DNA from: Salinisphaera hydrothermalis C41B8
GTDB lineage: Bacteria; Pseudomonadota; Gammaproteobacteria; Nevskiales; Salinisphaeraceae
NCBI RefSeq assembly: GCF_000732535.1
Contig: NZ_APNK01000009.1
Location: 1 to 64,000, forward strand
Direction of reading: 5' to 3'
DNA: 64,000 bases
The notes beneath the pieces are model-generated. The model made no database searches. It saw nothing but the letters and a program-made list of their open reading frames with translations, and had not been told where the DNA came from. Positions within the stretch are counted from its first letter, which is position 1; each line of letters opens with the position of its first letter. Both the position numbers and the translations under genes were made by a program. Shown here piece by piece: positions 1-64,000 of this stretch.

Positions 1-59
1 GTAACGCCGACTACTTCTTCCTCAAAATCAAAGCCGCGTTTCCCGGTAAAGTGCGATGA
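1..59 (+). CDS. 3' end of an unidentified protein gene
   Basis: An open frame enters from the left edge and stops at TGA 57-59. The visible C-terminus reads NADYFFLKIKAAFPGKVR. It is too short to assign to a family, and it is not the C-terminus of glutamine synthetase, which often lies upstream of ntrBC. The next gene starts 25 bp downstream on the same strand, so co-transcription is possible. Confidence 0.4.
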   Translation, partial: NADYFFLKIKAAFPGKVR

Positions 60-84
60 ACCTTTTTTTATGGTGAGACAGACG

Positions 85-684
85 ATGCAGGCAGTGCGAT
101 CAGCGCAAGTCATGGCCTGGGCTCTGGCCGCGGCCGGCCTCGCGATAACCGCGCCGGTTCAGGCCACGATCTATACCTGGACCGATGCCCAGGGCGTACT
201 GCACTACAGCGATACGTCACACCCGCCGAGCGCGAAGCCGGCTGGCATCACCCAGGCACCGGCGTCGAATGGCGGCGGGGCCGCGACGGGCGCATCGGGC
301 GCGCCAAGGAACGCGCCGGCCGGCGATGCCCGGGCCCTGCATGTGGTGTCGCCGCAGCCCGGGCAGGTGTTCAACAATACGCCCGGCCAGGTGCCGGTGT
401 CGGTCATTGTCGGCAATACGGACGACAAGGCTGGTCTCGGCGACGGCGAGTCGTTGCGTTACCGACTCGACGGCGCGTCGATCGGCCAGGGGCCGAGTCA
501 GCAGACACGGCTGACGTTATCCAACGTCGCCCCGGGCGCGCATACCTTGCGTGTCACCCTGCTCTATCGCGGGCATGCGGTACAACACAGTGCGCCGGTC
601 TCGTTTCGCGTCCTGCGCGGTTCGGGGGCTCGTCCATCGAATTCGCAGCCGCCGCAGTCGGCGGACGGCCGGCCGCCGTCCTAG
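85..684 (+). CDS. DUF4124 domain-containing secreted protein
   Basis: About 199 aa. An N-terminal signal peptide ends near PVQA and is followed directly by the DUF4124 signature IYTWTDAQGVLHYSD. After a Pro/Ala/Gly-rich linker comes a beta-rich segment (LHVVSPQPGQVF ... VSFRVLRGS) resembling an Ig-like fold. I chose ATG 85 because GGTGAGA lies just upstream; ATG 70 is the alternative. DUF4124 proteins are often found near glnA/ntrBC; their role is unknown. The stop codon lies inside a sequence matching an insertion-sequence end, so the low-complexity C-terminus may have been altered by an old insertion. Confidence 0.8.
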   Translation: MQAVRSAQVMAWALAAAGLAITAPVQATIYTWTDAQGVLHYSDTSHPPSAKPAGITQAPASNGGGAATGASGAPRNAPAGDARALHVVSPQPGQVFNNTPGQVPVSVIVGNTDDKAGLGDGESLRYRLDGASIGQGPSQQTRLTLSNVAPGAHTLRVTLLYRGHAVQHSAPVSFRVLRGSGARPSNSQPPQSADGRPPS

Positions 685-699
685 GAGGTGTTGAGGTTT
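681..699. repeat. Solo IS5-type terminal-repeat relic
   Basis: CTAGGAGGTGTTGAGGTTT matches the outer end of the insertion sequence at 21278-22137 (flank CTA plus GGACGTGTTGAGGTTT) at 18 of 19 positions. No second end or transposase is nearby, so this looks like the scar of a lost copy. It overlaps the stop codon of the DUF4124 gene. Confidence 0.55.
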
Positions 700-992
700 G
701 CGCGAGCGCCGCGTTGGCGTCCGCACATCGTGACCGGCAAGCCACGAGTCGCCGGCTATGGGCATGCGCGACCACCCAGACTCGCGACGGCCCCGGGGCG
801 CCCGGGTTGATTTTTACAGGTGGCCCAAGCGAAGCGGTAAGCGCTGTTTTACCGCGATCCCCCGTTGCTGCCGAACAGTGCCCGGGGCGGGCTGGCGTAA
901 AACCGCGGCACAGACTCTAAGCTGCTGAATGACGCCGCGCTTTTTCCGCTTGCTGTATGCAACAGTGGCCTAAACCTTGCGAGGCAGGCGCC
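685..992. other. Intergenic region before ntrBC
   Basis: No convincing gene. It contains a small hairpin at 834-855 (GCGGTAA / TTACCGC arms) without a clear T-tract. No sigma-54 promoter (TGGCAC-N5-TTGC type) is visible ahead of ntrB, so nitrogen control may act through an upstream glnA promoter outside the window. Confidence 0.4.
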
Positions 993-2069
993 ATGCGTTC
1001 CGAAGATCACAACGAGCATCGTCCCGATACGATTCTCGATAACCTCAAGACCGCCGTCGTGTGTCTGGACGACCAGCTGCGCGTGACGTATCTCAATACG
1101 GCCAGCGAAATGCTGTTCGGCGTATCCGCCCGGCACTGCGATCAGGAAGCCTTCGACAAGGCGCTGCCCTATCTGGCGGATCATCGGGGCCGGCTGATTG
1201 CGGCCCTGACCGAAGGCGCGGCCTACACCGAGCGTGAACTGCACCTGCGGGCCGGCGGCGGCGACCCGCTGATCGTGGACTGTACGGTGACGCCGTTCAC
1301 CGATCAGGCCGGCGAGTCCGCCTTGCTGCTGGAATTCCTGTCGCTGGATCGCCAGCTTCGAATCTCCCGCGACGACCAGATGCGGATTCAGAATCTTGCC
1401 AACCGGGAAATGATTCGCGGCATGGCACACGAGATCAAGAATCCGTTGGGCGGCCTGCGGGGCGCGGCCCAGCTGCTCGAGCGCGAGATCGACGACGACG
1501 GTTTGAAGGAATACACCACCGTCATCATTCGTGAAGCCGATCGCTTGCAGAATCTGGTGGACGATCTGCTCGGGCCACGCCGGCCGCCGAACAAGCAGCT
1601 GCTCAATATCCACGAGCCGCTGGAGCATGTCCGCGCTTTGATCGATACCGAGCTGCCGCCCGGTATCACGCTCGAGCGCGATTACGACCCGAGCATTCCG
1701 GAAGTCCGGGCCGATCGCGAGCAGCTCATTCAGACGTTCTTCAATCTGGTGGGCAATGCGGTCACCGCGCTGGGCACGTCGGGCAACATTCTGCTGCGCA
1801 CGCGCACCCAGCGCTTATTCACCATCGGCGGCGTCAAGCATCGCCTGGTTACGCGGGTCGACGTGGTCGACAACGGGCCGGGGATTCCACGCGATCTGCT
1901 GCCGCGTATTTTTCATCCCATGGTGTCGTCGCGTGCTGAAGGCACCGGCATGGGACTGCCGATCGCGCAGTATCTGATCCATCTCCACGACGGGCTGATC
2001 GAGTGCGAAAGCCGCCCCGGTCAGACCATGTTTAGCGTCTTTCTGCCGATGGAGGCCAGCGATGGCTGA
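993..2069 (+). CDS. glnL: Nitrogen regulation sensor kinase NtrB (NR(II))
   Basis: About 358 aa, cytoplasmic. An N-terminal PAS domain (residues 11-115) is followed by a HisKA domain with the H-box MAHEIKNPLGG, placing the phosphorylated histidine near residue 146. The ATPase domain shows the N-box FFNLVGNAVTAL and the G boxes DNGPGIP and GTGMGLPIAQ. The family phosphorylates or dephosphorylates NtrC according to PII and nitrogen status. I chose ATG 993 because GAGGCAG lies 6 nt upstream; the longer ATG 957 frame has no ribosome-binding site. It overlaps glnG by 8 bp, so the two are translationally coupled. Confidence 0.95.
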   Translation: MRSEDHNEHRPDTILDNLKTAVVCLDDQLRVTYLNTASEMLFGVSARHCDQEAFDKALPYLADHRGRLIAALTEGAAYTERELHLRAGGGDPLIVDCTVTPFTDQAGESALLLEFLSLDRQLRISRDDQMRIQNLANREMIRGMAHEIKNPLGGLRGAAQLLEREIDDDGLKEYTTVIIREADRLQNLVDDLLGPRRPPNKQLLNIHEPLEHVRALIDTELPPGITLERDYDPSIPEVRADREQLIQTFFNLVGNAVTALGTSGNILLRTRTQRLFTIGGVKHRLVTRVDVVDNGPGIPRDLLPRIFHPMVSSRAEGTGMGLPIAQYLIHLHDGLIECESRPGQTMFSVFLPMEASDG

Positions 2070-3561
2070 ACTCACTGCCTGGGTCGTCGACGACGACGAA
2101 TCGATTCGCTGGGTGCTTGAGCGTGCGTTGAAGGCGGCCTCGATCAACGTCGTCTGTTTTCCCGGCGGCGCCGAGCTGCTCGACGCGATCGCCGAGGATG
2201 TCCCCGATGTGCTGCTGACCGATATTCGCATGCCGGGTATCTCAGGGCTCGATCTGCTCGAACGCGTGCACGCCGTGCAGCCTCAGTTGCCGGTGATCAT
2301 CATTACGGCGCACTCCGATCTGGATTCGGCCGTGTCGTCCTATCGCGGCGGTGCCTTCGAGTATCTGCCCAAGCCATTCGATCTCGACGAAGCGGTGGAA
2401 CTGGTACAGCGTGCGGCCATGGTCGCCGAAGAGACCGGGGCCCACGACAAGCCCGCCAGCAAATCCGGGCCCGAGTCGACCATCATCGGCGAAGCGCCGG
2501 CCATGCAGGAGGTCTTCCGGGCCATCGGCCGTTTGTCCGCTTCCAACATCACGGTGCTCATCACCGGCGAATCCGGCACCGGCAAGGAGCTGGTTGCCCA
2601 TGCCCTGCATGAACACAGCCCGCGCGCCGATCGGCCGTTCATTGCGGTCAACACGGCCGCGATTCCCAAGGAGTTGATGGAGTCCGAGTTCTTCGGCCAC
2701 GAAAAAGGCGCGTTTACCGGGGCGTCCGGCCAGCGCCGCGGGCGCTTCGAGCAGGCCCACGGCGGCACGCTGTTTCTCGACGAAATCGGCGACATGCCGG
2801 CGGATCTGCAGACCCGGCTGTTACGCGTGTTGCAGGACGGTCAGTTCTATCGCGTTGGTGGGCACCAGGCGGTCAAGGTCGACGTGCGCATCATTGCGGC
2901 CACCAACCAGAATCTCGAAGCCGAGGTGAAGAAAGGCCATTTCCGCGAGGACCTGTTCCATCGGTTGAACGTGATCCGCCTGCGCGTGCCGCCCCTGCGA
3001 GAGCGCCGGGAAGATATTCCGCTGCTGCTGAATTTCTTCCTGGGACGCGCGGCGCGCGAACTCAATATGGAGATCAAGACGCTGTCCTGTGGCGCCAGCC
3101 AGTACCTGACCGGGCTCGATTGGGCCGGTAACGTCCGCGAGCTGGAGAATCTGTGTCGCTGGCTCACGGTCATGGCGCCGGGCCGCGAAGTGGTGCTGGA
3201 TGACCTCCCTATCGAGCTGCGACCGCGAGCCGACGCCGGTCATCCCCCATCGGCCATGGGCTTTGGCGCCGAGAGCGCAACGGCCGACGCGCCCGCCGCA
3301 CCGACCAGCGCCGAGCCGAGCACGCCCGTGGCGCCGGCCAAGTGGGATGCGCTGCTGTCGACCTGGGCGGACGAGCGCTTTGCCTCGGGTGCCGATCATT
3401 TGCTCGACGAAGCGATTCCCCGGCTCGAACGCGTCATGATTCGGGCCGCACTGGCCCATACCGACGGCCATCGACAGGAGGCGGCGCGACTGCTCGGCTG
3501 GGGACGCAACACCCTGACGCGCAAGATCAAGGAGCTTTCGATGTCGGACGAATCCGCCTGA
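2062..3561 (+). CDS. glnG: Nitrogen regulation response regulator NtrC (NR(I))
   Basis: 499 aa, the usual length. The receiver domain has the acidic pocket DDDE at residues 10-13 and phospho-acceptor Asp54 in LTDIRMPG. The sigma-54 AAA+ domain has Walker A GESGTGKE, the sigma-54-contacting GAFTGA loop, and Walker B GGTLFLDEIGD. A Fis-type helix-turn-helix closes the protein (RQEAARLLGWGRNTLTRKIKEL). When phosphorylated by NtrB it activates sigma-54 promoters of nitrogen-assimilation genes. The Ala/Pro-rich linker before the DNA-binding domain is longer than in E. coli. Confidence 0.96.
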   Translation: MAELTAWVVDDDESIRWVLERALKAASINVVCFPGGAELLDAIAEDVPDVLLTDIRMPGISGLDLLERVHAVQPQLPVIIITAHSDLDSAVSSYRGGAFEYLPKPFDLDEAVELVQRAAMVAEETGAHDKPASKSGPESTIIGEAPAMQEVFRAIGRLSASNITVLITGESGTGKELVAHALHEHSPRADRPFIAVNTAAIPKELMESEFFGHEKGAFTGASGQRRGRFEQAHGGTLFLDEIGDMPADLQTRLLRVLQDGQFYRVGGHQAVKVDVRIIAATNQNLEAEVKKGHFREDLFHRLNVIRLRVPPLRERREDIPLLLNFFLGRAARELNMEIKTLSCGASQYLTGLDWAGNVRELENLCRWLTVMAPGREVVLDDLPIELRPRADAGHPPSAMGFGAESATADAPAAPTSAEPSTPVAPAKWDALLSTWADERFASGADHLLDEAIPRLERVMIRAALAHTDGHRQEAARLLGWGRNTLTRKIKELSMSDESA

Positions 3562-3622
3562 CTATTCGGGGCGGGCGCATGATAGCGTCGTCGGTCTATT
3601 ACTCGATCGATGGCGAGGACGC

Positions 3623-4399
3623 ATGTGTCTCATCGTGGTGGCGTGGCAGGTCGATCCGACCTGCCCGCTGGTACTCGCGGCCAATCGTGACGAATTTCAC
3701 GAGCGCCCCACCGAAGCCGCGCACTGGTGGACAACGCCGTCGGGCCTGTTCGCCGGGCGTGATCTACGCTCCGGCGGTACCTGGTGCGGCGCGGATACCC
3801 AAGGCCGCATAGCGGCAGTGACCAATGTCCGGGAGCCGGGTTTCGACAACACCAGCGCCCTACGTTCCCGCGGCGCGTTGGTTGCCGATTTCTTTGCCGG
3901 TGATGCGGATGCGCGTGGCTGGGCCGAGCATGTGGCGGGCATCGGCGCCGACTATGGGCCGTTCAATTTGCTCGTCGCCGACCGGTCGCGACTGTGTTTC
4001 GTCTCCAATCGCGACAGCGCCGGCGTCCGGGAACTGTCGCCGGGCATCGTTGCGATTTCCAACGGCCATTGGGGGGAACGCTGGCCCAAGACGCAACGCG
4101 CCGAACGCGGCATGCGACGTGAACTGGCCGCCGGCACGCCGGTGACCGACGCGCTGTTCGCGCTGCTCGCCGACACCGAGCCCGCGGCTTATACCGAGTT
4201 GCCGGATACCGGGATACCGCGCGAACATGAGCGTTTTTTATCCTCGCCTTTCATCAAGGGGGAGCACTACGGGACCCGTGCCTCGACCGTGATTCGTCGC
4301 CATGCACAAGACACCCTCGATTTTCACGAACGCGGCTTTGCTCAAGCCGGGCAACCAGTGCACCGTATACATCAATCCTGGTCCATTGGTTCCACATGA
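3623..4399 (+). CDS. NRDE family protein (TANGO2-like)
   Basis: 258 aa. It begins MCLIVVAW and has the family motif NRDEF at residues 21-25, followed by the conserved HWW and FAGRD..GGTW blocks. NRDE proteins resemble Ntn-hydrolases with an exposed N-terminal Cys2; their bacterial function is not established, although the eukaryotic relative TANGO2 has been linked to heme handling. It overlaps the next gene by ATGA (4396-4399), implying translational coupling to the S9 peptidase. Confidence 0.85.
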   Translation: MCLIVVAWQVDPTCPLVLAANRDEFHERPTEAAHWWTTPSGLFAGRDLRSGGTWCGADTQGRIAAVTNVREPGFDNTSALRSRGALVADFFAGDADARGWAEHVAGIGADYGPFNLLVADRSRLCFVSNRDSAGVRELSPGIVAISNGHWGERWPKTQRAERGMRRELAAGTPVTDALFALLADTEPAAYTELPDTGIPREHERFLSSPFIKGEHYGTRASTVIRRHAQDTLDFHERGFAQAGQPVHRIHQSWSIGST

Positions 4400-6324
4400 A
4401 ACCGATTCGTCCTTACGGCAGCTGGCCTTCATCGATATCCGCAGCCCATGTCGCGGCCGCCGGGCGCAAGTTCGCCGATCTTCGGGTCGACCGCGGCGCG
4501 CATGAGGGCCCTCGGCTGTACTGGCTGGAAAGCCGACCGGAAGAAGCCGGTCGCAATACCATCATGACGCTGTCCGAGCATGGCGCCACGTCCTGTCTGG
4601 ACGCGCCGGCCTCCGCGCGCAGCGCGGTTTATGAATATGGCGGCGGCGCGTTTGCGGTGCACGCCGGGTTCATATGGTTCGTGAATGCCTCGGATCAGGC
4701 GGTCTGGATGCGCGATCCGGAGGGACATTTATCGGCGATCACTGATCCGGATGCGGATATCCGTTTCGCCGACCTGCAGTACGACGCTCGTTTCGGCCGA
4801 TTAATCGCGATTGCCGAGGATCTCGACGAATCGCTCGACGAGCCGGCGGCCCGGGTCGTGAGCATCCATCGCGACGGCAGCGTTCATACACTGGCTTCGG
4901 GCCAGGATTTCTATGCCAGCCCGCGTCTGTCGCCCGGGTCGGATCGGCTGGTGTGGCTGGCCTGGAATCATCCGAACATGCCCTGGGACGTGAGCGAGCT
5001 ATGGCAGGCCTCAATCGACGACGAGGGTCATATCGGATCGCCCACGCCGCTATGGCAGCCCGACGACGTCTCGTTGTTCGGACCGGTCTTCGATCCGGAC
5101 GGTCGTTTGCATGTGGTGGCCGATGTTGACAACTGGTGGAATATTCACCGCGAAAACGAGGCCGGCTTTGAAGCGTTGACGGCCGAGCAAGGCGAATTCG
5201 GCGTGCCGCAGTGGGTGTTCGGCCAGTCGACCTACGATTTTACCGACGATGGCCGCTTGTTCGCGCTGCTTGCCCAGGACGGTGCCTGGCATCTCGGCGA
5301 AGTCGATCGCGATTCCGGCACCTTCAACGCGTGGCGCCACGATTGCGATTTCTTCGAACAGATTACCGCCATCGGCGATCGTATCGCGGTGGTCGCGGCC
5401 AACCCGGCACGGGCCAAGCATATTCGCCGGCTGGATATCGAGGGCGCCGGTGAAGTATTGCGCTCGGCGGACAGCCTGCCGGCTGATGCCGCCCTGTCGC
5501 GGCCCGAGTCGATGAGCTGGCCGACGGGTGGCGACGAGATCGCGCACGGTCTGTTCTACCCGCCCGTCAGCGAACGCTGGACGGCGCCGCCCGATGAACG
5601 CCCGCCGCTGATCCTGAAGTGTCACGGTGGCCCGACCGGGGCCACCGATACCGCCCTCGATGCCCGAATTCAGTACTGGACTTCGCGTGGGTATGCGGTA
5701 CTCGACGTCAATTATCGGGGCAGCACCGGCTATGGGCGGGATTATCGAATGGCGCTCGACGGCGTCTGGGGTGTAGCCGATGTCGAGGATTGTCGCACCG
5801 GCGCCGCGTATCTGGCGGAAGCCGATCGCATCGATCCGGATCGCGTACTGATTTCGGGGTCGAGCGCCGGGGGCTATGCCGTGCTGTCGGTGCTCGCGTT
5901 TACCGATCTGGCGGCCGCCGGTGCGAGTTATTACGGGATCGGGGATCTCAAGCGCCTGCTGGCGTCGACGCATAAATTCGAATCGCGTTATCTGGAGCGC
6001 TTGATCGGTCGCGACGACGACACGTTGATCGCGCGCTCGCCGCTGTACCACGCCGACCAGCTGTCTTGCCCAGTGCTCTTCCTGCAGGGCGGGCAAGACA
6101 AGGTGGTGCCGCCGGACCAGGCAGAGTCCATGGTGGAGGCGCTCAGCGAGCGCGGTGTCCCGGTGGCTTACGTATTGTTTGAATCCGAACGCCACGGATT
6201 TCGTAATGCCGATAATGTCATGACGGCGATCGAGGCCGAGCGCACGTTCTACAGCCGGGTCCTGCGCATTTCCGATGTCGAGGATCTCGAACCCTTGACC
6301 ATCGAGAATTTCGATAGCGCATAA
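4396..6324 (+). CDS. S9 family peptidase (prolyl-oligopeptidase type)
   Basis: 642 aa. The first 380 residues look like a degenerate beta-propeller. The C-terminal alpha/beta hydrolase carries nucleophile Ser490 in GSSAGGY, Asp568 in QGGQDKVVPP, and His600 in ERHGF, a complete catalytic triad. No signal peptide, so probably a cytoplasmic dipeptidyl- or acylaminoacyl-peptidase. The start overlaps the NRDE stop (ATGA). Exact substrate is unknown. Confidence 0.9.
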   Translation: MKPIRPYGSWPSSISAAHVAAAGRKFADLRVDRGAHEGPRLYWLESRPEEAGRNTIMTLSEHGATSCLDAPASARSAVYEYGGGAFAVHAGFIWFVNASDQAVWMRDPEGHLSAITDPDADIRFADLQYDARFGRLIAIAEDLDESLDEPAARVVSIHRDGSVHTLASGQDFYASPRLSPGSDRLVWLAWNHPNMPWDVSELWQASIDDEGHIGSPTPLWQPDDVSLFGPVFDPDGRLHVVADVDNWWNIHRENEAGFEALTAEQGEFGVPQWVFGQSTYDFTDDGRLFALLAQDGAWHLGEVDRDSGTFNAWRHDCDFFEQITAIGDRIAVVAANPARAKHIRRLDIEGAGEVLRSADSLPADAALSRPESMSWPTGGDEIAHGLFYPPVSERWTAPPDERPPLILKCHGGPTGATDTALDARIQYWTSRGYAVLDVNYRGSTGYGRDYRMALDGVWGVADVEDCRTGAAYLAEADRIDPDRVLISGSSAGGYAVLSVLAFTDLAAAGASYYGIGDLKRLLASTHKFESRYLERLIGRDDDTLIARSPLYHADQLSCPVLFLQGGQDKVVPPDQAESMVEALSERGVPVAYVLFESERHGFRNADNVMTAIEAERTFYSRVLRISDVEDLEPLTIENFDSA

Positions 6325-6516
6325 CTCGCGAATCGTATCGCGGTGATCGGCGGTGGGGTATCCGGGGTGGATGGTATCGCCCGATCGCAGGCTTCTGGGG
6401 TAGTCTGGATTGTACGCAAGGGATTTTTCTTCGATCGCGACGTTGCTGTTGTTAGTCATTGATTACAGCGCGTTTGTCGCGCGTGTCGCCACGGGCCGCG
6501 AAACCATGCAGTCACT

Positions 6517-8364
6517 GTGAAATACGTTCGTCCACGTGGGTACACCACCACAGCCGTCGTCGGCCTGGCCGCGGCCGGCATGGTCGCGCTGGTGCTCATC
6601 CCGCGGGCCTTGGCCGATGATGTCGACGTACAGATCAAGGGCATCGGCAATCCGCTCGAGAGCAACGTGCGCAAGTCGCTTTCGGTGGCCGGCGATCACA
6701 AGCAGCCGTGGTCGCCCGATCAAATCCAGCGCCTGTTTCGACTGGCGCCCAAAGAAATCAAGCAGGCGCTCCAGCCTTACGGCTACTTCAATCCCGAGAT
6801 CAACGAGCGCCTCAAACAGCCCAGCGGTAATTCCAAGACCTGGCACGCGCGCTTCAATATCAAGCACGGCCCGGCGACCAAGATCACGCGCTTGAATATC
6901 GACGTCGAGGGCCCGGGCGATCAGCTCGAAGCGATACAGTCCGCGCTGCACTCGACCGAGCTCAAGAAAGGCAAGCGCCTGGTCGAATCCCAGTATTCGG
7001 ATACCAAGAGCGCGCTATATAACGCGGCCTACAATGCCGGATATCTGGACGCGAAGTTTTCCAAGTCGGCGATTCGGGTGAACCCGAAGACCAATACGGC
7101 GGAGATCGATCTCGTGCTCGATACCGGCGAGCGTTACTACTTCGGTCCGGTCACGTTCGATCAGGATCTGCTCAACGACAAGTTCGTACACCGCTATGTA
7201 CCGTTCACGCCGGGCCAGCCGTATGACGCCGAACAACTGATCAATCTCCAGCTGGCGCTGTCGGATACCGATTATTTCAGTCAGATTGAGATCAACGCGC
7301 CGCGCGATAAAGCGACCCGCGCCCCGGCGATGAATCAATGGTTCTACGATCTGATTTATCCGCCGCAAGATCCATTGCAATCGATCGGCGAGTTGCGGAT
7401 TCCGGTCACGGTCAAAGCCAAGCCGAGCAAGGGGCAAAGCTACAAGATCTCGGCTGGCTACGGTACCGACACCGGGCCCCGTCTGGGGCTGGGGGTCAAG
7501 TTCCGTCACCTCAATCAGTATGGCCACCAGTTCCGCACCGATCTACGGATTTCCCAGATCCAGCGGACGCTGCAGTCGTCCTACGATATCCCGATCGGCG
7601 ACGTGACTCAGGACAAACTCAGTTTCACCGCCACCATCAGCAATCAGGACTTCGGCGATATCACGTCCACGCTCTATGGTGTGGGCGTGACACGCGACAC
7701 CGGCTGGCAGCTGGGTCGGCAGCGCGCCTATATCAAGCTGGAACGGGAGTACTACAACCTCGGCTACGGCTCGCGTAACAGCACGCTGCTTTATCCCGGC
7801 TACAACATCACGCTGCAGAAAGCCGACAATCTGCTGTTCACGCACAAGGGCGTGAGCCTGTCGCTCGATGTTCGCGGCGCCAGCGACAAGTTGCTGTCGA
7901 GTACCAACTTCATCGAGGGCGATTTCAGCGCCCATGCCGTGGTTCCGGTGACCGCCAAGACCCGTATCGTCATGCGGACCGAGCTCGGTGCCATCGAAAC
8001 CGACAATTTCAACGAAGTGCCGCCGTCCCAGCGATTTTTCGCGGGTGGTGATCGCAGCGTGCGTGGCTACGCCTATCAATCGATCAGCCCGACCAACAGC
8101 AAGAACCAGGATGTGGGCGGTCGCTATCTGGCCACCGGTAGCGTCGAAGGCGACTGGTTCTTCTACAAGAAGTTTGGCGTGGCGGCGTTCTTCGATGCGG
8201 GTGACGTAACCGACAGCCTGGGTAATTTCAGCTTCAAGCGCGGGGTGGGTATCGGCTTCCGCTGGGGCTCGCCGGTGGGCATGGTGCGGCTGGATCTGGC
8301 GCATCCGCTGGATGACTCGAGTACCCCTGTTCGTATCCACTTCAGTCTTGGGCCCGATCTTTGA
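6517..8364 (+). CDS. tamA: TamA, outer-membrane translocation and assembly module
   Basis: 615 aa. An N-terminal hydrophobic signal (residues 12-33, ending ALADD) is followed by POTRA repeats (about 35-280) and a 16-strand Omp85 barrel ending IHFSLGPDL. The conserved barrel segments FFAGGDRSVRGYAY and RGVGIGFRWGSPVG(M)VRLDLAHPL are typical of BamA/TamA. TamA works with TamB, encoded next, to insert outer-membrane proteins or move lipids across the envelope. The stop codon overlaps the tamB start. Confidence 0.95.
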   Translation: MKYVRPRGYTTTAVVGLAAAGMVALVLIPRALADDVDVQIKGIGNPLESNVRKSLSVAGDHKQPWSPDQIQRLFRLAPKEIKQALQPYGYFNPEINERLKQPSGNSKTWHARFNIKHGPATKITRLNIDVEGPGDQLEAIQSALHSTELKKGKRLVESQYSDTKSALYNAAYNAGYLDAKFSKSAIRVNPKTNTAEIDLVLDTGERYYFGPVTFDQDLLNDKFVHRYVPFTPGQPYDAEQLINLQLALSDTDYFSQIEINAPRDKATRAPAMNQWFYDLIYPPQDPLQSIGELRIPVTVKAKPSKGQSYKISAGYGTDTGPRLGLGVKFRHLNQYGHQFRTDLRISQIQRTLQSSYDIPIGDVTQDKLSFTATISNQDFGDITSTLYGVGVTRDTGWQLGRQRAYIKLEREYYNLGYGSRNSTLLYPGYNITLQKADNLLFTHKGVSLSLDVRGASDKLLSSTNFIEGDFSAHAVVPVTAKTRIVMRTELGAIETDNFNEVPPSQRFFAGGDRSVRGYAYQSISPTNSKNQDVGGRYLATGSVEGDWFFYKKFGVAAFFDAGDVTDSLGNFSFKRGVGIGFRWGSPVGMVRLDLAHPLDDSSTPVRIHFSLGPDL

Positions 8365-11300
8365 GTACGCCGCAGAACAACGACGACCCGACCCCGCAAC
8401 CGGCGCCGAACAAGACGCCGGCGCGCCGGCGTTCGTGGCTGTGGCGCATCCTCAAGTGGACGCTGCTGGCGTTGCTGATTGTAGTCGTCGTATTGGTGGG
8501 CCTGGTCTGCTGGGTTGGCGGCACGCGCACCGGTACCGAATTCGCCTGGCACCAAGCGCAGCGGTTCATGCCGGCCGGCATCCATATCGATTCGGTCAAA
8601 GGCCGCCTGATCGGGCCATTGCACGTCTCCGGCGTCGATTACGATACCGATGCGATGAAAGTGCATGTCGGCTCGATCGATTTCGATATGGATTTCTCGG
8701 CGATCTGGCACCGGACCGTTCATATCACCCATCTCGATGTCGCTAACGTCGATTACAAGGTCCTCAAGACGACGCCGACTCAGCCCAAGCAGAATAGCCA
8801 GCCGTTCTCGCTACCCCAGCAGATCAATCTGCCGGTCACGGTGATCGTGGATCGCGTGGCGGTTACCGACGTTTCGGCGGTGACCGCGCCCAAAGCCAAG
8901 CCGGTCAAGGTCGATAGCGTGAAGCTGACCGGTGCTCGGCTCGATGACGCCCAGTGGCAAATCAAGTCGCTGACCGGCCACGGCCCGATGTTCGATCTCG
9001 ACGCGCATGCGGCGGTCACGCCGAACGGCGGCTACAACACGAACCTGCAAGCCAAGGCCGAGCTGCGCCTGCCGAATTACGCGCCGTTGTCGGCGACCGC
9101 CGATATCACCGGCAACCTGGATGATTTGCATCTGGCCGCTAACGTCGCTTCGCCCTATAACCTCAAGCTCACCGGCGACATCACGCATGTGTTGTCCAAA
9201 ATGGGCATCGACGCCGAAATTCAGGCCAAGGGCGTGAAGACGCAGGCGATCAGCAAGACATTGCCCAAGATCGCCGCCGATGCCGATATCAAGGCCAAGG
9301 GCCCGGTCGACGATCTGGGCGTGCAATTGTCGGCGAAAGTGGACAGCGCCGACTACGGCAAGGCCACGCTCGACGGTGGGCTGCACTACACGCCGAAGAC
9401 AGTCGACATCAAGAACCTCAAGATCGGGGTGCCGGCCACGAACGGCCAGCTGACGGCCAACGGCCAGGTCGCCATGGCCTCCGGCAACAAGATGGATCTG
9501 ACCGTCGATTGGTCGAATCTGGCCTGGCCGCTATCGGCCAAACCGTCCTACAAGTCGGACAAGGGCAAGGTCCGGCTCACCGGCACGCTGGACAACTACG
9601 ATCTCGATACCCAGCTGGTCTGGCAGGTGGTCGGCCAGACCCAGGGCAAGCTGGCCGCCAACGGCTCCGGCAGCCTGAAGGCGTTCGACCTGAAATCGCT
9701 GGATATTTCCGGGGGGCCGGGGCATATCACCGGGCATGCCAGAACCCGATGGTCGCCGAAGCTCGATGTCGACGCGCATCTGGAAGGCAGTCATATCAAT
9801 CCGGGCGCGATCGTGGCCAACGTGCCGGGCGACTTCAATCTGAATGCCGACGTCACGGCGACCCAGGTCGGCCAGCAAATTCACGCGGATCTGAAAACGC
9901 TGACCGCGCACGGCAGCTTGCGCCATCAGCCGCTGGATCTGAAAGCGAAGGCGCAGTACCTGGGCGATCACGTCAAGGTGGATACACTACATCTGGTATC
10001 GGGGGCCGCGACCGCCGATATCAACGGTACGTTTGGCTGGACCCCGGACGCCAAGCTCGACGGCCAGTGGTCGATTCACTCGACGGATCTGTCCACGATC
10101 ATGCCGGGGCTGGCGGGTAGCCTGCAGACCGATGGCCGCGTATCCGGCCGGTTCAAGGCACCGGACGTTACCGCCAAGCTCACCGCACGTCACCTCGATG
10201 CCTATGGCAACAAAGTCGATGCCGCCGACCTGAACGCGAAGGTGGACTGGTCTGGGGCGACGCAGTCCAAGGTCGATCTGGCGGTGCGCGGGATCGATGC
10301 CTCCGGCCAGAAGATCCACAAGGTCACGCTCAATCTCGACGGCACCCCGTCCTCGCACCACCTGGCGCTGAATCTCGACAGCGATACGGCCAAGGCCGAT
10401 CTGGCTTTGACCGGCTCACTCGACAAGAAAACCTATCGCGAGAAGTTCACGCTGCACCGGCTGACCGCCGGCTACGAAAAGCTCGCGCCGTGGTCGTTGG
10501 CGGCGCCGGCTTCTGGAGCCATCTCCGCCGGCGCTCAGTCGATCGACAACGCCTGTCTGACCTCCGGCCGGGCGCGCCTGTGCTTGACCGGCAAGCATGA
10601 TACGAAGGTGAGCCAGGGCCATATCGAGTTGTCGAATTTCAACTACGATTATGCCAAGAGCTTCTTCCCCGACGGCCTGGCGGTGACCGGCTCGGTTTCC
10701 GGCCAGGTGGACGCCAAGCTGCCCACCGGCGGTACGCCGCAGGTCAACGCCAATCTGCAAACCTCGGCCGGCACGGTCAGCATGACCAATCCGCAGGGCG
10801 AGACGGTCAAGGTGCTCGAGATGCGGCCCGGCCACATCCAGGCCAAGATGGCCAACAATGGCCTGGATGCCAACGTCGACCTGCCCTTGGCCGGCAGCGA
10901 CGGCATTCGGGCGCAGGCCACGGTGGCCTCCGGACGCGGTAGTCTGCTCAAGCATTCGCTCAACGGGCAGTTGCATATCGGCCTGGCGTCGATGGGATTC
11001 ATTACCCAACTGTCGCCCGAGGTCGCGACTTTCGACGGCAAGTTCGCGGGCGACATGCAGCTTGGCGGCACGCTGGCCAAGCCGACCGTGCTGGGTCATA
11101 TCGGGCTCGATGCCTCCAAGATCGTGCTGGTGACCCCGGGCCTGACGCTCACCGACGTGAGTCTGGCGGCCCAGGGTCGGGGCCAGTCCATCGGGATCAC
11201 GGCCGCGGCCAAGTCCGGCGGCGGTACGCTCAACGCCAACGGCGACATCTCTCTGGCCGATCGAGGGCAGACGGTCAATCTCGCGATCAAGGGCGATCAC

Positions 11301-12230
11301 TTCCAGATCGCGCATATTCCCGACGTCACGGCCTACGTCAGTCCGGATCTCAAGGTCGCGGTGACACCGTCGAAGGTAGATGTCAGCGGTAGCGTGACCA
11401 TCCCCGAGGCCTCGATCACGCCGCGCAACCTGCCGGCTTCGGGCGTGACCACGCCCTCCTCTGATCAGGTGATCGTGAGCAACAAGCCCAGCCCCACGAA
11501 GGCAGCGGCACGCGCGATCCACGCCGATGTAAACGTGATCCTCGGCAAGAAAGTCCATATCGACGGGTTCGGTCTGAAAGCCGATCTGGGCGGCAATCTG
11601 CGGGTCGTGCAACAGCCGGGTAACGAACCTACCGGCACCGGCGCGATTCACATCAACAACGGTTCCTATCAGGCCTACGGCCAAAGCCTGGATATTCAGC
11701 AGGGCAAGATTCTGTTTGCCGGCGGCCCGGTCAGCGAGCCCGGCCTGGATATCAAGGCGGCCCGCTACCCGACAGATAACGTGACCGTCGGTGTGCACGT
11801 CCGCGGAAGTATCAAGAATCCGAAGCTGCAATTATTTTCGACGCCAGCCATGAGCCAGTCGGAGCAGCTGTCCTGGCTGTTGCTCGGCCGGCCGCTGGAT
11901 TCCACCAACGGGCAGCAGTCCAGTCTGGTCGCCCGTGCCGCGTTGGCGCTCGGGTCTTCACGCGGTAACAAGGTATTGCAGGATATCGGCAGCAAACTGG
12001 GGCTGGACAATGTCGGCATCGGCACGGGCGCCGGCAAGAGCAGCAGCCAGGCCGCGCTGACCGTGGGCAAATATCTGTCGCCGAAGCTTTATGTGGGCTA
12101 CGGTCTGGGTCTTTTCGATCAGGTCTCGACTGTCACCATGCGTTATACCCTGTCGTCGCACTGGACGCTCGAGACCTCATCGAGCGGCAAGTCGACCGGT
12201 GGCGACGTGGTCTGGAAGTTCGATCGCTAG
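8361..12230 (+). CDS. tamB: TamB, inner-membrane-anchored translocation module subunit
   Basis: 1289 aa, within the family range. A short Pro-rich cytoplasmic N-terminus and one transmembrane helix (about residues 30-55) precede a very long repetitive beta-helical periplasmic region. The C-terminal DUF490/TamB domain is recognisable (MSQSEQLSWLLLGRPLD, then GLDNVGIGTGAGKSSSQAALTVGKYLSPKLYVGYGLGLFD in outline). The start codon is TTG in the arrangement TTGA, overlapping the tamA TGA, so translation is coupled and probably held below tamA level. TamB bridges the envelope as a lipid conduit or OMP-assembly partner. Confidence 0.94.
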   Translation: MSTPQNNDDPTPQPAPNKTPARRRSWLWRILKWTLLALLIVVVVLVGLVCWVGGTRTGTEFAWHQAQRFMPAGIHIDSVKGRLIGPLHVSGVDYDTDAMKVHVGSIDFDMDFSAIWHRTVHITHLDVANVDYKVLKTTPTQPKQNSQPFSLPQQINLPVTVIVDRVAVTDVSAVTAPKAKPVKVDSVKLTGARLDDAQWQIKSLTGHGPMFDLDAHAAVTPNGGYNTNLQAKAELRLPNYAPLSATADITGNLDDLHLAANVASPYNLKLTGDITHVLSKMGIDAEIQAKGVKTQAISKTLPKIAADADIKAKGPVDDLGVQLSAKVDSADYGKATLDGGLHYTPKTVDIKNLKIGVPATNGQLTANGQVAMASGNKMDLTVDWSNLAWPLSAKPSYKSDKGKVRLTGTLDNYDLDTQLVWQVVGQTQGKLAANGSGSLKAFDLKSLDISGGPGHITGHARTRWSPKLDVDAHLEGSHINPGAIVANVPGDFNLNADVTATQVGQQIHADLKTLTAHGSLRHQPLDLKAKAQYLGDHVKVDTLHLVSGAATADINGTFGWTPDAKLDGQWSIHSTDLSTIMPGLAGSLQTDGRVSGRFKAPDVTAKLTARHLDAYGNKVDAADLNAKVDWSGATQSKVDLAVRGIDASGQKIHKVTLNLDGTPSSHHLALNLDSDTAKADLALTGSLDKKTYREKFTLHRLTAGYEKLAPWSLAAPASGAISAGAQSIDNACLTSGRARLCLTGKHDTKVSQGHIELSNFNYDYAKSFFPDGLAVTGSVSGQVDAKLPTGGTPQVNANLQTSAGTVSMTNPQGETVKVLEMRPGHIQAKMANNGLDANVDLPLAGSDGIRAQATVASGRGSLLKHSLNGQLHIGLASMGFITQLSPEVATFDGKFAGDMQLGGTLAKPTVLGHIGLDASKIVLVTPGLTLTDVSLAAQGRGQSIGITAAAKSGGGTLNANGDISLADRGQTVNLAIKGDHFQIAHIPDVTAYVSPDLKVAVTPSKVDVSGSVTIPEASITPRNLPASGVTTPSSDQVIVSNKPSPTKAAARAIHADVNVILGKKVHIDGFGLKADLGGNLRVVQQPGNEPTGTGAIHINNGSYQAYGQSLDIQQGKILFAGGPVSEPGLDIKAARYPTDNVTVGVHVRGSIKNPKLQLFSTPAMSQSEQLSWLLLGRPLDSTNGQQSSLVARAALALGSSRGNKVLQDIGSKLGLDNVGIGTGAGKSSSQAALTVGKYLSPKLYVGYGLGLFDQVSTVTMRYTLSSHWTLETSSSGKSTGGDVVWKFDR

Positions 12231-12515
12231 TTACAAGCCCCCGCACAAAGCTCGATGTTATTCGGGGTGATAAAGCACGTACGCCGGGCATACGCACCGC
12301 GGGCGGCGGTCAAAAGCCACTTGAAATAGCGGATGGCGCCGGTTGTGTGCGGCGTTATCAAGCGCCATCCGGCCTGCGTGAGACTTGCGGGCCGGTGGGC
12401 CAGCGCCAATCGCGGCGCATGACGTGGAGCCGAGCGTTCTGAGGCGGTCGGCCGACTCGATTCAAAGCAACGGGCGTGATGCCGATGTCCGCCGATCGCG
12501 CCGGCCGGAGCGGGC

Positions 12516-13091
12516 TCAGTCGCTGTTTTCGTTCGAACGGCGCCGCAGGTAATACACCAGCCAGGCCGCCCCGGCCAACACAATGACCAGCGCGAGCAGG
12601 GCCTGCTCGATGTTCTGGATATGGCTGATCGCCTGCCCGATCGCATCGGCCAGGTAATGGGAGACGACGGTGACGGTGGTCGACCAGATCAGCGTGCCGA
12701 TGAAATCGTAGAACAGGAAACGCCAGGGCGAGACGCCGAGCGAGCCGAGCACGAACGGGGTAAGCGAACGCATCGCCCAGAGGAACCGGAAGCCGATCAT
12801 CACGACGGCGCCGTAGCGTTCGAGCAGGGCCTCGATCTGGGTCGCCCTCGCGTGCCAGCGCGGGCGTTTGGCCAGCGCCGGTCGGCCCATTTTGTGGCCG
12901 ATATGGAACCAGATGTTGTCGCCCAGCAAGGTACCGATGGTCGCGGCCAACCACACGCCGTGTTCGGTCAATACGCCGTTGTTCGCGGCCAGCATGCCCA
13001 GAAGAATCGAGGCCTCGCCCTCGAAGAAGCAGCCGGCGGCGACCGCGAAATAGCCGTATTCCGCGATCAGATGCCACAGCGTATCGATCAT
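12516..13091 (-). CDS. DedA family membrane protein
   Basis: 191 aa with several hydrophobic segments. DedA/SNARE-associated motifs are present: CFFEGEASILLG near residues 20-32, GDNIWFHIGHKMGR, and GFRFLWAMRSLTPFVLGSLG. DedA proteins are inner-membrane proteins implicated in lipid (undecaprenyl phosphate or phosphatidylethanolamine) translocation and proton-motive-force maintenance. The first acidic motif has EGE where many members have E-x-x-x-P. It lies 3 bp downstream of the carboxylesterase gene, so they probably share a transcript. The 285 bp between this gene and tamB hold no feature I could support. Confidence 0.87.
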   Translation of the reverse strand: MIDTLWHLIAEYGYFAVAAGCFFEGEASILLGMLAANNGVLTEHGVWLAATIGTLLGDNIWFHIGHKMGRPALAKRPRWHARATQIEALLERYGAVVMIGFRFLWAMRSLTPFVLGSLGVSPWRFLFYDFIGTLIWSTTVTVVSHYLADAIGQAISHIQNIEQALLALVIVLAGAAWLVYYLRRRSNENSD

Positions 13092-13094
13092 GCG

Positions 13095-13769
13095 TTACCG
13101 CTCCAGGCGTTCGCGCAGCCAGCGGCCGATGGTTGCGATCTCGGGCAGACAAACCTGATGGGCCATGGGATATTCATGCCAGTCGACGGCGTAGCCAGCG
13201 GCGAGGAGCCGGTCTCGGCTGCCGTGGCCCAGAGCGATCGGCACGATGGGGTCTTCGCTGCCATGGGCCATGAAAATCGGAATACCGCGGTTGGCGTCGC
13301 TCGCCTCGGTGGCCAGCGAGTCGTGTAGCGGCAGATAAGTTGAAAGCGCCATGATACCGGCAAGCGGGGTGTTATGGCGCAGCCCTGCATGCAGCGCGAC
13401 CGCCCCGCCCTGGGAAAAGCCGGCCAGCACGATGCGATCGGCCGGGATGCCAGCGTCGATCTCGCGGGCGATCAGTGTCTCGATTTCGGCGGTGCTGGCC
13501 TCGATGCCCGGGCGATCCTGTTTATCGGCAATATCCGCGCCCTTGATGTCGTACCACGCGGGCATGCGCATGCCGCCGTTGATCGTTACCGGTTGCTGGG
13601 GCGCGTTCGGAAACACGAAGCGCACCGAATGCGCGTCCCCCAGCCCGAGTTCCGGGATGATGGGCACGAAATCATTTCCATCCGCGCCCAGACCGTGCAG
13701 CCATATGACGCTGGCGGTTGCCGGATTCGGCGGTTGGATTTCAACGCAGTCGAGCATGATGTGGTCCAT
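13095..13769 (-). CDS. Alpha/beta hydrolase, carboxylesterase/phospholipase family
   Basis: 224 aa from ATG 13769, the usual size for EstB-type carboxylesterases. Motifs: WLHGLGADGNDF oxyanion region, nucleophile Ser119 in AGFSQGGA, Asp in HGSEDPIVP, and His in MAHQVC. The upstream extension of the frame to 13937 is a poor match to the family and overlaps the frmA promoter region, so I excluded it. No signal peptide, so a cytosolic esterase. It is read divergently from frmA. Confidence 0.88.
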   Translation of the reverse strand: MDHIMLDCVEIQPPNPATASVIWLHGLGADGNDFVPIIPELGLGDAHSVRFVFPNAPQQPVTINGGMRMPAWYDIKGADIADKQDRPGIEASTAEIETLIAREIDAGIPADRIVLAGFSQGGAVALHAGLRHNTPLAGIMALSTYLPLHDSLATEASDANRGIPIFMAHGSEDPIVPIALGHGSRDRLLAAGYAVDWHEYPMAHQVCLPEIATIGRWLRERLER

Positions 13770-13876
13770 GAGCAGGGTACCGATGGCGAAGTCTGGACAG
13801 GCGCTGAACGACATGCAACATCGCCCATGCGACATGCGGCCACCCTGGCCTTCGACACCCAAGAGAGTTGCGATAG

Positions 13877-15037
<1,161 letters not shown>

Positions 15038-15060
15038 ATCGCTTGCGGGAGACGACGACC

Positions 15061-15915
15061 GTGGACGTGAAAGTCATCGACGAGCATCGATCCTTCGGCG
15101 GGTGGCAGCGCCGCTATACGCACCACTCAAAGACGTGCGGCTGCGACATGACGTTCGCTCTGTATCTGCCGCCGGCCGCCGAGCACGATCGCGTGCCGGT
15201 GGTCTACTGGCTGTCCGGGCTGACCTGCACCGACGAGAACTTCGTCAACAAGGCAGGCGCCCAGCGCGTGGCCGCGGAGCTCGGCATCGCCATCGTCGCG
15301 CCGGACACCAGCCCGCGCGGCGAGGATGTGGCCGATGAGGACGTCTATGATCTGGGTCAGGGCGCCGGCTTTTACGTCAACGCCACGCAATCGCCGTGGT
15401 CGACGCATTACCGGATGTACGACTATGTCGTGACCGAACTGCCCGACCTGCTCGCCGATCGCTTCGGCGAGCAGGTGGATCTTTCGCGCGAGGCGATCGC
15501 GGGGCATTCCATGGGCGGCCACGGCGCGCTGGTCATCGGCCTGCGCAATCCCGATCGCTTCGCCGCCATCTCGGCGTTCTCGGCGATCTGCAATCCGGTG
15601 GCCGTGCCCTGGGGCGAGAAGGCCTTCTCGACTTATCTGGGCGATGATCGCAAGGCTTGGGCCGAGTACGACGCCAGCGATCTGATGGCCCATGCCGATC
15701 ACGGCGCCGCCTTGCCGCCGGTGTTGTTGGAACAGGGCCTGGCCGACGGCTTCCTCGAGGAACAGCTCAAGCCCGAGGCGCTGGAACAGGCCGCGGAGAA
15801 AGCGGGCGCCTCGGTCGAGGTTCGGCGCCGCGAAGGCTACGACCACAGCTATTTCTTCATCGCCACGTTCATTGACGAGCATCTGCGGTTCCTGGCGCGC
15901 TATATGGGCGTCTGA
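15061..15915 (+). CDS. fghA: S-formylglutathione hydrolase
   Basis: 284 aa from a GTG start at 15061, preceded by GGGAGA about 7 nt upstream; the frame continues upstream into frmA out of phase with it, so the longer version is spurious. Esterase-D family motifs: YWLSGLTCTDENF, catalytic Ser in AGHSMGGHGAL, and C-terminal GYDHSYFFI with the catalytic His. It hydrolyses S-formylglutathione to formate and glutathione, completing the frmA pathway. Confidence 0.95.
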   Translation: MDVKVIDEHRSFGGWQRRYTHHSKTCGCDMTFALYLPPAAEHDRVPVVYWLSGLTCTDENFVNKAGAQRVAAELGIAIVAPDTSPRGEDVADEDVYDLGQGAGFYVNATQSPWSTHYRMYDYVVTELPDLLADRFGEQVDLSREAIAGHSMGGHGALVIGLRNPDRFAAISAFSAICNPVAVPWGEKAFSTYLGDDRKAWAEYDASDLMAHADHGAALPPVLLEQGLADGFLEEQLKPEALEQAAEKAGASVEVRRREGYDHSYFFIATFIDEHLRFLARYMGV

Positions 15916-15970
15916 CGGCGTCTCGGGTTAGACTGGCCGGCCGTTGTTTTTCGGAATGCGAGTGCCGCGC

Positions 15971-16207
15971 ATGAAGCCGATTCTCCTCGCCCTGTTCGTC
16001 GCGCTGGCGGCCGGTTTCGTGTTGGCCGGCTGTGGGCAGAAAGGCCCGCTGTATTTGCCGGGCCATAATCCGAACCCGCCCAAGCCTTTGATCAAACCGG
16101 CGAAGAGCCCGGGCCAGGACAAGGACGAGAGCCAGAAGCCATCGGGCGATGCGTCCAGCCAAGGCGGCGACAACGGCGCTTCCCACTCGCAAAGCAGCAC
16201 GCCGTAA
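15971..16207 (+). CDS. lptM: LPS translocon maturation chaperone LptM-like lipoprotein
   Basis: 78 aa. A lipoprotein signal (MKPILLALFVALAAGFVLAGC) is followed immediately by the family signature CGQKGPLYLP, then a Pro/Lys/Ser-rich tail. LptM (YifL) is a small outer-membrane lipoprotein that helps LptD mature. ATG 15971 gives a normal signal peptide; in-frame ATG 15956 is an alternative. It sits just upstream of lysA, as in E. coli, with a TAATG stop-start overlap. Confidence 0.85.
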   Translation: MKPILLALFVALAAGFVLAGCGQKGPLYLPGHNPNPPKPLIKPAKSPGQDKDESQKPSGDASSQGGDNGASHSQSSTP

Positions 16208-17472
16208 TGGATCATTTCGACTACCGCGACGGCGCCCTGTACGCCGAAGACGTCCCCGTGGCCGATATCGCCGAGCGTTTCAGCACGCCGACCTATGTCT
16301 ACAGCGCGGCCACGCTGACGCGCCACTATCGCGTGTTCGACGAGGCGCTCTCCGGCATCGACCACGAGATCTGCTTTGCCGTGAAGGCCAACGGCAATAT
16401 CGGCGTGCTGGGGTTGCTCGCCGATCTGGGCAGCGGCTTCGATATCGTATCGGTGGGTGAACTGGAACGAGTGATCACGGCCGGCGGCGATCCGGCGCGC
16501 ATCGTGTTTTCAGGGGTCGGCAAGCGCGTCGACGAGATCGAACGCGCGCTGGAGGTGGGCATTGCCTGCTTCAACGTCGAGTCCGAAGCCGAACTGGCGC
16601 GGATCGATGCGGTAGCCCAGCGCCTGGGCGTTGTTGCCCCGATTTCGCTGCGCGTGAACCCGGATGTGGATGCCCAGACGCATCCGTACATCTCCACCGG
16701 GCTCAAGGAAAACAAGTTCGGTATCGCCATCGAGCGCGCCGAGGCGCTCTATGCCGAGGCCGCCGAACGCCCCGGGCTGTTCCCGATCGGTGTCGATTGC
16801 CATATCGGTTCGCAGTTGACCACTCTGGCGCCGTTCCGAGATGCCGTCGCCCGTATTCTGGCGTTGATCGATCGGCTGGCCGCCCATGGTATCGAACTGT
16901 CGCATATCGATGTCGGCGGCGGCCTCGGCGTGTGCTATCGCGACGAAACGCCGCCCACACCGGCCGAATACGCCAGTGCGATCGCGGAAATGCTGGGCGA
17001 CCGCCCGCTCAAACTGATCCTCGAGCCGGGGCGCGTGCTGGCCGCCAACGCCGGCATTCTCGTGACCCGTGTGGAACTGCTGAAACCTGGGGCCAGCGAG
17101 ACGGACAAGCATTTCGCCGTGGTCGATGCGGCGATGAACGACCTGATCCGCCCGGCGCTTTATGACGGCTGGCACCGCGTGGTGCCCGTGAAAGCGAATG
17201 CGCATGGGGGACAGACCCGAGCCTGGGATATCGTCGGCCCCATCTGCGAGACGGGCGATTTCCTCGCCCAGGGCCGCAAACTCACGCTCGCCGAGGACGA
17301 CCTGCTTGCCGTGCGCACGGCCGGTGCCTACGGCTTCACCATGGCATCGAACTATAACGCGCGCCCGCGCGCGGCCGAAGTGATGGTGGTCGGCGACACG
17401 ATGCACGAAGTCCGCGCCCGGGAGACGCTGGCCGATCTCATGCGCGGCGAGCGACGTCTGCCGTTTACCTGA
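16207..17472 (+). CDS. lysA: Diaminopimelate decarboxylase
   Basis: 421 aa fold-type III PLP enzyme. The PLP lysine is Lys60 in CFAVKANGN; other conserved blocks are GSQLTTLAPF, DVGGGLGVCY, LEPGRVLAANAG, and GPICETGDFLA, which carries the active-site Cys. It converts meso-diaminopimelate to L-lysine. The ATG overlaps the lptM stop by one base. The usual downstream partner dapF is not here: a 218-bp gap with no recognisable gene leads to polA. Confidence 0.96.
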   Translation: MDHFDYRDGALYAEDVPVADIAERFSTPTYVYSAATLTRHYRVFDEALSGIDHEICFAVKANGNIGVLGLLADLGSGFDIVSVGELERVITAGGDPARIVFSGVGKRVDEIERALEVGIACFNVESEAELARIDAVAQRLGVVAPISLRVNPDVDAQTHPYISTGLKENKFGIAIERAEALYAEAAERPGLFPIGVDCHIGSQLTTLAPFRDAVARILALIDRLAAHGIELSHIDVGGGLGVCYRDETPPTPAEYASAIAEMLGDRPLKLILEPGRVLAANAGILVTRVELLKPGASETDKHFAVVDAAMNDLIRPALYDGWHRVVPVKANAHGGQTRAWDIVGPICETGDFLAQGRKLTLAEDDLLAVRTAGAYGFTMASNYNARPRAAEVMVVGDTMHEVRARETLADLMRGERRLPFT

Positions 17473-17690
17473 GTCGCGATTCAGCGCTCGAATAAGAAAA
17501 CGATCCACGGATTTTGCAGATCACGCCGAGTCACTCGAAATGGCATGGTCTCCAATCTGTGTCATCTGAGAAATCTGCGGATCACACTTGAGGAACGAGC
17601 GCCGTAATCCAAAATTGGCGCTGCCGTTCATGGACCCGCGATCGTCGCCCTCTTAAAGTAGCGGCATTGCTTCGCCGTCTCCCGTTCGTC

Positions 17691-20396
17691 ATGTCCGAAT
17701 CCAATGCCCATGGCCCGCTGATCCTCATCGACGGCTCGTCGTGGCTGTATCGTGCTTTTCACGTGCTGCCGCCATTGACCAATGCCGACGGCCAGCCGAC
17801 CGGTGCGATTTACGGCATGACCAACATGCTGCGCAAGTTCCTGCGCGAGTACGAATCCGATCGCATCGTGGTGGTGTTCGACCCGCGCGGGCCGACCTTC
17901 CGTAACGAACTGTTTCCCGACTACAAGGCCCATCGGCCACCGGTGCCGCCGGATCTGGCCGATCAGTTCGAGGGCATCCGCGAGGTCATCCACGCGATGG
18001 GCCTACCGATCGTGCAGATGGACGGTGTGGAGGCCGACGACGTGATCGGTACGCTGGCCGCGCGTGAGCCCGGCCCCGTCGTGATCGTGACTGGCGACAA
18101 GGACATGGCTCAGCTGGTCGACGAGCGGGTCGTGCTGCTCGATACCATGCAGGACAAGCGCACCGACGTCGCCCGTGTACACGACAAGTTCGGCGTCGGC
18201 CCGGAACTGATCACGGATTATCTGGCGCTGGTCGGCGATACCTCCGACAATATTCCGGGCATCGAGAAGGTTGGCCCGAAGACAGCGGCCAAGTGGTTGA
18301 TCAAGTACGGCAATCTCGCCGGCGTGATCGAGCACGCCGATGAGATCGGCGGCAAGGTGGCCGACAATCTGCGGGCGCGGCTCGACCAGCTGCCGTTGTA
18401 TCAGGATCTGGCCACGATCCGCACCGAGCTGGATCTGACCGGGCTGGCCGACGAATTGACTCGGCGCGAGCCGGACAACGACGCGCTGCATGCGCTGTTT
18501 CGTCGTTACGATTTCAGCAAGTTCCTGGAAGAGCTGGATACTCCGACCGATGTGTCCGCGGCGCCCGACACGCCGGCTGCGCCGAGCGAAACGCAGTATC
18601 ACACCGTGCTCGATATCGAAGCGCTCGAGGCCATGATGGCCAAACTCGAGGCCGCCGAGCTGATCTGCGTGGATACCGAAACCGACGCTCTGTCGGCCAT
18701 GCAGTCGAATCTGGTGGGGCTATCGTTCGCGGTCGAGCCGGGCGAGGCCTGGTATGTGCCGGTCGGGCACAATTATCTCGGCGCACCGGACCAGCTGCCG
18801 ATGGATACCGTCCTCGATCGCGTGCGCGGCGTGCTCGAGAACCCGGCCATCAGCAAGCTCGGCCAGCACATCAAGTATGACCTGAACGTGCTCGCCCGCT
18901 ACAACGTGCATGTCGCCGGCGCCGATCAGGACACCATGCTCGAATCCTATGTGCTGGATTCCACCGCGACGCGCCACGACATGGATTCGCTGGCGCAGAA
19001 ATACCTCGAGCGCAAGACCACCAAGTTCGAGGACGTCGCCGGCAAGGGCGCGAAGCAGGTTGGTTTCAATCAGGTGTCGCTGGATGTCGCCACGCCGTAT
19101 GCGGCCGAGGACGCCGATATCACGCTGCAACTGCATCAGTTGCTGCATGCGCGCTTGAGCGAGGTCGGCCGTCTGCTCGAGCTTTATGAAACGATCGAAA
19201 TGCCGCTGATGCCGGTACTCGCCCGCGTCGAGGCCAACGGCGTGCTGGTCGACGACCAGCTGCTGCGCCGCGTGTCCGGTGAAATGGCCGAGCGCATGAA
19301 AGAGATCGAGAAGGCCGCCTACGACGCCGCCGGCGGCGAGTTCAATCTCGGCTCGCCGGCCCAGCTCAAGGAAATCCTGTTCGATCGGCTGGAATTGCCG
19401 GTTATCCGCAAGACGCCCAAGGGCGCGCCGTCCACGGCCGAGGATGTGCTGCGCGAGCTGGCCGACAAACATGCGCTGCCGGCGCATATCGTGGCCTGGC
19501 GGGAATTGTCGAAGCTGCGTTCGACCTATGCCGACAAGCTGCCGACGCTGATCAATCCGGCGACGGGGCGTATTCACACCAGCTATCACCAGGCTGTGGC
19601 GGCCACCGGGCGCTTGTCGTCTTCCGACCCGAATCTCCAGAACATCCCGATCCGGACCGAGGCCGGCCGGCGTATTCGTGAGGCCTTTATCGCGCCGCCC
19701 GGCACCAAGATCCTGGCGGTGGATTATTCGCAGATCGAGCTGCGCATCATGGCGCATCTGTCGGGCGATCCCGGCCTGCTGGCGGCGTTCAACGAACAGC
19801 GCGACGTCCATGCCGCGACCGCCAGTGAGGTGTTCGATACGCCGCTGGCCGACGTGAGCCCCGACCAGCGGCGCGCGGCCAAGGCGATCAACTTCGGGCT
19901 GATGTACGGCATGTCGGCCTATGGCCTGGCCAAGCAGCTGGACCTGTCGCGCGAAGACGCCGGCGCCTACATCAACAAGTTCTTCGACCGCTTTGCCGGC
20001 GTTGCCAAGTTCATGGACGACACGCGTGCCGCGGCCAAGGCCCAGGGCTATGTCGAAACGCTGTTCGGGCGCCGTCTTTATCTGCCCGAGATCAACGCCC
20101 GCAATGCATCGCGTCGCCAGTACGCCGAACGCACGGCGATCAATGCGCCGTTACAGGGTACGGCTGCCGATCTGATCAAGAAGGCGATGATCGACGTCGA
20201 CGCTTGGCTGCGTGATTCGGCAGTGGAGGCGCGCATGGTGATGCAGGTCCACGACGAGCTGGTGTTCGAAGTGCCGGCCGCCGAAGCCGAAGCATTGGGC
20301 CAGACTATCGCACAGCGCATGAGCGCGGTCGCCGAACTGGACGTGCCGCTGGTGGCCGAAGCCGGCGTGGCCGATAACTGGCAACAGGCGCATTGA
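17691..20396 (+). CDS. polA: DNA polymerase I
   Basis: About 901 aa, full length. The 5'-3' exonuclease domain is at the N-terminus (LILIDGSSWLYRAFH ... VEADDVIGTLA ... GDTSDNIPG). The 3'-5' exonuclease domain keeps its catalytic acids (ICVDTETDALSAM), so proofreading should be intact. The polymerase domain has VDYSQIELRIMAHLSGD, the O-helix RRAAKAINFGLMYGMS, and QVHDELVFEV. I chose ATG 17691 over the upstream TTG frame because homology begins there. Role: Okazaki-fragment maturation and repair. It is followed by a strong hairpin and then the small-RNA array. Confidence 0.97.
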   Translation: MSESNAHGPLILIDGSSWLYRAFHVLPPLTNADGQPTGAIYGMTNMLRKFLREYESDRIVVVFDPRGPTFRNELFPDYKAHRPPVPPDLADQFEGIREVIHAMGLPIVQMDGVEADDVIGTLAAREPGPVVIVTGDKDMAQLVDERVVLLDTMQDKRTDVARVHDKFGVGPELITDYLALVGDTSDNIPGIEKVGPKTAAKWLIKYGNLAGVIEHADEIGGKVADNLRARLDQLPLYQDLATIRTELDLTGLADELTRREPDNDALHALFRRYDFSKFLEELDTPTDVSAAPDTPAAPSETQYHTVLDIEALEAMMAKLEAAELICVDTETDALSAMQSNLVGLSFAVEPGEAWYVPVGHNYLGAPDQLPMDTVLDRVRGVLENPAISKLGQHIKYDLNVLARYNVHVAGADQDTMLESYVLDSTATRHDMDSLAQKYLERKTTKFEDVAGKGAKQVGFNQVSLDVATPYAAEDADITLQLHQLLHARLSEVGRLLELYETIEMPLMPVLARVEANGVLVDDQLLRRVSGEMAERMKEIEKAAYDAAGGEFNLGSPAQLKEILFDRLELPVIRKTPKGAPSTAEDVLRELADKHALPAHIVAWRELSKLRSTYADKLPTLINPATGRIHTSYHQAVAATGRLSSSDPNLQNIPIRTEAGRRIREAFIAPPGTKILAVDYSQIELRIMAHLSGDPGLLAAFNEQRDVHAATASEVFDTPLADVSPDQRRAAKAINFGLMYGMSAYGLAKQLDLSREDAGAYINKFFDRFAGVAKFMDDTRAAAKAQGYVETLFGRRLYLPEINARNASRRQYAERTAINAPLQGTAADLIKKAMIDVDAWLRDSAVEARMVMQVHDELVFEVPAAEAEALGQTIAQRMSAVAELDVPLVAEAGVADNWQQAH

Positions 20397-20398
20397 AG

Positions 20399-20437
20399 CC
20401 CGCCAGGCGCCGGCCGCTGGATCGGCGCCTTGGCGGG
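20399..20437 (+). terminator. Hairpin terminator after polA
   Basis: Long GC-rich inverted repeat 3 bp past the polA stop: arms near CCCGCCAGGCGCC and GGCGCCTTGGCGGG, followed only by TTTG. It separates polA transcription from the downstream small-RNA array. Confidence 0.65.
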
Positions 20438-20520
20438 TTTGCGCTCGCGTCAGTTTCAATACAAATTTCGAGGCATAACAGCGGCTTGTATTTTTTCGGC
20501 AAAATTTTTTCTTGCCCGTC

Positions 20521-20548
20521 GGAACTTGCCGGATGGGGACGGGTCTTA
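20521..20548 (+). promoter_or_regulatory. Sigma-E-type promoter of sRNA unit 1
   Basis: GGAACTT at 20521-20527, 15-nt spacer, GTCTTA at 20543-20548. This matches the known RpoE/AlgU consensus GGAACTT-N15/16-GTCTAA. The first hairpin of the predicted RNA starts 12 nt after the start of the -10 element. Confidence 0.75.
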
Positions 20549-20554
20549 TTCCGT

Positions 20555-20673
20555 GCAAGCACATTGCGGCTTGCCCGCTTTTCTCCCTGAGCGGTAACCC
20601 CCATCCGGTTTCCCCCCAAGAACCGGAATGCTTGCCCCGGTAGCAATTCCCCCTGCTGCCGGGGCTTCTTTTT
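20555..20673 (+). ncRNA. C-rich-loop small RNA, unit 1 of 5
   Basis: Predicted transcript about 119 nt. Hairpin 1 GCAAGC/GCTTGC; hairpin 2 CCGC-TTTTCTCCCTGA-GCGG, identical in all units; hairpin 3 CCGGTT-TCCCCCCAAG-AACCGG; hairpin 4 CCCCGGTAGCA/TGCTGCCGGGG with a C-rich loop, then CTTCTTTTT as terminator. This is the most divergent copy at hairpin 4 apart from unit 5. It occupies the polA-engB interval, which holds Spot 42 in enterobacteria. The unpaired UCUCCC and CCCCCC loops are complementary to Shine-Dalgarno sequences, suggesting trans-acting translational repression. The existence of the family is seen in the sequence; its function is inferred. Confidence 0.8.
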
Positions 20674-20738
20674 GCTCGGCTCCCGTGGCAGAAGCGGGAC
20701 GGCGATTTCCACCTCGAAGAATTTTTTCGAATCGGCTT

Positions 20739-20766
20739 GAAACTTTTCCAGTCGCCTGCAGTCTCA
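20739..20766 (+). promoter_or_regulatory. Sigma-E-type promoter of sRNA unit 2
   Basis: GAAACTT at 20739-20745 (one mismatch to GGAACTT), 15-nt spacer, GTCTCA at 20761-20766. It is the weakest -35 of the five by consensus. Confidence 0.68.
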
Positions 20767-20771
20767 TTCAT

Positions 20772-20877
20772 GTAAGCCAATGCTTACCCGCTTTTCTCCC
20801 TGAGCGGCAACGTCCGGTTCCCCCCCAATGACCGGATCCGCCCCGACGGTTTCCCCCACCGTCGGGGCATTTTTTTT
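20772..20877 (+). ncRNA. C-rich-loop small RNA, unit 2 of 5
   Basis: Predicted transcript about 106 nt. Hairpin 1 GTAAGC-CAAT-GCTTAC; invariant hairpin 2 with TTTTCTCCCTGA loop; hairpin 3 CCGGT-TCCCCCCCAATG-ACCGG; terminator hairpin GCCCCGACGGT/ACCGTCGGGGC with TTCCCCC loop and a run of eight T. Nearly identical to units 3 and 4 from hairpin 2 onward, so these three arose by recent duplication. It is the last unit before the insertion sequence. Confidence 0.83.
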
Positions 20878-20880
20878 GGC

Positions 20881-21275
20881 CCTTCGTAAATCCGTTGGGT
20901 AATAGCGTTCTCTGGGTTGTTCCGAGCGTTCGGAAAGGCGAGACGTGCGAATGGGCGGCGCACTGTACCGGGCGCGCTGAGCCCATGCGGAAGAAGTCCA
21001 GGCCGCCGCTGACCACCAGTTTCGCGCTGCGGCGCGGTTGGCTTCTCCGGCTTGTTCAAAATAGAAGAGCGCTCGGAAGAAGCCATAGCCCGCGCGCGCC
21101 AGCATGACCTCAGAATTCGCAACGAGCTTCTGGGGCAAATGACTCGATAGCAGTCGCCATGCGCCCTGATGGATCTTTCCGGCACCGCCTTGTGGGCCTC
21201 GCCCATCGTGTCCGGCAAAAAGCGGCTAAACGCCGGCTGGAGGCGTTTACCGGGCCGGACTGGAAGAGCTAGTGC
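20881..21275 (-). other. Spacer with possible decayed coding remnant
   Basis: No intact gene. Minus-strand frames contain protein-like stretches in different phases (for example FSRFLPDTMGEAHKAV near 21180-21220 and LARAGYGFFRALFYFEQAG near 21060-21120), as expected for a frameshifted relic. I cannot name the family. It separates sRNA unit 2 from the insertion sequence and is much longer than the other inter-unit spacers (about 70-100 bp between terminator and next promoter start). Confidence 0.3.
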
Positions 21276-21277
21276 TA

Positions 21278-22137
21278 GGGTCTGTTGAGGTTTCGTCACA
21301 TGGGCAGCCAGAGCAGAGCACATGCCATGGCGACGACCGCTTCGTAGTGCGTCTTTAATTTATCGAAGCGACAAGCGATCGCACGGTACTGTTTGAGCCG
21401 TGCAAACGCGTTCTCGACGAGATGGCGATAACGGTACAAACCGCTATCGAAGTCTGGATTGGCTCGCTTGGAATGACGCCGGCGCGGAATGACCGGCCGA
21501 CTGGATCGAGTCTGGATCGCGGCTCGAACCCGACGACTGTCATAGCCTTTGTCCGCGATCATGATGTCAACGCGAGGTATCGCGTCGACCAGGCTCGGCC
21601 CGATCGAACAATCGTTGATCTGACCGCCCGTGATCTCGAAGGTGATCGGCAAGCCGTAGGCATCCACGGCCAAGTGAATCTTGGTCGTGCGCCCGGCGCG
21701 ACTGGCGCCGATCGCCTGCGGCTGACCGCCGCTAGCCCCGGCACTGTGCTGGTGGGCCTTGGCATAGCTGCCATCCATAAACGCCCATTCGAGATCGGGG
21801 TCGACGATGCACGCATGGAAAATACGCCGCCACTTGCCACTGGCGGCCCAGGCTCGAAAACGCTGATAAATCGTAGTCCACGGCCCGAAGGCCTGCGGCA
21901 GATCGCGCCATGGGCATCCGACCCGCACACGGTAGAGCATGCCCTCGACTGTTTGCCGCAATCGTGGCTTGTCGTAAATCGACTCAGCCAGCAGTATCTG
22001 TCTGAGCTTCGCTCAGAGCTTTTCTGAGAGCATCTGGCGGGCCATGGCGAACTCGTTTTGAAGCGGGGGTGGAATACCGCAACAATGCGAGTTCGCCATT
22101 TCATTTCAATCGCTTATGACGAAACCTCAACACGTCC
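21278..22137 (-). mobile_element. IS5-family (IS427-like) insertion sequence, 860 bp
   Basis: Terminal inverted repeats are GGGTCTGTTGAGGTTTCGTC at the left and, in reverse complement, GGACGTGTTGAGGTTTCGTC at the right, 18/20 identical. The element is flanked by TA on both sides (21276-21277 and 22138-22139) within CTAG contexts, typical of the IS427 group. One transposase gene fills it on the minus strand. The insertion lies between sRNA units 2 and 3 without breaking either unit. Confidence 0.9.
21296..22045 (-). pseudogene. IS5-family transposase with early nonsense codon
   Basis: From ATG 22045 the protein would start MARQMLSEKL, then hits an in-frame TGA at 22013-22015 (codon 11), then continues AKLRQILLAESIYDKPRLRQTVEGMLYRVR and a full DDE transposase (MDGSYAKAHQH, ADKGYDS, C-terminal VENAFARLKQYRAIACRFDK). 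IS5 relatives usually have Trp at the TGA position, so TGG to TGA is the likely change. Reinitiation downstream (for example the frame from 21961) could give a shortened protein, but activity is doubtful. Confidence 0.85.
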
Positions 22138-22183
22138 TAGTGCCTTCAATCCGATATACCGAGAATTTTTTTTGAGGCTTGCG

Positions 22184-22211
22184 GGAACTCTGTGCGACGT
22201 GCGGCGTCTGA
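22184..22211 (+). promoter_or_regulatory. Sigma-E-type promoter of sRNA unit 3
   Basis: GGAACTC at 22184-22190, 15-nt spacer, GTCTGA at 22206-22211. It lies 47 bp downstream of the insertion-sequence end, so unit 3 keeps its own promoter despite the insertion. Confidence 0.72.
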
Positions 22212-22217
22212 CTTGAT

Positions 22218-22321
22218 GTAGGCCATGGCCTACCCGCTTTTCTCCCTGAGCGGTTACATCCGGTTCCCTCCCCAAGACCGGATCCGCCCCGACGGTTTCC
22301 CCCACCGTCGGGGCTTTTTTT
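22218..22321 (+). ncRNA. C-rich-loop small RNA, unit 3 of 5
   Basis: Predicted transcript about 104 nt. Hairpin 1 GTAGGC-CATG-GCCTAC; invariant hairpin 2; hairpin 3 CCGGT-TCCCTCCCCAAG-ACCGG; terminator GCCCCGACGGT/ACCGTCGGGGC with TTCCCCC loop and seven T. Same architecture and promoter type as units 2 and 4. First unit after the insertion sequence. Confidence 0.83.
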
Positions 22322-22359
22322 GCTCGACGAACGCATAGCGTAAAAATTTTCGCATCGGC

Positions 22360-22387
22360 GGAACTTCTCGAGCGAGCCCGTGTCTAC
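22360..22387 (+). promoter_or_regulatory. Sigma-E-type promoter of sRNA unit 4
   Basis: GGAACTT at 22360-22366, 15-nt spacer, GTCTAC at 22382-22387. Perfect -35 match to the RpoE consensus. Confidence 0.75.
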
Positions 22388-22393
22388 TTCTAT

Positions 22394-22496
22394 ACAGGCA
22401 ACGCCTGTCCGCTTTTCTCCCTGAGCGGCTACATCCGGTTCCCCCCCAATGACCGGATCCGCCCCGACGGTTTCCCCCGACCGTCGGGGCTTTTTT
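22394..22496 (+). ncRNA. C-rich-loop small RNA, unit 4 of 5
   Basis: Predicted transcript about 103 nt. Hairpin 1 ACAGGC-AAC-GCCTGT; invariant hairpin 2; hairpin 3 CCGGT-TCCCCCCCAATG-ACCGG, identical to unit 2; terminator GCCCCGACGGT/ACCGTCGGGGC with TTCCCCCG loop and six T. The 5' hairpin differs at both strands in a compensating way from units 2 and 3. Confidence 0.83.
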
Positions 22497-22546
22497 ATGG
22501 TCGTTTTTCGCGACCTGATCGGCTCCCGAATTATTCGACGGGCCCG

Positions 22547-22574
22547 GGAACTTTTCTCCGGGCCTGTCGTCTAT
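22547..22574 (+). promoter_or_regulatory. Sigma-E-type promoter of sRNA unit 5
   Basis: GGAACTT at 22547-22553, 15-nt spacer, GTCTAT at 22569-22574. Confidence 0.75.
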
Positions 22575-22581
22575 ATTCACA

Positions 22582-22690
22582 GCAGGCCGTGCCTGCCCGC
22601 TTTTCTCCCTGAGCGGTTAGAGTCCGGTTCCCCCTAAGATCGGATTCGGCGCCTCGGCGGCGTTCCCTGCGTCGCCGAGGCCCTTTTTAT
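22582..22690 (+). ncRNA. C-rich-loop small RNA, unit 5 of 5
   Basis: Predicted transcript about 109 nt. Hairpin 1 GCAGGC-CGT-GCCTGC; invariant hairpin 2; hairpin 3 TCCGG-TTCCCCCTAAGA-TCGGA; terminator stem GCCTCGGCG/CGCCGAGGC with a TTCCCTG-containing loop and CCTTTTTATTTT. The terminator stem sequence differs from units 2-4 but pairs equally well. It ends about 140 bp before the convergent engB stop. Confidence 0.82.
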
Positions 22691-22832
22691 TTTCCCTGGG
22701 CGTAACCCGTGGATCCTGTTATCGCACAAGCCATCGCCCGGGTCGACTCTTAAACGCGATTTTGCCGACAAGTGGTCGGTCTGGCTCGATGAACGTAGCG
22801 CGTCCGGGCGCAACCTGAATAAGCGTTGCGTT

Positions 22833-23507
22833 TCAGTCGGATGTCTCGATCAGCGGATCATCGCCATCGCTTTCGTCATCCGGGACGAGCGCCGAGATCG
22901 CGGCTCGTGCTTCCTCGATACCGATTCGCTTGGTCGATGAAAACAGTTGGGCGGTCGCACCTTCGACCGCGGCGCGCGTGCGACGCAAAACATTGTGTTG
23001 CTCGTTACGCGACAGTTTGTCGGCCTTGGTCAGCATGAGATGGAAGGCCAGCCCGTAGGCGCTCCCCCATTCGATCAGCTGTCGATCGAAATCCAGCAGC
23101 GGCCGGCGGGCATCCATGATCAGCACGATGCCGGCCAGCGTTTCACGCTCGGCCAGATAGCCCTCGATCAGCGCGCCCCATTCGGCCTTGATGGCCGGCG
23201 GTACGCGCGCAAAGCCATAGCCGGGCAGATCGGCGAAGCGCAGCCGATCGTTATCGAAGAAATTGATCGCCTGGGTACGTCCGGGCGTTTTACTAGTGCG
23301 TGCGAGGTTGCCCTGCTCGCACAAGGCATTGAGCGCGCTCGACTTGCCGGCGTTCGAGCGCCCGGCGAACGCGATTTCGCAGCGATCGGCCGGCGGCAGC
23401 GCCGAGAGCTTGGGCGCCGACAGCAGAAAGCGCATGGTTCGAAAATCGCGGGCGGTGAGTTCGGGCATCGATGAGATCAGGCTGGTAGTGTGACGGCGCT
23501 CGGCCAT
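22833..23507 (-). CDS. engB: Ribosome biogenesis GTP-binding protein EngB (YihA/YsxC)
   Basis: 224 aa TRAFAC-class GTPase. G1 is GRSNAGKSS, G2 is in TPGRTQ, G3 is DLPGYG, G4 is TKADK and G5 is the SS of FSSTKR. It acts in late 50S subunit assembly. The order polA - small RNA - engB is the same as around spf in E. coli. It is convergent with the sRNA array and divergent from dsbA. MPELTARDF further in is a possible shorter start. Confidence 0.95.
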   Translation of the reverse strand: MAERRHTTSLISSMPELTARDFRTMRFLLSAPKLSALPPADRCEIAFAGRSNAGKSSALNALCEQGNLARTSKTPGRTQAINFFDNDRLRFADLPGYGFARVPPAIKAEWGALIEGYLAERETLAGIVLIMDARRPLLDFDRQLIEWGSAYGLAFHLMLTKADKLSRNEQHNVLRRTRAAVEGATAQLFSSTKRIGIEEARAAISALVPDDESDGDDPLIETSD

Positions 23508-23583
23508 TGTAGCGGTCTCCGTCGGCGGATTTCGCCCGACGCCGCACTGTAGCCGGCTTTCGTCAATCTACGGACACGAACGG

Positions 23584-24237
23584 ATGTTGCATCGAAAAAC
23601 CGTCCTGTTGGCCTTGCTCGGGCTTGTGGTGTGCCTGCCGGCGGCCGCGCAGAGCCTGGTCTCGCGTTATGTGGCCGGCGACGATTACAAGGTCGCCAGT
23701 TCGCCGGGGCCGGCCCGGGCGCACGGCGCGGTTCGCGTGACCGAATTCTTTCTGTACAGCTGCCCGCATTGTTTCCATTTCGAGCCGAAGCTCAACGCCT
23801 GGCTCAAGCAGCATCCGAAGATCGCCTTCAGTCGGGTGCCGGTGCTGTTCGGCTCGGGCGCCCAGCCGTACGCGCGGCTGTATTACACCGAGGTCAAACT
23901 CGGCGTAGTCGATCGCCTGCACGATCAGATTTTCGATGCCATCCACGAGGATGGCCGGCCCTTGTCCACCGAAGGCCAGATGCGCCAGTTCATGGAAGCG
24001 CACGGCGTCGACGGCCAGCGCTTCGATAGGATCTACAATAGCGCGGCGGTCAAGCAGAAGGTCCAGCACATCGTCGCGCGTATGCAGCGCTATCCGGTCA
24101 TGTCCGTTCCCAGCATCAGCGTGGCCGGCCGCTACTGGACCAGCGGTCGCATGGCGGGCAGCAACGAGCGCATGCTCAAGGTCGCGGATTATCTGATCGA
24201 ACAGAGCCGCACGACGAACCCTTCGAGCGGAAGCTGA
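23584..24237 (+). CDS. dsbA: Thiol:disulfide interchange protein DsbA
   Basis: 217 aa. Signal peptide (residues 1-23, ending PAAAQ) and a thioredoxin fold with catalytic motif CPHC at residues 60-63 in LYSCPHCFHFEP. The cis-proline loop is SVPSISV. It introduces disulfide bonds into periplasmic proteins. It starts 76 bp from the divergent engB start. Confidence 0.94.
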   Translation: MLHRKTVLLALLGLVVCLPAAAQSLVSRYVAGDDYKVASSPGPARAHGAVRVTEFFLYSCPHCFHFEPKLNAWLKQHPKIAFSRVPVLFGSGAQPYARLYYTEVKLGVVDRLHDQIFDAIHEDGRPLSTEGQMRQFMEAHGVDGQRFDRIYNSAAVKQKVQHIVARMQRYPVMSVPSISVAGRYWTSGRMAGSNERMLKVADYLIEQSRTTNPSSGS

Positions 24238-24364
24238 ACGCCAGGCGACCGCGGCGCGTAGCGCAATACACCGTGCGGTTTGTATCATAGCGTCCAGATA
24301 GCGCATGGACTGCGCCTGCGGGCGCGATCTACCTAGACGTTCGAATCGAATTCCAGGGGTTTCA

Positions 24365-25822
24365 ATGCTCGTTCCCGTTCTTCTCGCCGGTGGCACCGGC
24401 ACACGACTCTGGCCCGCGTCGCGCCAGAGTCGGCCCAAGCAGTTCTTGCCCTTGGCCGGTGGCGAGACCAGCTTGTTGTCGGCCACGCTCGAGCGGTTGC
24501 AGACCCTGGACGATCTCGGTGATGCCCTGGCCATTGGCAGCGAAGCGCATCGTTTCGTGATTGCCGAGCAGATGCACGGCGCCGGCCATAACGGCCGCAT
24601 CATCCTGGAACCGGCACCGCGCAACACGGCCGCGGCCGTGGCGGCGGCCGCTTTCGAAGCCCGGGCTCGACACGGCGATGAGGTCGAGCTGCTGGTGCTG
24701 CCGACCGATCATGCCGTGACCGATCAGGCCGAATTCGTGGCCACCATCCAGCGCGCGCGGGCGGCGACCGGCGCCGGGCGGCTGGCTTTGTTTGGCGTGA
24801 CCCCGGATCGGCCGGAAACCGGCTACGGCTATATCCGGGCCGGGGCACCGGTCTCCGAAGGCGTGCGTGTAGTGGATGCCTTCGTCGAGAAACCGGACCG
24901 GGCCACCGCCGAGCAGTTTTTGGCCGCGGGCGATCATTACTGGAACAGCGGCATGTTCATGTTCCGCGCCGTGGATTATCTCGAGCTGCTGGCCGAGCAC
25001 GCCCGGGATATCTTCGATGGCGTTGCCGCGGCCTACGAAAAAGCGACCACCGATATCGATTTCCTGCGCCTGGACAAGGCGAGCTTCGAGGCCGTCCGGT
25101 CCGACTCGATCGACTACGCGGTGATGGAAAAGACCGATCGTGCGGTCATGGCCGAGCTCGATGCCGCCTGGTCGGATCTCGGCAGCTGGAGTGCGGTCGC
25201 CCGCGCGGTCGGCGTTGATGCGCGCGGCAACAGCGCCACCGGCGATGTCTGGCTGGAAGATGCCGACGACTGCGTAGTGCGCAGCGAAGGCCGCCTGGTG
25301 GCGGCGCTGGGCACGCGCGATCAGATCATCATCGAGACGCCGGACGCGGTGCTGGTCGCCGATCGTTCGCGCGAGCAGGACATCAAGGCGCTGGTGAAGA
25401 ATCTGGATGCGGCGGGTCGCAGCGAGGCCACGGCGCATCGCAAGTCGTACCGGCCGTGGGGCTCGTATCAGCAGATCGCGGCGGGGCCGCGTTTCCAGGT
25501 CAAGCATATTCGCGTGACGCCCGGCGGCCGGCTGTCGCTGCAGTCGCATCATCATCGCGCCGAACACTGGATCGTGGTCCGTGGCACCGCCAAGGTCACC
25601 TGCGACGAGCGCGAGATGTTGCTGACCGAGAACCAGTCCACCTATATCCCGCTGGGCGCGGTTCATCGTCTGGAAAACCCGGGCAAGGTAGAACTGGATC
25701 TGATCGAAGTACAGTCGGGCAGCTACCTCGGTGAAGACGACATCGTGCGTTACGACGACGTCTACGGGCGGCCCGAGCTGGAGGAAGACGACACCGGTGC
25801 AGCGCCGGGTACGGGGGCCTGA
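24365..25822 (+). CDS. manC: Mannose-1-phosphate guanylyltransferase / mannose-6-phosphate isomerase (type II)
   Basis: 485 aa bifunctional enzyme. The N-terminal nucleotidyltransferase has LLAGGTGTRLWPASRQSRPKQF and FVEKPD; the C-terminal cupin isomerase domain has RPWGSYQ, GRLSLQSHHHRAEHW, and IPLGAVHRLENPG. It makes GDP-mannose for exopolysaccharide or LPS. Start ATG 24365 follows AGGGGT and matches the family N-terminus; the in-frame start at 24305 adds a non-homologous leader. manB follows 33 bp later. Confidence 0.94.
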   Translation: MLVPVLLAGGTGTRLWPASRQSRPKQFLPLAGGETSLLSATLERLQTLDDLGDALAIGSEAHRFVIAEQMHGAGHNGRIILEPAPRNTAAAVAAAAFEARARHGDEVELLVLPTDHAVTDQAEFVATIQRARAATGAGRLALFGVTPDRPETGYGYIRAGAPVSEGVRVVDAFVEKPDRATAEQFLAAGDHYWNSGMFMFRAVDYLELLAEHARDIFDGVAAAYEKATTDIDFLRLDKASFEAVRSDSIDYAVMEKTDRAVMAELDAAWSDLGSWSAVARAVGVDARGNSATGDVWLEDADDCVVRSEGRLVAALGTRDQIIIETPDAVLVADRSREQDIKALVKNLDAAGRSEATAHRKSYRPWGSYQQIAAGPRFQVKHIRVTPGGRLSLQSHHHRAEHWIVVRGTAKVTCDEREMLLTENQSTYIPLGAVHRLENPGKVELDLIEVQSGSYLGEDDIVRYDDVYGRPELEEDDTGAAPGTGA

Positions 25823-25855
25823 GCCGCCACACCATTTATTTCAAGGAGCACGCCG

Positions 25856-27214
25856 ATGGGCCAGTATTATCCGTTCTTCAAGGCGTACGACGTGCGGGCG
25901 CGGGTGCCCGAAGAACTCGACGCCGACATGGCGCGCCGCATCGGCCTGGCGTTTGCCGCCGAACTGGGCGCGAAGACCGTCGTGGTCGGGCGCGATATGC
26001 GCCTGTCCAGCCCCGAACTGGCCGATGCCCTGATCGACGGGCTGACCACGGCGGGCGCCGATGTGCTCGATATCGGGCTATGCGGCACCGAGGAAGTCTA
26101 CTACGGCGTCTTTTCGCAGAATGCCGACGGCGGCGTGATGGTCACCGCCAGCCATAATCCCAAGGATTACAACGGCCTGAAGTTCGTACGCGAACAGGCC
26201 AAGCCGATTTCGGCGGATACCGGCCTGGCTGATATCGAGCGTCGCGTGCACGCCAACGACGTCAGCCCGGCTGCCACGCCAGGCGAGCGCCGCCCGCTGG
26301 ATCAACGCGACGCCTATGTCGCTTTTCTGCTGGCCCAGATCAAGCCGGAAAACTTCAAGCCGCTCAAGATCGTGGTCAATCCGGGCAACGGCTGTGCCGG
26401 GCTGGTGGTCGAGAAGCTGGCCGAAAAACTGCCGTTCGAATTCGTGCGCATGCAGTTCGAGCCGGACGGCGAGCTGCCCAATGGCGTACCCAACCCGTTG
26501 CTGGTGGAAAACCGCGAGGCGACTTCGAAAGTCGTGCGCGACGCCGGCGCGGACTTCGGCGTGGCCTGGGACGGCGATTTCGACCGTTGCTTCTTCTTCG
26601 ACGAACACGGCGAGTTCATCGAGGGCTATTACATCGTGGGCCTGATTGCTCAGATGTTGCTCAAAATGAACCCGGGCGAAGCAATCGTGCACGACCCGCG
26701 TCTGATCTGGAACACGCTGGCCCAGGTCGAGGAAGCCGGCGGCCGAGCGGTCGAATCCAAATCCGGCCATTCGTTCATGAAGCAGGTCATGCGCGAGAAC
26801 GATGCGCTGTATGGCGGCGAGATGAGCGCGCACCATTATTTCCGTGAATTCTCCTATGCCGATAACGGCCACCTGCCGTGGCTGGTTATCGCGCAACTCA
26901 TTTCGGAAACCGGCAAAGGCCTGTCCACGCTGGTCAAGGAACGCATCGCTGCGTTCCCGGCTTCGGGCGAGATCAATCGTAAGGTCGACGACGCTGATGC
27001 CGTGATGGCCGACATGGAGGCGCATTACGCCGATTCCGCTCAGAGCGTGGAGCACGTCGACGGCCTGTCGATGGATTTCGGCGACTGGCGCTTCAATCTG
27101 CGCAAATCGAACACCGAACCGGTGATTCGGCTCAACGTTGAAACCCGCGGCGACAAGGCGTTGATGCAGGAAAAGACCGACGAACTGCTCGCGCGTATCG
27201 GCGGCACGGCGTAA
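25856..27214 (+). CDS. manB: Phosphomannomutase
   Basis: 452 aa alpha-D-phosphohexomutase. The phosphoserine loop is VTASHNPKDYNGLKF, the metal-binding loop DGDFDRC, the sugar loop GEMSAHHYF, and the phosphate-binding RKSNTEPVIRLN segment is near the C-terminus. It interconverts mannose-6-P and mannose-1-P, supplying manC. The CpsG-type N-terminus MGQYYPFFKAYDVRARVP favours mannose over a strict glucose enzyme, although a dual role is possible. RBS AAGGAG precedes the ATG. Confidence 0.92.
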   Translation: MGQYYPFFKAYDVRARVPEELDADMARRIGLAFAAELGAKTVVVGRDMRLSSPELADALIDGLTTAGADVLDIGLCGTEEVYYGVFSQNADGGVMVTASHNPKDYNGLKFVREQAKPISADTGLADIERRVHANDVSPAATPGERRPLDQRDAYVAFLLAQIKPENFKPLKIVVNPGNGCAGLVVEKLAEKLPFEFVRMQFEPDGELPNGVPNPLLVENREATSKVVRDAGADFGVAWDGDFDRCFFFDEHGEFIEGYYIVGLIAQMLLKMNPGEAIVHDPRLIWNTLAQVEEAGGRAVESKSGHSFMKQVMRENDALYGGEMSAHHYFREFSYADNGHLPWLVIAQLISETGKGLSTLVKERIAAFPASGEINRKVDDADAVMADMEAHYADSAQSVEHVDGLSMDFGDWRFNLRKSNTEPVIRLNVETRGDKALMQEKTDELLARIGGTA

Positions 27215-27223
27215 GGTCGGCCC

Positions 27224-28270
27224 ATGCGGAATCGTCGAGGATTGGGGCTGGCGGTCATTGACGGCCAGCTGGAACTGCTGGATCAGTCGCAACTGCCCCA
27301 GGTGGAACGCTGGCTGGCGATCGATACGATCCCGGCCATGGTCGAAGCGATTCAGGCGCTGCGGGTACGCGGCGCGCCGCTGATTGCGATCGCGGCGGCG
27401 TTGATGATCGCGGTGCGCGCCGAAGCCGGCGATGATCGCGAGACGTTGCTCGACGCCATCGAAACGTTGCGTGCCGCTCGGCCTACTGCGGTGAATCTGT
27501 CGAACGCGATGGACGTTCTGCGCCAATCGATGGCGGCTACCGACTGGCGCGCCGCGCTGGTCGAAGCGGCCGATGATCTGGCCGATGGCGACGTCGCGCT
27601 GTGCGAGGCCATCGGCGATCACGGCGCGGCGCTGATTGCCCCCGGCGAACGCATTTTGACCCATTGCAACACCGGCGGGCTGGCAACGGCCGGCATCGGC
27701 ACCGCGCTCGGCGTCCTCCGCCGCGCCCATGAGCAGGACAAGGGCATCGCGGTCTGGGTGGATGAGACACGGCCGCTGTTGCAAGGCGGCCGGTTGACCG
27801 CGTGGGAGCTTGGTGCGCTCGGCGTGCCGTATACGCTGATTACCGACAACATGGCAGCGGCGCTGATGGCGCGTGGTCAGGTGGATCGCGTGATCGTCGG
27901 CGCCGACCGTATTGCGGTCAACGGCGATGCGGCCAACAAGATCGGCACCTATGGATTAGCTGTGGCCGCGCATTATCACGGCATTCCGTTCGCCGTGGCC
28001 GCGCCCTATACGACGCTCGATCCCGCCTGCGCGTCGGGTGATCTGATCGAGATCGAACAGCGCGCCGCGGCCGAAGTGCGCGGCGTGGCCGGCGCAGCGG
28101 GCGATCTATGCTGGGCGCCGGCCGATGCGCCCGTGGCCAACCCGGCTTTCGACGTCACGCCGGCCGCCCTGATCACGCACTGGATCATGGATGCCGGCGT
28201 GTTCGACCGTGCCGATGTGGCCAACGGTGCGCTGGCGACCGGTGGCGCGGCTAAGAGCCTGTTCCAATAG
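27224..28270 (+). CDS. mtnA: S-methyl-5-thioribose-1-phosphate isomerase
   Basis: 348 aa eIF2B-alpha-like fold. Conserved [11 protein letters not shown], catalytic Cys region [13 protein letters not shown], and catalytic Asp region [19 protein letters not shown]. It isomerises methylthioribose-1-P to methylthioribulose-1-P in methionine salvage. The last codons (AKSLFQ stop) are encoded inside the terminal repeat of the adjacent MITE-like element, so the natural C-terminus may have been replaced. mtnC, a later pathway step, is convergent downstream; mtnB and mtnD are not in the window. Confidence 0.94.
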
Positions 28271-28519
28271 GACGGAGTGGACTGCGGCGCCCGCTCGGGC
28301 CTCAGGGGTAGGAAGGGGCGACGCAGTGTGGTGGCGCCACACAAGGCGCCCCTGACACCGCCCTGGGGCCCGAGCGGGCGCCCCGAAGGGCTGGGCTGAG
28401 CGCGCACCCGGCGGTGTTGCGGCCTCCTGACGTGGCATGACCACGCGGCGTCGGCCGCGCCTAACCAGGCACACGCTCAGACCAGCGCAGACCCGCCATC
28501 CTATTGGAATAGGCTCTTA
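28252..28519. mobile_element. MITE-like element, copy 1
   Basis: The ends carry 22-24 bp inverted repeats, TAAGAGCCTRTTCCAATAGG plus AYGG, matching at 22 of 24 positions. They are bounded by TA on each side. It has no coding capacity. The right-hand part (28378-28519) is shared with a second copy at 38215-38347. The left part is a nested palindrome (28286-28383). The element fills the whole mtnA-mtnC interval: mtnA's stop TAG lies in the left repeat, and mtnC's stop TAA is the outermost triplet of the right repeat. Confidence 0.75.
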
Positions 28520-29230
28520 CAGCAGCTCGATCTCGGAGAACGACGCCACGTTCTGATGCGCGTCCTGTGATGCGGCTTTCTCTTGCGTTTCCTCGTCACG
28601 GGCGATCCAGCAGGTCTGCAGCCCGGCCTGTTTGGCGGCATCGAGCTCGCCGCGCGTGTCCGAGATGAACAACAGCGAGCCCGGGTTCTCGCCCAGGGCC
28701 TGGGCGATCGCCGTATAGCTATCGGCGTTTTTCTTCGCACCGATACGGCGATCGAAAAAGCCGGAGAACAGCCCGGAGATATCGCCGAACTCGCTATAGG
28801 CCAGTAGCAGTCGCTGGGCTTCCGAGGGCGCGGCCGAGTAGGTGAACAGCGCGCGATGATCGTCGGTCCACGCTTGCAGTGCGGCCACGGCGTCGTCATA
28901 GACGTGGCCGGTCAGCTCGAAGGCTTGATAGGCATCCCGCCACAATAGATGACAGAGGGCGGCGACCGGACCCGAGTCGCGCTCGACGAGCCCGAATTCG
29001 GCCAGCTCGATCAGACGCGGAACATCGACCTCCGGTTCGCCGGCCGCCTGGGCCAGTGCCTCGAGCGCTTCGGCCACATCCGGGCGTTCAGCGTGACGCT
29101 CGATCCACGGCCCGAGATGGGATTCGGCGTAGGGGATGAGGACATCGCGGGTGAATCCGGCATCGCTGACGGTGCCCTCGATATCCACGATGATAGCCAC
29201 GACTTCCGGGCTGAGTTCTTCCAGGCGCAC
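28517..29230 (-). CDS. mtnC: Acireductone synthase (enolase-phosphatase E1)
   Basis: 237 aa HAD-family protein. Motif I is VDIEGTVSDAGFTRDV (Asp nucleophile context), motif II lies in FTYSAAPSEAQ, and motif III/IV is in FISDTRGELDAAKQAG. It enolises and dephosphorylates diketomethylthiopentyl-1-P in methionine salvage. It is convergent with mtnA across the MITE-like element, which supplies its stop codon. Confidence 0.93.
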   Translation of the reverse strand: MRLEELSPEVVAIIVDIEGTVSDAGFTRDVLIPYAESHLGPWIERHAERPDVAEALEALAQAAGEPEVDVPRLIELAEFGLVERDSGPVAALCHLLWRDAYQAFELTGHVYDDAVAALQAWTDDHRALFTYSAAPSEAQRLLLAYSEFGDISGLFSGFFDRRIGAKKNADSYTAIAQALGENPGSLLFISDTRGELDAAKQAGLQTCWIARDEETQEKAASQDAHQNVASFSEIELL

Positions 29231-29318
29231 GACCGGCTCCGGCGAAGGGACGAGGCCGGCATGCTATCCCGCATGGCCGGCCTCGCCAAGCGGCGCGCCC
29301 GATGCTGCCCCGCGTCGT

Positions 29319-29933
29319 TCAGGCGCGCGCGCTCGGGCGCGCCGAAACGCGTTCGTGCCAGGCGGCCAGATGCGCTCGTTCGCCAATCTGCAAATCCACC
29401 ACACGGGCGAAATCGATGGCCGCCAGCGCCGTGATATCGGCCACCGTATAGTCCTCCCCTGCGATATAGGACGATTCGGCCAGATGTCGGTCGAGAAAAT
29501 CGAACATCCGCGCCGCGGCCTGGGCGCGATCGGCCCCGTAGTCCGGGAATACCGCTTCACGATCGGCGAAATGGCCCGTGATATGCCGGAACGCCATCGC
29601 CACCGGGAACAGCAGATGCAACTCCATGCGCCGGTTCCACATCTCGATGCGGGCCTGCGACTCGGCGCTATCGCCCATCAACGGTGGCTCCGGATGGGTC
29701 ACTTCGAAATAACGACAGATCGCCATCGACTCCGAAAGACACTGACCATCGTCGAATTCGAGCACCGGCACACCGCTCATCGGGTTCTTGGCCTTGAACG
29801 ACGCCGATAAGTTATCCCCAGCCGCGAGGTCGAGTTGCTCGACTTCGAAATCGGCCAGGTCGATACCTTTTTCCGCGAGAAAGATACGCAGCCGGCGCGG
29901 GTTCGGCGCCCGACGCATTTCATAGATTTTCAT
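29319..29933 (-). CDS. Glutathione S-transferase family protein
   Basis: 204 aa from ATG 29933 (RBS AAGGAA). N-terminal thioredoxin-like domain MKIYEMRRAPNPRRLRIFL ... NPMSGVPVLEFDDG with the glutathione-binding SES motif (LSESMAICRY), then an all-helical C-terminal domain. Substrate unknown. The longer frame to 30029 adds an unrelated leader. Confidence 0.88.
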   Translation of the reverse strand: MKIYEMRRAPNPRRLRIFLAEKGIDLADFEVEQLDLAAGDNLSASFKAKNPMSGVPVLEFDDGQCLSESMAICRYFEVTHPEPPLMGDSAESQARIEMWNRRMELHLLFPVAMAFRHITGHFADREAVFPDYGADRAQAAARMFDFLDRHLAESSYIAGEDYTVADITALAAIDFARVVDLQIGERAHLAAWHERVSARPSARA

Positions 29934-30044
29934 GAGCGATTCCTTTGCTTTGCCAATGCATGACCCGCCGACCATGCGCCGCCGACAAGACATTGGCAAT
30001 ACGTTGGCGTATGCTCGCAATTGTGACAATAGGACGTGTCAGAT

Positions 30045-30878
30045 ATGAGTGCTCATCATAATCAATCCAAACGCATCGCCATTACCGGTGCCGGCAGCGG
30101 GTTGGGCCGTGCGCTGGCGCTGCGCTATGCCCGGGACGGCTGGCGGGTGGCCGTCACTGATATTCAGACCGGTCGGGCACGCCGCGTGGCCGGCGAGGTC
30201 AACGATGCCGGCGGCGAGGCCATGGCGCAGACGCTCGATACGCGGCGCCAGTCGGATTTTGACCAGCTCATCGAGCGGCTCGACAGCGAGTGGGGTGGCG
30301 TCGACGTATTCGTCAATAACGCCGGGGTGGCCTCATCCGGTACCGTGGCCGACACGCCGCAGGCCGACTGGGACTGGATCACCAATATCAACCTGATGGG
30401 CGTGGTGCGGGGCTGTCGGGCGGCGTTGCCGGCCATTCGCGCCTCGCGCGGCCATATCGTCAACACGGCGTCGTTCGCCGCGATCGCCAACGCGCCCGGC
30501 ATGGCGTCGTACAACGTGACCAAGGCCGGGGTGCTGTCGTTGTCGGAAACACTGCGCGCCGAGGAGCGTCATCACGGCGTGAACGTCACCGTGGCCTGTC
30601 CGGCGTTCTTTTCCACCAATCTGATGGAATCGTTTCGCAGCACCACGCCGGGCCGCGAGGTGCTGGTGGAAAAGCTGATGGCGCGCTCGGGCGTCACCGC
30701 CGATGACGTGGCCGGGCAGATCTTCGACGCGGTGGCGGCCGGTCGCTTTCTGGTGCTTACGCATCGCGATACACGGTGGCAATATCGATTGAAGAGACTG
30801 CAGCCGGAGTTGTTCTTTCGCGCGGTGGAAAAGATCGCGCGTTCGATGCTCAAACCGCGCAGGGAGGAGCCCGCATGA
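30045..30878 (+). CDS. Short-chain dehydrogenase/reductase
   Basis: 277 aa classical SDR. Cofactor loop TGAGSGLGRA, NNAGV, catalytic Ser in NTASFAAI, and YNVTK with catalytic Tyr and Lys. The C-terminal extension (RWQYRLKRLQPELFFRAVEK) is seen in lipid- or steroid-type SDRs. It overlaps the next gene by ATGA, so the two form an operon. An in-frame GTG 9 bp earlier is an alternative start. Substrate not predictable. Confidence 0.87.
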   Translation: MSAHHNQSKRIAITGAGSGLGRALALRYARDGWRVAVTDIQTGRARRVAGEVNDAGGEAMAQTLDTRRQSDFDQLIERLDSEWGGVDVFVNNAGVASSGTVADTPQADWDWITNINLMGVVRGCRAALPAIRASRGHIVNTASFAAIANAPGMASYNVTKAGVLSLSETLRAEERHHGVNVTVACPAFFSTNLMESFRSTTPGREVLVEKLMARSGVTADDVAGQIFDAVAAGRFLVLTHRDTRWQYRLKRLQPELFFRAVEKIARSMLKPRREEPA

Positions 30879-31933
30879 GTCACGATCGTCTGCTCATCTA
30901 CGGGGCCTATGGCTACACCGGTGAACTGATCGCTCGCCAAGCCGTGGCCGACGGGCGTTCGCCGGTGCTGTCCGGGCGCAATGCGGCGAAAGTCGCGGCC
31001 CTGGCACAAGAGCTCGGGCTCGACGCTCGCCCGTTCGATCTCGGCGGCGATACCATCGCCGGCCAGCTCGCCGATATCGATGTCGTGCTGCATTGCGCCG
31101 GGCCGTTCGTAGAGACGGCGCCGGCCATGGTCGAGGCCTGTATCGCCACTGGCACGCATTATCTCGATATCACCGGCGAGATCGATGTATTCGAACACGT
31201 CTTTGCGCGCGATGCCGATGCTCGCGAGACCAGTGCGGTGCTGTGCCCGGGCGCCGGGTTCGATGTCGTGCCCACCGATTGCCTCGCGGCGGCGCTGGCG
31301 GCGGCACTGCCGGATGCCACAACGCTCGCGCTGGGTTTCGATTCGCGCTCCGGGCTGTCGCCGGGCACGGCCAAGACATCGGTCGACGGATTGGCCGGCG
31401 GGGGGCGAGTGCGCCGCAACGGACGGATCGTCAAGGTGCCGCTGGCGGCCGATGTTCGCGAAATCGATTTCGGCAACGGCCTCAAGCCGGCCATGACCAT
31501 CCCCTGGGGTGACGTGGCCACCGCGTATTATTCCACCCGTATCCCGAATGTCGCGGTGTATATGCCGATGTCATCGGCGCGTATTCGGCAGGTGAAGTGG
31601 TTGAACTGGGTGCGCCCGGTGTTCGCGCTGTCGCCGGTGAAGAATTTCCTGAAAGCTCGCGCGGGACAGGTACGGGGCCCGGATACCGCCACGCGGGCAC
31701 GCCACGGCACCTACGTCTGGGGCGAAGTACGCAATGCCGCGGGCGACATCCGAGTCGGCCGGGTGCATGTGGCCAATGGCTATGACGTGACCATTCACGC
31801 CAGCCTGGCTTTGGCCCAGCGGTTGCTTACCGATGCGCCCGCGGGCGGCGCCTATACGCCGTCGAAACTCGCGGGTGCGGCGTTCGTCGAGACGCTGCCG
31901 GGCAGCGGCACGATCCAAATCACGGACGCATAG
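30875..31933 (+). CDS. Saccharopine dehydrogenase-like NAD(P)-binding protein
   Basis: 352 aa from the ATG overlapping the SDR stop. N-terminal Rossmann motif IYGAYGYTGELIARQAV, then HCAGPF and TGTHYLDITGE, typical of the trans-acting enoyl-reductase / saccharopine reductase-like group rather than true lysine enzymes. Coupling with the SDR suggests a two-step reductive conversion of a hydrophobic substrate. Its 3' end overlaps the convergent MtfA-like gene by 14 bp. Confidence 0.82.
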   Translation: MSHDRLLIYGAYGYTGELIARQAVADGRSPVLSGRNAAKVAALAQELGLDARPFDLGGDTIAGQLADIDVVLHCAGPFVETAPAMVEACIATGTHYLDITGEIDVFEHVFARDADARETSAVLCPGAGFDVVPTDCLAAALAAALPDATTLALGFDSRSGLSPGTAKTSVDGLAGGGRVRRNGRIVKVPLAADVREIDFGNGLKPAMTIPWGDVATAYYSTRIPNVAVYMPMSSARIRQVKWLNWVRPVFALSPVKNFLKARAGQVRGPDTATRARHGTYVWGEVRNAAGDIRVGRVHVANGYDVTIHASLALAQRLLTDAPAGGAYTPSKLAGAAFVETLPGSGTIQITDA

Positions 31934-32723
31934 CCGGCGTCCGATGGCCGGCGGGGCGGCTGCGCGCGGTTTCGATATCGAAATAGGCGGCCAGGACGGC
32001 ATAGAGCTCGGGATGGGCGGCCGCCAGCGCTTCGCCACGTTGGAAAAAGGCTTCCGCTGCCGCACCGAAGAATTCGTTCAGGCCGATGTCCGGGTCCACG
32101 GGCAGTAGATTGGATCGGCTTTCACGCACACGACGCCACTCCTGATCCAGTGCGTCGCCCCAGGTCTGGCCGCCGGCCACGGCCGTGGTGGGTACGGCGA
32201 AATCGTGCAGACGTACGATCTGTCGCACGATCGGGTTGTGCGGCCCGCCAGCGAGTGCCTCGGCGACCGCCGGCCATGCGATGTGCAGCCGAAGGTTCTG
32301 CCAGCTGTCGCCGGTGGCTATTTCGCCCAGATCCTCGAGCAGGCCGGCCACGGGTGGGCCGGACCATTCATCGTCCGCCATGGCATGCACCACGATTTCA
32401 CTGGGCAGACGGGTCTGGCTGGGTTGGGCCCCAAGACAGAGCATGCCGACCTGGCCGGCGACGGCCAGCCGCTGGTCCTCGCTTAGCGCCCGACCGTTGT
32501 CGCCGAGCAAATCGATGTCGCGCAGCACACGCGCGGTTCGCGTCTGCAGGCGCTCGCGACGCCGGGCATCGAGTCGCTGGGTCCAGGGCATGAGCCGGCC
32601 CAGACGACGGCGCTGTGACGGCGACAGGGTCGGGCGCTGGCGCAGCCAGCCCGGGCCGATCACGAGCAGCGCCACGCCGAGCAATGCCCCCGCAGCCACC
32701 AGCAGGCTCGTGAACAGATTCAT
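31920..32723 (-). CDS. MtfA-like (M90 family) protein with a degenerate zinc site
   Basis: 267 aa. One N-terminal transmembrane helix (residues 4-25) precedes a domain matching MtfA metallopeptidases: GDSWQNLRLHIAW, then LHDFAV at the place of the usual LHEFAH, and LNEFFGAAAEAFF ... HPELYAVLAAYF at the place of NPAEFFAV. At residues 173-177 the HEXXH zinc motif reads HDFAV, losing the catalytic Glu and the second His ligand. A pseudoenzyme with a binding or regulatory role is likely. It is divergent from the next gene with 33 bp between them. Confidence 0.7.
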   Translation of the reverse strand: MNLFTSLLVAAGALLGVALLVIGPGWLRQRPTLSPSQRRRLGRLMPWTQRLDARRRERLQTRTARVLRDIDLLGDNGRALSEDQRLAVAGQVGMLCLGAQPSQTRLPSEIVVHAMADDEWSGPPVAGLLEDLGEIATGDSWQNLRLHIAWPAVAEALAGGPHNPIVRQIVRLHDFAVPTTAVAGGQTWGDALDQEWRRVRESRSNLLPVDPDIGLNEFFGAAAEAFFQRGEALAAAHPELYAVLAAYFDIETARSRPAGHRTPAMRP

Positions 32724-32756
32724 GGCGTCGCCTCCGAAAAATCGGCGATCATCATC

Positions 32757-33446
32757 ATGCTGGACGGACGAGAATACGACCGATACACGAGGGCGGGGGT
32801 GTGGATGGCCTGGGGCACGATTTTACAAAACATCGTCGGTACCGTGATGTCGTTCGTCGTCTGGTCGGCGCTGGTCTACGGTTTCTTCGTGCTGCGCAAC
32901 AAGAGCCTGGAATTCAAGCTCAAGCGGTTGATTCGGCCCGAACGCAGCGATCCCGACGAGAATCGCGTACATATCGTCTGCGCCAACGGCACCGATGTGC
33001 GCGTGACCGTTCGCGACGTTCGGCTGATCACCGCCAGCGATACCCATATCAGCCTGACCTATTTCGGCGACACGGGCGACGTGATCCGGCCGCGCCGCAA
33101 TGACGACATCATCGCCCGACGCCGTAATTCGGTGGTCACGCGGCACGAGCGGGCCGGGCTGATCGAACGCAATTTCGTCGAGCTGCCGGCGCAGACCGCC
33201 GGACTGTGGGCGCTGACGGCCGAGCAAGTCGAGGATCCGAACTGGCGTTTCGCGCATCTCATTCTCGTTCTGGATTACCCGACTCTGTTGAATACGCGGC
33301 GCCTGATGGTGGTTGAAGCCAGGGAGGAGATCCTTGGGGCGCTCAACGACGACTTCCGGCGTTATATTCTTGCCACTCGGTTTCCCGGACAGCGACGGGC
33401 GCAGCCCGAACTCGCGAGTGAGAGCGACGACAGCGGTCGATACTAG
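32757..33446 (+). CDS. Uncharacterised single-pass membrane protein
   Basis: 229 aa. One hydrophobic segment at about residues 22-45 (ILQNIVGTVMSFVVWSALVYGFFVL), followed by a charged soluble region rich in Arg and Asp, and an acidic tail (ASESDDSGRY). I recognise no domain. Its start lies next to the divergent MtfA-like gene, so shared regulation is possible. Confidence 0.6.
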   Translation: MLDGREYDRYTRAGVWMAWGTILQNIVGTVMSFVVWSALVYGFFVLRNKSLEFKLKRLIRPERSDPDENRVHIVCANGTDVRVTVRDVRLITASDTHISLTYFGDTGDVIRPRRNDDIIARRRNSVVTRHERAGLIERNFVELPAQTAGLWALTAEQVEDPNWRFAHLILVLDYPTLLNTRRLMVVEAREEILGALNDDFRRYILATRFPGQRRAQPELASESDDSGRY

Positions 33447-33484
33447 CTGTCCAGTCCTGCGGTTTGCTGTCTCGGTGTGGACGC

Positions 33485-34390
33485 CTAACTCGACGCCGGC
33501 GTCTCGTTAGCGACGCCGTGCGGCACGTGGCCTGCAGCCATCAGGCTCGAAGCCGGGCCGATATGTGTTGCCTGGTCGTCGAAGAAGATATCGGCACCGA
33601 AAGCCTGCAGAAACTGGGCCTTGGCCATGCCGCCGAGGAAAAGCGCTTCGTCGATACGAATATGCCAGGCGCGCAGCGTGCGGATGACGCGTTCGTGGGC
33701 CGGTGCGCTGCGCGACGTCACCAGGGCGGTTCGAATCGGGCAATTGTCCGGGTCGAATTCGCTCTGGATATGGGTCAGGGCTTCGAGAAACGCCTTGAAC
33801 GGGCCGCCTGGCAGCGGTTCTCCCGCAGCGGCCGATTCGGCTTCGGTGAAGGCAGCCAGCCCATGTTGCTTGAAGATGCGCTCGGCTTCGTCGGAAAACA
33901 GCACGGCATCGCCGTCGAACGCGATTTTGAGCACGCCTTGGCCGGCGGGCCGTGAATAGCCGGGCACGATGGTGGCCGCGGCACAACCCGCGGCCAGGGC
34001 GGCTCGAACGTCTTCCGGATCGGCCGAGAGAAACAGGTCGGCGCCGAACGCCGCAACATAGCGCCAGGGCGAATCGCCGCTGGTGAAGGCGGCTCGCGTG
34101 ATGGGTAGATCGTGATGCGCGATTGAATTGAATACGCGCAATCCAGTGTCGGCGCTGTTGCGTGAAAGCAGGATCACCTCTACCCGCTCGCGCGCCTGAT
34201 CATTGAGGGCGAGCAGCTTACGCACGAGGCCGAATGCGACCCCGGGTTCGAGCACATCGTCCTCATGCTCGATCTGATAGTTGCAATAGGCTTCGCGGCC
34301 TTCGGTTTCGAATACGGCATGACTGGCTTCCAGATCGAACAGCGCCCGCGAGGAGATGCCGATAACCAGCTTGCCGGAATGAGTGTTCAT
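33485..34390 (-). CDS. Cytosolic 5'-nucleotidase (cN-I type)
   Basis: 301 aa from ATG 34390; the longer frame upstream runs antisense through the helix-hairpin-helix gene and is spurious. Homology to NT5C1-type 5'-nucleotidases: VIGISSRALFDLEASHAVFE, GVAFGLVRKLLALN, VEVILLSRNSADTGLRVFNSI, AFDGDAVLFSDEAE, and FLGGMAKAQFLQAFGADIFFDDQ. This family dephosphorylates AMP or IMP in the cytosol; vertebrate cN-I is the prototype and many bacteria carry homologues. Confidence 0.83.
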   Translation of the reverse strand: MNTHSGKLVIGISSRALFDLEASHAVFETEGREAYCNYQIEHEDDVLEPGVAFGLVRKLLALNDQARERVEVILLSRNSADTGLRVFNSIAHHDLPITRAAFTSGDSPWRYVAAFGADLFLSADPEDVRAALAAGCAAATIVPGYSRPAGQGVLKIAFDGDAVLFSDEAERIFKQHGLAAFTEAESAAAGEPLPGGPFKAFLEALTHIQSEFDPDNCPIRTALVTSRSAPAHERVIRTLRAWHIRIDEALFLGGMAKAQFLQAFGADIFFDDQATHIGPASSLMAAGHVPHGVANETPASS

Positions 34391-34481
34391 AGCGCCGAGT
34401 GTAGCGCCACGAATCGTCGCGGCGTAGCCCGGAACATTGCCGGGATCGACCGGGCTCGGGCCGGCCGATCCCGACCTGCCG

Positions 34482-34766
34482 TCAGCTGTCGCTGTCGCTC
34501 GTGCCGCTGTCGTCGCCGACCGTGGCTTCCGAACGCAGCCCGTCGACGGTCTTGTCGCCGATGCCGTCGACTCGCGTGAGCTGGTCGAGGCTGTCGTAGT
34601 CGCCATTGGTCTTGCGATCTTCGACGATCGCCTGCGCCTTGACGCTGCCGATGCCATCGAGCGTCTGGAGCTGATCGGCACTGGCGGTATTGATATTGAC
34701 CGCTGCGAGCGCCGACGCCGCATAAAACACCGAACCGGCCACGATTGCCATCAGTAGTTTTTTCAT
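34482..34766 (-). CDS. ComEA-like helix-hairpin-helix protein, exported
   Basis: 94 aa. Signal peptide (MKKLLMAIVAGSVFYAASALAA) followed by VNINTASADQLQTLDGIGSVKAQAIV, the ComEA HhH repeat, with a second GIG motif (RVDGIGDKTVDGL) and an acidic Ser/Asp tail. In competence systems ComEA binds incoming DNA in the periplasm; many short homologues have no proven role. Start ATG 34766 has AAGG just upstream. The 5' region (34791-34920) is AT-rich and probably holds its promoter. Confidence 0.86.
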   Translation of the reverse strand: MKKLLMAIVAGSVFYAASALAAVNINTASADQLQTLDGIGSVKAQAIVEDRKTNGDYDSLDQLTRVDGIGDKTVDGLRSEATVGDDSGTSDSDS

Positions 34767-35027
34767 CCTTAACCCCTTAGCGCTATGCAATGTAACGAAA
34801 TTAAAACGTATTCAAACTGTTCGTAACTATGCAAGTGCCGGCCGCCAAAGGACTAACGTGACCGTGCATTAAGCACATGAATAGTCGTCAAATTTAGTTA
34901 TTTGTTAAAACTTACTTACCACCGTGCTTGCGGCGATGCCCAGCGCGCATCGGCGAAGACGATGACGTGGCGAACAGACTCGGTATGATCGGGGGCATTG
35001 TCATCGAACCAACCCCCCGAGGCCTTT

Positions 35028-35855
35028 GTGGCAAAGCGCAAGATCGACTGCTGGCTGACCGACATGGACGGCGTGCTGGTGCACGAGAACAAGGCATTGC
35101 CGGGCGCGGCCGAGCTCATCGAGCAATGGCGCGACAGCGATACGCGTTTCCTGGTGCTAACCAATAACTCGATCTACACACCGCGCGACCTGTCCGCCCG
35201 GTTGTATCGCAGTGGCATCGAAGTACCGGAAGACAAGATCTGGACCTCGGCACTGGCCACGGCAGCGTTTCTGGCCGATCAGGCACCGGAGGGCTCGGCG
35301 TTCATTATCGGCGAAGCGGGGTTAACGACCGCCATGCACGAGGCCGGTTTCGTGATGACCGACGCCAACCCGGATTTCGTGGTGCTCGGCGAGACCCGGA
35401 CCTATTCCTTCGAAGCGATCACCAAGGCGATCCGCCTCATCAACAACGGCGCCCGCTTCATCGCCACCAATCCGGATGTTACGGGCCCCAGCGCCGAAGG
35501 CGTACTGCCGGCCACGGGTGCGGTCGCCGCATTGATCACGGCTGCCACCAAGCGCGACCCCTACTACGTCGGCAAACCGAACCCCATGATGTTTCGCTCG
35601 GCCATGAACAAGCTCGGTGCCCACTCCGAGCGTACCGGCATGATCGGCGATCGCATGGATACCGACGTGGTGGCCGGCATCGAGGCCGGGCTGCATACGA
35701 TCCTCGTCTTGTCGGGCATCGCCAGCCGCGAGGACGTCGATCGCTATCCGTTCCGGCCGGCGGCGATTCTCGATTCGGTGCAGGATTTACTCGAATCGGG
35801 CACGGGCGACGGCAGCGACGACAAGAGCCATAAGGGCCGAAAGAACAAGAGTTGA
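35028..35855 (+). CDS. HAD-IIA family hydrolase (NagD-like)
   Basis: About 275 aa from GTG 35028, 5 nt after GAGG; in-frame TTG 34998 is the alternative. Motif I DMDGVLVHEN, motif II VLTNNS, cap domain of HAD-IIA type, motif III GKPNPMMFR, motif IV IGDRMDTDVVAG. NagD-like enzymes dephosphorylate nucleotides or sugar phosphates. A lysine-rich tail (DDKSHKGRKNKS) is unusual. Confidence 0.86.
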   Translation: MAKRKIDCWLTDMDGVLVHENKALPGAAELIEQWRDSDTRFLVLTNNSIYTPRDLSARLYRSGIEVPEDKIWTSALATAAFLADQAPEGSAFIIGEAGLTTAMHEAGFVMTDANPDFVVLGETRTYSFEAITKAIRLINNGARFIATNPDVTGPSAEGVLPATGAVAALITAATKRDPYYVGKPNPMMFRSAMNKLGAHSERTGMIGDRMDTDVVAGIEAGLHTILVLSGIASREDVDRYPFRPAAILDSVQDLLESGTGDGSDDKSHKGRKNKS

Positions 35856-35901
35856 TCCACGCTGCCGGTGATACCGCGGTGCAAGCACCGCCGGGCCGGC
35901 T

Positions 35902-36672
35902 TCACACCACCGAAGTCATCCCACCGTCCACAAAGATATTCTGGCCCGAAACGAAGTTCGAAGCGTCCGAGCACAGATAGATCAGCGTGCCGATCAGTTC
36001 ATCGAGCTGGCCCCAGCGTGCGGCCGGCGTGCGTTTCTTGATCCAGGCATCGAAATCCGCGTCCTGCCAGAGGGCGGTGTTCATATCGGTCTGGAAATAG
36101 CCGGGCGAGATACAGTTGACCTGAATGTTGTAGCGCGCCAGATCGGCGGCCATGCCCTGGGTAAGCATGGCCACGCCGCCTTTGGAGGCGGAATAGGGTG
36201 CGATTGTTTCGCGGGCCAGTTTGGATTGGACCGAGCCCAGATTCACGATCTTGCCGGAGCCGCGTTCGCTCATCGGCCCGGCCAGGGCGTTGGCGACATA
36301 GAACGCGCTCGACAGGTTGGTCGCGACCACGGCGTCCCACTCAGCCGGCTGGAACTCGGCGAAGGGCGCGCGTTTCTGCAGCCCGGCGTTGTTGACCAGA
36401 ATGTCCGGCAGGCCGTGGGCCGTGATCACCTCGGCGATTGCCTGCTTCACGGCGGCAGCATCCGTCACGTCGAAGGCAACATACGCCACCTCGGCGCCGG
36501 TCTCGCCGGCAAGCCGCTCGGCGGCCCCGGCCAGCTTGTCCGGATCGCGCCCGTGCAGGATCACCTGCGCGCCGCGCTCGGCCAGGCCGCGGGCCAGCTC
36601 GGCGCCGAGCCCGCGCGACGAACCGGTAATCAGCGCCAGCTTGCCGGCGACATCGAACAGTGCATCGCTCAT
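35902..36672 (-). CDS. idnO: SDR oxidoreductase, probable gluconate 5-dehydrogenase
   Basis: 256 aa from ATG 36672 with GAGGA upstream. TGSSRGLGAELARGLA cofactor motif, NNAG, catalytic Ser in LGSVQSKLAR, YSASKGG catalytic Tyr/Lys, and C-terminal NFVSGQNIFVDGGMTS. It resembles gluconate 5-dehydrogenase / 5-ketogluconate reductase, and the gluconate-permease gene 13 bp upstream supports this. No gluconate kinase is in the window. Confidence 0.82.
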   Translation of the reverse strand: MSDALFDVAGKLALITGSSRGLGAELARGLAERGAQVILHGRDPDKLAGAAERLAGETGAEVAYVAFDVTDAAAVKQAIAEVITAHGLPDILVNNAGLQKRAPFAEFQPAEWDAVVATNLSSAFYVANALAGPMSERGSGKIVNLGSVQSKLARETIAPYSASKGGVAMLTQGMAADLARYNIQVNCISPGYFQTDMNTALWQDADFDAWIKKRTPAARWGQLDELIGTLIYLCSDASNFVSGQNIFVDGGMTSVV

Positions 36673-36685
36673 GAGATTGCGTCCT

Positions 36686-38065
36686 CTAAAAGATGGCGAA
36701 GATGGCATAGGCGATGACGAAGGCGACGATCGACTCGAGCGCCTGCTGCACCGTCCAGGTCTTGAGTGTCGTGGCCACGTCCATGCCCATCAAGCGGCCG
36801 ACCAGCCAGAAGCCGGAATCGTTGACGTGGCTGGCGAACACCGAGCCGGCCGCGGTCGCGAACACGATCGCCACCACCTGCATGGCCGAATAATCGCCCT
36901 GGGCCACGGCCGGTGCCATCAGCCCGGCGGCGGTGACCAGCGCGACCGTGGCCGAGCCCTGGGCGAGCCGAATCATCACGGCGACGACATAGGTCGCCAC
37001 GATTACCGGCAGGCCCAGATTGTTGAGTGAACCGGCCAGCGCGTCGCCGATACCCGAGGCCTGCAGCACGCCGCCGAACATGCCGCCGGCACCGGTGATC
37101 AGCACCACCGAGCAGATTGCCGGCAAGGCCGAATCCAGAATCTTTTCCAGGGCGCTGCCGTGCTCGCCCCGGCGCCAGCCCAGCACGTAGGACGCGACCA
37201 GTACCGAAATCAACAGCGCCACCGGCGTCTGGCCGATCAGGCGCAGCACATGGAACCACTCGGCCTGGTCGTCGACCCACCCGAGCGTGGCCGCGAAGTG
37301 CAGGCCGGTATTGGCGAAGATCAGCACCAGCGGAATCAGCAACAGGCCGATAACCGTGGATACGCGTGGCGGGTTGTCGATGGTGTCGTGGTCGGTCGCA
37401 CCGAACAGATGCTCGGCCACCGCGAACGGATACCGGCGACCCGCAATTTTGCCCCAGAGATAGCCCGAGATGTACCACATGGGAAATGCCACGACGATGC
37501 CTGTGGCCAGCACAAGACCTGGATTGGCGCCGTAGGCGGCGATTGCGGTCACCGGTCCGGGATGGGGCGGTACGAACACGTGCATCACCGAAAATGCGCC
37601 GGCCGCCGGAAGGCCGTAAAGCAGCAGCGGGCCGTCCAGCCGGCGGGCAACGGCGAAGATGATTGGCAGCATCACCACCAGCCCGGCGTCGAAGAAGATG
37701 GGAAACGCCATGAACAGCGAGGCCAGCCCGAGCGCGAACGGGGCGCGCTTCTCGCCGAACACCTCGACCATCCGGTCGGCCAGCACCTTGGCGCCGCCGG
37801 AATGTTCCACCAGTCGCCCGAGCATGGCGCCGAAACCGACCAACAGGGCGACCGAGGCCAGCGTATCGCCGAAACCGTTCAACATGGTCGGCAGGATCTG
37901 CTTCGGCGGAATCAGCGTGGCAAAACCGGTCGCCAGGCTGACCACGGTCAGCGCCAGAAACGCGTGGACCTTGAATCGGATGATGAGAATGAGCAGCAGC
38001 GCGATCGCGCCCGCAGCAATGCCCAGCAGCGGGCCGGTCGACAGGCTCTGGTGCCAGTGATCCAT
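36686..38065 (-). CDS. GntP-family gluconate:H+ symporter
   Basis: 459 aa with about 12 hydrophobic segments. GntP features include AFLALTVVSLATGFA, GFGDTLASVALLVGFGAMLGRLVEHSGGA, FFDAGLVVMLPIIF, and HPGPVTAIAAYGANPG. It imports gluconate or related sugar acids. It is the promoter-proximal gene of a two-gene operon with the SDR. I started it at ATG 38065 (MDHWHQSL); GAGGAGA lies upstream. Confidence 0.9.
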   Translation of the reverse strand: MDHWHQSLSTGPLLGIAAGAIALLLILIIRFKVHAFLALTVVSLATGFATLIPPKQILPTMLNGFGDTLASVALLVGFGAMLGRLVEHSGGAKVLADRMVEVFGEKRAPFALGLASLFMAFPIFFDAGLVVMLPIIFAVARRLDGPLLLYGLPAAGAFSVMHVFVPPHPGPVTAIAAYGANPGLVLATGIVVAFPMWYISGYLWGKIAGRRYPFAVAEHLFGATDHDTIDNPPRVSTVIGLLLIPLVLIFANTGLHFAATLGWVDDQAEWFHVLRLIGQTPVALLISVLVASYVLGWRRGEHGSALEKILDSALPAICSVVLITGAGGMFGGVLQASGIGDALAGSLNNLGLPVIVATYVVAVMIRLAQGSATVALVTAAGLMAPAVAQGDYSAMQVVAIVFATAAGSVFASHVNDSGFWLVGRLMGMDVATTLKTWTVQQALESIVAFVIAYAIFAIF

Positions 38066-38120
38066 GCGAGGTCTCCTCTGCGCGGTCTGAATGGAAGCGG
38101 CAAGAGGCGGCACACCCTAC

Positions 38121-38138
38121 AGTGGAATCGGTCCCACT
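38121..38138. promoter_or_regulatory. Candidate operator upstream of the gluconate operon
   Basis: Imperfect palindrome AGTGGAATCGGTCCCACT about 55 bp upstream of the permease start. Size and symmetry fit a LacI- or GntR-type operator. No regulator gene lies beside it. Confidence 0.3.
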
Positions 38139-38193
38139 CCTGTTAGTTTTTCGTATTAGAGACAGGCCTCAGAATAAGCTTCGAAATCCTTGT

Positions 38194-38347
38194 TAGGGGC
38201 TGTTGCCGTTTCGTGCGCCCCGAAGGGCGGGTCTGAGCGCGCACCCGGCGGTGTTGCGGCCTCCTGACGTGGAATGACCACGCGGCGTCGGCCGCGCCTA
38301 GCCGGGCACACGCTCAGACCACGCCATCCTATTGGGATAGGCTCTTA
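38194..38347. mobile_element. MITE-like element, copy 2 (short form)
   Basis: The right end CCTATTGGGATAGGCTCT plus TA, and about 130 bp inside it, match copy 1 (28378-28519) closely. The left end TAGGGGCTGTTGCC is a diverged version of the terminal repeat and is also preceded by TA. The nested palindrome of copy 1 is absent, making this copy about 150 bp. It lies between the gluconate operon promoter and the dedA-type gene. Confidence 0.65.
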
Positions 38348-38373
38348 AAGTGGATTCTTAACGGCTGCTGTTA

Positions 38374-38985
38374 TCAATCGTTCGAGCTCTGGGGGCGGCC
38401 CCGGTAGAACAGGCGCCAGACGATATACGTCACCACGACCAGTACGGCGACGCCGGCGGCGCTGTACATGCCGATCGGGCCGAATTTCTCGAGTGCCTGC
38501 TCGAAATGTTTGCCGAACCAGTAGGTGCCGAAGCCCCAGGCGCCGACCCAGAGCGCGGCCCCGATGGCGTTGTAGAACACGAAGCGTGGTGCCGCCATGC
38601 AGCCGATGCCGGCGACAATGCCGTTGAGCTGGCGCAGGCCGACGAAGAAGCGGGCGATGATGACGATGGCCCCGCCGCGGCGCTGGAAAAACCGCTCGAT
38701 ACGCGCCAGGCGGGCATCCGTGATGCCCACTCGCGTGCCGTGGTGTATGACCAATCGCCGTCCGCCGAAGCGGCCGATGGCATAGCCGATGTTGTCGCCG
38801 ATGACCGCGCCCAGCCAGGCCGCCGGCAACAGCAGTTCGATCGGCAGCTTACCCTGCGAGGCGAGCAGGGCGGCCGAAATCAGGGCCGTCTCACCTGGCA
38901 CGGGAATGCCGAAGTCCTCGAGCAGCACGAGCAGAAAGATGGCCCAGGGGCCATAGTCCGAGATGATCTGGCTGATATCGGGCAT
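38374..38985 (-). CDS. DedA family membrane protein
   Basis: 203 aa. Conserved LEDFGIPVPGETALI (acidic E-x-P motif), GAVIGDNIGYAIGRFGGRR, and IARFFVGLRQLNGIVAGIGCM, with a final transmembrane helix near residues 170-192. It matches the canonical DedA motif better than the copy at 12.5-13.1 kb, so the genome has at least two DedA paralogues. Likely role: membrane lipid scrambling or homeostasis. Confidence 0.9.
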   Translation of the reverse strand: MPDISQIISDYGPWAIFLLVLLEDFGIPVPGETALISAALLASQGKLPIELLLPAAWLGAVIGDNIGYAIGRFGGRRLVIHHGTRVGITDARLARIERFFQRRGGAIVIIARFFVGLRQLNGIVAGIGCMAAPRFVFYNAIGAALWVGAWGFGTYWFGKHFEQALEKFGPIGMYSAAGVAVLVVVTYIVWRLFYRGRPQSSND

Positions 38986-39184
38986 GCCTGGAAACTAACG
39001 TAAGACGCGGGCGTCGTCATGGCAGGAATACGAGCGCGTCGGGAAGCCAACGGCTGGGGCGGCAGTGTATCCGACCCGGAGTTACGGGATGATACGCCAG
39101 CGCGCACGCAATGCCGCCGGAGGCGCTTGCGCGTCGCCGCCCGGGCCGCGGAACCGAAGCCCCGCGGCCTGTTCGGTCGCGCGA

Positions 39185-41275
39185 TTACCAGATTTCGACG
39201 CGCTTGTTCTTCGGCCGGACCATCGCGTCGCCCGGTTTGCAGTCAAACGCTTTGGCGAACGCCGGCATGTTAGACGGCGCGCCGATAGCGCGGAACGACA
39301 TGGGTGAATGCGGGTCGGAATTCAGCTGAACCTCGAGCGCTTTTTCCCGGCTGTGCCCGCGCCAGACCCGCGCCCACGACATGAAGAAACGCTGATCTTC
39401 GGTGTAACCGTCGATCTTCATGTGCGCTTCTTTCGGGTTGTGGGCCAGTGCGGTCTGCAGTGCGTCGTAGGCCAGCGTCAGCCCGTCCAGATCGGCGATG
39501 TTTTCGCCCAGCGTCAGCTTGCCATTGACGTGCAGCTGCGGTTTGCCGGGGATGGGCGTGTACTGGTTGAACTGGTCGACCAGCTTCTGGGTCCGGGCGT
39601 CGAAGGCCTTGCGATCGGCGGCCGTCCACCAGTTGACCTGATTGCCGTCGCCGTCGAACTGGCTGCCCTGGTCGTCGTAGCCGTGCGACGACTCGTGCCC
39701 GATCACCGCGCCGATGCCGCCATAGTTCACCGCGTCGTCGCCGTGGGCATAGAAGAACGGCGGCTGCAGGATAGCGGCCGGGAAGTTGATGGTGTTGTCG
39801 GTCGGGTTGTAATAGGCGTTGACCGTCTGCGGCGTCATCCCCCAGCGCTGGCGATCGCGCGGCTGGCCGACATAGGCCATCTCGTAGGCGTGATTGAACT
39901 CCGCGGCGCGTTCCATGTTGCCGTAGAAATCATCGGCCGAGATGTTCAGGCCTTTCCAGGATCGCCAGTGCTCGGGGTAGCCGATCTTGGGCAGGAACTT
40001 CGACCACTTGTCGAGCGCCTTGTCCTTGGTCTTCTCGCTCATCCAGTCGTTGTTCTGAATGCGAGTCTTCAGCGCCGCGCGAATGTTGGCCACCATCTGC
40101 TGGGCGCGGGCCTTGGCTTCCGGCGGAAAGTAGTCGGCGACATAGAGCTGGCCCAGTGCCTGGCCCATGGCGGAATTAACCGCATCCAGCGCCTGTTTCC
40201 AGCGCGGCTTCTGTTTGGGCTGGCCGTTGAGCGTGGTGCCATAGAACGCGAAATGCGCCTCGTTGAACGGCGTGGACAACAGCGGGGCCGCATCGTCGAT
40301 GGTGTGGAAGCGAAGATAGGCACGCCACTGGTCGAGCGGCGCGTTGCCCAACAGTTTGTTGAATTCGGCGAAGAACTTGGGCTCGGATAGCGAGAAGCCC
40401 TTCTTGATATCGGCGCCCTGGGCGACGAAGAAGGCTTTCCAGTCGAAGTTCGGTGTCGCCTTGTTGGCCTCGTCCAGGCTTACGAAGTGGTACTGGTTCT
40501 TTGGATCGCGCATGGCCACGCGGGACAGCGAATGCTTGGCCAGCTCGGTTTCGAAGGCCATGGCTTGCTTGGCGTCGGCCGCGGCTTTTGCGTCGGATTC
40601 GCCGGTCAGCTTGAACAGCGTGGTCATATAGTCGACATAGGCGGCCCGTTGCTTGGCGTAATCCTTGTCGGTGTAGTACTTGGGCGTTGGCAGGCCCAGC
40701 CCGCCCTGGTAGGCGTAAGCGATGACACGCGTGGCGTTCTTGTAGTCGGGGCTGGCGTCCAGCGCAAAAACCTGACCCTGGCCGGCAGCGAATGCCTGGG
40801 TGAGGTAATGGCTTAGCTCGCGCCGGTTGTCGATGGCAGCGATCTGTTTCAGTCGCGGCTCGATCGGCTGGTAACCGGCCTCGTCGATGGCCTCGACATC
40901 CATGCCCGACTGGTAGAGATGACCGATCTTCGCCTTGATCGAACCGGCATCGGCTTTGTCGGCCTCGGCCGCGGCTTTCTTTACGATCGTGTGCTGATCC
41001 TCGAGGCTCTTCTCGGCCAGCATGTTGAACGAGCCCCAACGCGTGTGATCGTCCGGGATCGGATTGGCAGCCACCCATTTCGTGTTCACGAAGGTATTGA
41101 GGTTGTGGCAGGCGCTGACTTGCGTGTCGAGATTGCTCGTATCGAAGATTTGTTTCGCGGCCAATAACTGCATGTCGGCAGCCTGAGAATCGGAATCGGC
41201 GGCGAAGGCGCCGGGCGAACTTATGGCGAGGCCGAGCGCGATCGCTATGGGCGTTAAGGCCTGTCGTCGGGTCAT
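39185..41275 (-). CDS. pepO: M13 family zinc metallopeptidase (PepO/neprilysin type), secreted
   Basis: 696 aa from ATG 41275 with AAGGA 6 nt upstream. Signal peptide MTRRQALTPIAIALGLAISSPGAFA. Zinc motif GHESSHGYDDQGSQFDGDGN near residue 527, and ENIADLDG with the third ligand; an N-A-Y-Y-N-P substrate-binding segment (VNAYYNPTDNTINFPAAI) is present. Probably a periplasmic peptidase. The zinc motif HESSH is a variant of the commoner HEITH. Confidence 0.93.
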   Translation of the reverse strand: MTRRQALTPIAIALGLAISSPGAFAADSDSQAADMQLLAAKQIFDTSNLDTQVSACHNLNTFVNTKWVAANPIPDDHTRWGSFNMLAEKSLEDQHTIVKKAAAEADKADAGSIKAKIGHLYQSGMDVEAIDEAGYQPIEPRLKQIAAIDNRRELSHYLTQAFAAGQGQVFALDASPDYKNATRVIAYAYQGGLGLPTPKYYTDKDYAKQRAAYVDYMTTLFKLTGESDAKAAADAKQAMAFETELAKHSLSRVAMRDPKNQYHFVSLDEANKATPNFDWKAFFVAQGADIKKGFSLSEPKFFAEFNKLLGNAPLDQWRAYLRFHTIDDAAPLLSTPFNEAHFAFYGTTLNGQPKQKPRWKQALDAVNSAMGQALGQLYVADYFPPEAKARAQQMVANIRAALKTRIQNNDWMSEKTKDKALDKWSKFLPKIGYPEHWRSWKGLNISADDFYGNMERAAEFNHAYEMAYVGQPRDRQRWGMTPQTVNAYYNPTDNTINFPAAILQPPFFYAHGDDAVNYGGIGAVIGHESSHGYDDQGSQFDGDGNQVNWWTAADRKAFDARTQKLVDQFNQYTPIPGKPQLHVNGKLTLGENIADLDGLTLAYDALQTALAHNPKEAHMKIDGYTEDQRFFMSWARVWRGHSREKALEVQLNSDPHSPMSFRAIGAPSNMPAFAKAFDCKPGDAMVRPKNKRVEIW

Positions 41276-41510
41276 GATCGTCCTTGGTCGTTTGATGCCG
41301 ATAGCCATCCCGGCCGGTGCCGATGGGTACGGCGCGACGTATGGCGTCTGAGCGCCAAGCACCGAGCGTGCCAACTCGAGCGGAGCCGGGTGGATGCCGC
41401 TCGTAGTCCGGAAGCTTTTATATTGACACGATTTCAGATGGCCACGGACCGACGTTTTCCGACGGCGCGACCGCGTCTACCGGGTTATGGCCCGCGCACC
41501 GCAGACAAAA

Positions 41511-41537
41511 AAATACCCGGCGCGGGGCCGGGTATTT
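41511..41537 (-). terminator. Rho-independent terminator after the small peptide gene
   Basis: Hairpin with arms AAATACCCGGC and CCGGGTATTT around GCGGGG, with T-tract on the minus strand from the A-run at 41507-41513. It is 23 bp past the stop of the 54-aa gene. Confidence 0.8.
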
Positions 41538-41560
41538 TGATATTCGTGTCGCCGGGCCGA

Positions 41561-41725
41561 TCAGCGGATCGGTTTAACGTCCGTCGTCTGGGCTGCAGTC
41601 GGGACCGAGTGGTTGCTCGGGGCTTGCGACAGTTCGGCGGCGACGATCGGCATCATCATCGAAGCGGCGACCAGGCCGGTGACAACAAGGCTGTTCACGA
41701 TGTTCAGCTTGAACGTATCCATCAT
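41561..41725 (-). CDS. Small exported peptide of unknown function
   Basis: 54 aa: starts MMDTFKLNIVNSLVVTGLVA, a signal-peptide-like hydrophobic stretch ending MMMPIVAAE, then a short polar tail ELSQAPSNHSVPTAAQTTDVKPIR. RBS GAGGAG is 5 nt from the ATG, and a good terminator follows, so it looks like a complete monocistronic gene. I recognise no family. The signal resembles those of small exported stress peptides. The mature part would be about 24 residues if cleaved after VAA. Confidence 0.6.
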   Translation of the reverse strand: MMDTFKLNIVNSLVVTGLVAASMMMPIVAAELSQAPSNHSVPTAAQTTDVKPIR

Positions 41726-42321
41726 CAATGCTCCTCAAAAACCAGAAAATATTCGGTGGCTCGCTGCTTGAACGACGCCACGCCAATTCCCGGCATCCGC
41801 ATTGACGTGAACCGCTTCCCTCGGTGTCACGCTGCCGATGCCGGTCAACGAATAGAAATAAGCAAGTATTGCCTCTTTGGGACAAGCCCGATTCGACGAG
41901 AACGACGAGTTCTGCCCGTAGGCGGCGAAAAACGCCCTGAACTCTCGTTATCTGTCGTCGACGCGGGCGATTCTACGCCTAAAGTCGAATTTGACAACCC
42001 TTGTTCGCAAAAAAAATCTGTATTGATCAGGGGTGTTTTAGTGGCATTTTAAATCAATGACTTAAAAATTTTTGAGAGCGGCGCGCAAGTCATTTTCTGC
42101 CCGCGATCGCGCCTCATGCCGTCCATTGCGTCACCCGGCGGTGAAATACCTCGTTCGGCAGCCATAGCGGTGCCTCGTGGCCACGATCGTGTGAATGAAC
42201 GATTCATGAATCGAAGTAGCGCCATCGAGCCCGCATTAACGACAGTAAACCCCGGCGATCGGGCATGCCGCTGCCCGATTCGTTGTAATCTTGGCGCGTT
42301 CGTTCATGGGAGTTGCAGGTC
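41726..42321. other. Long intergenic region with AT-rich core
   Basis: No convincing gene on either strand. Bases about 41985-42085 are notably A+T-rich for this genome and contain TTGACA at 41991-41996, without a clear -10 at normal spacing. The left part should hold the promoter of the small peptide gene. Confidence 0.35.
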
Positions 42322-42828
42322 ATGCATTCGATACGTATCGCCGAGGCGACCGACTGGCGGGCTATCTGGTCGATTCTGTCGCCGGTATTTGCTGCCGGCG
42401 AGACCTATGCCTATTCGCGCGATATCGATGAAGCCAGCGCGCGGGCGGCCTGGATGGACAAGCCTTCGGCGACTTTCGTCGGCGTGGACGCACGGGGCGA
42501 GATCGTGGCGACCTACTACATCGTGGCCAATCAGCCCGGTCAGGGCGCCCATGTGGCCAACTGCGGCTACGTCGTCTCGGAAGCCGCTCGCGGGCAGGGC
42601 TGGGCAAGTGCCATGTGCGAACACTCCCAACACGAAGCACGGGCCCGGGGCTTCCGGGCCATGCAGTACAACTTCGTCGCCGAGACCAATGAAGGCGCTG
42701 TCCGCCTGTGGCAGAAGCACGGTTTCGAGATTGTCGGGCGCCTGCCCGGTGCGTTCTGTCATCCTCGGCTCGGCGACATCGATGCGTTGGTTATGTACAA
42801 GTCGCTGGCATCGCTCAATCAACAATGA
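42322..42828 (+). CDS. GNAT family N-acetyltransferase
   Basis: 168 aa from ATG 42322. GNAT fold: acetyl-CoA-binding loop GYVVSEAARGQGWASAMCEH (R/Q-x-x-G-x-G/A type) and C-terminal NEGAVRLWQKHGFEIVGRLPGAF. Resembles phosphinothricin/L-amino-acid acetyltransferases. Substrate unknown. It overlaps the convergent LysE gene by 14 bp. Confidence 0.86.
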   Translation: MHSIRIAEATDWRAIWSILSPVFAAGETYAYSRDIDEASARAAWMDKPSATFVGVDARGEIVATYYIVANQPGQGAHVANCGYVVSEAARGQGWASAMCEHSQHEARARGFRAMQYNFVAETNEGAVRLWQKHGFEIVGRLPGAFCHPRLGDIDALVMYKSLASLNQQ

Positions 42829-43420
42829 TGAAACCGACGCAGGCGGCCGTCAGTGCGCCCATCACGATATTGAACACCCGCCAGGCACGATTCGTGCGGA
42901 GCATGCGGCCGATCACGCTGCCGAAGGTGGCCCAGAACGACAGGCAGGGAAAGCCGACGATAAGCATGATCGCGGTCAGCACGACCGCGTTCGCGAACAT
43001 CGGCCCCTGGGCCGGCAGAAATGACGCGGTCAGCGTCAGCCCCATCACCCACACTTTCGGGTTGGCGAACTGGAACGCGGCGGCGGCCGTGAACGACAGC
43101 GGCCGGGCATCACCGGCGACGTCGAGCCGGGGCGGTGGGGCACTGGCAATACGCCAGGCCAGATAAAGCAGATAGGCAGCGCCCAACCCGCGCAATGTGT
43201 ACTGCACGAGCGCGTATTGCTGGAAAATCGCGCCGAGCCCGAGGGCCACGCCGAGATACAGCACGGCGCTGCCGCCCAGAATGCCCGCGATATGCACGAG
43301 CGTGCCACGATAACCGTAGCGCGCGCCCGAGGCCGTAAGCATGACGTTGTTCGGGCCCGGGGTGCCGACCGTGGCCAGGGCGAACAGTGCGACCGGAATC
43401 ATGGCAGTCGGGCCGATCAT
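42815..43420 (-). CDS. LysE family amino-acid exporter
   Basis: 201 aa, six hydrophobic segments. LysE/RhtB signature TVGTPGPNNVMLTASGARYGYR at residues 17-38, then GGSAVLYLGVALG. Exports an amino acid or derivative. It is divergent from a MocR regulator across 143 bp, an arrangement that often signals regulator-target pairs. Confidence 0.9.
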   Translation of the reverse strand: MIGPTAMIPVALFALATVGTPGPNNVMLTASGARYGYRGTLVHIAGILGGSAVLYLGVALGLGAIFQQYALVQYTLRGLGAAYLLYLAWRIASAPPPRLDVAGDARPLSFTAAAAFQFANPKVWVMGLTLTASFLPAQGPMFANAVVLTAIMLIVGFPCLSFWATFGSVIGRMLRTNRAWRVFNIVMGALTAACVGFIIVD

Positions 43421-43563
43421 GGTGCGCGCCTCGGCTCGAGCGGGTTTCGGATCGAATATTTCATGATAATGTATGGGTTCAATTTTCGGATAAATTCGCA
43501 GTTTTGTGCTGCAATTTTAAGATTAGACGGTATTTTTAGAGCGTCAATGAATTTATTGTCACC

Positions 43564-44958
43564 ATGACAATTTGGGTGCCGGAACTGGCGGGCATCGGGC
43601 CGCGTTATCGCGAGTTGGCAAACGCCATCGCTCAGGCTGTGCGGCAGGGCGAGCTCGCGCCGGGAGCGAAGCTGCCCACCCAGCGGCGGCTTGCCGAAGC
43701 CCTGGGCGTGACGGTGGGCACCGTCACGCGGGCTTACAGCGAAGCCGAACGCGGCGGCTGGGTGAGTGCGCGCGTCGGCAGTGGTACTTATGTACGCGGC
43801 GTCGACGAGGGGCCGGCCTTCTCGCATGTGAGTGCGGCGCGCGACGACAACGGCTGGGTGGATCTGTCGCTAGCGCTGCCGCCGGCCGACGTCGAACGCG
43901 ATGCGGCGTTGTCGAGGGCGCTGTCGGCGGTACAGGCCGATCCGGTGGCCATGGCCGAGGCGCTCGACTATCAACCCGAAAGCGGCCTCGACTGGCACCG
44001 CGAGATCTATGCCGAATGGATGGGGCGGCTCGGCTTGCCGATGGCGGCCGATGAACTGGTCATCGACCAGGGCGGCATGAACGGCATCTTCATTGCACTA
44101 TCGACACTCGCGCGGCCCGGCGGGCGTATTGCGGCCGAACGCCTATGCTATCCGGGCGTGATCAGCGTGGCGGGCCAGCTGGGCCTGCGTATGGTCGCTC
44201 TCGATCACGATGACGACGGGCTGGTCGTGGAGACGCTGGCGGCGCGCCACGACCAACAGCCGTTCGATGTGCTTTACGTGATGCCCGAGCATCAGAATCC
44301 GACCACGGCCCGGCTGGCCGAGGATCGACGGACCGCGCTTGTGGATTTCGCCCGCGAGCGCGATGTCTGGCTGGTGGAGGACGGCGTGCAGCATCTGCCG
44401 GTCGAGCAACGCGGAACGCCGCTCCATCAGCTGGCGCCGGAGCGCACGATCTTCCTGTTCTCGGTATCCAAGATTCTATCCGGCGGGCTGCGCTCCGGCG
44501 TCATGCGCGTACCGTCGGCCATGCGCGAACGCGTGGCGACCGTCGTTCGCAACGTCAGCTGGATGCCGCCGCCGTTGATCGCCTCCATCGTCGGCCGATG
44601 GATCACCTCCGGCGATGCCGATCGCCAGCTGGCCCGCCAGTTCGCCGAACTGGAAGCACGACGGAATATGGTGCAAGAGACGCTCGCCGAGTTCTCGCCG
44701 CGCACGCGGCCCGGCGGTTTCTATGCCTGGTTGTCCCTGCCGCCGGGCCAGCGCGCCTCGCAGGTGGTGGCACGGCTGGCCGAGTCACGTATTCGCGTGA
44801 ATTCGGCTGAGGCCTTCTGTGTTGGCAGCGAAGCCGCCCCGCAGGCGATACGGCTGTGTTTTTCCGCCGCCCGGGACCGCGCGACGCTGGCGCATGCGCT
44901 CATGCAGGTGCGCGACGTGCTGGCCGTGCCGGCGCCGAGCCCTTGGCAGACCATCTGA
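43564..44958 (+). CDS. MocR-type GntR transcriptional regulator with aminotransferase domain
   Basis: 464 aa. N-terminal winged HTH (residues 13-80: LPTQRRLAEALGVTVGTVTRAYSEAERGG) fused to a fold-type I PLP domain with QPESG, YVMPEHQNPTT, VEDGVQH, and the PLP lysine at 303 in FLFSVSKILSG. MocR proteins sense amino acids or vitamin B6 derivatives through the PLP domain. Likely controls the divergent LysE exporter. The 143-bp shared promoter region is A+T-rich. Confidence 0.92.
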   Translation: MTIWVPELAGIGPRYRELANAIAQAVRQGELAPGAKLPTQRRLAEALGVTVGTVTRAYSEAERGGWVSARVGSGTYVRGVDEGPAFSHVSAARDDNGWVDLSLALPPADVERDAALSRALSAVQADPVAMAEALDYQPESGLDWHREIYAEWMGRLGLPMAADELVIDQGGMNGIFIALSTLARPGGRIAAERLCYPGVISVAGQLGLRMVALDHDDDGLVVETLAARHDQQPFDVLYVMPEHQNPTTARLAEDRRTALVDFARERDVWLVEDGVQHLPVEQRGTPLHQLAPERTIFLFSVSKILSGGLRSGVMRVPSAMRERVATVVRNVSWMPPPLIASIVGRWITSGDADRQLARQFAELEARRNMVQETLAEFSPRTRPGGFYAWLSLPPGQRASQVVARLAESRIRVNSAEAFCVGSEAAPQAIRLCFSAARDRATLAHALMQVRDVLAVPAPSPWQTI

Positions 44959-44960
44959 TG

Positions 44961-44989
44961 CCGGGCCTGGGAGAAAGCCAGGCCCGGCG
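44961..44989. terminator. Hairpin between convergent MocR and cupin genes
   Basis: Arms GCCGGGCCTGG and CCAGGCCCGGC around GAGAAAG; no T-tract. Probably a bidirectional transcription barrier. Confidence 0.5.
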
Positions 44990-45002
44990 CGTGTGTTGAA
45001 AC

Positions 45003-45536
45003 TCAGCGCCAGAGCCGCACCAACGCGCCGTCGGCGCCGGTGATTGGGTCCTGCGGCGGGATCGGGACTGCCGCGATACGCTCGCGGGCGCGTTCCGGGG
45101 AGGTTTCGCCGGGGCGACACAGATCCCAGTCGCCGTGGCCGTCTGGATAGGCAGCGGTCAGGGCGAAATCCTCGCTGGCCTCGACGCGGCAGTGGCCGGT
45201 GCCCGCGGGCAGGATGACGACGCCGCCCGCGCCCAGCCGGATCGGCTGGCCCGACTCGCCGCCCAGCACCAGTTCGGCCTCGCCGGCATAGATCGCGAGC
45301 GCTTCATGCGCGTTGGAATGAAAATGGTGATACGCAAACACGCCGCCGCGCCACTGCGGTGGCCAGCGGTTCGCGGCAAAGCACGCTTCAAAATCGGCCG
45401 CGGCGGCCTCGCCGGTTTCGTTCGTCAGTCCGCGATAGAGCAGCACCGGATGCCGGCTGTTGGGCGTGCGGCCGTCGTCGTCGAATATATGCGTTTCCGG
45501 CTCGACCGACGGGCCGGTTTCGAGGCGCGAGGTCAT
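45003..45536 (-). CDS. Cupin domain protein
   Basis: 177 aa. One cupin barrel with motif 1 FAYHHFHSNAHEALAIYAGEAELVLGG and motif 2 GGVVILPAGTGHCRVE. The metal-binding His and Glu are present. YjlB-type small cupins have unknown activity. It sits downstream of sqdB on the same strand with a 70-bp gap. Confidence 0.82.
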   Translation of the reverse strand: MTSRLETGPSVEPETHIFDDDGRTPNSRHPVLLYRGLTNETGEAAAADFEACFAANRWPPQWRGGVFAYHHFHSNAHEALAIYAGEAELVLGGESGQPIRLGAGGVVILPAGTGHCRVEASEDFALTAAYPDGHGDWDLCRPGETSPERARERIAAVPIPPQDPITGADGALVRLWR

Positions 45537-45606
45537 GGCTTACTCGTTGCAATGACGAATCATGTCGACAGCGTAGGGCCTGGCCCGGGGCGACGCGAAT
45601 CCGGAT

Positions 45607-46860
45607 CTATACCGGGATGGTGACGCGCGACGGCGTGGCGGCGCCTGTCTCCACGTCGGGGACCTGGCGATCGGCCCGCCAGGCGGAACGACAGACGATG
45701 CGCCGGGTATCGGCCCGATGCGCATAGCGCGCGGCGATATCGGTGACTTCGGTGAACAGGCCGGTATCCAGCGTGGTCGGACGCAGCCCGAGCTGAATGA
45801 GCGTGTCGTTGGCGACATGCAGATCGTTTTCGACCGCTTCGACGCGCGGGTTCGGCTGGTAGTCGAGGGTCGCGCCGGTGAGCGCGGCCACGCGGTCGGC
45901 CAGGTCGCGCACGCGATGGGTTTCAGTCATCTGGTTGAGGATCCGTACGCGCTCGCCGGCGGCCGGCGGGTTGCCGATCGCCAGTTCGATACAGCGCACC
46001 GTATCCTGGATATGGATGAAAGCGCGGGTCTGGCCGCCGGTGCCGTGCACGGTCAGCGGATGGCCGACCGCGGCCTGCATCAGGAAGCGATTGAGCACGG
46101 TGCCGTAGTCGCCGTCGTAGTCGAAACGGTTGATCAGCCGTTCATCCCGTGCGGTCTGTTCGGTCTGGGTACCCCAGACGATGCCCTGGTGCAGATCGGT
46201 CACGCGCACGCCATCGTTGCGATTGTAGAAGGCAAACGTCAGCTGGTCCTGGGTCTTGGTCAGGTGATAGATGCTGCCGGGGTGGGCTGGGTAGAGGATT
46301 TCGTCGGTGGTCATGCCGCCGGCCTCGGTCTCGACGTGGACCTTCAGATAGCCCTCGGGAATCTTCATCCCGGCGCTGCCGTAGCCGTAGACGCCCATGG
46401 TGCCGAGATGCACGACGTGGGCATCCAGCCCGGACTCGACCAGCGCGGCAAGCAGGGTATTGGTGGCGCCCACGTTGTTGTCGACCGTATAGCGCTTGTG
46501 CGCCGGGGATTTCATCGAGTAGGGCGCGGCACGCTGCTCGGCGAAGTGCACGATCGCGTCGGGCATGAATTCGCACAGCAGATTCACCAATCGCTGGTAG
46601 TTGCGGGCCACGTCGAAGCGATGAAAGCCGATGTCGCGACCGCTGATCTCGCGCCAGGCCGCGAGGCGTTCGCTCATTGGCCGGATCGGCGTGAGCGATT
46701 CGACTTCGAGTTCCACGTCGATCATGCGCCGCGAGAGGTTGTCGACGATGATCACCTCATGGCCGGCATCGGACAGATGCAGGGCGGTCGGCCAGCCACA
46801 GAAGCCGTCGCCGCCGAGGATGAGGATGCGCTGGTTGGGTTGTTGCGATGCGATCGACAT
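45607..46860 (-). CDS. sqdB: UDP-sulfoquinovose synthase
   Basis: 417 aa extended SDR. The N-terminal motif is ILGGDGFCGWPTALHLS; SQD1-specific blocks follow: VHFAEQRAAPYSMKS, HLGTMGVYGY, YHLTKTQDQLTFAF, TDLHQGIVWG, NRFDYDGDYGTVLNRFLMQA, and GGQTRAFIHIQDTVRC, then NPRVEAVEND. It forms UDP-sulfoquinovose from UDP-glucose and sulfite, the head-group donor for sulfolipid. A Pho box lies 46 bp upstream on this strand, pointing to phosphate-starvation control. Confidence 0.9.
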   Translation of the reverse strand: MSIASQQPNQRILILGGDGFCGWPTALHLSDAGHEVIIVDNLSRRMIDVELEVESLTPIRPMSERLAAWREISGRDIGFHRFDVARNYQRLVNLLCEFMPDAIVHFAEQRAAPYSMKSPAHKRYTVDNNVGATNTLLAALVESGLDAHVVHLGTMGVYGYGSAGMKIPEGYLKVHVETEAGGMTTDEILYPAHPGSIYHLTKTQDQLTFAFYNRNDGVRVTDLHQGIVWGTQTEQTARDERLINRFDYDGDYGTVLNRFLMQAAVGHPLTVHGTGGQTRAFIHIQDTVRCIELAIGNPPAAGERVRILNQMTETHRVRDLADRVAALTGATLDYQPNPRVEAVENDLHVANDTLIQLGLRPTTLDTGLFTEVTDIAARYAHRADTRRIVCRSAWRADRQVPDVETGAATPSRVTIPV

Positions 46861-46905
46861 GGTCGTGCTCCGTTGGATCGACTGATCCGAGGCTGGCGCG
46901 TTCGC

Positions 46906-46923
46906 ATGACCGGAGCATGACAG
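46906..46923 (-). promoter_or_regulatory. Pho box between sqdB and the GtrA-like gene
   Basis: On the minus strand: CTGTCAT-GCTC-CGGTCAT, two direct 7-mers with 4-bp spacing. The known PhoB consensus is CTGTCAT-N4-CTGTCAT, so 13 of 14 repeat bases match. It is oriented toward sqdB and also lies upstream of the divergent GtrA-like/PlcP/GT4 genes. Confidence 0.75.
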
Positions 46924-46985
46924 TCATCGATTTGTCGTGCGGGGCTGCTAAGTCTGGGGGGATGATCGATCGGGATGTGTTCTCC

Positions 46986-47444
46986 ATGGGCGAGGTGCGG
47001 CGCGCGCGCCGTCGGTTTCGGCCGGTCGCGCCGGCCGCGCTGCGGCGCTGGCTGGCCTTCGGCACGGCCGGGCTGATCGCGTTTGGTGTCGATATGGGCG
47101 CGCTCGGCGCCCTGGTGCACGGGCTCGGCATCGCGCCGGTGAAGGCCCGGCTGATCTCGATACCGCTGGCAGCCAGTACCGCCTGGCTCATCAACCGGCG
47201 CTTCACGTTCGCCAGCGGCGACGACCGTGCGCGCTGGCATCAATGGCTGCGTTATCTGGCCGTGAACACGATCAACATCACGGTCAACTTCGGCTGTTAT
47301 TTGGCGCTGGTGTCGGCCACCGCGGTGGGCGCGGCGCATCCCTTGATCAGCGTAGTCCCGGGTGCACTGCTGGGGCTCGCGATCAACTACCGGCTGGCCG
47401 GCCGCTGGGTGTTTCGTGACCCGAATCTGTCATCGGGACGTTAA
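46986..47444 (+). CDS. GtrA-like membrane protein
   Basis: 152 aa from ATG 46986 (GGGA upstream; ATG 46962 is an alternative). Four hydrophobic segments and the GtrA hallmarks FGTAGLIAFGVDMGALGAL, NRRFTFAS, and NYRLAGRWVF. GtrA proteins are proposed flippases for lipid-linked sugars. Its position between sqdB and the PlcP/GT4 pair suggests a role in glycolipid handling. Confidence 0.8.
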   Translation: MGEVRRARRRFRPVAPAALRRWLAFGTAGLIAFGVDMGALGALVHGLGIAPVKARLISIPLAASTAWLINRRFTFASGDDRARWHQWLRYLAVNTINITVNFGCYLALVSATAVGAAHPLISVVPGALLGLAINYRLAGRWVFRDPNLSSGR

Positions 47445-47512
47445 ATAAACGCCATATAGGCGTCACATCCGGTGTCGACAATGCGCTGCAGGTTCTGCGT
47501 GGAGGCACCGCC

Positions 47513-48406
47513 ATGGCGCTCGATGACGTGCTCGACTCCAGCCCGGTCGGTTCCGACGACCGGTTTTCTTCAAGCTACAAGCCCGCCGCTTCCAAATCGC
47601 CGCCCACGCCGCGGGGCTTCCATCGATATCGCAGCGTCTGGATTTCGGATTTTCATCTGGGCACGCGCGGCTGCCGCGCCGAGCGGCTGCTCGATTTTCT
47701 GGCCACCGTGCGCTGCGACACGCTGTATCTCGTGGGTGACATCATCGATGCCTGGGCACTCAAGAATGCCTGGTACTGGCCGGCCAGCCACGGCGCGGTG
47801 ATTCAGGCGGTGCTGGCTCTGCATCGTGATCATGGCACGCGCATCGTTTATGTGCCCGGCAACCACGACGAGATGCTGCGCGATTTCCTGCCACTGGATC
47901 TGGCCGGCATCGAATTCTGCGACGAGTGCGTGCACGAGACCGCCGACGGCCGGCGCTATCTGGTCATGCACGGCGATGCCTTCGACGCGGTCTGTACCGA
48001 GGCTCGCTGGCTGGCGGTGCTGGGCGACTATGCCTATCGCGGCGTGATCGTCGGCAACAGCTGGTTCAATACGGTGCGGCGGCGTCTGGGCTACCCGTAC
48101 TGGTCGCTCTCGGCGTTTCTGAAATATCAGGTCAAGAATGCCGTGGCCTATATCGGACGCTTCGAGGAGGCGTTGGCCGACGAAGCCAAACGACGCGGGC
48201 TCGACGGCATCATCTGTGGTCATATCCATACCCCGTCGCGGCGCGATGTCGACGGCATTGACTACTGCAACGACGGCGACTGGGTGGAATCCTGTACTGC
48301 GCTGACCGAGGACTTCGCCGGGCGCATGTCGCTGCTGTACTGGGGCCGCGGCACCGACGACGAGATCCCGGCCGAGCGCGAGAGCCGCCGGGCGGCATCG
48401 GTATGA
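47513..48406 (+). CDS. plcP: Metallophosphoesterase, PlcP-like phospholipase C candidate
   Basis: 297 aa. Calcineurin-like metal motifs: SDFHLG (45-50), VGDIIDAW (74-81), PGNHDE, MHGDAFD, and GHIHTP. Such proteins are commonly labelled UDP-2,3-diacylglucosamine hydrolase (LpxH-like). In alphaproteobacteria and marine heterotrophs the homologue PlcP removes phosphorylated head groups from phospholipids to give diacylglycerol under phosphate limitation. Next to a GT4 (ATGA overlap), sqdB and a Pho box, the PlcP reading is favoured. A Ser/Pro-rich N-terminal extension of about 35 residues is present. Confidence 0.75.
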   Translation: MALDDVLDSSPVGSDDRFSSSYKPAASKSPPTPRGFHRYRSVWISDFHLGTRGCRAERLLDFLATVRCDTLYLVGDIIDAWALKNAWYWPASHGAVIQAVLALHRDHGTRIVYVPGNHDEMLRDFLPLDLAGIEFCDECVHETADGRRYLVMHGDAFDAVCTEARWLAVLGDYAYRGVIVGNSWFNTVRRRLGYPYWSLSAFLKYQVKNAVAYIGRFEEALADEAKRRGLDGIICGHIHTPSRRDVDGIDYCNDGDWVESCTALTEDFAGRMSLLYWGRGTDDEIPAERESRRAASV

Positions 48407-49482
48407 GGGTCGCACTGGTCACCGATGCCTGGCATCCACAAATCAACGGCGTGGTCCGCACCCTGTCGACGGTGGTCGACGAGTTGACGCAGCTCGGCCA
48501 CGACGTGGTCACGATCACGCCCGATCGGTTCCGTAGCCTGCCGTGTCCCGGCGAGCCGGAGATCCGCCTGGCACTGGCCACACCGGGTCAGGTCGGGCGC
48601 CGGCTGGCCGATGCCCGGCCCGAGGCTATTCATATCGCCACCGAAGGCCCGCTCGGCCAAGCCGCGCGTCGCTATTGTCGTTCCCGCGGCCTGGCGTTCA
48701 CCAGTTCTTATCACACGCATTTTCCACAGTATCTGGAAATGCGCATGGGCGTGCCGCGCCGGCTCACCTTCGCGGTCATGCGTCGTTTTCATGCCGCGGC
48801 GGCGCGAGTGCTGGTGACCACCGATACGCTGGCCGACGAACTGGCTGCCCACGGCATCACCCATACCGTGCTCTGGCCGCGCGGGGTGGATGCGCGGGCG
48901 TTCGCGCCGCGCACGGATGCGGTCGCGATCGACGGCCCGCGTCCGGTCATGGTCTACGTCGGGCGTGTGGCGGTGGAAAAGAATATCGGCGCGTTTCTCG
49001 ATCTGGACGTGCCCGGCACCAAGGTCGTCGTGGGCGACGGCCCGCAACTGGCCGAGCTCAAGCAGCGCTATCCGGACGTGGTGTTCGCCGGCTGGCAGAG
49101 CGGCGACGATCTGGCCCGCTGGTATGCGGCCGGCGATGTATTCGTGTTCGCCAGCCGTACCGATACCTATGGCCTGGTGTTGCTCGAAGCGCTGGCGAGC
49201 GGGTTGCCGGTGGCCGCCTATCCGGTGCCCGGGCCGGCGGACGTACTCGGCCATGCGCCGCATGTAGCGTGTCTGAACGACGATCTGGCCACGGCGGTGC
49301 ACGGCGCGCTCGAGCTGTCGCCCGCCGATGCACGGGCGTTCGCCCTGGATTATTCGTGGACGGCCTGCGCCACGCGCTTCGTGGAGCAGGTCGAAGTGCT
49401 CGACCCCGCGGTCTGGGACGGGGCGCATGCCTCGCTGGCCGCGCGGCTGAGCGCCCCGGTCACCCGTTTCATCGGCCGCTGA
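48403..49482 (+). CDS. GT4 glycosyltransferase, candidate diacylglycerol glycosyl- or sulfoquinovosyltransferase
   Basis: 359 aa GT-B fold. N-terminal VTDAWHPQINGVVRTLSTVV and SSYHTHFPQYLEMRMG; C-terminal donor site VYVGRVAVEKNI, VVGDGPQLAELK, and FVFASRTDTYGLVLLEALASG (EX7E region). It resembles the Agt/SqdX group that adds sugars to diacylglycerol. It overlaps plcP by ATGA, so PlcP product could be channelled to it. Whether it uses UDP-sulfoquinovose (SqdX role) or another UDP-sugar (Agt role) cannot be told from sequence. Confidence 0.8.
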   Translation: MRVALVTDAWHPQINGVVRTLSTVVDELTQLGHDVVTITPDRFRSLPCPGEPEIRLALATPGQVGRRLADARPEAIHIATEGPLGQAARRYCRSRGLAFTSSYHTHFPQYLEMRMGVPRRLTFAVMRRFHAAAARVLVTTDTLADELAAHGITHTVLWPRGVDARAFAPRTDAVAIDGPRPVMVYVGRVAVEKNIGAFLDLDVPGTKVVVGDGPQLAELKQRYPDVVFAGWQSGDDLARWYAAGDVFVFASRTDTYGLVLLEALASGLPVAAYPVPGPADVLGHAPHVACLNDDLATAVHGALELSPADARAFALDYSWTACATRFVEQVEVLDPAVWDGAHASLAARLSAPVTRFIGR

Positions 49483-50536
49483 GGCCGACCACGCGGCGCT
49501 CGGCCGAGGCGTGCCGGGCGGCTTCAATCACGCGCAGGTTGGCGACCGCATCGGCCGGGTCCACCGGCAACGGCGCGTCGCCGCGCAGCGCGGCCGCGAA
49601 TTCGCGATAAAAAGCCGGGTAGCTGCCGGCCATGCTCGGCACCATCTCGACGGCCTCGCCGGCGCCGAGCCGGCCCCAGGCGTCCTCGGCTTCGGCGCCC
49701 CAGTCCGCGCCCGTGGGTACCGCACCCTCGCGCAGGCGATCCTCCTGCGGATCGAGCCCGAATTTCACGAAGCCGGCGCGATCGCCCAGCACGCGGAAAC
49801 GCGGGCCGAGATCCGGTGCCACGCTGCTCATCCACAGATGGGAACGTACGCCCGAAACATGCGTGAGCGCGACGAAGGAATCGTCGTCGACACCCGAGTC
49901 GGCATAGCCGGGGTCCAGCTCGGCGTAGACCTCGCGTGCCGGGCCGAACAAGGTGAGCGCCTGGTCGATGAGATGGCTGCCCAGATCGAACAAGATGCCG
50001 CCGGCCGCGTCGGGTGCGGCGTTGCGTTTCCAGCCCGGCTTGGGCTCGGGCCGCCAGCGCTCGAAGCGGGATTCGAAGCGTCGGACACGGCCGAGCCGGT
50101 CCGCGTCGATCAGCGAGCGCAGGGTCAGGAAATCCGCGTCCCAGCGGCGATTCTGGAACACGGTGAGTGCGACCCCGCGATCGCGGGCGGCCGCGATCAG
50201 GGCATCCGCGTCATGGGCCGAGGCGGCCAGCGGTTTGTCCACAACCACGGCGAGCCCGGCCTCGATCGCCGCGCGAGCGTGCTCGGCATGCAGGCCGTTG
50301 GGGCTGGCCACGACCACCGCATCGAACTCGTCGGCCCGCGCGAGCAGCGTCGCTACATCGCCGACGACCGTGACGTCGGGATAGCGCTGGCCGATCTCGG
50401 CGGCGCGTTCGGCATTGGCGGTCACGATCCCGGCCAGCTCGAGATCCGGCGTGGCATGGATAAGCGGCGCATGGAATACGCGGCCGGCGGTACCGTAGCC
50501 GATGACGGCAATGCGTGGAGCGGCAGCTTCGGACAT
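49469..50536 (-). CDS. Gfo/Idh/MocA family oxidoreductase
   Basis: 355 aa from ATG 50536. Rossmann motif VIGYGTAGRVFHAPLI, VASPNGLHAEHARAAIEAGLAVVVDKPL with the EKP-like catalytic lysine (DKP here), and GGILFDLGSHLIDQALTLFG. It oxidises or reduces a sugar or sugar-derived substrate with NAD(P). The EKP to DKP change is conservative. Convergent 14-bp overlap with the glycosyltransferase. Confidence 0.88.
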   Translation of the reverse strand: MSEAAAPRIAVIGYGTAGRVFHAPLIHATPDLELAGIVTANAERAAEIGQRYPDVTVVGDVATLLARADEFDAVVVASPNGLHAEHARAAIEAGLAVVVDKPLAASAHDADALIAAARDRGVALTVFQNRRWDADFLTLRSLIDADRLGRVRRFESRFERWRPEPKPGWKRNAAPDAAGGILFDLGSHLIDQALTLFGPAREVYAELDPGYADSGVDDDSFVALTHVSGVRSHLWMSSVAPDLGPRFRVLGDRAGFVKFGLDPQEDRLREGAVPTGADWGAEAEDAWGRLGAGEAVEMVPSMAGSYPAFYREFAAALRGDAPLPVDPADAVANLRVIEAARHASAERRVVGLSGR

Positions 50537-50612
50537 GGGCGATCTGATTGATTTGCATGGCGGCCCCGAATGCTGACGCAAAGCCAGGGATTCTGCCAAT
50601 CGCGGACGCCGC

Positions 50613-50646
50613 GCAAAAAAAACCGGCCGTCGAGCGACGGCCGGTT
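50613..50646 (-). terminator. Rho-independent terminator after the porin gene
   Basis: Hairpin AACCGGCCGTC-GAGC-GACGGCCGGTT (50621-50646), followed on the minus strand by an uninterrupted T-tract (the A-run at 50615-50622). It terminates minus-strand transcription about 24 bp past the porin stop. Confidence 0.9.
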
Positions 50647-50669
50647 CGTTGACGAGGCGGCGCGATCGA

Positions 50670-52023
50670 TCAGTCCTTGATCACATCGCCGCTGAAGTAC
50701 AGGCCCATCTGCAGGTTATAGCGGGTGTTCCAGCTGCCGTCGTTCGGTCCGTCGAAGGTCATCCCGGCGTTCTTGCCGCTCAGAATGTCGGCCCACACCT
50801 GCAGCACGCCGAACGAAAAGTTCACGCCGGCGGCGTTGAACTGGATATCGCCGGTCGGGTTGGCCGGGTTGCCGGGCAACGCGCTGTTGAACTGACCGTT
50901 ACCGCCGGTCATCAAATAGGCATAGTTGTCATACAGCTGGATCGAATCCAGGGCGCCCCAGTCGACCGGGAAGGTGCGCGCGATGTTGGCCGCAAAGATC
51001 TGGCCAGAGGCCGGCATCTGATAACCGAAGCCATAGTTCTCGACGGTGATCGAGTCGGTCGGCAGCGCGTTGCCGTTAAAGGACTGGCCGTCGGGGATGT
51101 TGTAGCGATAGTCGACGTACTGGCCTTGCAGCGTCCACGGCCCGAGTGCGGCATCGACGGCTGCGGTGGCCGCCCAGCGCGTGCCGAGTTTGCCGCTCGG
51201 CCCCGCCGACCTCGAGCTCGCCGCCGCGAACCGCGCTCGACACCTGCACGCTATGATCCGTGCCCTGGTTGAAGGTATAGGCGACGCGCACGTTGCCGCC
51301 GTTGATTTGCTGGTAGCCGTCGAACGGGTTGGAGCCGTACAGGCTGCGTTGCCCCAGATCGTCGTTCTTGAAGGCGTCGACGTCCAGGCGCCACGGGCCG
51401 TTTTGGTATTTATAGCCGAGGCCGGCGGCCTGGTTGTCGGTGAAGCCGGCGAAGTAGGTCAGGTTGCCCCAGAACGACTGGTAGCCGAACTTGAGGTTGC
51501 CGAACGGCACGTAGAACATGCCGGCCTTGAGCTGGTTATGCGCGTTGAAATCGTAGGCCGCCCAGCCATAGCGCAGATAGCTGTCGTCGGCGAATGCCTT
51601 GGGCGACCAGCGATATTCGGCGCCATACGACAGTTTGCCGTGGCTACCGTGGACGTTGAAGGCCGTGATGCCAACCAGGGCGTCACCGCTTTTACTGTGG
51701 TTCTTGATGTCCGGCTTGAGCTTGTAACCGGCGGTCACGGCGCCGCCCAGGGTCAGCGTGGTCTTCGGCTTCTGGGTCTCGGCTGTTTGCCCGGCGCTGG
51801 CCTGATCGCTGGTCGAGGCATTGTCGGTCGACGGTTCGGCCGGCGTCTGCTGATTCTTTTTCAGCGTGGCCAGCTGTGCTTTCAAAGCATTCAGCTTTTG
51901 CTGCATGGCCTGCAACCGCTGTGCTTTGGCGGCGTCGCCGGTCTGGGCCAGCGCCTGGCCGGAACAAAGTACGCCGGCGCCGATCAGCGCAACGGCAAGA
52001 CGTCGATTGGATACACGATCCAC
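50670..52023 (-). pseudogene. OprO/P-type porin, interrupted by one frameshift
   Basis: From GTG 52023 (RBS AAGGGGG): signal peptide VSNRRLAVALIGAGVLCSGQALAQ, a periplasmic coiled coil (LQAMQQKLNALKAQLATLKK), then beta strands TLTLGGAVTAGYKL ... GNVRVAYTFNQG. After GGELEVGGAE near 51190-51200 the frame is lost; it resumes one frame over as GKLGTRWAATAAVDAALGPW and runs through QMPASGQIFAANIARTFPVDW to the C-terminal strand GLYFSGDVIKD. Total length 1354 nt is 451 codons plus one base, so a single inserted base (near the GCCGAGCGGC context) explains it. Either a recent knock-out or a sequencing error; both halves look otherwise intact. Confidence 0.8.
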
Positions 52024-52336
52024 AAGTCCCCCTTGATTTTTTAAAGATGTCCCTTGGGATCTGTTGTCGTTCGAAACGAGAGCCCCCGTGCTATCCGAGG
52101 CTTGTCGGAAGACAGCGCTGGGCGCGGACTCGCATGCAACAACGACAGACCCGATGACCGCTCGACTTAGTTGTGAAGGAGCGGGCAAACAAAGCGTTGG
52201 GCATGCGACCGACAGCCCTCCGGTCCGTCGCAGCATGCGCTTCGTGATCACAACCCTAGCATGGGCGGCGCCGCCCCGCTGACGTGCTCGGTCCGCTGGC
52301 GGCACGACGACCGGGCAGACGCGTCTCGCAGCCGGG
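52024..52336. other. Porin upstream region
   Basis: No gene seen. It should hold the porin promoter and any terminator of the M3 peptidase. I found no Pho box or other clear operator here, which argues against this porin being a phosphate porin. Confidence 0.3.
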
Positions 52337-54262
52337 TCAGCCCGCGTCCTTCTCGTGGTTGTCGGTTTGCTTGTCGAGGATGGCATTGGCCTGGTCCATC
52401 AGGCCGTTCATGTAGGCCATGAGTGCCTGATAGGGCGCCGCTGTCGCCAGATCCACACCGGCATTCTTGAGAATCGTGTAGCCGCTGTCGGCACCGCCCT
52501 CGGACAACGCGTGCAGATACGCCTTGCGCACTTTCGCGTCGCCCTGTTCGATATGGCTGGCGAAATAATGCGCCGCGGTGATCGAGGTGGCGTACTGATA
52601 AACATAGAAGTCGTAATAAAAGTGGGGGATATAGGCCCACTCGATGTCGTCGGCCGGGTCGATCTGGGTGATGCCGTCCTGGGTGCCGTAGTACTTGTCG
52701 AGAATATCGCCGTACATCCGGGTCAAGCGGGCGCCGGACAGCGGCTCGCCCTTCTGTACGGCCTGATGAATGGCGAGCTCGAATTCGGCGAACTGGGCCT
52801 GGCGAAAGAAGGTCCCGCGCAGCTGCTCGAGCGCCTGACCGATATAGAACAGCTTGGCCTCGTCGGTCTTCGCATGCTCGATCATGTAATGAACGAGCAG
52901 CTGTTCGTTGGTGGTCGAGGCAACCTCGGCGGTGAAGATCGGATAGTCCGCGGTGGCGAACGGCTGGCGCTCGTCGGCCAGCATGGTATGGACGCCGTGG
53001 CCCCATTCATGCGCGTAGGTCGACACGCTCTCGTAGTCGTCGTTGAAGTTCATCAACACATAGGGATGCACGTCGTAGGCGGCGCCGTTCATGTAGGCGC
53101 CGGAGCTCTTGCCGGGGCTCGGGTAGACACTGGTCCAGGGCGAGTTGGTGGCCTTGTCGAGCAGTTGTTCGTAGTGTGCGCCGAGCGGCCGGGTGGCGCG
53201 GCGCACCAGCGAGCGGGCCTCGTCGATGGTGAAGGCGCGGTCGGACTTCACCAGCGGCGGGTAGATGTCGTAGTAATGCAGTTGCTTCACGCCAAGCATG
53301 CGGGCCCGCAGCTTGAGATAGCGATGCAGCGTGTCGAGGTTGTCGTTCACCGAGGCCACCAGCTGGTGATAAACGCTGGTGGGAATATCGTTGGCGGCCG
53401 TGGCCGCCGCCAGGGCGCTGTCGTAGTGATGCAGGCGGGCGTCGATCACGTGCTGGAGCACGGTCTGGTCGAGCAGCGAGCCGAACGTGCTTTCGTACTG
53501 GTTATATTTCGACCAGAACGCCTTGAACACCCGTTTACGGACCTCGCGATTCGGGTTGCTGCGCCATTTGGTGTAGCCGGCCTGATCGATCGTGCGTTCC
53601 TTGCCGTCGATCTTGATCTTCGGCCATTGAATATCGGCGTTCGATAACAATGAAAAGGTGTCGTTCTGACCGTTGACCGGACTCAGTGCGGCCAGTGCGG
53701 ATTCGGTCTGGCGCGACAGGGTGTGCGGCGCCGCCTTCATAATCTGCATGAGCATGTACTGATAGTCGGCGAGCACTGTCTCGTGGCTCCAGGACTTGAG
53801 CTTGTCCTGATCCATCGCCACCAGTTCGGGCCGGACGTAGCCGGTCGCCTCGCCGAACTGTGCCGCCAGGCGGTCGGCCTTGTTGCGGCGCTCTTGCGCG
53901 TGACTGTCGCGCAGGTCCTGATCGGCGGCCAGCCCAGCATAGACCGACAGACGGGCGACCGACTTCTGTACGTCCGAGATCGTGTTCAACGCCTTGGCCA
54001 GAGCGTCGGCGCTGTCGGTCAGATGGCCAGAGAAGCGCGACAGCGTGTCGATGCGCTGTTGGGTCTGGTCGTACGCGCTCTGCCAGGCCGCGGGCGAGGC
54101 ATACAGATCGTCCAGATCCCAAGTGGTGGGCGTCTGGCTGGCGGGGTGGTCAGTGTGGGTGGTTGGGCTCGATCCCGAGCCGGTATCGGCAGCGAGAGCC
54201 GGCACGAGGCCGGCGGCGAGCAGCGCGGTTGCGACCGCGGCACGAATAGCGATGCGAGACAT
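52337..54262 (-). CDS. M3 family oligoendopeptidase F, exported
   Basis: 641 aa from ATG 54262. Signal peptide MSRIAIRAAVATALLAAGLVPALAAD. Zinc motif AHEWGHGVH near residue 418 and the third-ligand segment IFTAEVASTTNE. M3B oligoendopeptidases are usually cytosolic; a clear signal peptide here suggests periplasmic or extracellular peptide degradation. With PepO at 39-41 kb it makes a second exported zinc oligopeptidase in the window. Confidence 0.9.
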   Translation of the reverse strand: MSRIAIRAAVATALLAAGLVPALAADTGSGSSPTTHTDHPASQTPTTWDLDDLYASPAAWQSAYDQTQQRIDTLSRFSGHLTDSADALAKALNTISDVQKSVARLSVYAGLAADQDLRDSHAQERRNKADRLAAQFGEATGYVRPELVAMDQDKLKSWSHETVLADYQYMLMQIMKAAPHTLSRQTESALAALSPVNGQNDTFSLLSNADIQWPKIKIDGKERTIDQAGYTKWRSNPNREVRKRVFKAFWSKYNQYESTFGSLLDQTVLQHVIDARLHHYDSALAAATAANDIPTSVYHQLVASVNDNLDTLHRYLKLRARMLGVKQLHYYDIYPPLVKSDRAFTIDEARSLVRRATRPLGAHYEQLLDKATNSPWTSVYPSPGKSSGAYMNGAAYDVHPYVLMNFNDDYESVSTYAHEWGHGVHTMLADERQPFATADYPIFTAEVASTTNEQLLVHYMIEHAKTDEAKLFYIGQALEQLRGTFFRQAQFAEFELAIHQAVQKGEPLSGARLTRMYGDILDKYYGTQDGITQIDPADDIEWAYIPHFYYDFYVYQYATSITAAHYFASHIEQGDAKVRKAYLHALSEGGADSGYTILKNAGVDLATAAPYQALMAYMNGLMDQANAILDKQTDNHEKDAG

Positions 54263-54367
54263 CGTGGCCCCCGAGGATCGATAAGAAGAGCAGATCACAT
54301 ACGGTCGGTTCGCAAGCAAGAAGCAAGCCGGATAAACATGACCCAGGCTCGCGGGACATCCATCAGA

Positions 54368-54390
54368 TTAGGGCCTGATGAGGTTTTGTA
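54368..54390. repeat. Possible IS5-type end relic or small hairpin
   Basis: TTAGGGCCTGATGAGGTTTT resembles the left end of the IS at 21278 (TAGGGTCTGTTGAGGTTTCG) with about four differences. The preceding bases also form a short hairpin (CATCAG ... CTGATG, 54361-54380) followed by TTTT, so a weak plus-strand terminator is an alternative reading. Confidence 0.3.
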
Positions 54391-54431
54391 CGAGTCCGAC
54401 CGGTGTGCCCCGTCCGGTATCGGTCAGCGGG

Positions 54432-55463
54432 TTACGGGGGCGGCGCCGGCGTGCCTTCGGGCGCCGGTAGATTGCGCCGAATCGCGTCGGAGAAATCAGG
54501 GCTGGCCTGGCCGTCGATATCCGAGGCAATCGCGACGTCGTTGATACAACAACGACGTCGGAGCTCCGCCATCGAAAGACGCGTATCCAGGGCATCGAGA
54601 TCGTAGAGGTATTCGGGCAGATGGCCCGACGCCAGCAGCCGCCAGTTCCAGGGCAGGCCGGGCACGATCGCCTTGACCATGTCGTAGACCAGCGTCGTGC
54701 AGTTGGACGTCAGCGTGTTGTAGAAGCGCGGTCGTCGCTCCAGCGTTTCGGCGGTATCCAGATAGGCCTCGAACAGGGCGCGTATGCCGGGGCGCGGCAG
54801 GGCGACGCGATACAGATACACATCTTCGCGACGGGCCGTGGTGCGGGTACGCACGATATCGCGCTCGTCGGCGGCCACCAACGCCAGCTCGCATTGCCTA
54901 AACAGGCCCCCGATGGCCGAGAACTGTTCCCCCGCCAGACGCCGGACCTCGACCGAAAACACCAGATGCCGGCCATCGGCGAACGCGAAAGAAACCAGCG
55001 TATGGGCGATGGTCGGCCCCATCCAGTACGAGGCCACCATATCGACCGCGACGAGCTGGTCGAGATCGTAATCGCGGGTTTCCCAGTTTGGGGTGTAGTC
55101 GTCGCGCGTGCGCCAGTGGAAGTTGCGGACGTTGTGCAGGCGCACCCGGGCGCCGTTACGTTCCACGTGGAGCACGCGCTCGACGTCGTCGGCCCAGGGT
55201 CGATCCGAGCGCGGCCGGATTTGGGCCCACCACAGCGCGAACATCAACCCTGCGATTGCGAACACGGCCGGGCCGACGCGATCGGGCACGATCAGCCCGA
55301 CGAGGCCGGCCAGCGCCGCGGCCCACCACGCCACGATCAAGACAATGCGCAGAGCGCGCGGGCGGGGGCCGCGAAACCATAACGCGCCGGTGCCGTAGCC
55401 GGCGACGAGCACGACGAGCAGCCCGGCGACGATGCGGGCCGCTACGAGTAGCACGGCGCTCAT
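54432..55463 (-). CDS. DUF4105 (Lnb N-terminal-like) membrane protein
   Basis: 343 aa. Two or three N-terminal transmembrane segments (residues about 5-75), then a periplasmic DUF4105 domain with FHWRTRDDYTPNWETRDYDLDQL, SYWMGPTIAHTLVSFAF, and FYNTLTSNCTTLVYD, which carries the conserved NC motif of this cysteine-peptidase-like fold. A possible active-site Cys is the C in TSNCTT. Function unknown; DUF4105 is related to the N-terminal domain of the bacterial N-acyltransferase Lnb. Confidence 0.8.
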   Translation of the reverse strand: MSAVLLVAARIVAGLLVVLVAGYGTGALWFRGPRPRALRIVLIVAWWAAALAGLVGLIVPDRVGPAVFAIAGLMFALWWAQIRPRSDRPWADDVERVLHVERNGARVRLHNVRNFHWRTRDDYTPNWETRDYDLDQLVAVDMVASYWMGPTIAHTLVSFAFADGRHLVFSVEVRRLAGEQFSAIGGLFRQCELALVAADERDIVRTRTTARREDVYLYRVALPRPGIRALFEAYLDTAETLERRPRFYNTLTSNCTTLVYDMVKAIVPGLPWNWRLLASGHLPEYLYDLDALDTRLSMAELRRRCCINDVAIASDIDGQASPDFSDAIRRNLPAPEGTPAPPP

Positions 55464-55520
55464 CGCCGGGTGGCGCTGTTCGATGAGGGCATCGTGGAGG
55501 CCGCGTCGGCCATCATAGGT

Positions 55521-57137
55521 CTAATAATGGCGGTCCTGCGGCGCCGGCGGCACCCATTGATACAGCCAGGTTTCGGTGAGCGTCTGATTGCCGTTGACCA
55601 GATAGGCCCGAAGCGTCACCGGGGTGGTGGCGTCGCTGGTGGGCATCCAGTCGAACACGGCCCGATAGCCGTTGATCGGCTTCATGGCATGGGTTGAGGT
55701 ATAGCTGATCTTGCCGTTGGAGGCCGATACGTTGACCGTCACGTGGGCGTCGTCCGGCAGCTTGTCCAGCGGCGAGCCGACGAAGTCCACGGCAAAGCGG
55801 CGCGCATACTGGTCGGGCGACTTGTTGCCCGGAATCCAGCCTTCCTGCACATTGCCCATACCGGACCAGGTCTTATCCACAATGGCCAGCGACGGCGACA
55901 CCGGCGGCTCGGGCCACCAGTACAACGTGTAGTCGTAGTGCAAATGCTCGCCGGAGTGGACCGGCTTTTCCGGAATCCAGAACGCCACGATGTTATCGAC
56001 CGTCTCGCCCACGGTGGGCATTTCCATCAGCGCGATCTGCCCCTTGCCCCATTTGTTCGTGGGTTTGAGCCACAGGCTCGGGCGTCGGTTGTACCAGGTG
56101 ACCGGGTCGCGATAATCGTTGAAATCGTGATCCCGCTGGACCAGACCGAAACCGCGTGGGTTCTCGTCCATGAACGTGTTGAACTGGATCGTCGGCGGGT
56201 TGTAGAGCGGCCGGCATATCCATTCGCCGTTGCCGCGCCACATCGACAATCGATCCGAGTCGTGCATGAGCGGATAGATCGTATCGCGCGCGGTCTCCTG
56301 GGCAGTGCCCTTGAGGTACATGCTGGTCATCGGCGCGATGCCGAGGCGTTTGATCGCCTTGCGCGTATAGACATGCGCCGAGATATCCATGATCACGCCC
56401 TGGGCGTTGCCGGCATCGATATCGAACCGGTACGCACCGGTCGCGCTCGGCGAATCCAGCAGCGCATAGACGGTGACCCGCTCGGAACCGTCCTTGGGCC
56501 GCTCGAACCAGAACTGGGTGAAATCCGGAAATTCCTCGCCGCCGGGCTCGTCGGTATCGATCGCCAGACCGCGCGCCGACAGGCCGTACTGTTTGTCCTT
56601 GTCGATCGCGCGGAAATAACTGGCGCCCAGGAACGAGGCCACTTCATTGACGTAGGGCCCGCCCGGGTTCACCGCCAGCCGCCAGCCGGCAAACCCCAGG
56701 TTGTGCCCCTCGAGCTGCTTGGGATCGACACCGCTGTGGTCGTAGTCGAACAGCTCCGGCTTGAACGGAATGGGGTGGGCCTTGCCGGTATCCGGGTCGA
56801 CATCGTGCATGCGCACCGGCGTATTGAAATGCATGCCGACATGGAAGAAATGCACCCGCAGTGCGACCTTCGGGTCCGATGACCAGAGCGCGTCGTGCCA
56901 GTCGTAGACGATCTTCTGGTAGTTCAGCGGCGCCAGGCTGGCCAGTGCCTCGGGCAGCTTCTCGGCCGGCGACTGATAGGCCGAACGGGCCATCTTCCGG
57001 GCCTTGTCCTTAAGCCACCCGAACGAGAATGGCTGGCCTTTGCTTTCATCGATCGGCGACTTGGCAAAGGCCGGGATCGCCGGCAGGCCCAAAGAGGTCA
57101 GGGCCAGAGAGGCCTTGAGCAGAGTACGTCGTTGCAT
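55521..57137 (-). CDS. opgD: Glucans biosynthesis protein D (OpgD/MdoD)
   Basis: 538 aa. Tat signal MQRRTLLKASLALTSLGLPAIPAFA with twin arginines. MdoG family domain: LNYQKIVYDWHDALW, SYFRAIDKDKQYGLSARGLAIDT, GEEFPDFTQFW, and RPLYNPPTIQFNTFMDENPRGFGLVQRD. OpgD/OpgG act in periplasmic glucan (osmoregulated) synthesis. The Tat rather than Sec signal favours OpgD over OpgG. No opgH is present in the window. Confidence 0.93.
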   Translation of the reverse strand: MQRRTLLKASLALTSLGLPAIPAFAKSPIDESKGQPFSFGWLKDKARKMARSAYQSPAEKLPEALASLAPLNYQKIVYDWHDALWSSDPKVALRVHFFHVGMHFNTPVRMHDVDPDTGKAHPIPFKPELFDYDHSGVDPKQLEGHNLGFAGWRLAVNPGGPYVNEVASFLGASYFRAIDKDKQYGLSARGLAIDTDEPGGEEFPDFTQFWFERPKDGSERVTVYALLDSPSATGAYRFDIDAGNAQGVIMDISAHVYTRKAIKRLGIAPMTSMYLKGTAQETARDTIYPLMHDSDRLSMWRGNGEWICRPLYNPPTIQFNTFMDENPRGFGLVQRDHDFNDYRDPVTWYNRRPSLWLKPTNKWGKGQIALMEMPTVGETVDNIVAFWIPEKPVHSGEHLHYDYTLYWWPEPPVSPSLAIVDKTWSGMGNVQEGWIPGNKSPDQYARRFAVDFVGSPLDKLPDDAHVTVNVSASNGKISYTSTHAMKPINGYRAVFDWMPTSDATTPVTLRAYLVNGNQTLTETWLYQWVPPAPQDRHY

Positions 57138-57210
57138 GAATTCGCCTTATCAAGACAAGCCGGAGTCGAGCGATCCGCGATTACCGGCGCGTCGCCCGGT
57201 GCGCCGGCGC

Positions 57211-57708
57211 TCAGTCGTCGTGGACATGGGTCTCCATCTCCTGGAGGAAATCGGCCGCTTCGTCCTGCATGCGCTGACGCAGGTCGATCATCTTGCGCGC
57301 GTAATCGTTCAGGCGCCGGGCCTGCGGTGTTTCCGGCGTGAACGCCGGCACCGCCGTGGGGCGGCCGTCGCCGTCGACGGCGACGAACACCAGTATGCAG
57401 TGCGTCGTGAAACGGGCATCGTCCGATTTCGGGTCGCGGGCATACACGCTGACCGAGATGTGCATGCTGGTGTTGCCGGTATGCATCAGCTCGGCCTTGA
57501 GCTCCACCAGGTCGCCCACCCGGATCGGCTTGAGAAACCGGATGCCGCCGACGTAGGCCGTGACGCAGTAGCTGTGCGACCAGTTCGCCGCACAGGTATA
57601 ACCCGCGTGGTCGATCCATTTCATGACACTGCCGCCGAATACGTTGCCCCCGAAATTCACGTCCGAGGGTTCGGCGAGAAAGCGCAGGGTGATCTCTTGA
57701 TGGGACAT
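57211..57708 (-). CDS. Acyl-CoA thioesterase (hotdog fold, YciA type)
   Basis: 165 aa from ATG 57708. LRFLAEPSDVNFGGNVFGGSVMKWIDHAGYTCA carries the catalytic Asn/Asp region, followed by FLKPIRVGDLVELKAELMHTGNTSMHISVSVYARD. It hydrolyses acyl-CoA in the cytosol; chain-length preference unknown. The upstream extension is not homologous. Confidence 0.88.
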   Translation of the reverse strand: MSHQEITLRFLAEPSDVNFGGNVFGGSVMKWIDHAGYTCAANWSHSYCVTAYVGGIRFLKPIRVGDLVELKAELMHTGNTSMHISVSVYARDPKSDDARFTTHCILVFVAVDGDGRPTAVPAFTPETPQARRLNDYARKMIDLRQRMQDEAADFLQEMETHVHDD

Positions 57709-57916
57709 CGGGCCGTAGTCTGTTGAAACTGGTGCCGAGTCTAGCGCACACCACGCGCCTCGCGTGGAACCCCGGGCGGCCACGCGATACGACGCCACTG
57801 ACCGCCTGGCCCCAACCCACGATGGTCCCTGGAATCGCTGGCCTCGCGGCCTCGCCCGGGTTGTGACGTGTCAGTAGATTGTTCATCCGAGCCGCGCCAC
57901 TCTCCGTGAAGCAAAC

Positions 57917-58222
57917 TCAGACCGGACGCGGCCCCATATAGACCCGGACCACGCGCTGGCCGTGCATCTCGATCGTGCCGGCGTAGCGTCGATCGCCGCG
58001 GCTATAGAATTCGAAGCCGTAGCGCCGGGTCAGCCGCCAGCTGCCCTGGCCGTCGCGCGAGAAGCCGATACGCTTGAACGCCAGTTCGTCGATGAAGATG
58101 ACGTCGGCCTCTTCGCAGGCGGCCTGCGCGGCGCGCCGGGCCGCCGAGCGGGCGCCCATGGCGCGCCACCAGACGAGGGCAACGATGGCCAGTCCAAGCA
58201 GCCAGGGGGCCAGATCGATCAT
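57917..58222 (-). CDS. DUF3301 domain-containing membrane-anchored protein
   Basis: 101 aa. One N-terminal transmembrane helix (residues 4-20), then CEEADVIFIDELAFKRIGFSRDGQGSWRLTRRYGFEFYSRGDRRYAGTI, the DUF3301 signature. Function unknown. It overlaps the upstream 2-hydroxy-acid oxidase by ATGA, so the two are co-translated. Confidence 0.82.
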   Translation of the reverse strand: MIDLAPWLLGLAIVALVWWRAMGARSAARRAAQAACEEADVIFIDELAFKRIGFSRDGQGSWRLTRRYGFEFYSRGDRRYAGTIEMHGQRVVRVYMGPRPV

Positions 58223-59526
58223 CGGCGGCGCCCCGATCGCAGCTCGACGCCGCCGGCCCGAATCTCCTCGACGGATCGGGCGCCGGCCAACGCCATCGTA
58301 AGCTCGAAATCTGCCGCGGTATTGGCGATCCATTCGGCCACGCCGGTCGCGCCCGCTAATGCGAGCGCGTACGCATACGGTCGACCGATGGCCACCGCAT
58401 CCGCACCCAGCGCCAGCGCCTTGACGATATCGGCGCCGGTGCGCACGCCCGAGTCGAGAATAAGCGTCAGATCCGGCGCGGCGGCCCGGATATCGATCAG
58501 CGCGTCCAGGCTGGCGATGGCGCCGTCGACCTGTCGGCCGCCGTGGTTGGATACGATCAGGCCGTCGATGCCGGCGGCCACGGCGTGCTGGGCGTCCGTG
58601 CTCGACAGCACGCCCTTGAGCACGATCGGCAACCGCGTGCGCTCGCGCAGCCAGGCGAGATCGGCCCAGGTCAGATCGGGGCGCGAATAGGTGGCGACGA
58701 ACTGGCGCACGGCCGCCAGGCCGTGACCGCGGGTCAGCGCGCGCCAGGTCGATCCGGGATAATGCCGCGCGCAGGCGAGCACGTTGGCCAGCAAGCGGGG
58801 CGTGATGGGCGGCCGATTCGAGTCGGCCGGCGTATCGGCCAGCATCGACCGGAACACGGGGTCGTGCGTGTATTGCGCCAGCCCCTGACCGCGCAGAAAC
58901 GGCAGATGCCCGAGCTCGAGATCGCGCGGGCGCCAGCCCAGCAGTGGTGTGTCGAGCGTGACCACCAGCGCGTCGCAGCCACAGGCTTCGGCGCGTGCGA
59001 TCAGCGATTCCGCGAGCGCGTCGGATTTGGGCCAGTACAGCTGAAACCAGCGCGGCGCGCCGGGCGCGACCGCGTCCATGGCGGCCGTGCATGCTTCCAT
59101 CGGGCGGCTGGCCTGGCTCGACAGAATCGCCGGAATGCCGGCGGCGGCCGCTGCACGGGCCGCCCCGACATCGGCCTCGTGATGCGCCAGCTCCAACGCG
59201 CCGATCGGCGCCAGCATGAACGGTTGTGGGTAGCGATGGCCGAACAGCGAAACGCCGGTATCGCGGTGGGCGATGTCGGTCAGCATGCGCGGAACGATAT
59301 GCCAGGCGCCGAACGCCGCCCGGTTCGCGGCCAGCGTGGTCTCCCCCGATGCGCCGCCGGCGATATAGCCGTGCGCCGGCGCCGACAGACGACGTTCGGC
59401 CTCAGCGGCCAGGGCCGTATGCGCCACCGGAATCGCCGGCCGGCGCCCGGCCAATCCTGCGGAATAAATCGCCTGTTGGCGATGATTCGTGCCGGTGGCA
59501 GGTGTCAATTGGTCGTAGCCCGCCAT
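58219..59526 (-). CDS. FMN-dependent alpha-hydroxy-acid oxidase (L-lactate oxidase/monooxygenase-like)
   Basis: 435 aa from ATG 59526; GTG 59547 is an alternative. Typical N-terminal region, APIGALELAHHEADVGAARAA, substrate/flavin motifs LPIVLKGVLSSTDAQHAVAAGIDGLIVSNHGGRQVDG with catalytic His, and DSGVRTGADIVKALALGADAVAIGRPYAYALA. It oxidises a short 2-hydroxy acid to the 2-keto acid. The sequence resembles lactate 2-monooxygenase more than the respiratory LldD. A palindromic operator lies about 80 bp upstream. Confidence 0.86.
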   Translation of the reverse strand: MAGYDQLTPATGTNHRQQAIYSAGLAGRRPAIPVAHTALAAEAERRLSAPAHGYIAGGASGETTLAANRAAFGAWHIVPRMLTDIAHRDTGVSLFGHRYPQPFMLAPIGALELAHHEADVGAARAAAAAGIPAILSSQASRPMEACTAAMDAVAPGAPRWFQLYWPKSDALAESLIARAEACGCDALVVTLDTPLLGWRPRDLELGHLPFLRGQGLAQYTHDPVFRSMLADTPADSNRPPITPRLLANVLACARHYPGSTWRALTRGHGLAAVRQFVATYSRPDLTWADLAWLRERTRLPIVLKGVLSSTDAQHAVAAGIDGLIVSNHGGRQVDGAIASLDALIDIRAAAPDLTLILDSGVRTGADIVKALALGADAVAIGRPYAYALALAGATGVAEWIANTAADFELTMALAGARSVEEIRAGGVELRSGRRR

Positions 59527-59607
59527 GCGTCTACTCGTGTCATTCACGGGTTCAGCATAGAGTGGCGCGCCGCAGTCGCCAACGCCGAATGAGCGCGCTC
59601 TATGACC

Positions 59608-59625
59608 TTTTTGTGATCACAAAAA
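59608..59625. promoter_or_regulatory. Palindromic operator 1 (TTGTGATCACAA core)
   Basis: Perfect 18-bp palindrome TTTTTGTGATCACAAAAA, about 80 bp upstream of the 2-hydroxy-acid oxidase start. It is flanked at 59589-59599 and 59630-59640 by two direct copies of ATGAGCGCGCT, 41 bp apart. Confidence 0.65.
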
Positions 59626-59825
59626 GACGATGAGCGCGCTATAACGGTGCAAATTCCGGTTCAAATGCGCTGTTTCGGGGCTGTTTCGCGCGCTGGAAGC
59701 GCTTGTGCTACTTGGTCCGGGGCTTGCAAGCGAACCGCCAGCAGCACGGTAGTTGTCCATTGCAGTCAAGTTTGCACCGCGATTGCGCGATTCGACAGAC
59801 GGCTATCGATTGCGGCATGTTTGGA

Positions 59826-59837
59826 TTGTGATCACAA
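59826..59837. promoter_or_regulatory. Palindromic operator 2 (TTGTGATCACAA)
   Basis: The same 12-bp core, 12 bp upstream of the PuuB-like gene, at a repressor-like position overlapping the ribosome-binding region. Size and symmetry suggest a GntR/FadR-type regulator. It is not a CRP site, since TGTGA and TCACA overlap instead of being 6 bp apart. Confidence 0.6.
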
Positions 59838-59849
59838 AATAAGATCTTC

Positions 59850-61142
59850 ATGAGCGACTACGTTGACAGCTACTATCGCGACAGCCGACGCATCGAGCTG
59901 GCGCCCACGACGCCGCTGACCGGTGCGCGCCGCGTTGATGTAGCGGTCGTGGGCGGTGGTGTGACCGGTTGTTCGGCCGCCCTCAACCTCGCCGAGCGGG
60001 GTTATTCGGTAGCACTGGTCGAAGCCAATCGTATCGGCTGGGGTGCTTCGGGACGCTCCGGCGGGCAGATTCTCACCGGCTTCGGCACCGGCATGTCGAC
60101 GTTCGCCGACGCACTGGGCACCGAGGACGCGCGCCGCGTATTCGAGATGTCGCGCGAGGCGGTCAATCTGACGGTGGATCGCATCCGGCGCCACGATATC
60201 GACTGCAATCTGCGTGGTGGTGCGGTCTACGCCGCGCTCAAGCCGCGTCACATGAAGGGCTTTGCGGAAGAACAGGAGCATATGCAGCGGGTCTACGGCT
60301 ACGACGGCCTGACCCTGCTCGATCGCGACGGCTTGGCCGAGCGCGTGCGCTGTCCGGCTTATATCGGCGGCCTGTACGACGCCGAGTCGTGGCATCTGCA
60401 TCCATTGAACTATGTGCTCGGCCTGGCTCGCGCCGCGCAGGCGGCCGGGGTGACGCTGCATGAAGACTCGCCGGTCGAGCGTATCGAGCACGGCGAGCCG
60501 GCGACCGTGCATACCCGCGACGGTCAGCTCACTGCCGATCATGTGGTGCTGGGCGGCAATGCTTATCTGGCTGCCGACGTGGCGCCGGAACTCGCCGGGC
60601 ACTTGATGCCGGTGGGCAACTACATCATTGCGACCGAGCCGTTGTCGCCGCAGCAGGTCGCCGAGACGCTGCCCGGCGACGACGCGGTCTCGGACGCCAA
60701 TTTCGTACTCGATTACTACCAGCTTTCTGCCGCACCGGCGGACAGGCCGCGGATGCTCTATGGCGGACAGGTCAGCTACGGCAAACGGCCGCCGAAGCGG
60801 CTCAACGAACGCATGCAGACCAAGCTGGGACGCCTGTTTCCGGCACTGGAAGGTATCGGTATCGATTACAGCTGGGGCGGCCTGGTCGGTGTGACCCGCA
60901 ATCGCGCGCCGCATTTCGGGCGCATCGGTAATAACGTGTTCTATGCTCAAGGCTACTCGGGCCATGGCATGGCGCTTGCGGGACTGGCAGGGCAGTTGAT
61001 CAGCGATGCCGTGGCCGGGCAGGCGGAACGCTTCGATCTCTATACCCGGCTCACGCATCGCCGGTTTCCCGGTGGCGAGCGACTTCGCACGCCGCTGCTG
61101 GTGCTGGCGACCAATTTCTATCGCATGCGGGATCTACTCTAA
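59850..61142 (+). CDS. puuB: FAD-dependent oxidoreductase, gamma-glutamylputrescine oxidase-like
   Basis: 430 aa DAO-family flavoprotein. VAVVGGGVTGCSAALNLAERGYSVALVEA is the FAD-binding motif near residues 30-58; GWGASGRSGGQI and C-terminal YAQGYSGHGMALAGLAGQLI are PuuB/OrdL hallmarks. It probably oxidises gamma-glutamylputrescine or a related amine. It is the first gene of an operon with Pot-type transport genes 10 bp downstream, which supports polyamine catabolism. The puuA partner is not in the window. Confidence 0.85.
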   Translation: MSDYVDSYYRDSRRIELAPTTPLTGARRVDVAVVGGGVTGCSAALNLAERGYSVALVEANRIGWGASGRSGGQILTGFGTGMSTFADALGTEDARRVFEMSREAVNLTVDRIRRHDIDCNLRGGAVYAALKPRHMKGFAEEQEHMQRVYGYDGLTLLDRDGLAERVRCPAYIGGLYDAESWHLHPLNYVLGLARAAQAAGVTLHEDSPVERIEHGEPATVHTRDGQLTADHVVLGGNAYLAADVAPELAGHLMPVGNYIIATEPLSPQQVAETLPGDDAVSDANFVLDYYQLSAAPADRPRMLYGGQVSYGKRPPKRLNERMQTKLGRLFPALEGIGIDYSWGGLVGVTRNRAPHFGRIGNNVFYAQGYSGHGMALAGLAGQLISDAVAGQAERFDLYTRLTHRRFPGGERLRTPLLVLATNFYRMRDLL

Positions 61143-61152
61143 GAGGGCGGAT

Positions 61153-62283
61153 ATGACAGGGCAGTCGACAGCAACGGCATCGGCGGTGGCCGCCGAACCG
61201 ACGACTCAACATCAGGACCAGGCCAGCGGGCGCAGTGGCTCATCGATCGAATTACATGGCGTGACCAAGCAGTTCGCGGCCGATTCGATCGCGTTGCGGG
61301 GCATCAATCTCAAGATCAGTGGCGGCGAGTTCTTCACGCTGCTCGGCCCGTCGGGCTGCGGCAAGACCACGCTGCTGCGCATCATTGCGGGTCTGGAGAA
61401 CGCCAGCGATGGTGAAGTCGAGATCGGCGGCGCCTCGGTCACCGACGTACCGGCGCACAAGCGCAACGTCAACACGGTGTTCCAGTCCTACGCGCTGTTC
61501 AATCATCTCGATGTGCGTGAGAACATCGGCTTCGGTCTGAAGATGCGCGGCATGGACAAGGCCGAGATCAGCAAGCGCGTGACCGAAACCGCCGAGTTCA
61601 TCAAGATCGGCAATCTGTTGGGTCGACGGGTCGACCAGCTCTCTGGCGGCCAGCGCCAGCGTGTCGCCCTCGCCCGGGCGCTGGTCAACGAGCCCGACGT
61701 GCTGCTGCTCGACGAGCCGCTGTCGGCGCTCGATGCCGGCCTGCGCAGCGAGCTGCAGCTCGAGTTGTCGCGGATTCAGCGCCGGCTGGGTATGACCTTC
61801 ATCTTTGTCACCCACGACCAGCAGGAAGCGATGGTCATGAGCGATCGCGTGGCGGTGCTCAACGATGGTCGCATCCAGCAGGTCGGCCCGCCGCAGCAGC
61901 TGTACGAGCACCCCGAGAATCTGTTCGTGGCGCGCTTCATGGGCCATCAGAACCTCTACGAGGTGCGCCAACAGGACGAATCCGGCCTGGATACGTGTTT
62001 CGGCCGGCTGGTGGGGGAATTCGAACGCGGCACACACGTGCTCATCCGGCCGGAAACGATGACCGTGGTGCGCGAGGACGACGTCAACGCCGGGCCCAAC
62101 GTCTTCGCCGCCGTCGTGCGCGAGCGGGTCTATCGCGGCCACGTGGCCGAGTACACGCTCGATCTGGGCAACGACACCGAGATCGTGGCCACCTGCAACA
62201 ACGTGGGCGAGCCGATGTTCGACGTCGGTACCCGCGTGGCGGTGAAAGTGCAGACCTCGGGGGTGGTCACCTTCCATGCCTAG
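61153..62283 (+). CDS. potA: Polyamine ABC transporter ATP-binding protein
   Basis: 376 aa from ATG 61153 (GAGGGCGG upstream). Walker A GPSGCGKTT, Q-loop FQSYALF, signature LSGGQRQR, Walker B LLLDEPLSALD, and H-loop THDQQ, followed by a TOBE domain. A 40-residue Thr/Ala-rich N-terminus precedes the ABC domain. Energises spermidine/putrescine uptake (PotA/PotG group). Overlaps the next gene by 8 bp. Confidence 0.93.
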   Translation: MTGQSTATASAVAAEPTTQHQDQASGRSGSSIELHGVTKQFAADSIALRGINLKISGGEFFTLLGPSGCGKTTLLRIIAGLENASDGEVEIGGASVTDVPAHKRNVNTVFQSYALFNHLDVRENIGFGLKMRGMDKAEISKRVTETAEFIKIGNLLGRRVDQLSGGQRQRVALARALVNEPDVLLLDEPLSALDAGLRSELQLELSRIQRRLGMTFIFVTHDQQEAMVMSDRVAVLNDGRIQQVGPPQQLYEHPENLFVARFMGHQNLYEVRQQDESGLDTCFGRLVGEFERGTHVLIRPETMTVVREDDVNAGPNVFAAVVRERVYRGHVAEYTLDLGNDTEIVATCNNVGEPMFDVGTRVAVKVQTSGVVTFHA

Positions 62284-63229
62284 AACGCAAGACGCAAGAA
62301 CGCAGGGCGCTTTCGCGACCCGCGCCAGCGAGTCGCCGAAGCGTCGCGAGCCGAGCCATTTCGGGCATCTCATGGCGGTGATTTCGCCGGGCGTGATCTG
62401 GATCGTGGTGTTCCTGGTGCTGCCGAGCGCGTATCTGATGACGATCGCGTTCATGACCAACGGCACCTACGGTCTGCCGCGCATGCCGCTGACGCTCGAG
62501 GCCTTCAAGGAACTGGCCGGCTTCGGCTTTCTGGGCTGGTCGCCCGGCAACCTCTATACCCTGATCCGCTCGATCTGGCAGACGGTGCTGTCGACCTCGC
62601 TGGTGATCGTGATGGCTTATCCGATCGCCTACTACATCACCCGAGCGCCGGCGCGCATGCGGCCGTTGATGCTGCTGGCGGTGGTGGTTCCGTCCTGGAC
62701 CAACCAGGTCATTCGAGCGATCGGCTGGATGAACATCCTGTCGCCGGGCTCGCCCGTGAGTGACCTGGCTGCCTCGATGGGGCTGATTCCGGCGCAGATG
62801 GGCCTGTTCCCGTCGAAGTTCGCAGTGGTCGTGGGACTGGTCTACAACTTCATGCCCTTCATGGTGCTGCCGCTGTATGCGGTGTTCGAAAAACTCGACT
62901 ACGCCCAGATCGATGCCGCCCGCGACCTGCGGGCCGGGCCGATCCGGACCTTCATCCATGCTGTGCTGCCGCAGACGTTGCCTGGGCTGCTGGCCGGCAC
63001 CGTGCTGGTGTCGATTCCGGCGTTCGGCATGTACGTCATTCCCGAACTGCTCGGCGGCGGCAAGTCCATGATGCTCGGTAATCTCGTGGCACGGCAGTTC
63101 GCCGCGGCTTCGAACTGGCCGCTGGGCGCGGCCGGCGCGTTGATCATGATCATCGCGACCCTGCTCGGCTTGCTGGTGCTGCGGCGCATGGGCAAGAAAC
63201 TCGGCGGTGATTCGCAGGTGGTGCTATGA
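62276..63229 (+). CDS. potB: Polyamine ABC transporter permease (PotB/PotH)
   Basis: 317 aa, six transmembrane segments. The EAA cytoplasmic loop is DAARDLRAGPIRTFIHAVLPQTLPG. Six-helix architecture and position match PotB/PotH. It begins within the potA 3' end and overlaps potC by ATGA. Confidence 0.92.
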   Translation: MPRTQDARTQGAFATRASESPKRREPSHFGHLMAVISPGVIWIVVFLVLPSAYLMTIAFMTNGTYGLPRMPLTLEAFKELAGFGFLGWSPGNLYTLIRSIWQTVLSTSLVIVMAYPIAYYITRAPARMRPLMLLAVVVPSWTNQVIRAIGWMNILSPGSPVSDLAASMGLIPAQMGLFPSKFAVVVGLVYNFMPFMVLPLYAVFEKLDYAQIDAARDLRAGPIRTFIHAVLPQTLPGLLAGTVLVSIPAFGMYVIPELLGGGKSMMLGNLVARQFAAASNWPLGAAGALIMIIATLLGLLVLRRMGKKLGGDSQVVL

Positions 63230-64000
63230 GTTCGCGCGGTTTCCATCGCGGGATGCGGGCCTTCTGGTACGTGATGCTGTTCTTTTTGTACGCACCGCTG
63301 GCCGTCGTTGCCCTGTACTCGTTCAACAGCATCAACTCGTCGGCGGTGTTCGCGGGTGTCTCGTTGCGCTGGTATGCCCAGCTTTTTTCGGACGAGACCA
63401 TTCTGAATGCGTTCTACAACAGCCTGACGCTCGCCATCACATCGTCGATCATCGCCACCGTGATCGGCACGCTGCTCGGTTACGGCATGTACACCTACCG
63501 TAATCGTCGGCTGGGCTGGCTGATCTGGCTGGTGTATCTGCCGATCGTGATGCCGGACATCGTCTACGGCATCTCGCAGATGAGCTTCTTCACCTCGATC
63601 AGCAACGCCACCGGCCTGTTCCAGCTGGGGCTGGGCACGATGGTGATCGCCCATGTGAGCTTCCAGGTGCCGTTCGTGGCGCTGCTGATCTACTCACGTC
63701 TGGTCGGGCTCGACGCCATGCTGTTCGAGGCCTGTCACGATTTGTATGCCAAAGGCTGGCAGCGAGCGTGGTACTTCATCCTGCCCACGTTGCGGCCGGC
63801 GATCGTGTCGTCGTTCTTCCTCGCCTTCACGCTGTCGATCGACGACTTCGTGATCAGCTTCTTCACTTCGGGGCCGGAGAGCGTAACGCTGCCGATCTTC
63901 ATCTGGAGTGCGATCAAGAAGGGGGTAACGCCGGAGGTCAATGCCATCGCCACGCTCATGATTGGCGCGGTGTTCGCGGCGGCCGTCATCGCGCTGGCGT
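63226..64000 (+). CDS. potC: Polyamine ABC transporter permease (PotC/PotI), 3'-truncated by window end
   Basis: The visible 258 residues begin MSSRGFHRGMRAFWYVMLFF and show PotC motifs FNSINSSAVFAGVSLRWY, a TM region VYLPIVMPDIVYGISQM, and the EAA loop EACHDLYAKGWQRAWYFILPTLRP. Ends at the edge of the window, so the last 10-20 residues are missing. A substrate-binding protein (potD/potF) has not appeared and may follow. Confidence 0.9.
   Translation, partial: MSSRGFHRGMRAFWYVMLFFLYAPLAVVALYSFNSINSSAVFAGVSLRWYAQLFSDETILNAFYNSLTLAITSSIIATVIGTLLGYGMYTYRNRRLGWLIWLVYLPIVMPDIVYGISQMSFFTSISNATGLFQLGLGTMVIAHVSFQVPFVALLIYSRLVGLDAMLFEACHDLYAKGWQRAWYFILPTLRPAIVSSFFLAFTLSIDDFVISFFTSGPESVTLPIFIWSAIKKGVTPEVNAIATLMIGAVFAAAVIALA

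Follow-up and report, generated by a model that had tools for sequence, protein, structure and literature searches.

In this salt-loving Salinisphaera bacterium the polA-engB gap holds five sRNA units on the + strand, each about 107-123 nt long, and the evidence supports reading them as five independent sRNA genes with putative anti-Shine-Dalgarno loops. They are probably sigmaE-driven, dose-amplified trans-acting sRNAs directed against envelope-protein mRNAs, comparable to LhrC1-5. Within the 64 kb window, i.e. the whole stretch of DNA analysed, the units occupy positions 20552..20674 (unit 1), 20770..20878 (unit 2), 22216..22322 (unit 3), 22391..22499 (unit 4) and 22579..22691 (unit 5). Upstream lies polA (17667..20396, + strand, start codon as listed; Pfam DNA_pol_A and exonuclease domains), directly followed by unit 1 at about 20552. 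The downstream flank is a gene with a Pfam MMR_HSR1 GTPase domain (22833..23507, - strand), which we take, from its position, to be engB (yihA). An IS5-type insertion sequence (21275..22140, - strand) with 24-nt terminal inverted repeats (88% complementary), CTAG at both ends and a transposase ORF (21296-21961, - strand; DDE_Tnp_1 and DUF4096, IS4/5) is placed between units 2 and 3 and leaves all units intact. The 20-mer CCGCTTTTCTCCCTGAGCGG is exact in 5/5 units and has no other site in the 4.28 Mb genome with up to 3 mismatches allowed, the reversed pattern yielding 0 sites against these 5. All five units were located where an earlier note on this DNA had placed them; that note had missed the insertion sequence, the sigmaE promoters, the genus-wide array and the multiple copies of the family elsewhere. 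A weak model match (C20:245-322, 30 bits) was rejected as a sixth unit, being a terminator-like hairpin just 3' of an ORF stop codon and lacking the hairpin-1 loop.

All units share a strongly folding four-hairpin plan with terminator, which in unit 1, as aligned, comprises a 5' hairpin, hairpin 1 with the UUCUCCCU loop, a C6-loop hairpin and the terminator. Fold stability against dinucleotide shuffles ranges from z -5.9 to -7.3 (unit 1 -5.9, unit 2 -7.1, units 3 and 4 both -6.9, unit 5 -7.3), with 0/200 shuffles as stable for each of the 5 units; unit 5 has a divergent terminator and a long branch in the tree. The invariant hairpin with a fixed loop, as claimed earlier, is present in all five, and its limits are corrected: closure of the outer U-A and U-G pairs makes it a 6-bp stem with an 8-nt loop, UUCUCCCU. 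Likewise, the C5-C7 loop ascribed to hairpin 2 is unbroken in four units and reads CCCUCCCC in unit 3, and the C5 terminator loop holds for units 1-4, unit 5 having merely CCC. Conserved structure in relatives had been set beforehand as a test, and it was found: both sides changed in 15/29 pairs, 95.5% of cells are paired and 0/500 shuffles score as high. CTCCCTG is kept in 47/47 diverse units.

Each unit is preceded by a sigmaE-type promoter, detected by pattern search on the + strand: GGAACTT-15-GTCTTA (20521..20548, unit 1), GAAACTT-15-GTCTCA (20739..20766, unit 2), GGAACTC-15-GTCTGA (22184..22211, unit 3), GGAACTT-15-GTCTAC (22360..22387, unit 4) and GGAACTT-15-GTCTAT (22547..22574, unit 5). 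The sigmaE/AlgU-type pattern GRAACTY-N15-GTCT occurs at 5 sites in the window against 0.2 expected, one per unit and with identical spacing, and no sigma70-like promoter was found for the units. A promoter for each unit, as formerly proposed, thus holds in 5/5 cases, its class being sigmaE-like. Strong terminator-like hairpins close the 3' end of 5/5 units, and the promoter and terminator-like hairpin at each unit bear out the view of five independent genes rather than one long RNA. Covariation cannot distinguish the + from the - strand, and the reverse complement of hairpin 1 carries GGGA in its loop (AGGGAGA), as a GGA-loop RNA acting as a CsrA/RsmA sponge from the reverse strand would; but the five promoters and five U-tract terminators are all oriented to the + strand and terminator-like sites on the - strand number just 2/16, both outside the units, so that we rejected this reading and leave it a vanishingly small chance.

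The looser pattern GAAC[TCA]-N15-17-[GAC]TC stands 5' of 48/50 Salinisphaera units (randomised mean 1.2), of 37/42 units from elsewhere in the family and order (randomised mean 1.7; a 43rd unit, with N in its upstream sequence, omitted) and of 42/58 class-level units (randomised mean 0.9; the two weakest of 60 matches of the model R2, E 0.04, omitted). The genome encodes Hfq and an rpoE-rseA-rseB operon, and upstream of rpoE lies GAACTA-15-GTCTA, spaced like the unit promoters; the same rpoE-associated elements are present in a sister genome (G007). Genome-wide, the strict pattern GGAACTTN{15,16}GTCTNA matched unit 1 alone, with 1 match also in the reversed control. It is uninformative on the regulon because it is too strict, requiring an A missing in units 4 and 5 and a GGAACTT missing in units 2 and 3.

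Arrays of 3-6 units with positional orthology are found at the polA-engB locus in 13/14 Salinisphaera genomes, polA and engB adjoining the other 12 arrays as well, and in a tree the units cluster by position across species. Members of the unit family occur in 178/370 sampled genomes of the class, mostly with one match each. The earlier statement that the family is single-copy elsewhere is contradicted by several genomes of the order with 2-3 tandem units, by two tandem anti-hemB matches at one locus (L155) and by a five-unit array in another family of the class (G291). In the array, an old gammaproteobacterial family of the polA-engB locus has been amplified. R1, a model for which the five window units were the sole input, scores as units (>40 bits) 17 of 25 named stretches with an 18-mer; the remaining 8 are unrelated bacteria or stretches, with a best R1 score of 27 bits. 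Several similar palindromes between convergent genes might also be REP/BIME-like elements or a composite polA terminator, devoid of sRNA function. This is very improbable and was rejected, given that hairpin 1 is limited to one genome locus, that each unit has a conserved promoter and that units cluster by position across species; moreover, same-locus relatives score above the Rfam thresholds for sX13 and anti-hemB, families described as sRNAs. A literature search of titles and abstracts found no tandem sRNA array at polA, which may still exist in print.

We infer expression, sigmaE dependence and targets of the units from their sequence. Upon envelope stress, RseA would release RpoE and all five genes would fire together, giving a high RNA dose set by copy number. 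On mRNAs encoding outer-membrane and other envelope proteins, the Shine-Dalgarno region and G-runs upstream would be bound by loop 1 (UCUCCCUGA) and by the poly-C loops; ribosomes would be kept from entering, and fewer new envelope proteins would be made. Because loop 1 is invariant, the five RNAs would have a common set of targets, and variation in the 5' hairpin, in hairpin 2 and in the terminator loops may allow partial specialisation.

Loop 1 and ribosome-binding sites with TCAGGGAGA are complementary, which agrees with the loops being, as already suggested, putative anti-Shine-Dalgarno sequences. Across 14 genomes, the pattern TCAGGGAGA-N2-10-ATG was matched 53 times. A first control pattern, TAAAGGAGA, yielded merely 12 sites (10 in the reversed control), and a composition-matched second control was run for that reason; TCGAGGAGA gave 126 sites (5 reversed), exceeding the 53 of the test pattern, so that site number is no evidence of targeting (control loci read: all 12 of the first, 30 of the 126 of the second). 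Any Shine-Dalgarno sequence partly resembles the loop complement. Loop-1 matches of at least 12 nt occur at 12/50 sites (two of 52 distinct sites omitted, orthologs counted separately), where column permutations give 5.7 and, across 1000, never more than 11; of these 12 sites, 2 precede 13-codon frames and one a 46-codon frame.

The candidate target with the widest recurrence is a DcaP-type porin (5 species), followed by a TolC-type lipoprotein (3), a small lipoprotein (3) and a BrkB-type membrane protein (3). Among the 8 best porin homologs, CAGGGAGAAA is kept in 7/8 and a G-run lies upstream in 8/8; this comparison leaves out nine weaker matches, eight of them 31-36% identical and the ninth a further fragment of a gene already counted. 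No porin homolog was detected at E 1e-10 in the window's own genome, in the sister genome G007 or in G001. For a porin repression like that by ErsA, the observation here is complementarity to a porin leader in related species. Signal peptides are predicted in true-start ORFs for 6/11 candidates versus 3/19 controls (p 0.035) and versus 9/38 generic genes (p 0.06), and in a looser count for 21/38 candidates versus 3/32 controls; the apparent envelope-gene enrichment is modest with the stricter controls. The neighbouring algC was rejected as a target of the kind known for ErsA, its ribosome site AAGGAG not fitting loop 1. Sites complementary to loop 1 also precede genes for a lactate permease, a formate/nitrite transporter and an HU/IHF-type DNA-binding protein. 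Together with the modest envelope enrichment and the diverse targets of sX13 in Xanthomonas (PMC3771888), these would suit sRNAs of the same family that act, as Spot 42 or NmsR do, on metabolic or global targets, the sigmaE promoter setting timing alone. We regard this as unlikely, since the four largest cross-species clusters are the porin and membrane or lipoprotein groups just named and since the porin OprD is repressed by ErsA, which AlgU likewise drives (PMC8395346).

Rfam at gathering threshold gives no match within the window, and the search of the units proposed earlier returned sub-threshold matches to sX13, anti-hemB and, weakly, ErsA. Synteny was tested and holds for sX13 and for ErsA, where polA lies beside the RNA; as to homology, sX13 and anti-hemB are supported, ErsA is weak and Spot 42 falls away. 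R1 recovers the loci of named members, as a polA-engB sRNA superfamily would demand, with each best match in its own locus at the Rfam-matched place, the loci being preselected and E-values rough: the sX13 locus L139 scores 34.4 bits (Rfam sX13 103 bits there), five anti-hemB-passing loci 27.6-53.5 bits and the ErsA locus a weak 22.8 bits (about 23 with both R1 and R2). R1, not R2, is the clean test of membership, because the training set of R2 includes units passing the anti-hemB cut-off, so that part of its success with anti-hemB was built in. Since R1 recovers sX13 and anti-hemB loci, and ErsA weakly, these RNAs and the Salinisphaera arrays look like one family. No paper treating sX13 and ErsA together was found in the literature searched, and one may still exist in print.

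The sX13 RNA of Xanthomonas (RF02232) lies 3' of polA, has three stem-loops with C-rich loops and represses mRNAs bearing G-rich motifs near the start (PMC3771888); a published report describes it as Hfq-independent. With it the units share the position downstream of polA, the C-rich loops (CCCC or more in hairpin 2 and terminator loops, just CCC in the unit 5 terminator) and the C5 terminator loop, at 27-35.3 bits against a gathering score of 50. The sX13 locus examined has a poor sigmaE-like promoter, unlike the window units. Anti-hemB, or Burkholderia RNA 7 (RF02837), has a nearly identical hairpin 1, and the units score 27-38.5 bits (best E 8e-7), below its gathering score of 49.5; order relatives at the polA locus pass this cut-off (7 matches in 5/20 loci), and so does one Gallionellaceae locus, which adjoins engB. 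In one genome (L155) anti-hemB has two copies in tandem, and nowhere was it seen with five, as in the window; the text available of PMC3521395 and PMC5688073 describes no function for it. ErsA of Pseudomonas (RF01719) occupies the same polA-engB gap, with one match in its genome against five units here; it depends on AlgU (sigma22) and represses OprD (PMC8575079, PMC8395346). Its locus L171 has the promoter GAACTTC...GTCATA beside polA, and 5/5 window units carry a predicted AlgU/sigmaE-type promoter. Two of the five units are among the matches listed for ErsA, at 21-24 bits (best 23.8, cut-off 50), and a Salinisphaera relative (G003) reaches 37 bits. Spot 42 (RF00021), polA-adjacent in E. coli (PMC3771888), shares the place of the array but not sequence or structure, and homology was ruled out on score (16 bits against a cut-off of 80; E 7.7-9.3).

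Separately named RNAs of Xanthomonas, Burkholderia and Pseudomonas would be united by one locus, promoter type and loop, predicting a sigmaE RNA arm common to a large part of Gammaproteobacteria. A broader reading is possible, though we lean slightly against it: sX13, anti-hemB, ErsA and the Salinisphaera arrays would form one ancient proteobacterial family at polA-engB, a non-coding, porin-repressing RpoE/AlgU arm of the envelope-stress response that changes its dose in evolution through the number of tandem copies, and Salinisphaera (3-6 units) and the G291 lineage (five) would have reached the multi-copy, multi-loop anti-Shine-Dalgarno design independently of each other and of LhrC. Sibling sRNAs are known, and a 2014 review calls the reason for copy retention an open question (PMC4211561). 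Species of Salinisphaera differ in copy number (3-6) and form a natural series in which to ask whether sRNA genes are amplified for dose or for division of labour. Listeria, the host of LhrC1-5, belongs to a different phylum. Its five copies of 111-114 nt carry three C-rich UCCC regions, are induced by cell-envelope stress, bind the Shine-Dalgarno of surface-protein mRNAs and appear additive (PMC6794450). LhrC1-5 would work much like the five-copy array and differs in control, and the likeness is proposed as a functional analogy, with no homology claimed.

The gap between polA and engB (20397-22832) contains five units on the + strand, at approximately 20552-20674, 20770-20878, 22216-22322, 22391-22499 and 22579-22691. 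Each comprises, in this order, a sigmaE-type promoter, a 5' hairpin, hairpin 1, a C-rich-loop hairpin, a G+C-rich terminator hairpin with a C-rich loop of its own, and a T-tract. Hairpin 1 is invariant across the five units (CCGCUU-UUCUCCCU-GAGCGG), and its 20-mer, searched with up to 3 mismatches, occurs at 5 sites in the 4.28 Mb genome, every one inside the polA-engB gap. Fold z-scores range from -5.9 to -7.3, with none of 200 shuffles per unit equally stable. The five-unit array with a shared four-hairpin plan and a separate terminator for each unit, as proposed in the earlier note, is therefore borne out, and the units are very likely real sRNA genes. The spacer separating unit 2 from unit 3 contains an IS5-type element (21275-22140, 24-nt terminal inverted repeats) whose insertion disrupted none of the units; no unit was found in the ca. 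380 nt between unit 2 and this element (20890-21270).

A sigma70 promoter scan returned no match. The pattern G[GA]AACT-N15-17-GTCT is present at exactly 5 sites in 64 kb, both strands scanned, one preceding each unit as the claim of individual promoters had it, against a mean of 0.2 and a maximum of 3 sites in 200 random sequences matched for dinucleotide composition. All five promoters have a 15-nt gap from the seven-base -35 element to GTCT, and most have an AT-rich tract upstream. The RpoE/AlgU consensus is GGAACTT...TCTGA, which the unit promoters resemble in sequence. The genome encodes Hfq and RpoE (290 bits, above the curated cut-off), with RseA_N and MucB_RseB domain proteins downstream of rpoE. 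GAACTA...GTCTA lies upstream of rpoE here and in the sister genome, in the former again with the 15-nt gap, which fits an autoregulated sigmaE. In three sets of units, from Salinisphaera, from the rest of the family and order, and from the class, a GAAC...TC pattern precedes 48/50, 37/42 and 42/58 units, respectively (randomised means 1.2, 1.7 and 0.9); sX13 in locus L139 is one of the 16 class-set units missing it. Promoter, operon and class-wide conservation together make sigmaE control of the array likely.

R1, a model trained only on the window's five units, has matches in 59 of 61 genomes, a count that includes the window's genome. Arrays of 3-6 units occur between polA and engB in 13 of the 14 genus genomes (50 units in total); the sole genus genome without an R1 match is 81% complete. 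Three genomes from other genera of the family possess one unit at this locus, and polA or engB is within reach at 23 of 25 further loci of the order, which have from one to three units per locus. Of 25 named stretches, 17 have both a unit and the inner 18-mer from hairpin 1; they come from Salinisphaera (shabanensis, japonica, orenii, halophila), from further records of the genus or family, and from three records of Thioalkalivibrio, one of Gallionellaceae and one of a betaproteobacterium. The window's genome is likewise assigned to Salinisphaera. In a record titled Endozoicomonas sp. G2_2 (L078), which contains a Salinisphaera array, polA is 81% identical to that of the window; the record is probably mislabelled.

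Of the 50 Salinisphaera units, 48 share an identical hairpin 1, and CTCCCTG is kept in all 47 units of a more diverse set. An alignment of 49 distinct units from Salinisphaera has 95.5% of its cells paired and two-sided changes in 15 of 29 pairs; sliding the partners by 1-3 columns lowers pairing to 29-50%. None of 500 shuffles matched any pairing measure of this alignment, a test that relatedness alone can beat and whose structure was derived from the same sequences. Because its six pairs are invariant, hairpin 1 provides no covariation evidence; covariation is mostly located in the 5' stem and terminator. The 47-unit alignment has two-sided changes in 19 of 23 predicted pairs; MAFFT placed the second hairpin wrongly in some rows and shifted hairpin 1 by one between lineages.

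In a 53-unit tree, first, middle and last units group by position across species, with 9 changes of position label against 21.8 in shuffles (0/200 as low), although many nodes have low support and the grouping is partly due to near-copies from sister species. A multi-unit array was therefore probably present early in the genus. Some species later gained additional middle units (units 3 and 4 in G007, the sister genome; units 2-4 in G001). R2, a wider model from 47 diverse units, matches 178 of 370 sampled class genomes, 145 of them once under strict filters that can lose weak copies. Outside Salinisphaera, R2 found three matches in G170, three in G182 (on different contigs) and five in G291; looser filters revealed three in a row at polA in G272 (L124), and within the window's order G035, G043 and G050 have three tandem units each. 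The G291 units (L157), from a different gammaproteobacterial family, lie directly downstream of polA at 150-170 nt spacing; in units 2-5 the CUCCCU loop is gone from hairpin 1 but a CUCCCCCC loop is retained in hairpin 2. Relatives, presumed single-copy in the earlier note, are not always so, and given these tandem units amplification at the polA locus probably occurred more than once.

The complement of the C-rich loop 1 of hairpin 1, TCAGGGAGA, lies 2-10 nt before an ATG in 53 matches (52 distinct sites) from 14 Salinisphaera genomes; the reversed pattern gave 2 matches and a composition-matched control 126, so that the site number itself is not telling. Several products recur among the 50 distinct sites examined: a DcaP/Porin_2-type porin in 5 species; a TolC-type outer-membrane lipoprotein, a DUF3015 lipoprotein and a BrkB-type membrane protein in 3 each; and a further lipoprotein, a formate/nitrite transporter and an HU/IHF-type protein in 2 each. 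Secreted or lipoprotein ORFs (>=60 aa, home-made signal-peptide rule) number 21/38 versus 3/32 for two control patterns, a contrast inflated by counted orthologs and by control sites at internal ATGs. Once ORFs are restricted to true starts, drawing on 30 test loci with full flanks, those with a signal peptide are 6/11 versus 3/19 in controls (p 0.035) and 9/38 in generic genes (p 0.06). Perfect complementarity of at least 12 nt occurs at 12/50 sites, orthologs counted separately and 3 of the 12 preceding short frames (column permutations: 5.7 expected, maximum 11 in 1000). The eight best porin homologs (46-100% identical) all have an upstream G-run, and seven have CAGGGAGAAA at the ribosome site; this leader would fit the poly-C loop and loop 1 at once, some of its conservation being plain Shine-Dalgarno conservation. 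The window's own genome has no match to this porin at E 1e-10; its readable candidates are two lipoproteins and one small membrane protein (L216, L221, L220). The array RNAs probably have envelope targets. Good homologs of the candidate target porin occur in 8 Salinisphaera genomes, and in 6 of these the porin gene shares a contig with the array, ca. 13-22 kb away (L284-L289). A phosphomannomutase-like gene (25856-27214), presumably algC, lies 3 kb from the array. ErsA represses algC; the ribosome site of the algC-like gene does not match loop 1, and it was rejected as a loop 1 target.

An Rfam search, as suggested earlier, gave no match in the window at the families' own cut-offs; below them anti-hemB scored highest (38.5 bits, E 8e-7), ahead of sX13 (35.3 bits, E 2e-4) and a weak ErsA match. 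Conversely, in a small search of preselected loci, R1 found the sX13 locus L139 (34.4 bits), five loci passing the anti-hemB cut-off (27.6-53.5 bits) and the ErsA locus L171 (22.8 bits, E 7e-6), each at the Rfam-matched place. Units of the window's order at the polA locus pass the anti-hemB cut-off (7 matches, 5/20 loci); R2 matches to anti-hemB arise partly by construction, as some training units themselves pass that cut-off. polA or engB is nearby at 33 of 40 loci fetched from R2-matching class genomes, most of them selected because they scored high, had several copies or lay on a complete contig. Three family members (L133, L134, L137), most with GAAC-type promoters, are dispersed paralogs in other lineages, with polA and engB not found nearby. 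The locus found with the ErsA model adjoins polA, in agreement with the synteny claimed previously, and has GAACTTC...GTCATA upstream; position and promoter agree with the array, but sequence barely does. On these comparisons the array appears kin to sX13 and anti-hemB, and to ErsA by locus and promoter. The literature library searched yielded no publication naming both sX13 and ErsA. The most interesting consequence of the array is a possible unification of the separately named families sX13, anti-hemB and ErsA. As a working analogy, the array may be compared to LhrC1-5 of Listeria, described in PMC6794450 as five copies with UCCC motifs and a link to envelope stress.
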